From Alphaproteobacteria bacterium (GTDB lineage: Bacteria; Pseudomonadota; Alphaproteobacteria; Reyranellales; Reyranellaceae), in the NCBI GenBank assembly GCA_016870055.1, contig VGCQ01000007.1, forward strand, positions 1-36,605: a stretch of DNA of 36,605 bases, given 5' to 3'. This document shows, piece after piece, positions 1 to 36,605 of the stretch (positions are counted from its first letter, which is position 1; each line of letters begins with the position of its first letter). Position numbers and translations under genes: made by a program. A model generated the notes under the pieces. That model worked only from the letters and a program-made list of their open reading frames with translations, searched no databases and was not told the origin of the DNA.

Positions 1-677
1 GTGCCGAGGTCGAACTTGTCGAGCTTGCGGCCGTCGAGGTGGGTGAGGCGCGCCTTCAGGACCTGGCGCTTGGCCGTGCCGAACAGCACATCGACCGTCC
101 AGTATTCCCGGCTCTTGAAGACTTCGATCTCGGCCTCGCGTTCGCAAATCAGGCGCAACGCCACCGACTGCACACGGCCGGCCGATCGGCTGCCGGGCAG
201 CTTGCGCCACAGCACCGGGGACAGCGTGAAGCCCACAAGATAGTCCAGCGCGCGGCGCGCCATGTAGGCGTCGATCAGCGCCTGGTCGAGGTCGCGCGGA
301 TGGGCGACGGCGTCCAGCACCGACTGCTTGGTGATGGCGTTGAAGGTGACGCGCTTCACGTCCACCCCATCCAGCGCCTTGCGCCGCTTCAGGACGTCGC
401 GGACATGCCACGAGATCGCCTCGCCCTCGCGGTCGGGATCGGTGGCGAGATAGAGCCGGCCGCCCTTGCTCACCGCCTTGGCGATGGCGTCGAGCCGCTT
501 CTGCGACTGGCTGTCGACTTCCCAGTCCATGGCGAAGTCTTCGTCCGGCCGCACCGATCCGTCCTTGGCCGGCAAGTCGCGGACATGGCCATAGGAGGCC
601 AGCACGGTGAAGCCGGGGCCGAGATATTTCCCAATGGTCTTTGCCTTGGCCGGGGACTCGACGACTAGGACGTCCAT
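1..677 (-). CDS. topA: DNA topoisomerase I, N-terminal part (runs off the left edge)
   Basis: This is the first 225 codons of type IA topoisomerase I, which relaxes negative supercoils by cutting and passing one DNA strand. The minus-strand translation opens with M-D-V-L-V-V-E-S-P-A-K-A-K-T-I, the signature start of the Toprim domain, and later shows T-D-P-D-R-E-G-E-A-I-S-W-H, which supplies the metal-binding acidic residues. A-G-R-V-Q-S-V-A-L-R, typical of the following domain, lies near residue 190. The active-site tyrosine is expected beyond the window edge. The gene sits 52 bp downstream of dprA on the same strand, the usual alphaproteobacterial dprA-topA order, so co-transcription is likely. 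The ATG at 675-677 gives the expected N-terminus. The family assignment is certain; only the 5' part is visible. Confidence 0.96.
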   Translation of the reverse strand, partial: MDVLVVESPAKAKTIGKYLGPGFTVLASYGHVRDLPAKDGSVRPDEDFAMDWEVDSQSQKRLDAIAKAVSKGGRLYLATDPDREGEAISWHVRDVLKRRKALDGVDVKRVTFNAITKQSVLDAVAHPRDLDQALIDAYMARRALDYLVGFTLSPVLWRKLPGSRSAGRVQSVALRLICEREAEIEVFKSREYWTVDVLFGTAKRQVLKARLTHLDGRKLDKFDLG

Positions 678-729
678 CGCCGGATCAATGCTCCAGTAAA
701 ACTTGAAGAACCGGAGCTAAATCACTGAT

Positions 730-1785
730 CTACATCAGAGATACGCGGTTACCCCGGTGCCTCTCCAGGCGGCCTTCCAGCTCGAGAGCCAGCAGGACCT
801 CCGCCACGGCGGCGGCGGACACTTGGCATCGACGTACCAGTTCGTCAACCGCGGTGGGGGCCGAGCCGAGCGCCAACAGGACTTTGGAGGCCACCGCGCC
901 AACGGCCTTTTGTGCTGATTTCACAACAGGTTGCGCCGTGGACCGTGGCCGCCCGATCACACTCAGAATATCGTTGATGTCGCGGGTCAAAATTGCCCCA
1001 TCACGGATAAGGCTATTGGATCCGGCGTAGCGCGGGTCGAGCGGTGAGCCCGGAACGACGAATACCTCACGGCCTTGCTCGGCGGCGCGATGGGCGGTGA
1101 TGAGCGAGCCCGACCGCGCCGCCGCCTCGATGACGACGACGCCGGCCGACAGGCCGCTCACGATGCGGTTGCGGCGCGGAAAGGCGCGCGCCAGCGGCGG
1201 CGTGCCCCAGGGCGATTCGCTCAACAGCAGGCCGCGGCTGGCGATCTCGGCCTGCAAAGCGGCGTTCTGCGGCGGGTAGGTCTGGTCGATGCCGCCGGCC
1301 AACACTGCAACGGTCCCGGAAGGCAAGGCAGCGCGGTGGGCGGCGGCATCGATGCCCCGCGCCAGCCCCGAGGTGACGACGAAACCTGCTTGGCCGAGAG
1401 CCGACGCGAAGTCGCCGGCCAGCCGACAGGCTGCGGCCGACGCCTCGCGCGCACCAACGACGGCGACCGCCGGCTGCGCCAGCAAGTCGGGGTCGCCGAT
1501 CGCCGAGAGCACCGGCGGCGCGTCGGGCAGCGCTGCCAGAGCTGTCGGATAGGCCGGATCGCCTATCACCACGAACCTGCCGCCCGCTTTGGCCAGCGCT
1601 TCCTCCTCCTGGGAGATGGCCGCGTCAGGCACCGTATCGAGCCGGGCGCATGCCGCTCGGGCCGACCCGAAATGAACGAGCGCCTCGTGGAACGTCACCG
1701 GGCCGATCCGCGCGCTTCGCGCCAGGCGCAGGCGCGCACGCCGCTCGGCGGGATCGGGTTCGGATGTCGGCAGCCCATCGAACAT
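730..1785 (-). CDS. dprA: DNA-processing protein DprA (Smf)
   Basis: This 351-residue protein is of normal length for DprA, which binds incoming single-stranded DNA and loads RecA during natural transformation. The Rossmann-like core starts near residue 105 (V-A-V-V-G-A-R-E-A-S). It continues with S-G-L-A-R-G-I-D-A-A-A-H, F-P-R-R-N-R-I-V-S-G-L, a G-S-L-I-T-A-H segment and V-P-G-S-P, all classic DprA motifs. The last 60 or so residues form the winged-helix DprA_WH domain. In many alphaproteobacteria plsY lies directly upstream. Here that place is taken by an ABC transporter operon, and an AT-rich promoter-like segment sits in front of the ATG. The gene is intact, although competence itself cannot be judged from this window. 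Confidence 0.95.
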   Translation of the reverse strand: MFDGLPTSEPDPAERRARLRLARSARIGPVTFHEALVHFGSARAACARLDTVPDAAISQEEEALAKAGGRFVVIGDPAYPTALAALPDAPPVLSAIGDPDLLAQPAVAVVGAREASAAACRLAGDFASALGQAGFVVTSGLARGIDAAAHRAALPSGTVAVLAGGIDQTYPPQNAALQAEIASRGLLLSESPWGTPPLARAFPRRNRIVSGLSAGVVVIEAAARSGSLITAHRAAEQGREVFVVPGSPLDPRYAGSNSLIRDGAILTRDINDILSVIGRPRSTAQPVVKSAQKAVGAVASKVLLALGSAPTAVDELVRRCQVSAAAVAEVLLALELEGRLERHRGNRVSLM

Positions 1786-1802
1786 GGCGGCGACGGTAAG
1801 CG

Positions 1803-1831
1803 AGTATATTATTCGTGTAAATCAACCTTAA
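1803..1831 (-). promoter_or_regulatory. Candidate sigma-70-type promoter for dprA-topA
   Basis: On the minus strand the 53-bp gap before dprA is unusually AT-rich for this window. It reads TTAAGG (1826-1831), 17 bp, then TATACT (1803-1808). The -10 box matches the consensus at five of six positions; the -35 box is poor. A start site would fall about 10 nt before the dprA ATG. This is a guess from sequence alone, but it would give dprA-topA its own promoter now that it is separated from plsY. Confidence 0.35.
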
Positions 1832-1838
1832 GTAGAAA

Positions 1839-2750
1839 TCAACGCAGCTTGGGATTGAGGGCGTCGCGCAGCCAATCGCCCAGCAGGTTGACGGCCAGCG
1901 ACAAGATTACCAGCGCCAGGGCGGGAAAGATCACGATCCACCATTCGCCGGAGAACAGGAAGGCGTTGCCGATCCTGATCAAGGTGCCGAGCGACGGCTG
2001 AGTGGCCGGCATGCCGACACCGAGATAGGAGAGCGATGCTTCGGCGATGATGGCCAGCGCCAGCTCGATGGTGGCGATCACCAGGACGGGTCCCCAGGCG
2101 TTGGGCAGCACGTGCGTCAGCGCAATGCGTGCGCCGGGCACGCCGATGATGCGGGCGGCGTTGACGTAGTCCTTGTTCTTCTCGGCAAGCGTCGTGGCGC
2201 GCGTCACGCGGGCGAATTGCGGCCAGTAGGCGAAGCCGATCGACAGCACCAGCACCCAGATCGCGATCTCGTCGTGCACGTTCTTGGGTAGGGCGGCGCG
2301 CGCCACGCCATCGAGCGTGAGGGCGATCAGGATGGCCGGCACGGTGAGCTGGATATCGGCCAGGCGCATGATGACGGCCTCGAGCCAACCGCCGCGGAAA
2401 CCGGCGAGCAGGCCGAGCAGCACGCCGGTCGTCACCGACAGCACGATCGCGGCCAACCCGATCATCAACGACACGCGCGTGCCGTAGAGGATGGCCGACA
2501 GCACGTCGCGGCCCTGATTGTCGGTGCCCAAGAGGTGCTTGGCGCTGCCACCGCTGTTCCAGGCCGGCGGCGTGAAGGCATCCATCAAGTTGAGCGACTT
2601 CACGTCGAACGGATCGTAGGGCGCGACCCACGGCGCAAACGCCGCGCCCAGGAAATAGAGCAGGGTGATCACCGCGGCGGCGACGGTGATCGGCGAGCGG
2701 CGGAAGCTCCACCACATGTCGGAGTCGCGCAGGCGCGCGAGGGCCGTCAT
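1839..2750 (-). CDS. ABC transporter permease, DppC/OppC type
   Basis: This is a 303-residue inner-membrane permease of the dipeptide/oligopeptide/nickel class. It has an N-terminal membrane segment (residues 20-40), then the H-L-L-G-T-D-N-Q-G-R-D-V-L-S motif that precedes the main transmembrane domain in DppC proteins. The coupling loop carries the A-A-R-I-I-G-V-P segment that docks on the ATPase, and S-Y-L-G-V-G and G-D-W-L-R-D-A-L-N-P mark the C-terminus. The ATG at 2748-2750 overlaps the stop codon of the upstream MFS gene by 4 bases (ATGA), so translation is probably coupled. No ATP-binding subunit gene is present on either side. The substrate (peptide, nickel, glutathione or similar) cannot be told from sequence. 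Confidence 0.92.
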   Translation of the reverse strand: MTALARLRDSDMWWSFRRSPITVAAAVITLLYFLGAAFAPWVAPYDPFDVKSLNLMDAFTPPAWNSGGSAKHLLGTDNQGRDVLSAILYGTRVSLMIGLAAIVLSVTTGVLLGLLAGFRGGWLEAVIMRLADIQLTVPAILIALTLDGVARAALPKNVHDEIAIWVLVLSIGFAYWPQFARVTRATTLAEKNKDYVNAARIIGVPGARIALTHVLPNAWGPVLVIATIELALAIIAEASLSYLGVGMPATQPSLGTLIRIGNAFLFSGEWWIVIFPALALVILSLAVNLLGDWLRDALNPKLR

Positions 2751-3919
2751 GTCGCCGCCTTGCGACGATGAGCCAGACCGCCGACGGCACCCAACAGGGC
2801 GAGGCCCGCCGCCAGCGGGCCGAAGCCTTCGAAGCCGACCCAACCGATGATCGCCGCACCCAGCGCCGCGGCGCCGATCCAACCGATGCTGGCCGAGCTG
2901 CTGTTGAGGCCGAGCACCGTGCCGCGCACGTCGTCCGGCACGGCGGCCAGAGCCGCCATGTAGGCGGGCCGGCCCAGCGCATTCAGCAGGACGTAAAGAA
3001 AGCCCAAGGCGACCGAGACCTCGGGACTGGGATGCCACAGGAAAAGCGCGAGGGCGGCGAGCCCCGACGACACCATAGCGAGGGCGAAGGTCAGCAGCCG
3101 ATCGGGCAGACGGTCGGCGAGCTGGCCGCCCAGGATCGTTCCGGCGACATTGCCGACGGCGAACACGGCGAGCGGGATGGCGAGTTCGGCGAGCGACAGG
3201 CGGTAGGTCTCCTGCAGGAAGGCCGCGAAGTAGATCGCCGCCAGCCCGTAGCAGATGCGCTCGGCGATGCCGGTGCTGAGCAGGCCGACGACGCGCCGCG
3301 ACAGTGCCGCCCTGAGAGACGGCCGCACCGCGCCGCGCATATGGCCGGCGCTGCCGCGGCCGACCGTCGCCACGATGCTCAAGGTGCCGAGCAGCGACAG
3401 CCCGCCGACGCAGATCAGCCAGCCGCGCCAGCCGATCAGCGAGCCCACCGCCGCGGCCATCGGCACGCCGACCAGCAAGGTGAGCGACTGGCCGCTCATC
3501 ACCCAGCCGAGGGCGCGGCCGCGCTGGCTGTCGGGCACGCGCCCCGAGACCTCGGCATAGACCACCGCCGTGAAGGCGCCGCAGCAGGCGCCGCCGATCG
3601 ACGCCCAGACGGCGACCCAGAAGAACGAGCTCACCACCGCTTGCGCGACCAGGGTGACGGCGAGACCGAGCAGCGACAGCACCAGGATCGAGCGGCGGCC
3701 CATCGCGTCGGACAGCCAGCCGGCAGCGGCCGACGCCACGCCCCAGGTCGTGGCCGTGAGCGACACCAGGTTGGCGATCAGCGGCATGGCGACATCGAGG
3801 TCGGCTGCCATGTCGAGCAGAAAGGGCGCGCGGGTGGTGCCGCTCGAGGTCGTGGCGAAGCAGCCGAGACACGCGGCGCCGACCAGCGCCCAGGGCATCG
3901 CCGCGGAATCTGTCTTCAT
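2747..3919 (-). CDS. Major facilitator superfamily transporter embedded in an ABC operon
   Basis: This is a 390-residue, about 12-helix MFS protein. After the predicted second helix it shows the loop 2-3 signature G-W-L-S-D-A-M-G-R-R, and in the second half the matching G-G-Q-L-A-D-R-L-P-D-R, the two half-repeats of the fold. The gene starts 2 bp after the stop of the DppB-type permease and overlaps the DppC-type permease by 4 bp, so it lies between the two halves of one ABC transporter on the same transcript. The start at 3917-3919 follows the permease stop directly; the reading frame stays open upstream only because it runs out of phase through the permease gene. The cargo is unknown. It may export or import the same compound family as the ABC system, which is an inference from position only. 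Confidence 0.88.
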   Translation of the reverse strand: MKTDSAAMPWALVGAACLGCFATTSSGTTRAPFLLDMAADLDVAMPLIANLVSLTATTWGVASAAAGWLSDAMGRRSILVLSLLGLAVTLVAQAVVSSFFWVAVWASIGGACCGAFTAVVYAEVSGRVPDSQRGRALGWVMSGQSLTLLVGVPMAAAVGSLIGWRGWLICVGGLSLLGTLSIVATVGRGSAGHMRGAVRPSLRAALSRRVVGLLSTGIAERICYGLAAIYFAAFLQETYRLSLAELAIPLAVFAVGNVAGTILGGQLADRLPDRLLTFALAMVSSGLAALALFLWHPSPEVSVALGFLYVLLNALGRPAYMAALAAVPDDVRGTVLGLNSSSASIGWIGAAALGAAIIGWVGFEGFGPLAAGLALLGAVGGLAHRRKAAT

Positions 3920-3921
3920 GG

Positions 3922-4950
3922 TCAGCCGCCGGCGGTGCCCAGCCGCGCCCGGTCGAGCCGCAGACGGGGATCGATCGCGGCATAGAGCAGGTCGACGAAG
4001 AAGTTGATGATCACGAAGATCAACGACACCATCACGAGGTAGGCCGCCATCACCGGGATGTCGGCGAACTGCACCGACTGGATGAAGAGCTGGCCCATGC
4101 CCGGCCACTGGAACACCGTCTCGGTGATGATCGAGAAGGCGATCAGGCCGCCGACCTGGATGCCGATCACGGTGATCACCGGCAGGAGCGTGTTCTTGAG
4201 GGCGTGGCGGAAATGCACCGCCCGATCGGTCAGGCCGCGGGCGCGCGCGAACTTGATGTAGTCGGCGCGCAGCACCTCGAGCATCTGCGAGCGCACCAGG
4301 CGCAGCACCAGCGTCATCTGGAACAGCGACAGCGTGAACGCCGGCAGCACGATCGCCTTCAGCCCGCTCGCCGTGAGCAAGCCGGTGTTCCACCAGCCGA
4401 GCTTGATCGTCTCGCCGCGGCCGAACGAGGGAAAGCACCAGGCGCCGGGCAGGCCGACGGCCGGTGCCCAGCTCTTGCACTCGACCGAGAAGACGTAGAT
4501 CAGCAGGATGCCGATCACGAAGGTCGGCATGGCCACGCCGGCCAGCGAGAAGGTCATGATGGCCGTGCTGTCGGCGCTGGTGCGGCGCAGCGCCGTCAGG
4601 ACGCCCAACGGAATGCCCATGGCGAGCGCCAGCAGCGCGGCGATGGCGACCAGCTCCAGCGTCGCCGGCATGCGCTCGACGATCAGGTTGGAGACCGGCC
4701 GGGCCAGCCGATAGCTCTTGCCGAAATTGCCGGTGGCGGCGTTGCCGAGGAAGCGGGCGAACTGCACGACCACGGAGTCCTCGAGGCCGAGCTCGTGGCG
4801 CATCTCGGCGCGCTCGGCCGCCGTTGCTTCCTGGCCCACCATGTTGTTCACCGGGTCGCCCACGAAGTTGAACAGCACGAAGCACAGGAACGACACCGCC
4901 AACATGACGGCGGCCGACTGCAGCAGACGGGAAACGATGAACGCGAGCAC
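3922..4950 (-). CDS. ABC transporter permease, DppB/OppB type
   Basis: This is a 342-residue permease and the partner of the downstream DppC-type protein. The first membrane helix (residues 5-28) is followed by a periplasmic stretch. V-E-R-M-P-A-T-L-E-L, typical of this family, precedes helix 2. The cytoplasmic loop with A-D-Y-I-K-F-A-R-A-R-G-L is the conserved EAA-type segment that contacts the ATPase, and T-E-T-V-F-Q-W-P-G-M-G-Q-L is the family hallmark near residue 275. The protein has an insert of about 40 residues after helix 4 (around residues 160-200, with two cysteines and G-A-W-C-F-P-S-F) that is longer than in E. coli DppB. It follows the binding-protein gene after a short gap that contains a strong stem-loop. 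Confidence 0.93.
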   Translation of the reverse strand: MLAFIVSRLLQSAAVMLAVSFLCFVLFNFVGDPVNNMVGQEATAAERAEMRHELGLEDSVVVQFARFLGNAATGNFGKSYRLARPVSNLIVERMPATLELVAIAALLALAMGIPLGVLTALRRTSADSTAIMTFSLAGVAMPTFVIGILLIYVFSVECKSWAPAVGLPGAWCFPSFGRGETIKLGWWNTGLLTASGLKAIVLPAFTLSLFQMTLVLRLVRSQMLEVLRADYIKFARARGLTDRAVHFRHALKNTLLPVITVIGIQVGGLIAFSIITETVFQWPGMGQLFIQSVQFADIPVMAAYLVMVSLIFVIINFFVDLLYAAIDPRLRLDRARLGTAGG

Positions 4951-4965
4951 GACTATGCCTTAGCA

Positions 4966-4996
4966 CCTCCCCTGCGCGGCGTCGGCGCAGGGGAGG
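4966..4996 (-). terminator. Intercistronic 12-bp stem-loop between binding protein and permease genes
   Basis: CCTCCCCTGCGC (4966-4977) and its exact reverse complement (4985-4996) are separated by a 7-base loop, giving a perfect 12-bp GC-rich stem in the 56-bp gap after the binding-protein stop codon. No T-run follows, so it is not a canonical intrinsic terminator. In ABC operons such hairpins commonly stabilise the upstream binding-protein mRNA or cause partial termination, which keeps the binding protein in excess over the permeases. The structure is seen; the role is inferred. Confidence 0.7.
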
Positions 4997-5006
4997 GCGA
5001 GGCCAC

Positions 5007-6587
5007 TCACTTGATCTTCGAGTATTTGAAGTTGGGCGAATCGTTGGCGAAGATCGGGATGGTCACCTTGTCGCTCATCGACCAGACGATGAGCTGATGG
5101 TGCAGCGGCAGGTAGGGCATGTCGGCGATGGCGAGCTGCCAGGCCTCGGCGATCATCTTGTCGCGCTTGGCCTGGTCGACCTCCTTCAGCATGCCGTCGG
5201 CCAGCTCGTCCATCTTGGCGTTGCTGTAGCCGGTGAAGTTCCAGCTACCGACCTTCTTGGCTGCATCGTTGGCCTGGTAGAGGAAGGTGAGGACGTAGTG
5301 CGAATCGAGCGTCGGCACGCCCCAGCCGAGCAGGAAGAAGCTTGAGTCCTTCTTCTGCAGCTTGGGGAAATGCAGCGTCTTGGAACGCGCCTGCAAGTCG
5401 ACCTTGATGCCGATCTGCGCCAGCATGCCGGTGACGGCCTGGCAGATCTGCTCGTCGTTGTTGTAGCGGTCGTTCGGGCAGTCGAGCGTCACCGAGAAGC
5501 CGTTGGGGTAGCCGGCGTCGGCCATCAGCTTCTTGGCGGCGGCGACGTCGTACTTCAGCCGCTTGTCGAGCTCCTTGGTGTGGCCGTGCACGCCCGGCGA
5601 GGTGATGAGACCGGCCGGCGCCACGAAGTTGCGCATGACCTTGGCCTTGATGGCGTCGATGTCGATCGCCTGGTACATCGCCTGGCGCACGCGCTTGTCG
5701 GCGAACGGGTTCTTGCCCTTGACGTCGGAATACTTCAGCTCGGCCGCGCCCATGTCGAGGCCGAGGAAGATCGAACGGACCTGCGCGGTCTCCTCGGTCT
5801 TGAGGCCGGGCGTCTGGCGGATGCGGGCGATGTCCTGCAAGGGCGCGTCGAGCACGAAGTCGACTTGGCCTGAGATCAGCGCGGCGACGCGAGTCGCCGG
5901 TTCCTTGATCGGCGTGTAGACCAGCTCGTCGGGATAGCCGGGAAACTCCTTGGCGCCCCAGTAGGTCGGGTTCTTGGCCATCACGGTGCGCACGTCGGGG
6001 TCGCGCTGCTTCAAGGTGTAGGGTCCGGTGCCCATGGCGTTGCGGACCGCGTAGGTCTCCTCCTTGTCCTTGTAGCTCTGCGGCTTGACGACGTTGTGCT
6101 TCTCGGCCCACGCCTTGGACATGATCAGGATCGAGGTCGTGTAGTCGGGCAGGATGGGGTTGGGCCCGCTGGTGACGATGTGAACCGTCAGCGGATCGAC
6201 CGCCTTCACTTCCTTGATCGACGAGATGTAGGAGCGGAAGTCGGAAGTCGGCGCCAGCGCACGGTTGTAGCTGAACACCACGTCGGCGGCGGTGAACGGC
6301 GTGCCGTCGCTGAACTTCACGTCCGGCCGCAGCTTGAACTCCCAGGTGTCGACCGCGATCGGCTTCCAGCTCACCGCCAGCGCCGGCACCTTGGCCAATG
6401 ACGGATCGCGGCTGATCAGCGGGTCGTAGACATGGGCATTCATGGCCCCGGTCGGCCCCTCGTTCTGCGCATGCGGGTCCATCGTGAGCGCGTCGCCTTG
6501 GCTCGACCAGCGCAGGGTTTTGGCCTCGGCGATCGACGCCGATCCCAGAACAACGGCGGCGAGCGCCGCCATACGAGCAACGAACAT
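5007..6587 (-). CDS. ABC transporter solute-binding protein, SBP_bac_5 family (DppA-like)
   Basis: This is a 526-residue periplasmic binding protein that would feed the two downstream permeases. Residues 1-22 form a signal peptide ending near A-S-I-A-E-A. The mature part opens with the family motif T-L-R-W-S-S-Q-G-D-A-L-T-M-D-P-H and continues with D-T-W-E-F-K-L-R-P-D-V-K-F-S-D-G-T-P-F-T-A-A-D-V-V-F-S, the most conserved stretch of the family. The reading frame extends further upstream, but the ATG at 6585-6587 gives the signal peptide at the right place and has an AGGAGG ribosome-binding site 8 bases before it. The ligand class may be peptide, nickel-chelate or sugar-acid; sequence alone does not settle it. 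Confidence 0.93.
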   Translation of the reverse strand: MFVARMAALAAVVLGSASIAEAKTLRWSSQGDALTMDPHAQNEGPTGAMNAHVYDPLISRDPSLAKVPALAVSWKPIAVDTWEFKLRPDVKFSDGTPFTAADVVFSYNRALAPTSDFRSYISSIKEVKAVDPLTVHIVTSGPNPILPDYTTSILIMSKAWAEKHNVVKPQSYKDKEETYAVRNAMGTGPYTLKQRDPDVRTVMAKNPTYWGAKEFPGYPDELVYTPIKEPATRVAALISGQVDFVLDAPLQDIARIRQTPGLKTEETAQVRSIFLGLDMGAAELKYSDVKGKNPFADKRVRQAMYQAIDIDAIKAKVMRNFVAPAGLITSPGVHGHTKELDKRLKYDVAAAKKLMADAGYPNGFSVTLDCPNDRYNNDEQICQAVTGMLAQIGIKVDLQARSKTLHFPKLQKKDSSFFLLGWGVPTLDSHYVLTFLYQANDAAKKVGSWNFTGYSNAKMDELADGMLKEVDQAKRDKMIAEAWQLAIADMPYLPLHHQLIVWSMSDKVTIPIFANDSPNFKYSKIK

Positions 6588-6721
6588 GGTAACTGCCTCC
6601 TGCAGTTGTTGTGCGGCGACCCTAGCGATCGGTCGGCTGCGGATCAATGCCGTGTCGACGAATTCGCCGACCGGCGGCACACTGCCGACATGACGAGGAT
6701 GAGCGGCGGGCGGCGCCGGCA
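6588..6721. promoter_or_regulatory. Divergent intergenic region between two binding-protein genes
   Basis: These 134 bp separate two divergent solute-binding-protein genes and must hold both promoters, but no convincing -35/-10 pair stands out. Next to the leftward gene the transcript would read AACTGC, AGGAG, GCAGTT (6591-6607 on the plus strand as aactgc-ctcct-gcagtt). This is a perfect 6-bp stem whose loop is exactly the ribosome-binding site, 3 bases from the ATG. Confidence 0.45.
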
Positions 6722-7750
6722 ATGGCGGCCGCGATGATGGCGAGGCTATTGGCTGGCGTGCTGGCGGCGCTCGCGGCGACGGCAGCGGCGGCCCAGGACC
6801 GCACCAGGCTGGAAGTCTACTCGACGCTCGAGATCGAGAACCTCAAGGATTTCAAGAAGGCGTTCGAGGCCGACAATCCGGATGTCGAGATCCTGTGGAA
6901 CCGCGATTCGACCGGTGTGCTGACTGCCCGCATCCTGGCCGAGCAGGCGGCTCAGCGCGGCGACGCGATCTGGGGGCTCGCGGTCACTTCGATGCTGCTG
7001 CTCGACAAGCGCGGCCTGCTTGAGCCGTACGCGCCCAAGAATCTCGCCGCCGTCAAGCCGTCGTTCCGCGATCCCGCCAGTCCGCCGGCCTGGGTCGGCA
7101 TGGAAGCCTGGGTGGCGGCGATCTGCTTCAACACGGTGGAAGCCGGCAAGCTCGGGCTGCCCAAGCCGGCGTCGTGGTTCGATCTCATCGACCGGCGCTA
7201 CAAGGGCCTGCTCACGATGCCGCATCCAGCCTCGTCGGGCACCGGCTACTTCCATGTTTCGGCCTGGATTCAGATGTTCGGCGAGCCGCAGGCCTGGGCC
7301 TTCATGGACAAGCTGCACGACAACATCGCCGTCTACGAGCACTCGGGTGTGCGACCGTGCCGGCACGCCGCGACCGGCGAGTTCCCGATCGGCATCTCCT
7401 ATGAGCTTGCCGCAGCCAGTGCGCGCCAAAAGGGAGCGCCGATCGACGGCTTGATCATGAAGGAAGGCGGCGGCTGGGACATGGACGCGGCGGCGATCCT
7501 GCGCGGCACCAAGAAGCCCGAGGCGGCGCGCCGATTGATGGATTTCGCCGCCAGCCGCAAGGCCAACGAACTCTACGCCTCGTTCGTCAGCCAGGTCGCG
7601 ATACCCGGCATCGCGAGCAATATCCCCGACTACCCGGCGGGCGTCGCCGACTCGATGATCAAGAACGACTTCGCCTGGGCGTCCGACAACCGCGCCCGTA
7701 TTCTCGCCGAGTGGGCGAAACGCTACGAGGGGAAGGCCGCCAAGAAGTGA
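6722..7750 (+). CDS. Extracellular solute-binding protein, AfuA/phosphonate type
   Basis: This is a 342-residue periplasmic binding protein of the iron(III)/2-aminoethylphosphonate/putrescine superfamily (SBP_bac_1/6-like). The signal peptide runs to A-T-A-A-A-A-Q, and the mature start L-E-V-Y-S-T-L-E leads into F-E-A-D-N-P-D-V-E-I, the usual first half-domain. W-F-D-L-I-D-R-R-Y-K-G-L-L and P-A-S-S-G-T-G-Y are also typical of this family. The tyrosine cluster that binds iron in FbpA is not obvious, so the ligand is open. Starts at 6722, 6734 and 6737 are all possible; none has a strong ribosome-binding site. No permease or ATPase gene follows. Instead its stop codon overlaps the start of a flavoprotein gene, so the protein is an orphan binding protein coupled to an oxidoreductase. 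Confidence 0.85.
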   Translation: MAAAMMARLLAGVLAALAATAAAAQDRTRLEVYSTLEIENLKDFKKAFEADNPDVEILWNRDSTGVLTARILAEQAAQRGDAIWGLAVTSMLLLDKRGLLEPYAPKNLAAVKPSFRDPASPPAWVGMEAWVAAICFNTVEAGKLGLPKPASWFDLIDRRYKGLLTMPHPASSGTGYFHVSAWIQMFGEPQAWAFMDKLHDNIAVYEHSGVRPCRHAATGEFPIGISYELAAASARQKGAPIDGLIMKEGGGWDMDAAAILRGTKKPEAARRLMDFAASRKANELYASFVSQVAIPGIASNIPDYPAGVADSMIKNDFAWASDNRARILAEWAKRYEGKAAKK

Positions 7751-9534
7751 AGCGACGCCGATTGATGCTGATGACCGGCGCCTTGCCGGTCGTGGCCGGG
7801 TGCGCCGGCGAGGCGACACCGAGCTTTCGCCGCGCCAGGCCGGGCGATCCTGGCTGGCCGTCCGCGTCGCAATGGCAGACGCTGAGCGCCCAAGTCGGAG
7901 GCCGCCTGATCGAGGTGCGCTCGCCGCTCGACGCCTGTCGCGCCGATCCGTCCGGCACGGCGTGTGCCGCCGTATTCAGGGGACTGAAGAACCCGTGGTA
8001 TATCGGCGACAACGTTGCCCTCACGCAAACCACCGGCTGGGTCGATGCCTGGACGTCACAGCCCAGCGCCTATGCCGTGGCGGCGCGCAGCAGCGCGGAC
8101 GTCGTGGCGGCGGTGAACTTCGCACGCACCCAGCGGCTGCGGCTCGTCGTGAAGGGCGGCGGCCATTCCTATCAGGGCACCTCGAACGCACCCGATTCGC
8201 TCCTGGTATGGACGCGGCCGATGGACCGCATCCAATTGCACGACGCCTTCGTGCCGCAGGGCTGCGAGGGGCCGCCGCGTCGGGCGGTGTCGCTCGGCGC
8301 CGGTACCGTGTGGCTGCATGCCTACGGCGCGGTCACCAAGGCCGGCCGCTACGTGCAAGGTGGCGGCTGCGCCACCGTCAACGTCGCCGGCCTGGTCCAG
8401 AGCGGCGGCTTCGGCAGCCTGTCCAAGGGTTTCGGCACGGCGTCGGCCGGCCTGCTCGAGGCCGAGGTCGTGACCGCCGACGGTCAGGTGCGCATCGCCA
8501 ATGCGTGCGTCAATCCCGACCTCTTCTGGGCGTTGAAGGGCGGTGGTGGCGGCAGCTTCGGCGTGGTGACCCGTGTCACGTTGCGTACGCGGCCGCTGCC
8601 GAACTACATCGGCGGCGTGCTCGGCACGGTCCAGGCGAGTTCGCCCGAGACTTTCCGTCGGCTGATCGAACGTTTCATGACGTTCTATCGGGACAGCCTC
8701 CTCAATCGACATTGGGGCGAGATCGTCCAGTTCCGGCCCGACAATTCCATGGTCATCGCCATGGTGTTCCAGGGCCTCGACCAGGCGCAGGCGCGTGCGG
8801 CGTGGCAGCCCTTCCTTGCCTGGCTGGCGAGCGAACCCGGCGACTACCGCATGACCGACGCGCTGCGGATCATCGCCGTGCCGGCGCGCCATTTCTGGGA
8901 TCCGGTCTGGCTCAAGAAGAACTTGCCGCAGGCCGTCCTGAGCGACGATCGGCCGGGCGCGCCGGCCGACAACGTCTTTTGGAGCGGCAATCTCGGCGAG
9001 GCGGGCTGGTTCTTGCACGGCTACGAATCGGCCTGGCTGCCGGCCGGCCTGCTGGCACCGGCTCGGCTGGCGCAACTCGCCGACGGGCTGTTCGCCGCAT
9101 CACGTCATTCCATGACGGCGCTGCATTTCAATAAGGGACTGGCCGGCGCAGCGCCGGACGACATCGCTGCGGCTCGCGACACGGCGATCAACCCCAGCGC
9201 CACCGAAGCATTCGCGCTGGCCATCAGCGCCGCCTCGGCGCCGCCGTCGTTCGTCGGCCTGCCTGGCCACGAGCCCGATCTCGTTCTGGCACGGCGCAAC
9301 GCCCGTAGTACCGCTGCCGCCATCGGCGAGCTGCGCAAGCTCGCGCCCGACAGCGGCGCCTACCTCACCGAAGCGAGCTACTTCGAGAAGGACTGGCAGC
9401 GTTCGTTCTGGGGGCCGAACTACGCCAGGCTGCTCGGCATCAAGGCCAAGTACGATCCCGAGGGGCTCTTCATCATCCATCACGGCGTCGGCAGCGAGGC
9501 GTGGAGCGCCGACGGCTTCACGCGCCAGAGGTAG
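7747..9534 (+). CDS. FAD-linked oxidase of the berberine-bridge type, lipoprotein-like
   Basis: This is a 595-residue flavoprotein with an FAD_binding_4 (PCMH) domain and a C-terminal BBE segment. K-G-G-G-H-S-Y-Q-G-T (His140) is the site that carries FAD through histidine in this family, and G-G-G-C-A-T-V-N-V-A-G-L (Cys208) lies where bicovalent members attach the second bond. N-Y-A-R-L-L-G-I-K-A-K-Y-D-P-E-G-L-F near the end is the BBE motif. The GTG at 7747 overlaps the previous stop codon (GTGA) and yields K-R-R-R-L-M-L-M-T-G-A-L-P-V-V-A-G-C: a basic start plus a lipobox ending at Cys19, so the enzyme is probably exported and lipid-anchored. It likely oxidises sugar, alcohol or phenolic substrates with oxygen. 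The substrate is unknown. Confidence 0.88.
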   Translation: MKRRRLMLMTGALPVVAGCAGEATPSFRRARPGDPGWPSASQWQTLSAQVGGRLIEVRSPLDACRADPSGTACAAVFRGLKNPWYIGDNVALTQTTGWVDAWTSQPSAYAVAARSSADVVAAVNFARTQRLRLVVKGGGHSYQGTSNAPDSLLVWTRPMDRIQLHDAFVPQGCEGPPRRAVSLGAGTVWLHAYGAVTKAGRYVQGGGCATVNVAGLVQSGGFGSLSKGFGTASAGLLEAEVVTADGQVRIANACVNPDLFWALKGGGGGSFGVVTRVTLRTRPLPNYIGGVLGTVQASSPETFRRLIERFMTFYRDSLLNRHWGEIVQFRPDNSMVIAMVFQGLDQAQARAAWQPFLAWLASEPGDYRMTDALRIIAVPARHFWDPVWLKKNLPQAVLSDDRPGAPADNVFWSGNLGEAGWFLHGYESAWLPAGLLAPARLAQLADGLFAASRHSMTALHFNKGLAGAAPDDIAAARDTAINPSATEAFALAISAASAPPSFVGLPGHEPDLVLARRNARSTAAAIGELRKLAPDSGAYLTEASYFEKDWQRSFWGPNYARLLGIKAKYDPEGLFIIHHGVGSEAWSADGFTRQR

Positions 9535-9541
9535 ATGTCGG

Positions 9542-10294
9542 TCAGCGCTCGTTGGTCTTGAGCCGCCGAATCTCGTCGCGCAGCCGCGCCGCTTCGCCGG
9601 AGTTGGCGCTGGCCGCCGCCGCTTGCAGGTTCCGCTCGAGCTCGGCGATGTGGGCCCGCAGATTGTGCCCGGCCGGGGGCACGTCGTCCGCGGCCTCGGC
9701 CTTGCGCTCGCCGATCTTGGGCTCGGTGCCCTTGAGCAGACGCGCGATGTTCTCGTGGTGACGCACCCAGACCAGGGGCACCAGCAGCGTCAGCAGCATC
9801 GCGGCGTGGCGGTCGGTCAGGAACCAGGCGGCGATCGCGGCGATCACCACACTGAGCAGGGCGGCCAGCGAGGAGAAGCGAAACAGCGCGGCGAACAGCA
9901 GCCAGGCCGCGCAGGCGATGGCGCCCACCGGCCACGACAGGCCCCATGTGATGCCGAGCATGGTCGCGACACCCTTGCCGCCCTTGAAGCGCAGCCACAC
10001 CGGGAACATGTGGCCGAGCACGGCGCCCGCCGCCGCGCCGACGGCGGCGAGCTGCCCCACCTGATCGGCGATAAGCACCGCCGCCACGCCCTTCAACGCA
10101 TCGAGTAGCAGAGTGGCGGCGGCGAGGCCCCTGCGGCCGGTGCGCAGAACGTTGGTGGCGCCGATATTGCCCGAGCCGACCTTGCGGATGTCGCCCAATC
10201 CTGCCGCTCTGGTCAGCAGCAGCCCAAACGGGATCGATCCCAGCAGGTAGCCCATCAGGAAAGGCCCCAGCAGCAGGATCAGCGTCGATATCAT
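9542..10294 (-). CDS. plsY: Glycerol-3-phosphate acyltransferase PlsY with a C-terminal extension
   Basis: PlsY is the membrane enzyme that transfers an acyl chain from acyl-phosphate to glycerol-3-phosphate, the first step of phospholipid synthesis. All three active-site loops are visible: G-S-I-P-F-G near residue 20, G-S-G-N-I-G-A-T-N-V-L-R near residue 41, and the F-K-G-G-K-G-V-A-T loop near residue 105. The usual protein is about 200 residues; this one has 250. The last 45 or so form a soluble tail after A-R-L-L-K-G-T-E, with the coiled-coil-like stretch I-A-E-L-E-R-N-L-Q and a charged end. The ATG lies 4 bp after the stop of the upstream secreted protein. It converges with the flavoprotein gene with a 7-bp gap. 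Confidence 0.95.
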   Translation of the reverse strand: MISTLILLLGPFLMGYLLGSIPFGLLLTRAAGLGDIRKVGSGNIGATNVLRTGRRGLAAATLLLDALKGVAAVLIADQVGQLAAVGAAAGAVLGHMFPVWLRFKGGKGVATMLGITWGLSWPVGAIACAAWLLFAALFRFSSLAALLSVVIAAIAAWFLTDRHAAMLLTLLVPLVWVRHHENIARLLKGTEPKIGERKAEAADDVPPAGHNLRAHIAELERNLQAAAASANSGEAARLRDEIRRLKTNER

Positions 10295-10298
10295 GGGC

Positions 10299-11096
10299 TC
10301 ACGGGCTGATCAGCTTGCAGTTGGTCGAATCGATGTAGGCCGTGGTCGGCGGTCCGATCAGCTCGGTGGTGATCTGCTCGCCGGGCTGGATCATGATCGG
10401 GCCGAGATAGTCGGTCGCCACCGGCCGGCCTGCGTTCATGAAGGTGCACTCGGCCTGGGTGTTGACGGCCCGCGTGGTGTTGGAAGTGAGCGTCACCGTG
10501 ACCTGCCAGTAGCGCGACGTGCCGTAGGTCAGGTTGGCGGCGCTGAGGGTGACCAGCGGCTGCGGCGACGAGAAACTGGGCACCGGCCGCGGTCCGCTGC
10601 GGCGAAGCTGCGGCTGTGGCTTGGGACCGGCGCTGTCCGGCGGCCGATACGCCGAGCTGCGCGGGTCGAATGCGGCACTGGGGTCTTGCGCCGTGGCGGC
10701 CGGCGTGCCGGGTGGTTGCGCGCTGCCGCCAAGTGTCGCCACACCGCCGCCGGGCACGCCGAGCGGCTGCGGCGCCAGGGGCGCCGAGGTGATTGATGAG
10801 CCGCTCGGTCCCGGCGTCGTCGCGGGCGGCAGCGGGGTCAACGGCGTCGGTGCCGCTGGCGAAGTTTGCAGCGGCGTCGGCGCTGGTTGCGCCGGAGGCG
10901 AGACACCGCCGACCTGGGTCTGCAGACGGTCGTAGCAGGCGAGCCGCGATTGCGTTTCGGTGATCTCGCCGCAGATCTGGATGTGGCGGGTCAGCGCGTC
11001 GAGCAGGTCGTCGCGCGACTGGCCGCGCTGCTGCGCCTGGCTGGCGCTGGCCAGCACCAAGCCGGCAACACCGAGAAGAAATGACTGTCGAAGCAT
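10299..11096 (-). CDS. Secreted proline-rich protein of unknown function
   Basis: This 265-residue protein is not one I recognise as a named gene. Residues 1-21 form a signal peptide (L-L-G-V-A-G-L-V-L-A-S-A-S-Q-A). Next comes a short helical motif I-C-G-E-I-T-E-T-Q-S-R-L-A-C-Y-D-R-L, a cysteine-bearing start seen in several proteobacterial periplasmic proteins. A low-complexity Pro/Ala/Ser linker follows (about residues 65-170). The C-terminal 90 residues look like a beta-sandwich: Y-W-Q-V-T-V-T-L-T-S-N-T and A-E-C-T-F-M-N-A-G-R-P resemble FxLYD-type domains, so protein-protein or envelope binding is possible. The gene lies between pyrC and plsY on the same strand, 4 bp before plsY. I prefer the ATG at 11096 because it begins the signal peptide. 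Confidence 0.75.
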   Translation of the reverse strand: MLRQSFLLGVAGLVLASASQAQQRGQSRDDLLDALTRHIQICGEITETQSRLACYDRLQTQVGGVSPPAQPAPTPLQTSPAAPTPLTPLPPATTPGPSGSSITSAPLAPQPLGVPGGGVATLGGSAQPPGTPAATAQDPSAAFDPRSSAYRPPDSAGPKPQPQLRRSGPRPVPSFSSPQPLVTLSAANLTYGTSRYWQVTVTLTSNTTRAVNTQAECTFMNAGRPVATDYLGPIMIQPGEQITTELIGPPTTAYIDSTNCKLISP

Positions 11097-11163
11097 CGTG
11101 CGACGCCCTGATCGTGGGAAGCGGTCGACCATAGCAGACCAAAAGGCCGTTTGGAGGCGGGTT

Positions 11164-12513
11164 TTAGGCAGCCCGATCCACCGTCGCGAAACCATCGTCG
11201 CAGTAGATCGTGCGGCCGCCGACGATGGTTGCCATGACGCGGCCCTGCACGGGGCGCTCATCGAACGGCGTGTTCTTGGTCTTGCTCCATAGCTCGTCGC
11301 GGTCGACCTTCCAGGCATAGTCGGCGTCGAACACGACGAGGTCGGCGGGGGCGCCTTTGGCGAGGCGCCCGCCGGGCAACCCGAACAGGCGTGCCGGCGT
11401 GCTGGCCAGGCGCTGGAACAGCTGCGGCAAGGTGAGATGGCCGTTGTGGACCAGCTCCAGCGAGACCGGCAGCAGGGTTTCCAGGCCGACGCCGCCCGGC
11501 TCGGCCTGGGCGAACGGCACGCGCTTGCTTTCCTGGTCTTGCGGCCGGTGGTCGGAGACGATGGCGTCGATCGTGCCGTCTTTCAGTCCGGCGACCACGG
11601 CCAGCCGATCCTTCTCGGCCCGCAGCGGTGGCACCAGCTTGCCGAACGTGCGGTAGTCGCCGACCGCCAGGTCGTTCAGGGCGAAGTAGGGCGCGGCGGT
11701 GTCGCAGGTGATCTTGAGGCCGCGCGCCTTGGCGCCGGCGATGGCGGCGATCGCTTCGGCCGTCGAGATCTTGGCGAGGTGCAGCCGTCCACCGGTCATC
11801 TCGGCGAGCCGGATGTCGCGCTCGACCAGCATGACCTCGGCAAGCGGCGGATTGCCGGACAGACCGAGCCGTGTCGCCATCTCGCCACTGGTCATGTGGC
11901 CGCCCGACAAGGTCGGCTCCTGCGGCAGGTGCACGATCAAGGCGCCGAACGCCTTGGCGTAGTACAGCGCGCGTCGCAGCACCTGGGCGTTGCCGACGGC
12001 GTGGTCGGCGTCGGTGAAGGCGACCGCGCCGGCCTCGGCCAGCAGGCCCATCTCGGCCAGCTCCTTGCCCTCGAGCCCCACCGTGAGCGCGCCGTAGGCA
12101 TACATGTTCGCCAGCTTTATCTGGCGGGCGCGGCGGGCCACGAACTCGATCAGCGAGGCATCGTCGAACGGCGGGTCGTTGTCGGGCAGCAGCACCATCG
12201 AGGTGATGCCGCCCACCGCGGCGGCGGCGCCGGCGCTCTCCAGCGTCTCCTTGTGCTCCTCGCCCGGCTCGCCGGTATGGACGCGCGTGTCGACCAGACC
12301 CGGCGCCAGGTAAAGGCCGCGGCAGTCGACCAACTGGATGCCGTAGGGCGCGCCGGAGGCGAACAGGTTCGGCCCGTAGTCTGCGATCTTGCCGTCGCTG
12401 ATCAGGATGGAGCCGCGATAGTCGGTATCGGCGGTGGGATCGACGATGTGGGCGTTGATGAAGGCGGTCGCTCCGCTGTGTTGCGGCGCCAGCCGATCGA
12501 TGCTGCCGCTCAC
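11164..12513 (-). CDS. pyrC: Dihydroorotase-like protein with degenerate metal site (PyrC/PyrX type)
   Basis: This 449-residue amidohydrolase-fold protein sits directly after pyrB. The GTG at 12511-12513 overlaps the pyrB stop by 4 bases. It has the multi-functional-complex dihydroorotase layout, but the zinc ligands are largely gone. The D-x-H-x-H signature reads D75-T-R-V-H79, with Arg77 for the first histidine. The histidine that normally precedes V-S-T is Lys248. The T-D-H-A-P-H motif reads S-D321-H-R-P-Q. The Asp is kept, but catalysis is unlikely. Non-catalytic homologues paired with PyrB are known in pseudomonads, where they are needed for aspartate carbamoyltransferase assembly, and alphaproteobacteria often carry a similar pair. 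The working dihydroorotase is then expected elsewhere in the genome. Confidence 0.9.
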
Positions 12514-13478
12514 GCCGCGGCTCCCGCCAGCGCATTGCGCCGCCCGCCGACCAGGGCTTCCAGGCATGCCATGCGTACCGCCACGCCCATCTCGACCTGC
12601 TCGTGGATGACCGATCGGTTGATGTCGTCGGCGACTTCGGAGTCGATTTCCACGCCGCGGTTCATCGGCCCGGGATGCATGATCAGGGCGTCGGGCTTGG
12701 CGATTTTGAGCTTCTCGTGGTCGAGGCCGAAGAAGCGGAAGTACTCGCTGATCGACGGCACGAACGAGCCCTGCATGCGCTCGGTCTGCAGGCGCAGCAT
12801 CATGACGATGTCGACGTCCTTGAGGCCGCTCTTCATGCTGTAGTGGACCTCGACACCCAGCCGGTCGATATCGGTCGGCATCAGGGTCGGCGGGCCGACC
12901 ACCCGGACGCGGGCGCCCATGATCTGCAGCAGATGGATGTTCGAACGCGCCACGCGGCTGTGCATGATGTCGCCGCAGATCGCCACCAGCAGGCCTTCCA
13001 ACCGGCCGCGGCGGCGGCGGATGGTGAGGGCATCGAGCAGGGCCTGCGTCGGGTGCTCGTGCTGGCCGTCGCCGCCGTTGATGACCGCGCAGTTCACCTT
13101 TTGCGAAAGAAGATTGACCGCGCCCGATTCGCTGTGCCGCACCACGATGGCGTCCGGCCGCATGGCGTTGAGCGTCATGGCCGTGTCGAGCAGGGTCTCG
13201 CCCTTGCGCACCGAAGACGTGGCGACGTCCATGTTGATGACGTCGGCGCCCAGTCGCTTGGCCGCCACCTCGAAGCTGGTCCGCGTGCGCGTCGAATTCT
13301 CGAAGAACAGATTGATGACGGTGCGGCCCGACAGTAGGTCGCGCCGCTTGTCGATGGACCGGTTCTGGTCGATGTAGCTTTCGGAAAGGTCGAGCAGGCC
13401 CGAAATGGTTTCGGGCGACAGACCTTCGATGCCGAGCAGATGGGGCAACCTCGGCACGCCCGCGCGCTTTTTTGTCAC
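12510..13478 (-). CDS. pyrB: Aspartate carbamoyltransferase catalytic subunit
   Basis: PyrB condenses carbamoyl phosphate with aspartate, the committed step of pyrimidine synthesis. The 322-residue protein carries the carbamoyl-phosphate loop S62-T-R-T-R66-T-S-F-E, the H-P-T-Q-A-L-L-D motif, the aspartate-domain M-L-R-L-Q-T-E-R segment and H-P-G-P-M-N-R-G near residue 270. All catalytic motifs are intact. The start is a GTG at 13476-13478, 12 bp after the cysteine hydrolase stop; there is no good ribosome-binding site, which suggests translational coupling. No pyrI regulatory subunit is present, as is usual for class A enzymes that assemble with a dihydroorotase-like partner. The gene belongs to a four-gene minus-strand unit starting at 15280. 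Confidence 0.97.
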
Positions 13479-13490
13479 TAAAGCGCGACG

Positions 13491-14063
13491 TTAAGCACGC
13501 TGTGGCGGCGCTCGCAAGGCGGCGAGATGGTGGATAACCGTTTCGGTCGGCTTGACGTGCGCCGGCCCGGCGGGAGCCAGGAAATCGGCCCAGATCGCAT
13601 TGTGGTGCCCGATGATCTTTGCCGCCGCCAGGTGCGGCCGGTCCGATGTCGTATGGCCGTCGGCCGGCACGATGGTCGGCCAGCCACGCGCCAGTGCGGA
13701 GCGGACGGTGGTGTCGACGCAGTAGTCGGTGGCGCAGCCGGCCACGATCAGCGTGCGGGCCGCCCGTGCGCGCAGGGTGTCGTCGAGCGACGTGCCGAGG
13801 AACGAATCGCAGGCTGCCTTGCGCACGAAGGCATCGCCTGCGCGCGCGTCGAGCTCGCTTAGGAGCCGCCACCCCGGCGCGTCGGGGTGGTGGGGATCGC
13901 CCGGCGGACCGTCATGCTGGACGAACACCACGGCGCCGCCCTGCTCGCGCACCGCCGCGGCGAGCCGGTTGAGCCGGCGGATCACGCCGGCGGCATCGTG
14001 GCGCGGCGTGGCGACGCCGAACGAGCCCTGCTGCATATCGATGACGATCAGGGCGTAGGTCAT
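13491..14063 (-). CDS. Isochorismatase-family cysteine hydrolase
   Basis: This is a 190-residue alpha/beta hydrolase of the isochorismatase-like amidase superfamily, cleaving an amide or similar bond through a cysteine nucleophile. The triad is intact: Asp9 in L-I-V-I-D-M-Q, Lys82 in V-R-K-A-A-C-D-S-F, and Cys115 in A-T-D-Y-C-V-D-T-T. The order and spacing match nicotinamidase, carbamoylsarcosine amidase and RutB ureidoacrylate amidase, so an amidase is more likely than a true isochorismatase. Its position is unusual: it lies between the HTH-citrate synthase gene (11 bp) and pyrB (12 bp) on one strand. A GAGG ribosome-binding site stands 6 bases before the ATG. Action on a carbamoyl or ureido compound linked to pyrimidines is possible, but that rests on context only. 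Confidence 0.88.
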   Translation of the reverse strand: MTYALIVIDMQQGSFGVATPRHDAAGVIRRLNRLAAAVREQGGAVVFVQHDGPPGDPHHPDAPGWRLLSELDARAGDAFVRKAACDSFLGTSLDDTLRARAARTLIVAGCATDYCVDTTVRSALARGWPTIVPADGHTTSDRPHLAAAKIIGHHNAIWADFLAPAGPAHVKPTETVIHHLAALRAPPQRA

Positions 14064-14074
14064 GTGCCCTCGCT

Positions 14075-15280
14075 TCAGCCGGTCGGCCGAGGACCCGTAT
14101 AGCGCGCGCGCGGTCGGATCAATGCCCCGCGTGCGGCCTGCTCCAGCGCATGGGCGATCCAGCCGACGGTGCGGCCGAGCAGGAACAGGGCGAGGGCGGA
14201 GCCTTTGGGCAGGGCGAGCACGCGTTCGATCACCACCGTGGTGAAGTCGATGTTGGGCCGCCGGTCGATCAGGCGTTCGACCGACGCCGCGAGCTTCTCG
14301 GCGAAGAGGAATTCCGGACAGTCGGGCGTCGTCTCGCGCAGCAGGGCGAGTAACGTGGCGGCTCGCACGTCGCCGTCGGGGTAGAGCTGATGGCCGAACC
14401 CCGAGATGTAGATGCGATCACGCACGCGGCGGACCAACTCGAGATCGACATCGCGGACGTCCCGCAGGTCTTCGATCAACGAGGCGACGCGTCGCGTCAA
14501 TCCACCGTGGCGTGGTCCGTTCAAGGCGGTGAGGCCGGCCATCACCGCGCCATAGAGGTTGGCGCCGGTCGAGGCGACGACCCGAGCGGCGAAGGCCGAG
14601 GCGTTGAACTCGTGATCGGCCGAGAGCACCAGGGCGGCGCGCAGCAGTGGCGCCTTGACTGCCGGCACCCGCCAAGCCGCGGCGAGCTGCTGATGGACGG
14701 GCAGGGCCGAAAGCGGCCGGGCGGTCACGGCCGCCGTCAACAGCCGCAGCACGCGCACACCGGCCTCCAGCATGGCCGGGCGATCCTCGACCCAGCTCGG
14801 ATGATCCATTGCCGCCGCAGCCGGCAGCACCACCAGGCAGCGATCGACCGGTCCCAGCGTCGCCGCCGCGAGCCATGCTCGTCGCAGGGCGGCGCTCATC
14901 GGCGGCAGGTTGTCGGCAGCGAACGGCCTGTCGTCGCAGTCCCAGAGCAGCCGTGCCACGTCCTCGAGCGCAGCGCTGCGCGCCAGCGAAGCGGCGTCTT
15001 CGCCGCGATAGTAGAGGCGGTTGTCTTCGATCAGGGTGAGTGCGGACTCGAGAACCGGCGTGCCGAAATCGAGAGCGTGATGAGCGATCGACTCGGCCTT
15101 GCGTCCGACGTCGCGGCGGCGTTTGAGGCGGGTGATGTCGTCGGCGCGATAGCGGCGCTCGCGCCGGCCGTCGAGCGATTCGGATCGCAGCAAGCCGCGG
15201 CTCACGTAGGCGTAGAGCGTCGCCGCCGACACGCCGAGCCGTCGGGCGGCTTCCTTGGAGCTCAGCCAGTCGTTTGCCAT
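14075..15280 (-). CDS. Citrate synthase homologue fused to an N-terminal HTH domain
   Basis: This 401-residue protein begins with a MerR/excisionase-type helix-turn-helix (L-S-S-K-E-A-A-R-R-L-G-V-S-A-A-T-L-Y-A-Y-V, residues 5-25, then a basic R-R-E-R-R-Y-R-A-D-D-I wing). A citrate synthase fold follows from about residue 60. The three catalytic positions are kept: His258 in G-P-R-H-G-G, His297 in G-F-G-H-Q-L-Y, and Asp345 in N-I-D-F. The arginine that usually follows the second histidine is Gln298. It may therefore be an enzyme, a metabolite-sensing regulator, or both. The ATG at 15278-15280 is preceded by no ribosome-binding site but by a TATAAA box and an 18-bp palindrome. The gene diverges from a second citrate synthase gene and heads the unit with the hydrolase, pyrB and pyrC. 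Confidence 0.87.
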   Translation of the reverse strand: MANDWLSSKEAARRLGVSAATLYAYVSRGLLRSESLDGRRERRYRADDITRLKRRRDVGRKAESIAHHALDFGTPVLESALTLIEDNRLYYRGEDAASLARSAALEDVARLLWDCDDRPFAADNLPPMSAALRRAWLAAATLGPVDRCLVVLPAAAAMDHPSWVEDRPAMLEAGVRVLRLLTAAVTARPLSALPVHQQLAAAWRVPAVKAPLLRAALVLSADHEFNASAFAARVVASTGANLYGAVMAGLTALNGPRHGGLTRRVASLIEDLRDVRDVDLELVRRVRDRIYISGFGHQLYPDGDVRAATLLALLRETTPDCPEFLFAEKLAASVERLIDRRPNIDFTTVVIERVLALPKGSALALFLLGRTVGWIAHALEQAARGALIRPRARYTGPRPTG

Positions 15281-15303
15281 GCGTTTATATTGATCAATAT
15301 AAT
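15274..15303 (+). promoter_or_regulatory. Strong sigma-70-like promoter for the citrate synthase gene at 15364
   Basis: TTGCCA (15274-15279, five of six matches to the -35 consensus), an 18-bp spacer and a perfect TATAAT (15298-15303). Transcription would start near 15310, about 54 nt before the ATG, leaving room for the visible AAAGGA ribosome-binding site. The -35 box lies inside the start of the divergent HTH-citrate synthase gene. On the other strand a TATAAA (15284-15289) lies 3 bases from that gene's ATG, which would give a leaderless or nearly leaderless message; its best -35 (TTGTCA) is 20 bp away. Confidence 0.6.
15285..15302. promoter_or_regulatory. Perfect 18-bp palindrome, probable operator
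   Basis: TTATATTGATCAATATAA is an exact dyad lying in the 83-bp gap between two divergent citrate synthase-like genes. It fills the spacer of the rightward promoter, covers five of the six bases of its TATAAT box, and ends 4 bases from the ATG of the leftward gene, so a bound dimer would block both promoters. The natural ligand is the HTH-citrate synthase encoded next to it. The palindrome and its placement are seen; the binding protein is inferred. Confidence 0.7.
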
Positions 15304-15363
15304 CAAGATTGACAAGAGGATTCAGCGCGCCGACCGTGGCGGCGGGCAGAGAAAGGAACCGCC

Positions 15364-16446
15364 ATGTTGCTGACACGGGTGAATAGCGGACTCGACGGTG
15401 TCGTCGTAGCCGACACCGCCATGAGCGAAGTCGATGGCGAAGCCGGCCGGCTGATCGTGCGCGGCCATGCCATCGAGGCGCTGGTGGCGACGCGCGGCTT
15501 TGAAGGCGTCGCGGCCTTGCTGTGGCAGGGCTACGCCGAGGGCGGCGGCGATGCGGCGGCAGTGCGGCGCGGCCTCGCGGCGGCGCGCCTCCGCGCCTTC
15601 GCCGACGTGCCCAGGCTGTTGGTGGCGGCGAGTGGCCTCAATCCGGTGGAGGCGCTGCGGGTCGGCATCGGCATGTTGGCCGACGCCGAGCCGATGCCTC
15701 ACCACTTCCTGATCTGCGGCGCCCTGCCGGTCTTCCTAGCGGCGCTGCTCAATGCCGAGAAAGGGTTGCCGGCGATCGCTCCCGATCGCGAACTGACGAC
15801 GGCGCAGGACTTTCTGCGCATGACGCGCGGTCAGCGCGCCGGGCCGGCCTTCGAGAGGGCGCTCGACACCTATCTCGCCACCATCGCCGACCACGGCTTC
15901 AACGCGTCGACCTTCACCGCCCGGGTCGTCGCCTCGACGCGCGCCGGCCTGATCTCGTCGGTGCTGGCGGCGCTTTGCGCGCTCAAGGGACCGCTGCATG
16001 GCGGCGCGCCCGGACCGGTGCTCGACATGCTGGACGAGATCGGCGAGGCATCACGCGCCGAGGCCTGGTTCGATCGGGCGTTCGCCGACGGCGTGACGCT
16101 GATGGGCTTCGGTCACCGCATCTACAAGGTCCGCGATCCACGGGCCGACGTCCTGAAGGCCACGGTCGCCACGCTTCCAGCGACGGCCGGCCGCCTGGCC
16201 TACGCCGCCGCAGTCGAGCAAGGAGCCATAGCTGCGCTGCGGCGGCACAAGCCGGGGCGTCGGCTCGAAACCAACGTCGAGTACTACACCGCCTTGCTGC
16301 TTGAGGCGTTGGCGGTGCCGCGAAGCGCCTTCACCGCCTTGTTCGCCGTCGGCCGCGCCGCCGGTTGGTGTGCCCACATCTTCGAGCAGGAGAAGGGCGG
16401 CCGCATCATACGGCCACAGTCGAACTATATCGGCCCGCGACCTTAG
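15364..16446 (+). CDS. Citrate synthase/2-methylcitrate synthase-like protein with Asp to Glu at the catalytic acid
   Basis: This is a 360-residue stand-alone citrate synthase-fold protein, shorter than the usual 370-430. It keeps His212 in G-P-L-H-G-G and His251 in G-F-G-H-R-I-Y-K-V-R-D-P-R-A. The catalytic aspartate motif N-V-D-F-Y reads N-V-E306-Y-Y, so the general base is glutamate. The family uses acetyl-CoA or propionyl-CoA with oxaloacetate; the substitution may change rate or substrate. An AAAGGA ribosome-binding site stands 6 bases before the ATG, and a strong promoter with an operator-like palindrome lies upstream. It shares its fold with the divergent HTH-fused homologue and overlaps the next convergent gene by 4 bases at the stop codons. 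The housekeeping gltA is probably elsewhere. Confidence 0.88.
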   Translation: MLLTRVNSGLDGVVVADTAMSEVDGEAGRLIVRGHAIEALVATRGFEGVAALLWQGYAEGGGDAAAVRRGLAAARLRAFADVPRLLVAASGLNPVEALRVGIGMLADAEPMPHHFLICGALPVFLAALLNAEKGLPAIAPDRELTTAQDFLRMTRGQRAGPAFERALDTYLATIADHGFNASTFTARVVASTRAGLISSVLAALCALKGPLHGGAPGPVLDMLDEIGEASRAEAWFDRAFADGVTLMGFGHRIYKVRDPRADVLKATVATLPATAGRLAYAAAVEQGAIAALRRHKPGRRLETNVEYYTALLLEALAVPRSAFTALFAVGRAAGWCAHIFEQEKGGRIIRPQSNYIGPRP

Positions 16447-16997
16447 GCGGTCCGCGCCGCGGTGCCCCGCCAGGCTCGGGCGCGGGTGCCGGCGGCATCG
16501 AACACCCAGGCGATGACGTCGATTCCGTCGGGCAGGAAGCGGGCGGTGAAGTGACGGCGCCAAAAGCTGCCGTCGGCATGGGCGAAGAGCGCCTCGACGC
16601 TGAACAGGTCGCGCCGCACGGTGAGCGTCGCCGACCGTGGCGCAGGTCGCGCGTCGGCCGAAGAGAGCAAGGCCACGCCGTCGATCAGAGTGCCGAAACG
16701 CAGCAGCTCGCCGCGCTCTGCGGTCTGCATGGGGCCGCCGTCGATGCGCAGCCAAAGCTCGGCCACGCCGTCGATGGCATGGATGTCGAACTGGACGGGG
16801 AACGGGGTGCGATCGTCGCGGTCGACACGCGGCTGCTTCGCTGGCGGGACGATGTCCTCGAGCGGGATCGATCGATGGAAACGCAGCGTGCCGCTATAGG
16901 CACCGAGCCAGTCGGGCCAGGGCGAATACTGCGCCCGCACCGGCCGAATTGCCGACGCCGCCATCGCCACACCGACGACGAGGCGGCGAGCGATCAC
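16443..16997 (-). CDS. Secreted protein of unknown function, last gene of the yceI operon
   Basis: This is a 184-residue protein that I do not recognise. Translation from the GTG at 16995-16997, which overlaps the yceI stop (GTGA), gives V-I-A-R-R-L-V-V-G-V-A-M-A-A-S-A-I-R-P-V-R-A-Q, a short signal peptide cleaved after A-R-A or so. The mature part alternates predicted beta-strands (V-Q-F-D-I-H-A-I-D-G-V-A-E-L-W-L-R-I-D-G-G, then F-S-V-E-A-L-F-A-H-A-D-G-S-F-W-R-R-H-F), which suggests a beta-rich periplasmic domain without cysteines. Being fourth in a tightly overlapped operon with phyH-like, b561 and yceI genes, it likely works in the same envelope process. A longer frame upstream is open but would run through yceI. 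Confidence 0.7.
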   Translation of the reverse strand: MIARRLVVGVAMAASAIRPVRAQYSPWPDWLGAYSGTLRFHRSIPLEDIVPPAKQPRVDRDDRTPFPVQFDIHAIDGVAELWLRIDGGPMQTAERGELLRFGTLIDGVALLSSADARPAPRSATLTVRRDLFSVEALFAHADGSFWRRHFTARFLPDGIDVIAWVFDAAGTRARAWRGTAARTA

Positions 16998-17575
16998 TTG
17001 GCGCGGCCGGCCATGACGGTGAGGTCGACGGTGACCTCGTCGCCGACCTGGCCAGTGCTGGCCCATTCATTCTGGCCGACGCCATAGTCGAGACGCTTCA
17101 CCGTCAGCCGGCCGCGCGCCGTCGCGCGCAGGCGGCCGGGCTGTGCCGGATCGTCGGCGATGGCGACCGTGAAAGGCAGGACGGCATCGCGCGTGACATC
17201 GCGTATCGTGAGCTTGCCGCGCGCCTCGTAGCGGCCGCCGCCGCCGTTGATCGCCGTCGACACGAAACGCGCCTCGGGGAACCTCTGGACGTCGAAAAAG
17301 TTGGAGCCCTTCATCAGGGAATCGACGTCGCGGTTGTTGGTCGATGCCGGCCGCATGTCGATCTTGATGTCGATGCGCGCCGCCGCGAGCGCGGCCGGAT
17401 CGAGCACGATGTCGCCGGTCCAGGTGGGGAAGCGGCCGCTGACGATCGAGCCGACCTGGCTGACGCTGAAGGTGAGCGAGCTGGCGCGCGGGTCGATCGT
17501 CCAGGCGTCTTGCGGACCGGCCGACGTCGGCAACGGCAGGAAGAAAAGAACGAATAGGACCAGCAAGCGACGCAT
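16994..17575 (-). CDS. YceI-family periplasmic lipid-binding-like protein
   Basis: This is a 193-residue secreted protein with a signal peptide (residues 1-19, L-L-V-L-F-V-L-F-F-L-P-L-P-T-S-A) and a complete YceI lipocalin-like barrel: W-T-I-D-P-R-A-S-S-L-T-F-S-V at the mature start, D-V-D-S-L-M-K-G-S-N-F-F-D-V at mid-length, and the closing V-G-D-E-V-T-V-D-L-T-V strand. The family binds long-chain isoprenoids or amphiphiles and is often next to a cytochrome b561, as in the E. coli yceJ-yceI pair. The same pair is present here: the ATG shares one base with the b561 stop (TGATG). The downstream secreted gene overlaps by 4 bases. A role in handling quinone-like lipids is an inference. Confidence 0.93.
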   Translation of the reverse strand: MRRLLVLFVLFFLPLPTSAGPQDAWTIDPRASSLTFSVSQVGSIVSGRFPTWTGDIVLDPAALAAARIDIKIDMRPASTNNRDVDSLMKGSNFFDVQRFPEARFVSTAINGGGGRYEARGKLTIRDVTRDAVLPFTVAIADDPAQPGRLRATARGRLTVKRLDYGVGQNEWASTGQVGDEVTVDLTVMAGRAK

Positions 17576-18117
17576 CAGCTTCCTCCCAATGGCCACATGC
17601 GGCGGAGCACGCCGTCGCGGCGCCACAGATCGTGGTACAACACGGCGGCCACGTGCAGGATCAGGACGCCGATCAACAATCGAGACAGCCCATAGTGGGT
17701 GGTCTTCAGTGCTTCGAACAAGGCGCGATCGCCGGGCACAAGATCGGGCAGGCGCAGGATCCCGAACCAGACGATGCTGATGCCGGCCGCCGAGCTCATC
17801 GCCCAGCCGCTGATCGGCAGGGCGATCAGCAGCGCCAGCAGGGTCCAGTGCACGATCGGCGCAGCCTTCGCCTGCCAGCCCGTCACGGCGGCCGGCAACG
17901 CCGGAGGCGGATGACGACGACGCCACAGGATGCGCGCCCCGGCGAGCGCCAGCACGGCCAGCCCGACCCATTTGTGCCAGTTGTAGGCCTGCAGCTTAGC
18001 CAGGCCGAGCGGCAAGCCGGTCATCCACAGACCAAGAGCGAGCAGTCCCAACACGGCAACGGCGCTGATCCAGTGCAGCGCCCGGGAGACGGGATGATAG
18101 GTCGTCGCCGGACTCAG
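17575..18117 (-). CDS. Cytochrome b561, apparent CTG start
   Basis: This is a four-helix di-haem membrane cytochrome of about 180 residues. Histidines typical of the family are present: Y-H-P-V-S-R-A-L-H-W in helix 1, N-W-H-K-W-V-G in the loop before helix 2, I-V-H-W-T-L in helix 3 and L-I-L-H-V-A-A-V-L-Y-H-D in helix 4. It would move electrons between the quinone pool and a periplasmic partner such as YceI. No ATG or GTG lies near the right N-terminus. The only codon in place is CTG at 18115-18117, which overlaps the phyH-like stop (CTGA) and has GAGGAA 8 bases upstream, so a CTG start coupled to the upstream gene is the best reading. TTG codons further in would cut into helix 1. Confidence 0.85.
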   Translation of the reverse strand: MSPATTYHPVSRALHWISAVAVLGLLALGLWMTGLPLGLAKLQAYNWHKWVGLAVLALAGARILWRRRHPPPALPAAVTGWQAKAAPIVHWTLLALLIALPISGWAMSSAAGISIVWFGILRLPDLVPGDRALFEALKTTHYGLSRLLIGVLILHVAAVLYHDLWRRDGVLRRMWPLGGS

Positions 18118-18995
18118 TGCCGGGCTTCCTCGTAGGCCGCGAAGAACCTCCGGCCGCTGCCGCGCTGGTTCTCGTAGATCGAGCCCTGATGATCGGCCGG
18201 CGGCAGCGGCATGCGCACCGGCGCCGGCACGACCCTCGGCTCGATCGTGGGCTCGCCCAGCACCATGCGGCTGTTGAATTCCTCGAAGTTCGCCACCCCC
18301 ATCAGCGGCCACGCGTCGGCGGCGGTGTACTCGTGCAGCAGCAGGCGGCGCTGGCGATTGGAGCGGTTGAGGGCCGAACCGTGCACCAGGCGCGCATGGT
18401 GGATGGTCATCGAGCCGGCCGGGCCGGTGAGCGGCACTGCTCGGCCGAAGTCGATCTCGTCGGCCTCGGGGTTCATGGCGCCGCAGAATCGGCCGTCGGC
18501 GTGGTGGTCGAAGGTCGGGCCCCGATGGCTGCCCGGTACGACCATCAGCGGACCGTTGTCGATGTCGCAGTCGTCGAGATAGATGCCGGTCGCCAGCACG
18601 TCGTCGTTGGTATGGGGATAGAACGCCCAGTCCTGATGCCATTCGACCGGCGACCCGTAGCCCGCCGACTTCATGTTGAGCTTGCCGCCGTGCTGGCGGA
18701 CACTGGGCCCCAGAAGCTGCGCCAGGATCGCCGTGATCTTCTGATCGCGCGCCAGCGCGTGGAAGAAGGCGTAGCGCTTGAAGATCGCGGGTTTCAAGCG
18801 CCGCACGCGCGGCAGGGCCGCGCTGTGGCTGGGTTCGAGGTCGTAGAGATCGTCATTGGCCGACACGCCGCGCGCCTCGGCGACGATCCGGTCGGTGAGG
18901 GCACGAAGCTCGGCGAGTTGGTCGCCCGCGATCAAGCGTGGGACGACCAGATAGCCGTCGCGACGATAGGCGTCGATCTGTTGGTCGGTGAGCAT
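18114..18995 (-). CDS. Phytanoyl-CoA dioxygenase (PhyH) family protein
   Basis: This is a 293-residue non-haem Fe(II)/2-oxoglutarate oxygenase. The N-terminus D-Q-Q-I-D-A-Y-R-R-D-G-Y-L-V-V is the usual PhyH start. The iron ligands are the H-x-D of E-W-H-Q-D-W-A-F and the distal histidine in L-V-H-G-S-A-L-N-R-S, followed by N-R-Q-R-R, whose arginine would bind 2-oxoglutarate. D-N-G-P-L-M-V-V-P-G-S-H-R-G is another family hallmark. It probably hydroxylates a small molecule in the cytoplasm; bacterial members act on many substrates and phytanoyl-CoA itself is unlikely. It is first in the operon with b561, yceI and a secreted protein, and lies 44 bp from a divergent second oxygenase. The ATG at 18993-18995 fits the family length. 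Confidence 0.9.
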   Translation of the reverse strand: MLTDQQIDAYRRDGYLVVPRLIAGDQLAELRALTDRIVAEARGVSANDDLYDLEPSHSAALPRVRRLKPAIFKRYAFFHALARDQKITAILAQLLGPSVRQHGGKLNMKSAGYGSPVEWHQDWAFYPHTNDDVLATGIYLDDCDIDNGPLMVVPGSHRGPTFDHHADGRFCGAMNPEADEIDFGRAVPLTGPAGSMTIHHARLVHGSALNRSNRQRRLLLHEYTAADAWPLMGVANFEEFNSRMVLGEPTIEPRVVPAPVRMPLPPADHQGSIYENQRGSGRRFFAAYEEARH

Positions 18996-19039
18996 GTCGA
19001 ACCATAGCACAGCACAGCGGCTTGGCCGATAATCACGCC

Positions 19040-19672
19040 ATGGCGATCCGTGCCCTTTTCCCGACACTAATCTATAGAAAATCCATCGGCGGCGCGGATT
19101 GGCGCCGGCTCAACCTGGAACTGGCCGACGAATGCCGTTCCCTGGCTGCTTCCGACGCGGCGGGCCGGCGGTGGTCGGCGCGACACTATCTCGGCGGCTA
19201 CACGTCCTATGGTTCGCTCGATCGCCTCCATCTCGTCTCCTCGCTGTTCGCGCGACTGCGTCGGCGCATCGACGCGCACGTCAGGGCCTTCACGCGGGCG
19301 CTGCCCTACGATCTGTCGGGCCGCGCGCTCGCCATGACCGACTGCTGGGCCAACGTCATGCCGGCCGGAGCGGTCCATTCGCTGCACCTGCACCCTGCGT
19401 CGTTCATCAGCGGCACCTACTATGTCGAGGTGCCGAAGGGAGCTGGGGCGCTGAAATTCGAGGATCCACGTCTTGGCTTGCACATGGCGACACCGCCGCG
19501 CCGGGCCGACGCGCCGGCCGGGCTGCGAGCCTTCGTCGACGTGCCCGCCAAGCCGGGCGAGATCGTGCTGTTCGAGAGCTGGTTGCGCCACGAGGTGCCG
19601 CCGGCGCGCTTCTCTGGCGAGCGCATCTCGATTAGCTTCAACTATGCCTGGGCCGCCAAGGCCCGCTGCTGA
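19040..19672 (+). CDS. Putative 2OG-Fe(II) oxygenase, TIGR02466 type
   Basis: This 210-residue protein matches the TIGR02466/2OG-FeII_Oxy_5 pattern: A-L-F-P-T-L-I-Y near the start, W-A-N-V-M-P-A-G-A-V-H-S-L-H-L-H-P with S-F-I-S-G-T-Y-Y-V, A-L-K-F-E-D-P-R, and G-E-I-V-L-F-E-S-W-L-R-H-E-V-P-P followed by G-E-R-I-S-I-S-F-N-Y. The histidines and the Arg near the end fit the jelly-roll iron site. The family has no settled substrate; peptidyl or small-molecule hydroxylation is likely. The ATG at 19040 is preferred to an in-frame TTG 18 bases upstream. It faces the phyH-like gene, giving a divergent oxygenase pair, and is 11 bp from the next amidohydrolase gene. Confidence 0.88.
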   Translation: MAIRALFPTLIYRKSIGGADWRRLNLELADECRSLAASDAAGRRWSARHYLGGYTSYGSLDRLHLVSSLFARLRRRIDAHVRAFTRALPYDLSGRALAMTDCWANVMPAGAVHSLHLHPASFISGTYYVEVPKGAGALKFEDPRLGLHMATPPRRADAPAGLRAFVDVPAKPGEIVLFESWLRHEVPPARFSGERISISFNYAWAAKARC

Positions 19673-19683
19673 GGGATCGTCCC

Positions 19684-20496
19684 ATGCGCGTTTTTCTCGT
19701 CATTGCAGGCCTGCTTGCCGCCACCGGCCCGGCATTCGCCGACCAGGAGCTGCCGATCTTCGATGCCCACATGCACTACAGCCACGACGCCTGGGAGGTG
19801 GTTCCACCCAAGATGGTGGTCGAAATCCTGAAGAAGGCCGGCGTTAGGCGCGCCATGGTGTCGAGCTCGAACAACGAGGGCACCAAGATGCTGCAAGACG
19901 TGGCGCCGTCGGTCATCGTGCCGGAACTACGCCCCTATCGCTCGCGCGGCGAGGTATCGACCTGGCTTCGCGACACCACGATCATCCCGTTCCTCGAGGA
20001 TCTGCTGCGCCAGCGCAAGTACGTGGCGATCGGCGAGTTTCACGTCTACGGCGCGGATGCCGATCTGCCCAACATGCGCCGCGTCGTCGAGCTCGCCAAG
20101 CAATATGGCCTTTATCTGCATTCGCATTCCGATGCCGACGCCGTGGAACGTCATTTCCAGCAGGATCCCGGCGCACGGGTGCTGTGGGCGCACTCGGGTT
20201 TCGAGCGGCCCGAGAAAGTGCGCGAGATGCTGCGCCGCTACTCGAATCTGTGGTGCGAACTTGCCTTCCTGACCTCGCATGCTTCCAACGGCAAGGTGGC
20301 ACCGGGCTGGCGGGAGACCTTCCTCGAGTTCCCCGATCGCTTCGTGGTCGGCACCGACACCTTCACGCCCGAGCGCTGGCACTACGTCGTGGAGCACGCC
20401 CGGTGGTCCCGCCAATGGTTGGCCGACCTGCCCCCCGACGTTGCGCGGAAGATAGCTTACGAAAACGGTGACCGCTTGTTCGGCGGCAGCCGATGA
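19684..20496 (+). CDS. Secreted amidohydrolase-2 family protein
   Basis: This 270-residue protein has a signal peptide (residues 1-19, ending G-P-A-F-A) and a TIM-barrel metal hydrolase of the amidohydrolase_2 type. The mature part begins with I-F-D27-A-H29-M-H31, the first metal motif. L-Y-L-H-S-H-S-D-A-D and L-W-A-H-S-G-F carry later histidines, and V-V-G-T-D-T-F the final aspartate. The barrel looks complete though compact. Export of such an enzyme is not common. It overlaps the YtkA-like gene by 4 bases (ATGA), so the amidohydrolase, YtkA-like and di-haem genes form a coupled periplasmic set. The substrate is unknown; the family includes decarboxylases and lactonases. Confidence 0.88.
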   Translation: MRVFLVIAGLLAATGPAFADQELPIFDAHMHYSHDAWEVVPPKMVVEILKKAGVRRAMVSSSNNEGTKMLQDVAPSVIVPELRPYRSRGEVSTWLRDTTIIPFLEDLLRQRKYVAIGEFHVYGADADLPNMRRVVELAKQYGLYLHSHSDADAVERHFQQDPGARVLWAHSGFERPEKVREMLRRYSNLWCELAFLTSHASNGKVAPGWRETFLEFPDRFVVGTDTFTPERWHYVVEHARWSRQWLADLPPDVARKIAYENGDRLFGGSR

Positions 20497-20894
20497 GGCT
20501 GGTAGCGGCGCTGTTCGCGCTGCTCTGTGCGCCGTCGGCCTGGGCGTCCTGTCCGCTCGATCTCGGCCGCGGCACGGGCCTGGTCGTCTTCTCCAGCCAC
20601 TACATCGTGGCCTTTCGTCCCGAGCCGATCCGCATCGAGGTCGGCGACCCGTTCAGCTTGCTGATCAACGCCTGCACCAGGAACAACCGTGCGGCCGAGC
20701 TGGTCGCCGTCGATGCCCAGATGCCCGAGCACCGCCATGGCATGAACTACCGGCCGACCATCGTGTCTCTGGGCGATGGCCGCTATCGCGTCGACGGCAT
20801 GGTGTTCCACATGCCCGGCCGATGGGAAATTTCCATGGACGTGCGGGCTGGCGAGGAAAGCGAGCGGCTGTCGCACGAATTCATCCTCAAATGA
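20493..20894 (+). CDS. YtkA-like secreted protein
   Basis: This is a 133-residue protein with a signal peptide (residues 1-18, ending A-W-A-S) and one small beta-sandwich. The stretch M-P-E-H-R-H-G-M-N-Y, followed by G-R-Y-R-V-D-G-M-V-F-H-M-P-G-R-W-E-I, is the YtkA/FixH-like signature. Histidines and methionines in that loop are the kind that bind copper, so a metallochaperone role is conceivable. Two cysteines near the start of the mature part (C-P-L-D and N-A-C-T) could form a disulphide. It lies between the amidohydrolase and the di-haem peroxidase-like gene with 4-base overlaps on both sides, so all three are probably made together and act in the periplasm. Confidence 0.82.
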   Translation: MRLVAALFALLCAPSAWASCPLDLGRGTGLVVFSSHYIVAFRPEPIRIEVGDPFSLLINACTRNNRAAELVAVDAQMPEHRHGMNYRPTIVSLGDGRYRVDGMVFHMPGRWEISMDVRAGEESERLSHEFILK

Positions 20895-22053
20895 GGTTGT
20901 GGCCGGCCGGCGCGATGTTGCTGGCGCTTGCCTGGCCGGCGATCGCGCAGACATTGCTGCCATGGTCGGAAGAAGAGCGTGCGGCGATTGCCCGCCACGG
21001 GCCGTGGCCGCCGCCGCCGGTGCGCGACCCGTCCAATCGCATCTCGGGGATGCCGGCCGGAATCGTGCTGGGCGAATACCTGTTCAACGATCCGCGCCTG
21101 TCGGCGGACGGCCGCATGAGCTGCAGCACCTGCCATATCGAGGGACGCGACTGGGGCGACGGCCGCGCGCGCGCCATGGGCCGGGGCGAACTCGACCGCC
21201 GCACGCAAACGCTGTGGAACGTGGGCTATGGGCACTGGTTCGGCTGGGATGGTGCCGGCGATTCGCTGTGGGCGCAGTCGATCCGGCCGATTCTCGATCC
21301 GCGCGAGATGGCCGGCGACGCCGCGCGCGTGGCGCGGCTGCTGCGCGAAGATCCAGCACTGGCCTGTGGCTACCAACGGGCCTACGGCGAGAAGCCTGGC
21401 ACCGACGACGAGAAGCTCCTGGTCGACACGGCCAAGGCCATGGCGGCTTTCCAGGCTACCTTGGTCAGCCCGCGCACGCCGTTCGACGCCTTCCACGACG
21501 CCCTGCAGGCTGGCGATGCCGCGACCGCGGCGCACTACCCTCTGGCGGCTCAGCGCGGGCTGAAGATCTTCATCGCCGCCAACTGCAGCGCCTGCCATTT
21601 CGGGCCGCGCTTCACCAACGGCGAGTTTGGCGATGTCGGCATCCCGTTTTCACGCGGCCGGGCGCGGTCGATGCGGGGCGGCTGGACGGGCTCGACAAGC
21701 TCGCCAACAGCGCGTTCAACCTGCTCGGCCGCTACAACGACGATTCGTCCGGCGCGTCGGCCCGGCGGACCCGCCATGTTCAGCGCTTGCACAGCAACTT
21801 CGGCGAATTTCGCGTGCTCGGCCTGCGTCAGGCGCGATCGGGACCGTTCATGCACAACGGCCACCTGGCGACGCTCGAAGATGTGGTGAGGCATTATTCC
21901 GAGGTCAGCCCGGATCGGCTGCATAGCGACGCCCTGCCTCTGGTCCGGCCGCTGGCACTCACGGCCGATCAGAGCGCCGATCTGGTTGCCTTCCTGCGCT
22001 CGCTTTCGGTCGACGCACCGCCGCGACCGTCGCCGCCGCCACTCTGCCCCTGA
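20891..22053 (+). pseudogene. Di-haem cytochrome c peroxidase/MauG-like gene with a single-base frameshift
   Basis: Reading from the ATG at 20891 gives a signal peptide (ending P-A-I-A-Q), the first haem site C78-S-T-C81-H82, N-V-G-Y-G-H-W-F-G-W-D-G, and the second haem site C232-S-A-C235-H236. After G-I-P-F253 the family sequence stops making sense. It resumes in another frame as R-P-G-A-V-D-A-G-R-L-D-G-L and continues through F-M-H-N-G-H-L-A-T-L-E-D-V-V-R-H-Y to a normal end at 22053. One base is missing at or near the T4 run at 21647-21650; one added T would restore I-P-F-F-T-R-P-G. Without repair a non-family tail follows to 21889. It may be a true pseudogene, a recent mutation or a sequence error. 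The intact product would be a periplasmic peroxidase or protein-oxidising enzyme partnered with the YtkA-like protein. Confidence 0.85.
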
Positions 22054-22058
22054 CCCAT

Positions 22059-22532
22059 TTAGCGCAAACGGGCGAGGGCGGACTCCAGGATCCAGGCTGC
22101 GGCGGCGGCGTCGATGCGCTCGGCGCGTTTGGCGCGGCTCATGTCGTAGTCCTCGATCATGCCGCGGGTGACGGCGGCGGTGCTGAGCCGCTCGTCCTGC
22201 AGGACGACCGGGAGAGCCGCCACGGCCGCCGGCCCGTGCAGGGCGATGTTGGCGGTGAACTGCCGGATCGACTGGCAACGCGGACCTTCGCTGCCATCCA
22301 TATTGAGCGGCAGGCCGATCGCCAGGCCCTTGATCTCGTGCTTGCTCACCAGGTCGCTCAGTGACGCGAGGTCCACCGCGAGCTTGCTGCGCCGCAGCGT
22401 CGTGAGCGGCGTCGCCAGCATGCGTAGGACGTCCGAGGTGGCAATGCCGATCGTCTTGGTGCCGACATCGAGCGCCATCAGTCTCCCGGACGGTACCCGC
22501 ACCTTGAATTCCGCGAAGTCGACGACGGGCAT
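22059..22532 (-). CDS. ruvX: Putative pre-16S rRNA nuclease / Holliday junction resolvase-like YqgF
   Basis: This 157-residue RNase H-fold protein processes the 5' end of 16S rRNA in E. coli and is often named RuvX. It shows A-L-D-V-G-T-K-T-I-G-I-A-T-S-D at the start of the fold, G-L-P-L-N-M-D-G-S-E-G, D-E-R-L-S-T and the closing D-A-A-A-A-A-W-I-L-E, which together supply the acidic active site. The ATG at 22530-22532 gives a short N-terminal lead of about 18 residues before the fold, normal in alphaproteobacteria; the longer open frame upstream has no family similarity. In many relatives ruvX is directly upstream of pyrB and divergent from gatC. Here both contacts are broken by accessory genes. 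Confidence 0.94.
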   Translation of the reverse strand: MPVVDFAEFKVRVPSGRLMALDVGTKTIGIATSDVLRMLATPLTTLRRSKLAVDLASLSDLVSKHEIKGLAIGLPLNMDGSEGPRCQSIRQFTANIALHGPAAVAALPVVLQDERLSTAAVTRGMIEDYDMSRAKRAERIDAAAAAWILESALARLR

Positions 22533-22685
22533 GGTCAGGGCGCCTTCGCGTCCAGCCAAGGCTGTAACTGGACCCATTTGTCGTGAATGAGGGCTGCCCT
22601 GCCGGCCATGGTCGGGGTTATAAGGTGGTCGAGTCCTTTGGTCGACAAGGTCGGCGGGAGTTGGCGTCGCGAGCGGATTCGTCAG

Positions 22686-25193
22686 GTGACCGATACTTTT
22701 TACGCTTTGCTTGCGATTTCCATGATGTTGGTGGTCGTGAGTCTGCTGGTGCCGGTGGCCGAGCGGTTCCGCTTGCCGCATAGCGTTTTGCTGGCGCTTG
22801 CCGGCATGGGGCTGGGCTTCCTCGGGTCGTGGCTGCTGTCGCTCGATCTGCGGCTCGGTGCGCTGAGCGATGCTTTTGTCGGCCTCGACAAGCTCGAAGT
22901 TGGCGCCGAGAGCTTCCTGCCGCTCTTCCTGCCACCATTGCTCTTCACGGCCGGCCTCAATATCGAGGTGCGTCGCCTGATGGACGAAATCTCGGCCGTG
23001 CTGCTGCTGGCCATTGTCGCGGTCGTGGTGTGCATCGCCTGTGTCGGCGGTGTCGTCCACTACGCCACCGGCATGGACATCATCGTCTGCCTGCTGCTGG
23101 GCGCCGTCGTGTCGACCACCGATCCGGCCGCCGTGATCGGGATCTTTCGCGATGTCGGCGCGCCCCGGCGGCTGTCGATCTTGGCGGAAGGCGAGTCCCT
23201 CCTGAATGACGCCGTGGCCATCGCGGCCTTCGGCTTCTTTCTCGGCATCCTGGTCAGCCGGGGCGAACCCGATGCGATGCCGGCTCACGCATCGGGCGTC
23301 GTCGTAGTCTTCCTGCGCGAGTTTCTCGGCGGCCTGTTGTTGGGCTTCGTGCTGGCGCGCGCCGCCATGATGCTGCTGACCCGGCTGGGCGAGTCGGAAG
23401 CGGCGATCGCCTCGGTCACCGTCGCGCTGTGCTATATCTCGTTCGTGGTCGCCGACCGCTATGTGCATGTCTCAGGCGTCGTGTCGACCGTGATGGCGGC
23501 GCTCACCATCGCAGCCTACGGACCCACGCAGCTTCATCCCCACCAATGGGCGTCGCTGCGCCGGCTGTGGGAACAGCTCGAATTCTGGGCGAGCTGCTTG
23601 ATTTTCCTGTTGGCGTCGATGTTGGCGGCAAACGTGCTGGTGAAGATCACTTGGCTGAACGGCCTCGCTGTCGCCGCAGTGACCGTCGGCGCCTTCCTGG
23701 CGCGCGGGCTGGTCGTGTTCGGCATGCTGCCGGTTCTCGAGAAGGGCAAGCTCGTCCAGCCGGTCGACAATCGGTACAAGGCGATTCTCGTCTGGGGCGG
23801 CCTGCGTGGCGCCGTGACGATCGTCCTGGCGATGGTGGCGGCGGGCAACGACCGATTGCCCGAGAACGTCCGAGATTTCGTGGCGTTGTCCGCCACGCTG
23901 TTCGTGCTGGTCACCCTTTTCGTCAACGCCACGACGCTCGGCTTCGTCATGTACCTCTTGGGGCTCGACAAGCTGTCGCGGCTCGAACTTGCCTTGCGCG
24001 ACCGTGTGTTGGCGCTGTCGCGCGCCAATGTCCGGCACCAGCTGGAAGCTGTCGTTCGCCGGCGCGACGCGCGCGGCGGAGCCGCCATGACCAAACCTGC
24101 GATGGTCGATCAGCCGGAGATCGAGGCGCCGCCGCCGGAGTTGGCGCTCGACTTCGCGGAACGGGTGAAGGTCGGGCTGGTGACGCTCTGCACGCGCGAG
24201 AAGGAGCTCTATCTTGAGCAGTTCGAGCAGCAGCTTCTTTCACGCCGTATGGTGGCGTTGCTCGCGACGCGCGCCGATCGCTTGATCGACGGCGTGCGCG
24301 ACAAGGGCGTGGCGGGCTACGAGGAGTGGTTGGCCGGCATCTCGCGCCCCGATGTCGGGTTTCGCCTTGCTCTGTGGCTGCACCGTCGACTGGGAGTCGA
24401 ACGATTCCTCACCGAGGAGCTGGCTGATCGCTTCGAGGTGCTGATGGTCGCGCAAAGCATCCTCGCCGAGCTTGCGATCTTCAACGCGTCTTCCATCGCC
24501 GACCTGCTAGGGGGCGACGCAGAACGTGAGTTGGCCGCCATCATCGACCGTCGGCAGGATGCCGTCGACAGCGCCTTCAAGGCCTTGTCCTTGCAGTATC
24601 CGGGCTACGCCGAGTCGATTCGGGACCGTCAATTGCAACGCGCCGCCATCCGCTTCGAGACGATGGAGTACAATCGTCGCCTGAGCGAGGGCATCATCAG
24701 CCGCGAGGTCTACGACGATCTGCGCGAGCGGCTGGCCGAACGGCGCGGTGCCCTCGTCAAGCGGCCGCCGCTCGACCTCGGTCTGGAATTGGCGAAGATG
24801 ATCGAGCGCGTGCCGATCTTCGAATCGCTCGATCACGCGGCGGTCGTCGAAGTCGGCAAGCGGCTGCGCGCCGTCGTGGCTCTGCCGGGCGAGAAGATCA
24901 TCCGAATGGGTGGGCCGCCCGATGCCATGTACTTCATCGCAGCCGGCGAAGTGACGGTGAAGGCCCCGACCTTCGAGGTCGCGCTGAAGGAAGGCGACTT
25001 CGTGGGTGAAATGGGCCTGGTCAGCGATCGGCCGCGCAGCGCCGACGTGATTTCCAACGGCTACTGCCACCTCCTGGCGCTCTATCGTCGGGATTTCCGA
25101 GCACTCCTCGACAAGCGCCCGGCGGTGCGTCGGGAGATCGAGGCGGTTGCCGCTCGACGTATCGCGGAGAACGAGGGTAAGGCCGCGTCGTAG
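22686..25193 (+). CDS. NhaP-type cation/proton antiporter with C-terminal cyclic-nucleotide-binding domain
   Basis: This is an 835-residue CPA1-family antiporter. Residues 1 to about 450 form a 12-helix exchanger with S-T-T-D146-P-A-A-V and E-S-L-L-N174-D175-A-V, the ion-binding aspartates of the NhaP/NHE group, and W-G-G-L-R-G-A-V-T in a late helix. A long soluble part follows. From about residue 709 (V-P-I-F-E-S-L) it folds as a cNMP-binding domain whose phosphate cassette V-G-E-M-G-L-V-S-D-R-P-R-S-A-D-V keeps the glutamate and arginine needed for nucleotide binding. This layout resembles plant SOS1 and sperm NHE exchangers. I chose the GTG at 22686 because the first helix starts just after it; the ATG at 22587 would add 33 basic, non-family residues. 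The gene separates ruvX from gatC. Confidence 0.88.
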   Translation: MTDTFYALLAISMMLVVVSLLVPVAERFRLPHSVLLALAGMGLGFLGSWLLSLDLRLGALSDAFVGLDKLEVGAESFLPLFLPPLLFTAGLNIEVRRLMDEISAVLLLAIVAVVVCIACVGGVVHYATGMDIIVCLLLGAVVSTTDPAAVIGIFRDVGAPRRLSILAEGESLLNDAVAIAAFGFFLGILVSRGEPDAMPAHASGVVVVFLREFLGGLLLGFVLARAAMMLLTRLGESEAAIASVTVALCYISFVVADRYVHVSGVVSTVMAALTIAAYGPTQLHPHQWASLRRLWEQLEFWASCLIFLLASMLAANVLVKITWLNGLAVAAVTVGAFLARGLVVFGMLPVLEKGKLVQPVDNRYKAILVWGGLRGAVTIVLAMVAAGNDRLPENVRDFVALSATLFVLVTLFVNATTLGFVMYLLGLDKLSRLELALRDRVLALSRANVRHQLEAVVRRRDARGGAAMTKPAMVDQPEIEAPPPELALDFAERVKVGLVTLCTREKELYLEQFEQQLLSRRMVALLATRADRLIDGVRDKGVAGYEEWLAGISRPDVGFRLALWLHRRLGVERFLTEELADRFEVLMVAQSILAELAIFNASSIADLLGGDAERELAAIIDRRQDAVDSAFKALSLQYPGYAESIRDRQLQRAAIRFETMEYNRRLSEGIISREVYDDLRERLAERRGALVKRPPLDLGLELAKMIERVPIFESLDHAAVVEVGKRLRAVVALPGEKIIRMGGPPDAMYFIAAGEVTVKAPTFEVALKEGDFVGEMGLVSDRPRSADVISNGYCHLLALYRRDFRALLDKRPAVRREIEAVAARRIAENEGKAAS

Positions 25194-25218
25194 CGGGCTT
25201 GTTGCCCGATCAGGGCAA
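25194..25218 (+). other. Two overlapping, mutually exclusive short hairpins before gatC
   Basis: CGGGC-TTGTT-GCCCG (25194-25208) and TTGCCC-GATCA-GGGCAA (25202-25218) share bases, so only one can form at a time. They lie in the 68-bp gap between the antiporter stop and the gatC ATG. There is no T-run. They may be a weak read-through control or chance in GC-rich DNA. Confidence 0.3.
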
Positions 25219-25261
25219 ACCGGCTACCAACCCCGCCGTTCAAGCGTTTGGAGCACAAGGC

Positions 25262-25579
25262 ATGTCGCTCGACAGGGACACCGTGGCGCGCATCGCGCGC
25301 CTGGCCCGTCTGAAGGTTGCGGACGAGGAGCTCGCGCCGTTGGCCGGCGAGCTGTCGGGGATTCTCGCCTGGATCGAGCAACTGAACGAGGTCGACACGA
25401 AGAACGTCGAACCGATGGCATCGGTATCGGACATCACCCTGCCCAAGCGGGCCGACAAGGTGACCGACGGCGGCATCGCCGAGAAGATCCTGGCGAATGC
25501 CCCCGGCGGCGCGGTCTATGTCGAGCCGACCGACAAGAACGCTGGCGGCTTCTTCACAGTGCCCAAGGTGGTGGAGTAG
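25262..25579 (+). CDS. gatC: Aspartyl/glutamyl-tRNA amidotransferase subunit C
   Basis: GatC is the small belt-like subunit that holds GatA and GatB together in the enzyme that turns misacylated Glu-tRNA(Gln) or Asp-tRNA(Asn) into the correct amide form. The 105-residue sequence has the usual start M-S-L-D-R-D-T-V-A-R-I-A-R-L-A-R-L, the helix L-S-G-I-L-A-W-I-E-Q-L-N-E-V-D-T, and the closing F-F-T-V-P-K-V-V-E. A longer open frame begins upstream at 25199, but the ATG at 25262 gives the standard N-terminus. gatA follows after 3 bp, so the two are surely co-transcribed. Confidence 0.97.
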   Translation: MSLDRDTVARIARLARLKVADEELAPLAGELSGILAWIEQLNEVDTKNVEPMASVSDITLPKRADKVTDGGIAEKILANAPGGAVYVEPTDKNAGGFFTVPKVVE

Positions 25580-25582
25580 GCG

Positions 25583-27055
25583 ATGGCTGCTCTCACCGAC
25601 CTCTCGCTCGCCGCCCTCAAGGCGGCGATGGGCAAGAAAGAGGCAAGTGCCGTCGAAGTGACCGAGGCGCACCTCGAGAAGCTCGATGCGCATCGCGCGC
25701 TCAACGCCTTCATCGCCGAGACGCCCGACCGCGCCCGCGACATGGCCAAAGCGTCGGACGCGCGTCGCGCCAGGGGTGAAGCGGGCCTGCTCGAGGGCGT
25801 GCCGCTCGCCATCAAGGATCTGTTCTGCACCGACGGCGTGCCGACGACGGCCGGCTCGCACATCCTCGAAGGCTTCGTGCCGCCCTACGAGAGCACGGTG
25901 ACCGCCAATCTGTGGAAGGCGGGCGCCGTGATGGTCGGCAAGACCAACCTCGACGAGTTCGCCATGGGCTCGTCCAACATGACCAGCCATTTCGGCGGCG
26001 TCGAGAATCCGTGGAAGAAGAAGGGTGACAACCGCAAGCTGGTGCCCGGCGGCTCGTCGGGCGGGTCGGCGGCAGTGGTTGCCGCCTACATGGTGCCGGG
26101 CAGCACCGGTACCGACACCGGCGGTTCGATCCGCCAGCCGGCGTCGTTCTGCGGCGTCGTCGGGCTGAAGCCGACCTACGGCCGTTGCTCGCGGTGGGGC
26201 GTCGTGGCCTTCGCGAGCTCGCTCGACCAGCCGGGGCCGTTCGCGCGCACCGTCGAGGACAGCGCGCTCCTGCTCCAGGGCATGGCGGGCCACGATCCCA
26301 AGGACTCGACCTCCGCACCGCTTGCCGTGCCGGACTTCGCCGCGGCCGCTCGCAATCCCGACGTCAAGGGCCTGAAAGTCGGCGTCCCCAAGGAATATCG
26401 CGTCGACGGCACGTCGCCTGAGATCGTGGCGTTGTGGGACAAGGGCATGGACATGCTGAAAGCGGCGGGTGCGGTGCCGGTCGAAGTGTCGCTGCCGCAC
26501 ACCAAATACGCGCTGCCGGCTTATTACATCGTGGCGCCGGCCGAATGCTCGTCCAACTTGGCGCGCTACGACGGTGTGCGCTTTGGCCTGCGGGTCCCCG
26601 GCAAGGACCTGATCGACATGTACCAGAACACTCGCGGTGCGGGGTTCGGCAAGGAAGTGCGCCGGCGCATCATGATCGGCACCTACGTCCTATCGGCCGG
26701 CTACTACGATGCCTATTACAAGAAAGCCCAGCAGGTGCGGGCGCTGATCGCACGCGACTTCAAGCAGGCCTTCGAGAAGTGCGACGTGCTGCTGACACCG
26801 ACCGCTCCGACCGCCGCGTTTGCCGCCGGCGAGAAGATGGATGACCCGGTGACCATGTACCTGAACGACATGTTCACCATTCCGGCTTCGATGGCGGGAC
26901 TGCCGGGAATCTCGGTGCCGGCCGGGCTCGACAAGGATGGCCTGCCGCTCGGGCTGCAGCTGATCGGCCGCGCCTTCGACGAGGAGACCATGCTGCGCGC
27001 CGCCGCGGCGCTGGAGACGGCGGTGGCGTTCAAGGCGAGGCCGGCCGGCTACTGA
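25583..27055 (+). CDS. gatA: Aspartyl/glutamyl-tRNA amidotransferase subunit A
   Basis: GatA is the amidase subunit that frees ammonia from glutamine. The 490-residue protein has the amidase-signature fold with the Ser-cisSer-Lys triad: Lys78 in P-L-A-I-K-D-L-F, Ser158 in P-G-G-S-S-G-G-S, and the nucleophile Ser182 in [12 protein letters not shown]. The 24-residue gap between the two serines equals that of the Staphylococcus enzyme. [18 protein letters not shown] near residue 370 is the GatA-specific segment that lines the glutamine pocket. It is 3 bp after gatC. The gatB gene usually follows at once but here lies about 6.9 kb downstream, beyond unrelated genes. Confidence 0.98.
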
Positions 27056-27143
27056 CCCTCGACCGGCCGCGACATCGGCCGTCGCGCATGGCAGTCTTTG
27101 TCCGCCGACCGTCAACGCTGGACGGCGGGGAGGGACTGAACGA

Positions 27144-28124
27144 ATGCCGACCTATGCCACTCTTGGCCGCCGCACCGTGTTGGCCGGCGTTGCCGGCGCG
27201 GTTCTCGCCGACGGCGCCTATGCACAAACCTGGCCTGATCGGCCGGTGACACTGGTGGTGCCGTTCGCGCCCGGCGGCGGCACCGACACGTTCGCCAGGC
27301 CCTTTGCCGCGCGACTCTCCCAGCAGCTCGGCCAGCAGGTCGTGATCGACAATCGCGCCGGCGCTGGCGGCACCGTGGGCGCCGCGATGGTCGCCAAGGC
27401 CAAGCCCGACGGCTACACGCTCTTGCTCGGCTCGATCCATCATGCCGTGGCCGTCAGCGCCTACAAACGCCTGTCTTACGACCTGGAGAAGGATTTGCTG
27501 CCAATCACCGGTGTGGCCTATGTGCCCGACGTGCTGGTGATCTACCCGGAGATTCCGGCGCGCACGCTCCAGGAGTTCGTCGCCTACTGCAAGGCCAATC
27601 CAGGCAAGGTGAACTACGGGTCGGCCGGGCTCGGCACGACGCGTCACCTGGCGGGCGAGATCTTCAATGCCAGGACCGGCGCGGGCATGACGCACATCCC
27701 TTACAAGGGCACCGGACCGGCGACGGCGGCGCTGATGAGCGGCGAGGTGGCGGCAGTGTTCGAAGGGCTGGGCAGCGCTTCGGCATACATACGCAGCGGC
27801 AAGATCCGTGCGCTTGCCGTGTTCTCGGCCAAGCGATCGCCGGCTTTCCCGGACATCCCGACGGCGGCCGAGGCGGGCTTGGCGAATTTCGAATCGCTGT
27901 CGTGGTATGGCCTTTGGGCGCCGGCCGGCACGCCAGCCGAGATCGTTGCGAGCGTGCGCAAGGAGGTGGCACGGGCCTTCGAATCGCCAGAGCTGAAGCA
28001 GGCTTGGCTGCAGCAGGGCGCCGAGGCCGGCGGCGAGCCGACCGCGCAATTTGGCGAGTTCGTGCGCGTCGAGATCGGCAAGTGGGGCAAGGTCGTGCGC
28101 GACAACAACATCGTCATCGAGTAG
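27144..28124 (+). CDS. Bug-family periplasmic solute-binding protein (TctC-like)
   Basis: This is a 326-residue member of the Bug/TctC group, which binds carboxylates and other small acids, classically with TctAB membrane partners. The signal peptide starts G-R-R-T-V-L-A-G-V-A-G, a twin-arginine-like pattern. The mature part has the Bug beta-strand V-V-P-F-A-P-G-G-G-T-D-T, V-I-D-N-R-A-G-A-G-G and the second-lobe H-I-P-Y-K-G-T-G-P-A. A good GGGGAGGG ribosome-binding site precedes the ATG. No TctA or TctB genes are nearby, so it is an orphan, as is common where this family has expanded. The next gene, a hydrolase, starts 24 bp downstream and may act on the imported compound; that link is speculative. 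Confidence 0.92.
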   Translation: MPTYATLGRRTVLAGVAGAVLADGAYAQTWPDRPVTLVVPFAPGGGTDTFARPFAARLSQQLGQQVVIDNRAGAGGTVGAAMVAKAKPDGYTLLLGSIHHAVAVSAYKRLSYDLEKDLLPITGVAYVPDVLVIYPEIPARTLQEFVAYCKANPGKVNYGSAGLGTTRHLAGEIFNARTGAGMTHIPYKGTGPATAALMSGEVAAVFEGLGSASAYIRSGKIRALAVFSAKRSPAFPDIPTAAEAGLANFESLSWYGLWAPAGTPAEIVASVRKEVARAFESPELKQAWLQQGAEAGGEPTAQFGEFVRVEIGKWGKVVRDNNIVIE

Positions 28125-28148
28125 GCGACGACGGGCTGGGAGGCGGGT

Positions 28149-29114
28149 GTGGAGATGCGATTTCGCGACCGAGAGGTCGTGCTCGATGGCGGCGTGCGCG
28201 GCGAAACGATCGAGATCCCGAGCGCCAATCCGCTGAACTATTGGCAAGTGCTGAGCGATCCCGCTGCTCTGCAGCGGGTGTCGGTCGACGGCAAGTTGTT
28301 CAAGCCCAAGGCCGCGAGCGGACCCGTGCCGTTGGTCGTCGTGGTGCCGGGCAGTCTCAGCATTGCCGCCTCGCATCTCAAGCACGCCGAGACTTTGGTC
28401 GGACTGGGCATGGCGGCCTTCGTGCTCGACCCGTTCGGCGCCCGCGGCGTCACCACGACCGTCGCCAACCAGGCGCAGTTCTCGTTCGCCGCCTCGGCCT
28501 ACGACGTTGCATCGACGATCAAGGTGCTCGCCGCCCATCCCGCGATCGATGCTTCGCGCATCGGCCTACAGGGCCACAGCCGCGGCGGTTCGGCGGTGCT
28601 GACGGCGGCGACCCGGCTGTTCTGCGAGGCCGTCCATGGCAAGGCGGTCGGAGCCAGGGCGGTGTTGGCGGCCTATCCTTGGTGCGGTCATCAGTTCCTC
28701 GATCCGCGCGTCGGCTCGACCGAAATCCGCGTGATCGTCGGCGACCAGGACGACTGGGTGTCGCCGCAGCAGGCGCAGGGCTACGTGCAGGCGCTACGTC
28801 TGGCCGGCGCCATGGCTTCTATCCGTATCGTCGCCGGGGCCGAGCACAGCTTCGATCGCCACGAGCCCGTCCAGCGCATCGCCGAAGCCTCGGTCTCGCC
28901 GGGCGCCCCCACCGGCTACCTGACCGGTGCCGGCGCCTTCGTGCATCCCACGACCGGCGAAGCCGACGCCAAGCTCACCGACCGCGATCTCGCCGTCTAC
29001 GCCTTGAAGGCGGGCTACGGCGTGCGCGGCGCGACCATCGGTTCGCAGGGCGATCAAGCGGCATTGTTCCGCGAGGAAATGATCGGCTTTTTCCGCCGGA
29101 CGCTGCTCGCCTGA
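28149..29114 (+). CDS. Dienelactone hydrolase-like alpha/beta hydrolase
   Basis: This is a 321-residue alpha/beta hydrolase of the dienelactone hydrolase group. The catalytic parts are visible: nucleophile elbow G-H-S-R-G-G-S, acid in V-G-D-Q-D-D-W-V, and histidine in A-E-H-S-F-D-R-H. L-V-V-V-V-P-G-S forms the first core strand and supplies the oxyanion region. There is no signal peptide, so the protein is cytoplasmic. A GGAGG sits 5 bases before GTG 28149 and 11 before ATG 28155; I chose the GTG. It follows the Bug binding protein on the same strand. It could open a lactone or ester taken up through that protein, which is an inference from position. The C-terminal 60 residues are longer than in the basic family. 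Confidence 0.87.
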   Translation: MEMRFRDREVVLDGGVRGETIEIPSANPLNYWQVLSDPAALQRVSVDGKLFKPKAASGPVPLVVVVPGSLSIAASHLKHAETLVGLGMAAFVLDPFGARGVTTTVANQAQFSFAASAYDVASTIKVLAAHPAIDASRIGLQGHSRGGSAVLTAATRLFCEAVHGKAVGARAVLAAYPWCGHQFLDPRVGSTEIRVIVGDQDDWVSPQQAQGYVQALRLAGAMASIRIVAGAEHSFDRHEPVQRIAEASVSPGAPTGYLTGAGAFVHPTTGEADAKLTDRDLAVYALKAGYGVRGATIGSQGDQAALFREEMIGFFRRTLLA

Positions 29115-29134
29115 GGGCGAGCCCGGCGGTCGCA

Positions 29135-29474
29135 TCAAGCGAGGGCAAAGCCTGCGAGCCGTGAGGCCTTCTGGTCGAACGTGAGGGTGATCGAACAACC
29201 GGCCTTGCGGCCAAGCGCGCCGATAAGCACGTCGGCAAAGGCGGCGATTCCGTCTCTGAGCGCGGTCATGGCGATGAAGACCTCGGTCTCGTTCTCCACC
29301 ACCAGCTTAGGCGCGTTCGAGCACCCAGACCGCTTCGACCAATGCGACGATACCGATGAATCCAGGGTTGGCTTCGCTCAGCCGGCGCTCGATCAGCTCG
29401 ACGGCTCGAGGTGACTGAGCGGCGTCGTCCTGAGTTAGGTAGCGCACCAAGACATTGGTATCGAGCCCGATCAT
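29135..29474 (-). pseudogene. VapC-type PIN-domain toxin, disrupted by an internal deletion
   Basis: The minus strand starts with ATG at 29472-29474, overlapping the VapB stop (ATGA), and reads M-I-G-L-D-T-N-V-L-V-R-Y-L, the PIN start with its first aspartate. It reaches A-L-V-E-A-V-W-V-L-E-R-A and then hits TAA at 29307-29309 after 55 residues. Beyond the stop, in another frame, the rest of a VapC is plain: L-V-V-E-N-E-T-E-V, D-G-I-A-A-F-A-D-V-L-I-G, then T-L-T-F-D-Q-K-A, ending at 29135. Compared with typical VapC (about 130 residues), some 20 residues are missing after E-R-A, with a frame change. The toxin should be inactive. Earlier it would have been an RNase that cuts tRNA or rRNA. Confidence 0.88.
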
Positions 29475-29740
29475 TGCCGCTGGCGGCGCCGAAAGCCCTG
29501 ACTGGCGCCGGCGGCGATCGCCTCGCGCATCGCTCTCAGGGTTACCGGCCGTCGCAGAGGTTTCTTGAGAATTCCGCGCAAGTTCGCGACCGAGAGCTGC
29601 GGCAGCAGCACCACACTGCCGTCCGGATGGATGAAGAACTTCACTTTGTCACCCGGCTTCAGTCGCAGATGGTCGCGGACTGGCTTCGGGATGGTCGCCT
29701 GCCCCTTGACTGTGAGTGCCAACTCTAGTGGAGGCTCCAT
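29471..29740 (-). CDS. VapB/AbrB-type antitoxin
   Basis: This 89-residue protein has an N-terminal SpoVT/AbrB swapped-hairpin DNA-binding domain: L-T-V-K-G-Q-A-T-I-P-K-P-V-R-D-H-L-R-L-K-P-G-D-K-V-K-F is the textbook pattern. The C-terminal half (P-L-R-R-P-V-T-L-R-A-M-R-E-A-I) would wrap the toxin. Its stop overlaps the start of the broken VapC by 4 bases, so this is a class II toxin-antitoxin module with an intact antitoxin and a dead toxin. I chose the ATG at 29738-29740 because the AbrB fold begins just after it; the longer open frame upstream adds a non-family segment. It may still repress its own promoter or cross-react with other VapC toxins. Confidence 0.88.
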   Translation of the reverse strand: MEPPLELALTVKGQATIPKPVRDHLRLKPGDKVKFFIHPDGSVVLLPQLSVANLRGILKKPLRRPVTLRAMREAIAAGASQGFRRRQRQ

Positions 29741-30026
29741 TACTCTATGGAATAAACAATACCAAACCGCTGCACCGGCATCAATGACGCGACTCGAAAG
29801 GCGATGGCGAGCCGGGGTTGTTCGTGCACCGGTACCGTTCCTCAACGTGCTGGGCTTAAGCGAACTTGTTGTGCGTGATGACCTACGGGCGTGGCGTGTA
29901 CGCGATGGTGTTCGATCATTCCGCGCCGGTGCCGCAGGAACCGGACGATGATCCGTTCCGGCCCGCGGTTGGTATGTGGCCCTGAGTCTTTTGCGCTAGG
30001 CTGCCCTCGACAACGGAGAAACCACC
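29741..30026. other. Intergenic region between vapB and the D-aminoacylase-like gene
   Basis: These 286 bp must hold the leftward antitoxin promoter. The first 25 bp (around 29741-29765) are AT-rich for this genome, but no clean -35/-10 pair or operator dyad is evident. The right part contains one small open frame at 29878-29985, described separately. No RNA gene or repeat was recognised. Confidence 0.4.
29878..29985 (+). CDS. Possible 35-residue small protein
   Basis: An ATG at 29878 opens a 35-codon frame reading M-T-Y-G-R-G-V-Y-A-M-V-F-D-H-S, followed by an acidic P-Q-E-P-D-D-D-P-F-R-P and ending at TGA 29985, 41 bp before the D-aminoacylase-like gene. The composition looks protein-like, but no ribosome-binding site is visible and I recognise no family. 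It could be a genuine small protein, the eroded end of an older gene, or chance. Confidence 0.25.
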   Translation: MTYGRGVYAMVFDHSAPVPQEPDDDPFRPAVGMWP

Positions 30027-31751
30027 ATGGCGACGGACTTCGACCTTGTTGTGCGCGGTGGCACCGTGGCCGACGGAACGGGGGCTCGGCTGTGCGAGGC
30101 CGATGTGGCCGTGAAGGACGGCAAGATTGCGGCTGTCGGCACGGTGGCGGGCCGTGGCGCCGAGGAGGTCGACGCCAAGGGGCTCCTGGTCACGCCCGGC
30201 TTCGTCGACATCCATACCCACTATGACGGCCAGGCGACCTGGGATTCTCGGCTGCAGCCGTCGAGCTGGCACGGTGTGACCACCGCCGTGATGGGCAATT
30301 GCGGCGTCGGCTTCGCGCCGGTGAAGGTCGAGGATCGCCGGCGACTGATCGAGTTGATGGAAGGTGTCGAGGACATTCCGGGCGCGGCTCTGGACGAAGG
30401 CCTGAACTGGTCGTGGGAGTCGTTCGGGCAGTATCTCGATGCGCTCGACGCGCGGCCGCGCGACATCGATATCGGCGCGCAACTGCCGCACGGTGCGTTG
30501 CGCGTGTTCGTCATGGGCGAGCGCGCCGCCAAGCTGGAGGAGGCGACAGCCGAGGAAGTCGCGCGGATGCGCACCTTGGCCGCCGAGGCCATGCAGGCCG
30601 GCGCGCTCGGCTTCTCGACCTCGCGCACCTTGAACCACCGCACCGTCAAGGGCGATCCGACACCCTCCCTGCGCGCCTCCGAGGCCGAGCTTCTGGGCAT
30701 CGCGCTCGGCATGAAGGATGCCGGCCACGGTGTCATCGAGTTCATTTCCGACTTCAATGCGCCCGATCCCGAGAGCGAGTTCGCGATGGTCGAGCGGCTG
30801 CTCGCCGCGTCGGGCCGGCCTTTTTCGGTGTCGTTGGCGCAGCGTCATTCCAAACCCGACGGCTGGCGGCGTCTGCTCGGCCTGGTCGAGGGGCTGGCGG
30901 CCAAGGGTCATGCCGCCAAGGCGCAGGTGGCGCCGCGGCCGATCGGCGTGCTGCAGGGCCTGCAGGCGAGCCGCATCCCGTTCTCGATGTGCCGCTCCTA
31001 CAAGGCGATCCAGCACAAGAGCGTGGCCGAGCGGCTGGCGATCATGCGCGACCCGGCATTCCGTGCGACGCTGCTGGCCGAAGCGCGCGAGCCGCTGCGC
31101 TCCGACTTGGCGGCGCGCCTCACCGACTATGACCGCATGTTCCCGCTCGGCGATCCGCCCGACTACGAGCCGCCGCAGGACAGCTCGTTCGGCGCCCGCG
31201 CGCGGCGCGAAGGTCGCGATCCACGCGAGGTCGTGTACGACCACCTGATCGAAGGCGAGGGCCGGAACTTCATCTTTGCGCCCTTCGCCAACTACGCGGC
31301 CTACAATCTCGACTGCTGCTCCGAGATGATGCAAAGCCCGCACACCTTGATCGGGTTGGGCGATGGCGGCGCCCATGTCGGCCTGATCTCCGACGGCTCG
31401 TTCCCGACCTCTCTGCTGGCGCATTGGGGCCGCGACCGCGTCTCGGGCCGGCTCGACCCGGCCTGGCTGGTCAAGCGCCATACCTTGGACAATGCGCGCG
31501 CCGTCGGCCTGTACGATCGCGGCCGACTGGCGCCGGGCTACAAGGCCGACCTCAATGTCATCGACTTCGACCGGCTCAGGGTCGAAGCGCCGATCATGAA
31601 ATGGGACCTCCCGGCCGGCGGCAAGCGCCTGCTGCAGAAAGCCCGCGGCTACCGCGCCACGGTCGTGTCGGGCGCCGTCACCTATCGCGACGGCGAGCCG
31701 GCGGGCGCGCTGCCGGGCAGGTTGGTGCGCGGGCCGCAGCCCGCGCCGTGA
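30027..31751 (+). CDS. N-acyl-D-amino-acid deacylase family amidohydrolase
   Basis: This is a 574-residue cytoplasmic metal hydrolase of the D-aminoacylase group. It starts F-D-L-V-V-R-G-G-T-V-A-D-G-T-G, the N-terminal half of the beta-sandwich, followed by the metal motif G-F-V-D-I-H-T-H-Y-D-G-Q and the family mark V-M-G-N-C-G-V-G-F-A-P. G-D-G-G-A-H-V-G-L-I-S-D near residue 450 holds the late aspartate. The C-terminus returns to the sandwich (P-G-Y-K-A-D-L-N-V-I-D). Such enzymes strip acyl groups from D-amino acids, but many close relatives act on other N-acyl or lactam substrates. It converges with a Bug binding-protein gene, the two stops 6 bp apart. A GGAGAAACC before the ATG serves as the ribosome-binding site. 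Confidence 0.9.
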   Translation: MATDFDLVVRGGTVADGTGARLCEADVAVKDGKIAAVGTVAGRGAEEVDAKGLLVTPGFVDIHTHYDGQATWDSRLQPSSWHGVTTAVMGNCGVGFAPVKVEDRRRLIELMEGVEDIPGAALDEGLNWSWESFGQYLDALDARPRDIDIGAQLPHGALRVFVMGERAAKLEEATAEEVARMRTLAAEAMQAGALGFSTSRTLNHRTVKGDPTPSLRASEAELLGIALGMKDAGHGVIEFISDFNAPDPESEFAMVERLLAASGRPFSVSLAQRHSKPDGWRRLLGLVEGLAAKGHAAKAQVAPRPIGVLQGLQASRIPFSMCRSYKAIQHKSVAERLAIMRDPAFRATLLAEAREPLRSDLAARLTDYDRMFPLGDPPDYEPPQDSSFGARARREGRDPREVVYDHLIEGEGRNFIFAPFANYAAYNLDCCSEMMQSPHTLIGLGDGGAHVGLISDGSFPTSLLAHWGRDRVSGRLDPAWLVKRHTLDNARAVGLYDRGRLAPGYKADLNVIDFDRLRVEAPIMKWDLPAGGKRLLQKARGYRATVVSGAVTYRDGEPAGALPGRLVRGPQPAP

Positions 31752-31757
31752 CGCCGC

Positions 31758-32735
31758 CTACTCGGGCTTGAGGTTGTTGTCGCGGATCACCTTGCCCCAG
31801 TAGTCCTGCTCCTTCTGGTGGAACTCGGCGAACTGGGCGGGGTTGCTCAGCGTCACCTCCATGTCGAACTGCTCGACGAACTTCTGAGTGACGTCGGGCG
31901 AGCGGACGGCCTTGGAGATCTCGGCGTACATGCGATCGACGATCGGCTTGGGGGTGCCGGCCGGCGCGTAGACGCCCCACCACGCATAGGATGGCGCAGC
32001 CTTCAGCCCCTGCTCGGCGAGCGTCGGGATGTCGGGCAGCGCCTTGCTGCGCTGCGTGCCGGTGACGGCGATCATACGCAGCTTGCCCGCCCTGGAGTGC
32101 GGCAGCATGTTGGCGAGGCTGGAGATCGCAAGGTCGGTGTTGCCGGCCAGTGCATCCTGGAACAGCGGCCCACCGCCCTTGTAGGGGATGGTGTTGACCT
32201 CGAAGCCGTTGTCCTTCTGCATCGACGCCATCAGCACCTGCGCCAGGCTCGCGGCGAGGACCGCGACGCTGATCTTGCCGGGCTGGTCCTTCGCTGCCTT
32301 CACCACTTCGGCGAAGCTCTGATAGGGCCGCGAGGGATGGCACGACAGGCCCTGCGCGCTGCGGCCGATCTGGGTGATCGGCATCAGCTCGCTGTCCTTG
32401 TAGGGCAGGTTGGGCGTCCACAGGGGATTGAGGACGTGGTTGTCGAAGACGACCAGCCAGGTCTGGCCGTCGGGTGGCGACTTGGCGGCGATCGACGCGC
32501 CGACCACGCCGGTGCCGCCCGGCTTGTTGTCGACGATGATGTTCCAGCCGTTGAGCTCGATGAGCTTGGCTTGGACGATGCGCGCGATCGGATCGGTCGA
32601 GCCGCCCGGCGGGAAGGGGACGATGAACTTGATCTGACCCTTGGGCCAATCGCCCTGGGCGTTGACGATGGCCGGCGCGCCGAACGTCGTCGCGGCGGCG
32701 CCAGCCAGCACGGAGCGGCGGCGAAGTCTGATCAT
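31758..32735 (-). CDS. Bug-family periplasmic solute-binding protein, second copy
   Basis: This is a 325-residue Bug/TctC-type binding protein, clearly diverged from the one at 27144. The N-terminus M-I-R-L-R-R-R-S-V-L-A-G-A-A-A is a twin-arginine-like signal cleaved after I-V-N-A-Q. F-I-V-P-F-P-P-G-G-S-T-D-P and V-D-N-K-P-G-G-T-G-V-V-G-A are the Bug ligand-loop strands, and T-I-P-Y-K-G-G-G-P lies in the second lobe. The ATG at 32733-32735 has GGGAGG 9 bases before it; an in-frame TTG two codons upstream is too close to that site. It is again an orphan without TctAB genes. Its convergent neighbour is the D-aminoacylase-like gene, so an N-acyl amino acid or similar carboxylate ligand is possible but unproven. 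Confidence 0.92.
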   Translation of the reverse strand: MIRLRRRSVLAGAAATTFGAPAIVNAQGDWPKGQIKFIVPFPPGGSTDPIARIVQAKLIELNGWNIIVDNKPGGTGVVGASIAAKSPPDGQTWLVVFDNHVLNPLWTPNLPYKDSELMPITQIGRSAQGLSCHPSRPYQSFAEVVKAAKDQPGKISVAVLAASLAQVLMASMQKDNGFEVNTIPYKGGGPLFQDALAGNTDLAISSLANMLPHSRAGKLRMIAVTGTQRSKALPDIPTLAEQGLKAAPSYAWWGVYAPAGTPKPIVDRMYAEISKAVRSPDVTQKFVEQFDMEVTLSNPAQFAEFHQKEQDYWGKVIRDNNLKPE

Positions 32736-33038
32736 TTGCAAATGCCTCCCAGAGACGTCTTGTTGGTCGCGAACCTAGGCAGCTTCTGACGAAGCGCAAG
32801 CCCTATCCCACCGAACTGAAGCCGAATCGTGGCGAAGATGGCCCGGCGGCGGCCGATGGCCGGCCGCTATCCACAGCCGGATGTCGTGTATTGCGGCCCC
32901 TTCGGCAGTTGGAAGGCCATACAGGGACTGCAGGTTCACAGTCGGGTGACTTTCCTCGTGGAAATCACCGTCGCGACGCCGGCGAGACAAGGCCCGCGTT
33001 GTTTGCCAAGTTCCAGGCGACGAACCGGAGCGATTGCC
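32736..33038. other. Divergent intergenic region, 303 bp
   Basis: This stretch separates the divergent Bug and nucleosidase-like genes and must carry both promoters. I see only the ribosome-binding sites at each end (GGGAGG near 32745-32750 on the minus strand, GGAG near 33026 on the plus strand) and a small perfect hairpin GCTTC-TGAC-GAAGC (32783-32796). A plus-strand frame is open from 32829, but it has no family similarity and simply runs into the signal peptide of the next gene. Confidence 0.4.
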
Positions 33039-33947
33039 ATGCGTGTCCTTGTTGGAGTTCTTCTTCTGCTGATCACTGCCGTAGGCCCGGCCGCGGCCGC
33101 CGATCGGCTCGACGCCACGCCGCGCATCGCCGTGATCTCTGCCTACGAGCCGGAGTGGCGGGTGCTGAAGTCGAGCGTTGCGGAGGCCAAGAGCCACCAC
33201 GCCAACGGCGTCGAGTTCGTGACCGGCAAGCTGTCGGGACGCAACGTCGTGCTGTTCCTGAGCGGCATCGGCATGGTCAACGCCGCCATGACCTCGCAGC
33301 TCGCCTTTGCTCGGTTCGATCTGAGCGGGGTGGTGTTCAGCGGCATCGCGGGCGGCGTCGATCCCGGCCTGCGCATCGGTGACGTCGTGGTCGCCGGCAA
33401 ATGGGGCCAATACCTGGAAGCGGTGTTCGCACGCGAGGTCGACGGCAGGTTCCAGCCGCCGCCCTGGGCGCAGACGCCGTTCGCCAATTTCGGCATGATG
33501 TTTCCGATCGATGTCTGGGTGCGCAGCACACGGGGCGGCACGGAGAAGCGCTTCTGGTTCGAGGCTGATGCCGGCATGTTGGCCGCGGCGGGGCGCATCG
33601 GTGCCGTTGCCCTCAAACGCTGCACCGCCGCACGCGACTGTCTCAGCCACGAACAGCGCCTGGTGATCGGCGGCAACGGTGTGTCGGGTGCGGCTTTCGT
33701 CGACAATGCCGCGTTCCGCCAATATGTCTTCACGACCTTCGAGGCGCGCGTGCTGGACATGGAGAGCGCCGCGGTCGCCACCGTGGCCTACGCCAACGCC
33801 GCGCCGTTCATCGCCTTTCGCAGCCTGTCCGACCTTGCCGGTGGCGGCGCCGGCGTCAACGAGATGCACACGTTCCTGCAGGTCGCCTCCGACAATTCTG
33901 CGGCCGTGGTGCAGCGCTTCCTCGAATCGTGGACGCCGCCGCGGTGA
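33039..33947 (+). CDS. Exported nucleoside phosphorylase/MTA-SAH nucleosidase-like protein
   Basis: This 302-residue protein of the PNP_UDP_1 superfamily carries an unusual signal peptide (residues 1-21, V-G-V-L-L-L-L-I-T-A-V-G-P-A-A-A-A). The core shows I-A-V-I-S-A-Y-E-P-E at strand 1, F-L-S-G-I-G-M-V-N-A-A, F-S-G-I-A-G-G-V-D-P and G-D-V-V-V-A. It then has the ribose-binding M-E-S-A-A-V-A and R-S-L-S-D-L-A-G-G with the catalytic aspartate, so an active N-glycosidase or phosphorylase is likely, placed in the periplasm. Two cysteines (K-R-C-T-A-A-R-D-C) suit a disulphide there. The ATG at 33039 is preferred because it begins the signal peptide and has GGAG 9 bases upstream. It lies 51 bp before gatB. 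Confidence 0.87.
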   Translation: MRVLVGVLLLLITAVGPAAAADRLDATPRIAVISAYEPEWRVLKSSVAEAKSHHANGVEFVTGKLSGRNVVLFLSGIGMVNAAMTSQLAFARFDLSGVVFSGIAGGVDPGLRIGDVVVAGKWGQYLEAVFAREVDGRFQPPPWAQTPFANFGMMFPIDVWVRSTRGGTEKRFWFEADAGMLAAAGRIGAVALKRCTAARDCLSHEQRLVIGGNGVSGAAFVDNAAFRQYVFTTFEARVLDMESAAVATVAYANAAPFIAFRSLSDLAGGGAGVNEMHTFLQVASDNSAAVVQRFLESWTPPR

Positions 33948-33998
33948 AGGTCGCATCGGTGGACAGCGGGCCACGCAGGTCCTAAGTACCCGTCCATT

Positions 33999-35447
33999 AT
34001 GACGCTGCTCAAAGGCCAGACCGGCGATTGGGAGATCGTTTTGGGGCTGGAAGTCCATGCCCAGGTGATCTCCGACGCCAAGCTGTTCTCCGGCGCGCCG
34101 ACTACGTTCGGCGCCGATCCCAACACCCAGGTATCGCTGGTCGACGCCGCTATGCCCGGCATGCTGCCGGTGATCAACGAGCGCTGCGTCGAGCAGGCGG
34201 TCCGCACCGGGCTCGGGCTCAATGCCAAGATCAACCTGCGCTCGGTATTCGACCGCAAGAACTACTTCTATGCCGACCTGCCGGCCGGCTACCAGATCTC
34301 GCAGTACAAGGACCCGATCGTCGGCGAGGGCGAGATCGAGATCGATCTGCCCGACGGCAAGTCGCGCAAGATCGGCATCGAGCGCCTGCATCTCGAGCAG
34401 GATGCCGGCAAGAGCCTGCACGACCAGCATCCCAGCCAGACCTACGTCGATCTCAACCGCTCGGGTGTGGCGCTGATGGAGATCGTCAGCAAGCCCGACA
34501 TGCGCTCGGCCGACGAGGCGGCGGCCTACCTCGCCAAGTTGCGCTCGATCGTGCGTTATCTCGGTACCTGCGACGGCAACATGGACGAGGGTTCCATGCG
34601 TTGCGACGTCAACGTCTCGGTACGCAAGCCGAACGGACCGCTCGGTACGCGCTGCGAGATCAAGAACGTGAACTCGATCCGGTTCGTCAAGCAGGCGATC
34701 GAGTACGAGGCGCGGCGCCAGATCGAGATCATCGAGGGCGGCGGCAAGGTCGATCAGGAGACCCGGCTGTTCGATCCCGGCCGCGGCGAGACGCGCTCGC
34801 TGCGTTCCAAGGAAGACGCGCACGACTACCGCTACTTCCCCGACCCCGACCTGCTGCCGCTGGAGCTGACCAAGGACTATGTCGACAAGATCCGCAGCAC
34901 GCTCCCCGAGCTGCCGGACGCCCGCAAGAACCGCTACATCGGCGATTATGGGCTCTCGCCCTATGATGCCGGCGTGCTGATCGCCGAAAAGGAGACGGCG
35001 GAGTTCTTCGAGGCCGTCGCCAAGGGCCGCGACGCCAAGCAGGCGGCCAACTGGGTGACCGGCGATCTGTTCGCCATGCTGAAGCGCCGCGGCGCCGGCA
35101 TCGAGCAATCGCCGGTGAGCGCCGCCAACCTCGGCAAGCTGCTCGACCTGATCGCCGATGGCACGATCTCGGGTCGCATTGCCAAAGACCTGTTCGTCGC
35201 CATGGAGGAGACCGGCAAGGAGCCGGCCAAGCTGGTCGAGGAGCGCGGGCTGAAGCAGGTCACCGACACCGGCGCCATCGAAGCCGCGATCAAGGCGGTG
35301 ATCGACGCCAATCCCGGCCAGGTCGCGGCCTACAAGGCCAAGCCGACCTTGTTCGGCTGGTTCGTCGGCCAGGTGATGAAGTCGACCGGCGGCAAGGCCA
35401 ATCCCAAGGCGGTCAACGAGCTCTTGAAGAAGGCGCTCGACGGCTGA
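33999..35447 (+). CDS. gatB: Aspartyl/glutamyl-tRNA amidotransferase subunit B
   Basis: GatB is the kinase/amidotransferase subunit that activates the misacylated tRNA and receives ammonia from GatA. The 482-residue protein opens with [13 protein letters not shown], the family start, and includes [26 protein letters not shown] and [10 protein letters not shown]. Its helical and tail (YqeY-like) domains end in [19 protein letters not shown]. All motifs are intact and length is normal. The gene is separated from gatCA by about 6.9 kb of unrelated genes, so it needs its own promoter, which I cannot point to with confidence in the 51-bp gap. It converges with the next gene, 12 bp apart. Confidence 0.98.
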
Positions 35448-35459
35448 GGCGATGGCCGA

Positions 35460-36605
35460 TCAGGGATCGGCGTAGCGGACCAGACGGGCCGACAGCATGT
35501 CGGCCGACCACGACACTGCGGCGATCTGGCCGTCGGGCGTGCGGGCGATGTCGGTGAAGCTGCCGGCCGGGCTTTGCCAGCGGATCTTGCCGTCAGTGCC
35601 GGCGCGCACCACGAAACAGAGCGGGCCCGCCGCGGCGCAGACGACGGCGGCGATGCCGTCGCCGTCGGCGATCAGGCGCCGCGTTTGGTCGAACGGCCAT
35701 GCGGCGCGGCCGAGCACGGCGCCCTGATCGGAGAGCCGCACCAAGCCCGGTGCGCCGCCCGGCTGGAAGATGTCGACCGCCGCCACCCATTGGCTGGCCA
35801 AGGCCGCGAACGACGTGCCGAGCGCGGCGAAGGGCGAGCGGCCCTGCGGTGCGCCGTCGGCGGCAAAGCGCGCGATGAACCACTGGCTCAGCCCCGGCAT
35901 CTGGCTGATCTCCTGGACGATCGCCGTGACGCTGCCATCGGGTCGCAGAGCCAGGCCGTAGACGTCCTCGGGGTAGGCGGGACCCGGCCCGGCCTGCCAG
36001 ACGCGGTGGCCCTGGGCATCGAACTTGCCGATCCACCAGTTGAACGGGTCGGCGCCGAAGCCGCCGCCGACCAGCAGGCCGTTGTCCGGCGTCGGCAGGT
36101 AGAAGCGCGTGCGATAGAACGCGCCGCTGACGTTCGCCGCGGCCGGCACCACCGCCGTGCCGACGATTTTGCCGGCGCCGTCGATGCGATAGAGCGTCGT
36201 TGCCGCCCGCTCGGCATCGGGGAGCGCGGCCCGGGCGTTGGAGCTCGACAGGAACAGCGCGGCCTCGCCCGAGGCGTAGCCGACGACGCCCAGCGCCTCG
36301 GCATTGAAGCCGCTCGGCCCGACGCCGGCTTGCACCGGCAGCGCGGTGCGGTACTTCTGCACGCCGTCGCGGGTGAAGGCTGCGATCTCGATGCGCGCGC
36401 TCTTGGCCGGCAGGATGCCGTCGGGCGACGGCTGGAAGCTCGAGCTTGCGACATACAATGTGCCGTCGGGTCCGGCGGCGAGGCGGCCCGGCGGCCCGAG
36501 CCCGGACAGCCGATGATCGGCCGGTGGCGGCAAGGCGACATCGAGCGTGACGCGCGGCGCGGGTGGCGGTGGCGGAGCTTGTGTCGTACGCGGTTGAGTT
36601 TGCGC
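35460..36605 (-). CDS. Secreted repeat (beta-propeller-like) protein, start beyond the right edge
   Basis: The minus-strand frame is open to the window edge, so the N-terminus is missing. The first visible residues A-Q-T-Q-P-R-T-T-Q-A-P-P-P-P-P-A-P look like a signal-peptide end plus a proline linker. A TTG at 36533 would be a wrong internal start. The rest (about 360 residues) repeats short units such as A-A-G-P-D-G-T-L-Y-V-A, A-L-R-P-D-G-S-V-T-A-I-V and A-R-T-P-D-G-Q-I-A-A-V, each a beta-strand with a P-D-G-x turn, as in NHL, SMP-30 or PQQ-like propellers. I recognise no specific family. The product is probably periplasmic and may bind a ligand or cell-envelope partner. Confidence 0.7.
   Translation of the reverse strand, partial: AQTQPRTTQAPPPPPAPRVTLDVALPPPADHRLSGLGPPGRLAAGPDGTLYVASSSFQPSPDGILPAKSARIEIAAFTRDGVQKYRTALPVQAGVGPSGFNAEALGVVGYASGEAALFLSSSNARAALPDAERAATTLYRIDGAGKIVGTAVVPAAANVSGAFYRTRFYLPTPDNGLLVGGGFGADPFNWWIGKFDAQGHRVWQAGPGPAYPEDVYGLALRPDGSVTAIVQEISQMPGLSQWFIARFAADGAPQGRSPFAALGTSFAALASQWVAAVDIFQPGGAPGLVRLSDQGAVLGRAAWPFDQTRRLIADGDGIAAVVCAAAGPLCFVVRAGTDGKIRWQSPAGSFTDIARTPDGQIAAVSWSADMLSARLVRYADP

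Follow-up and report, generated by a model that had tools for sequence, protein, structure and literature searches.

Two citrate synthase genes diverge from an 83-bp gap in the window analyzed here, a 36,605-nt stretch of a Reyranella genome (Reyranellaceae, Alphaproteobacteria), and this gap holds a perfect palindrome. What does this sequence control, and which protein would read it? One border of the gap is the start codon (ATG at 15,280) of a minus-strand gene (14,075–15,280) whose product joins a helix-turn-helix (HTH) domain to a citrate synthase domain; we refer to it as HTH-CS and propose that it is a regulator. The other border is a plain citrate synthase gene on the plus strand (15,364–16,446), the divergent partner, as assigned by domain search. 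A first-pass annotation of this DNA had described a pair of divergent citrate synthase genes. Both are citrate synthases, but the DNA-binding domain of one of them, the likely binder of the site, had been overlooked.

The palindrome TTATATTGATCAATATAA (15,285–15,302, identical on both strands) is exact and lies where the first-pass annotation had placed it. It is the longest of the four perfect even palindromes of at least 14 bp in the window and has no other match in the window even with three mismatches allowed; the closest site in the rest of the 5.0-Mb genome carries two mismatches. A Markov model predicts about 0.6 palindromes of at least 18 bp per window but 0.0 at such an AT-rich composition, and shuffling the 83-bp gap 20,000 times yielded a palindrome of this length twice. 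The length of the palindrome is therefore unremarkable, and it is its composition and place that are remarkable. The expected 0.6 would be compatible with a sequence present by chance or with a structural feature such as a transcript hairpin or a terminator. We find this hardly credible: the palindrome is AT-rich, lies in a promoter and is surrounded by a conserved element, and it would not be transcribed towards HTH-CS if the transcript is leaderless, as proposed below.

We compared this gap across 52 distinct upstream sequences from Reyranella; the top-scoring orthologues came from this genus and from metagenome-assembled genomes grouped with it. All share an AT-rich block whose conservation is far above that of its flanks. 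The expectation of the first-pass annotation that a functional dyad would be conserved in relatives holds for the gap, which is conserved well beyond its surroundings, but not for the exact palindrome, which was found in only 6 of the 52 gaps and in none of 56 distant sites; at four of its nine pairs, complementarity is limited to a minority of the 52 sequences. The conserved unit is a 25-bp element, GTCAAT[A/C]TTGATT-N5-[A/G]ATCAAT on the HTH-CS strand, which is shifted and longer relative to the 18-bp palindrome. It corresponds in the window to GTCAATCTTGATTATATTGATCAAT (15,289–15,313, minus strand), a candidate operator that is conserved across the genus and the family. Its symmetric core is a 17-bp dyad, TTGAT-N7-ATCAA (15,290–15,306), also conserved family-wide. 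The stretch TTGTCAAT[A/C]TTGA shows little or no variation in Reyranella (T replaces G in one sequence), and the right arm of the dyad is of an imperfect ATCCA type in 14 of the 52 sequences. Of 49 genomes of the genus, 42 contain the element at a single site, and a search for a regulon in the source genome returned, beyond the operator, just one site with three mismatches, on another contig. Judged from these alignments, the perfect palindrome is how the right part of the conserved operator reads in a few species, a lineage-specific variant of it.

The arrangement of the gap varies in some relatives. Some loci (L059; L065, upstream of 2501; and L012) carry about 700 bp of extra DNA between the operator and HTH-CS; the operator remains beside the citrate synthase gene and HTH-CS keeps a degenerate site. 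At L063/L015 the distance from the operator to HTH-CS, 103 bp, exceeds that in relatives, and the start codon is adjoined by a partial second copy (ATCAATATTGATTAAG).

The position of the element relative to the promoters bears directly on its role. The first-pass annotation had assigned the promoter to TTGCCA (15,274–15,279) and TATAAT (15,298–15,303), separated by 18 nt, and this is the only sigma-70-like site in the 801 bp scanned. As it had noted, the palindrome covers five bases of TATAAT, and 4 bases separate its end from the minus-strand ATG. It does not fill the spacer, however, of which it covers 13 of 18 bases, and the TTGCCA hexamer falls within codons 2–3 of HTH-CS. Both hexamers are preserved at four or more of six positions in only 20 of the 52 sequences, so we reject this site as the conserved promoter of the citrate synthase gene; it may be an extra promoter in the window species. 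A second candidate for this gene, TTGATC-N17-CAATAT, was also set aside: TTGATC is present in 31 of the 52 sequences, the window has CAAGAG, and this candidate is less supported than TTGACA-N17.

Two other promoters are better supported by the alignment. On the plus strand, the proposed −35 element of the citrate synthase gene, TTGACA (15,309–15,314), is present in all 52 sequences. It would be followed after 17 nt by a −10 element that reads GACCGT in the window species (15,332–15,337), a poor match (2/6), and follows the pattern [G/A]AnnTT in the genus. A hexamer with A at its second and T at its sixth position follows TTGACA in 43 of 52 sequences at a spacing of 17, relative to 20 at 16, 7 at 18 and 0–4 elsewhere. 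A Shine-Dalgarno-like sequence, AGAAAGGA (15,350–15,357), precedes the citrate synthase ATG, and a loose pattern of this type was found on this side in all 52 sequences. On the minus strand, the proposed −35 element of HTH-CS, TTGTCA (15,310–15,315), is likewise present in 52 of 52 sequences, and its first T lies 35 nt from the HTH-CS start codon in 47 of them (36 nt in three and 34 nt in two). The corresponding −10 element is weak (3/6), either CAATAT after a spacer of 17 (15,287–15,292, 6 nt before the ATG) or AATATA after a spacer of 18; these spacings leave 5–6 nt before the start codon. A Shine-Dalgarno core was found before HTH-CS in none of the 52 sequences. The nearly fixed distance to TTGTCA, the proximity of the −10 element and the lack of a Shine-Dalgarno sequence suggest that the HTH-CS transcript is leaderless and starts at the ATG. 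In the relatives with the insertion, TTCGCA-N17-TATGAT-N6-ATG still precedes HTH-CS. These results favor TTGACA-N17-GAnnTT for the citrate synthase gene and a leaderless promoter for HTH-CS.

With these promoters, the dyad lies in the −35/−10 region of the HTH-CS promoter and ends 2 bp upstream of the divergent TTGACA. This also exposes a weak point, as the GTCAAT part of the element is explicable by the two overlapping −35 elements alone. Conservation might then reflect nothing but two overlapping back-to-back promoters without any operator: the invariant GTCAA is common to TTGTCA and TTGACA, and both −10 regions are AT-rich. Yet the arms of the dyad sit in spacers that need no promoter sequence and are conserved across phyla, and we consider this explanation unlikely, also in view of the distant loci described below.

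We then considered the protein most likely to bind the site. HTH-CS carries an HTH_17/MerR_1-like domain at residues 5–56 and a citrate synthase domain at residues 73–391. The N-terminal domain matches the Pfam profiles MerR_1 (34.8 bits; cut-off 21.6) and HTH_17 (35.4; cut-off 27), and scores 26.9 against PF00376, under the cut-off of 28.2; the citrate synthase domain matches PF00285 with 200 bits (cut-off 27). The stretch TLYAYVSRG of the HTH is almost invariant among HTH-CS proteins. We compared the active site across 88 unique proteins from our two main sets, using the catalytic (H264, H305 and D362) and oxaloacetate-binding (H229, R314, R387 and R407) residues of the E. coli enzyme. All seven are kept: H258, H297, D345, H223, R306, R370 and R389 are identical in 55 of 55 Reyranella and 33 of 33 distant proteins. 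The predicted structure (mean pLDDT 85.8) presents helices at residues 46–58 and 62–69 followed by the citrate synthase domain, with low confidence at residues 59–76. It matches the fold of methylcitrate and citrate synthases with a Z score of 34; all matches are to the citrate synthase domain, so this result concerns that domain and not the HTH. In the partner citrate synthase, Glu replaces the catalytic Asp in 68 of 68 sequences, and its nearest solved relative, citrate synthase 1 of Bacillus subtilis (2c6x), also has Glu at this position.

The surroundings of HTH-CS in Reyranella include a further gene. Wherever enough sequence is available, pyrB lies downstream of HTH-CS, directly or after an isochorismatase gene; this arrangement is absent from the distant HTH-CS loci. 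In the window (12,510–15,280), the gaps from HTH-CS to pyrB are 11–12 bp, so pyrB may share the autoregulated promoter of HTH-CS. At one locus (L055, G011:C33), a second paralogue of HTH-CS has diverged to 29% identity; Ile takes the place of its first catalytic His and Glu that of its catalytic Asp. This paralogue keeps TLYAYVSRG and has an operator-like site whose arms are N4 apart; its neighbor encodes an amidohydrolase.

Further evidence for the pairing of protein and site comes from distant members of the family. The same element was found upstream of HTH-CS genes whose products share 38–56% identity, in Rhizobium, Agrobacterium, Azospirillum, Chelatococcus, Thalassospira, Herbaspirillum, Burkholderia, Paraburkholderia, Neisseriaceae and others. 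With HTH-CS genes, it spans Alphaproteobacteria, Betaproteobacteria and a Deinococcus plasmid, where the arms are separated by N4. When scored with a weight matrix that left out the tested locus, most distant loci reached about 29–53 and the Burkholderia-type variants only 3–17; the maxima for shuffled sequences were about 12 or less. Both arms, TTGAT and ATCAA, are exact at 45 of the 56 distant sites, and the arm pairs of the dyad are complementary in 48–56 of the 56. In a set of 289 alphaproteobacterial genomes, the element has 13 exact matches, 12 of which lie within 70 bp upstream of an HTH-CS start in the same orientation, as do 21 of the 41 matches with at most one mismatch; the thirteenth exact match is in a small genome with no HTH-CS gene nearby. 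Conversely, an HTH-CS gene is present in 32 of the 289 genomes. A site with at most one mismatch is present in 21 of these genomes, and most of the others have recognizable variants of the operator. No clear operator site was found in the upstream region of HTH-CS at one locus (L144).

The close association with one gene also bears on whether another protein might bind the site. The arms TTGAT and ATCAA resemble the half-sites of FNR, and a global regulator of the FNR/FixK type could be the binder, with HTH-CS being merely an enzyme. We regard this as very unlikely: a site of that type is TTGAT-N4-ATCAA, whereas 45 of the 56 distant sites have a spacing of N7; the element occurs at a single site per genome, tied to HTH-CS in 12 of the 13 exact matches; and such a regulator would have no reason to track one gene family across changes of neighbor.

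The neighbor does change. Reyranella and about half of one set of distant loci have a citrate synthase as the divergent partner, whereas the remaining loci of that set have a family III CoA-transferase (identified with Pfam for three partners and by BLAST classification); on plasmids it may be neither. The element stays with the HTH-CS gene. In the CoA-transferase loci, it mostly lies 48–89 nt from the HTH-CS start, and TTGAY followed after 16–18 bp by T[A/G]nnnT is often found at the equivalent place. On a Burkholderia cepacia plasmid (L005), a locus that stood outside the training set, HTH-CS closes an SDR–MFS–VOC–HTH-CS operon and no site was found directly before the gene. Two copies of the operator (5,846–5,870 on the plus strand and 6,016–6,040 on the minus strand) are located instead in the divergent gap between this operon and a D-glycerate dehydrogenase gene, one beside each. 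The preservation of the arms in this gap and in the CoA-transferase loci is difficult to explain by overlapping promoters alone, and, from sequence comparison, no other single observation speaks as strongly as the B. cepacia gap for a site that belongs to the HTH-CS protein. The plasmid (L005; L170) carries two copies of this catabolic cluster ending in HTH-CS, and the operators were seen in the copy examined. On the pAt plasmid of Agrobacterium fabrum C58 (L166, 2,896–4,173; NC_003064.2, 300,535–301,812), the annotated start of HTH-CS overlaps that of the divergent citrate synthase and covers the operator; this annotation thus looks too long, and the true start is probably located just after the operator.

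Taken together, these results suggest, with a probability of roughly 75%, that the conserved element is the operator of the HTH-CS protein encoded next to it, and that this protein represses its own gene and controls the divergent gene from the same site. The pairing of protein and site rests on co-occurrence. A dimer of HTH-CS would bind TTGAT-N7-ATCAA through the TLYAYVSRG helix. Bound HTH-CS would then occlude its own promoter and result in autorepression, because the dyad fills the spacer of this promoter and touches its −10 element. The divergent gene might be activated through a contact with RNA polymerase or be repressed, as 2 bp lie between the dyad and the −35 element downstream of it. 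This position and the poor −10 element make us lean slightly towards activation of the neighbor. Citrate synthases undergo domain closure, and binding of oxaloacetate and/or an acyl-CoA in the citrate synthase pocket would change DNA binding through such a movement. A ligand of this pocket is the probable signal, and signals of this kind would fit neighbors that encode a citrate synthase or a CoA-transferase.

The first-pass annotation had proposed instead that one bound dimer shuts both directions. Repression of HTH-CS fits, but the conserved promoters differ from the one on which that proposal was built, and shutting both directions becomes one of two options for the citrate synthase gene. 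A dimer that blocks the HTH-CS promoter and overlaps that of the citrate synthase is possible, with the odds somewhat against it. In its favor are the place of the dyad within the HTH-CS promoter, the overlap of a third half-site (TCAA-N2-TTGA) with the citrate synthase TTGACA, and the match of TTGCCA-N18-TATAAT to the consensus at 11 of 12 positions in the window species. Against this stand the poor conservation of that promoter, the location of the dyad core upstream of the conserved −35 element rather than over it, and a citrate synthase −10 element as poor as those of promoters in need of help. Overall, the initial reading is partly supported: it was right in kind, with a regulatory dyad inside the −35/−10 region of HTH-CS and autoregulation likely, and wrong on the conserved unit and the assigned promoter.

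We infer that the larger finding is the conserved operator of a citrate-synthase-based regulator. There is perhaps an even chance that HTH-CS proteins form a widespread and apparently undescribed group of one-component regulators whose sensor is a catalytically intact citrate synthase that reads the supply of oxaloacetate or acyl-CoA in its active site and switches its own gene and a neighboring acyl-CoA enzyme through one fixed operator. If true, this would provide a DNA site, a named protein and testable ligands for a family whose members have no more specific database label than “citrate synthase family protein”. This would also be a direct example of an enzyme of central carbon metabolism that became a transcription factor with its active site retained, and a caution against counting HTH-CS genes as ordinary additional citrate synthases in metabolic models.

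We finally compared HTH-CS to known systems. A search of the open-access literature found no published DNA-binding citrate synthase of this type. The closest folds are 2-methylcitrate synthases of the PrpC type (6s6f, 3o8j and 3tqg; Z 34.5–34.6, rmsd 2.7 over 324–327 residues), which have the same active-site residues as HTH-CS but share only 24–27% identity with it and lack the DNA-binding domain. In another alphaproteobacterium, Caulobacter, the citrate synthase CitA moonlights as a regulator (PMC7083601). In contrast to HTH-CS, CitA is not reported to carry a DNA-binding domain. The genes citB and citC lie side by side in this organism (citC is CCNA_03758), and only CitB replaces GltA of E. 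coli (PMC7083601).

HTH-CS also resembles the divergent regulators of the MerR family (merR/merT) in its MerR_1/HTH_17-type N-terminal domain, its divergent gene, an operator within a −35/−10 region and its likely autoregulation. The effector part of HTH-CS is a citrate synthase fold, whereas that of MerR is a short coiled coil and a ligand domain. A MerR operator lies in the overlong spacer (19–20 bp) of the target promoter; here, the dyad is in the promoter of HTH-CS itself, with a spacer of 17–18 bp, and outside the TTGACA-N17-GAnnTT of the target. This geometry is unlike that of classical MerR activators, and we therefore do not file HTH-CS as a member of that family.

PutA, BirA and NadR are trigger enzymes with a fused DNA-binding domain. 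As in these proteins, an enzyme fold with its catalytic residues kept is joined to a helix-turn-helix in HTH-CS, and substrate sensing and autoregulation would be expected; the difference is that the enzyme fold is that of a citrate synthase. HTH-CS would work like a trigger enzyme.
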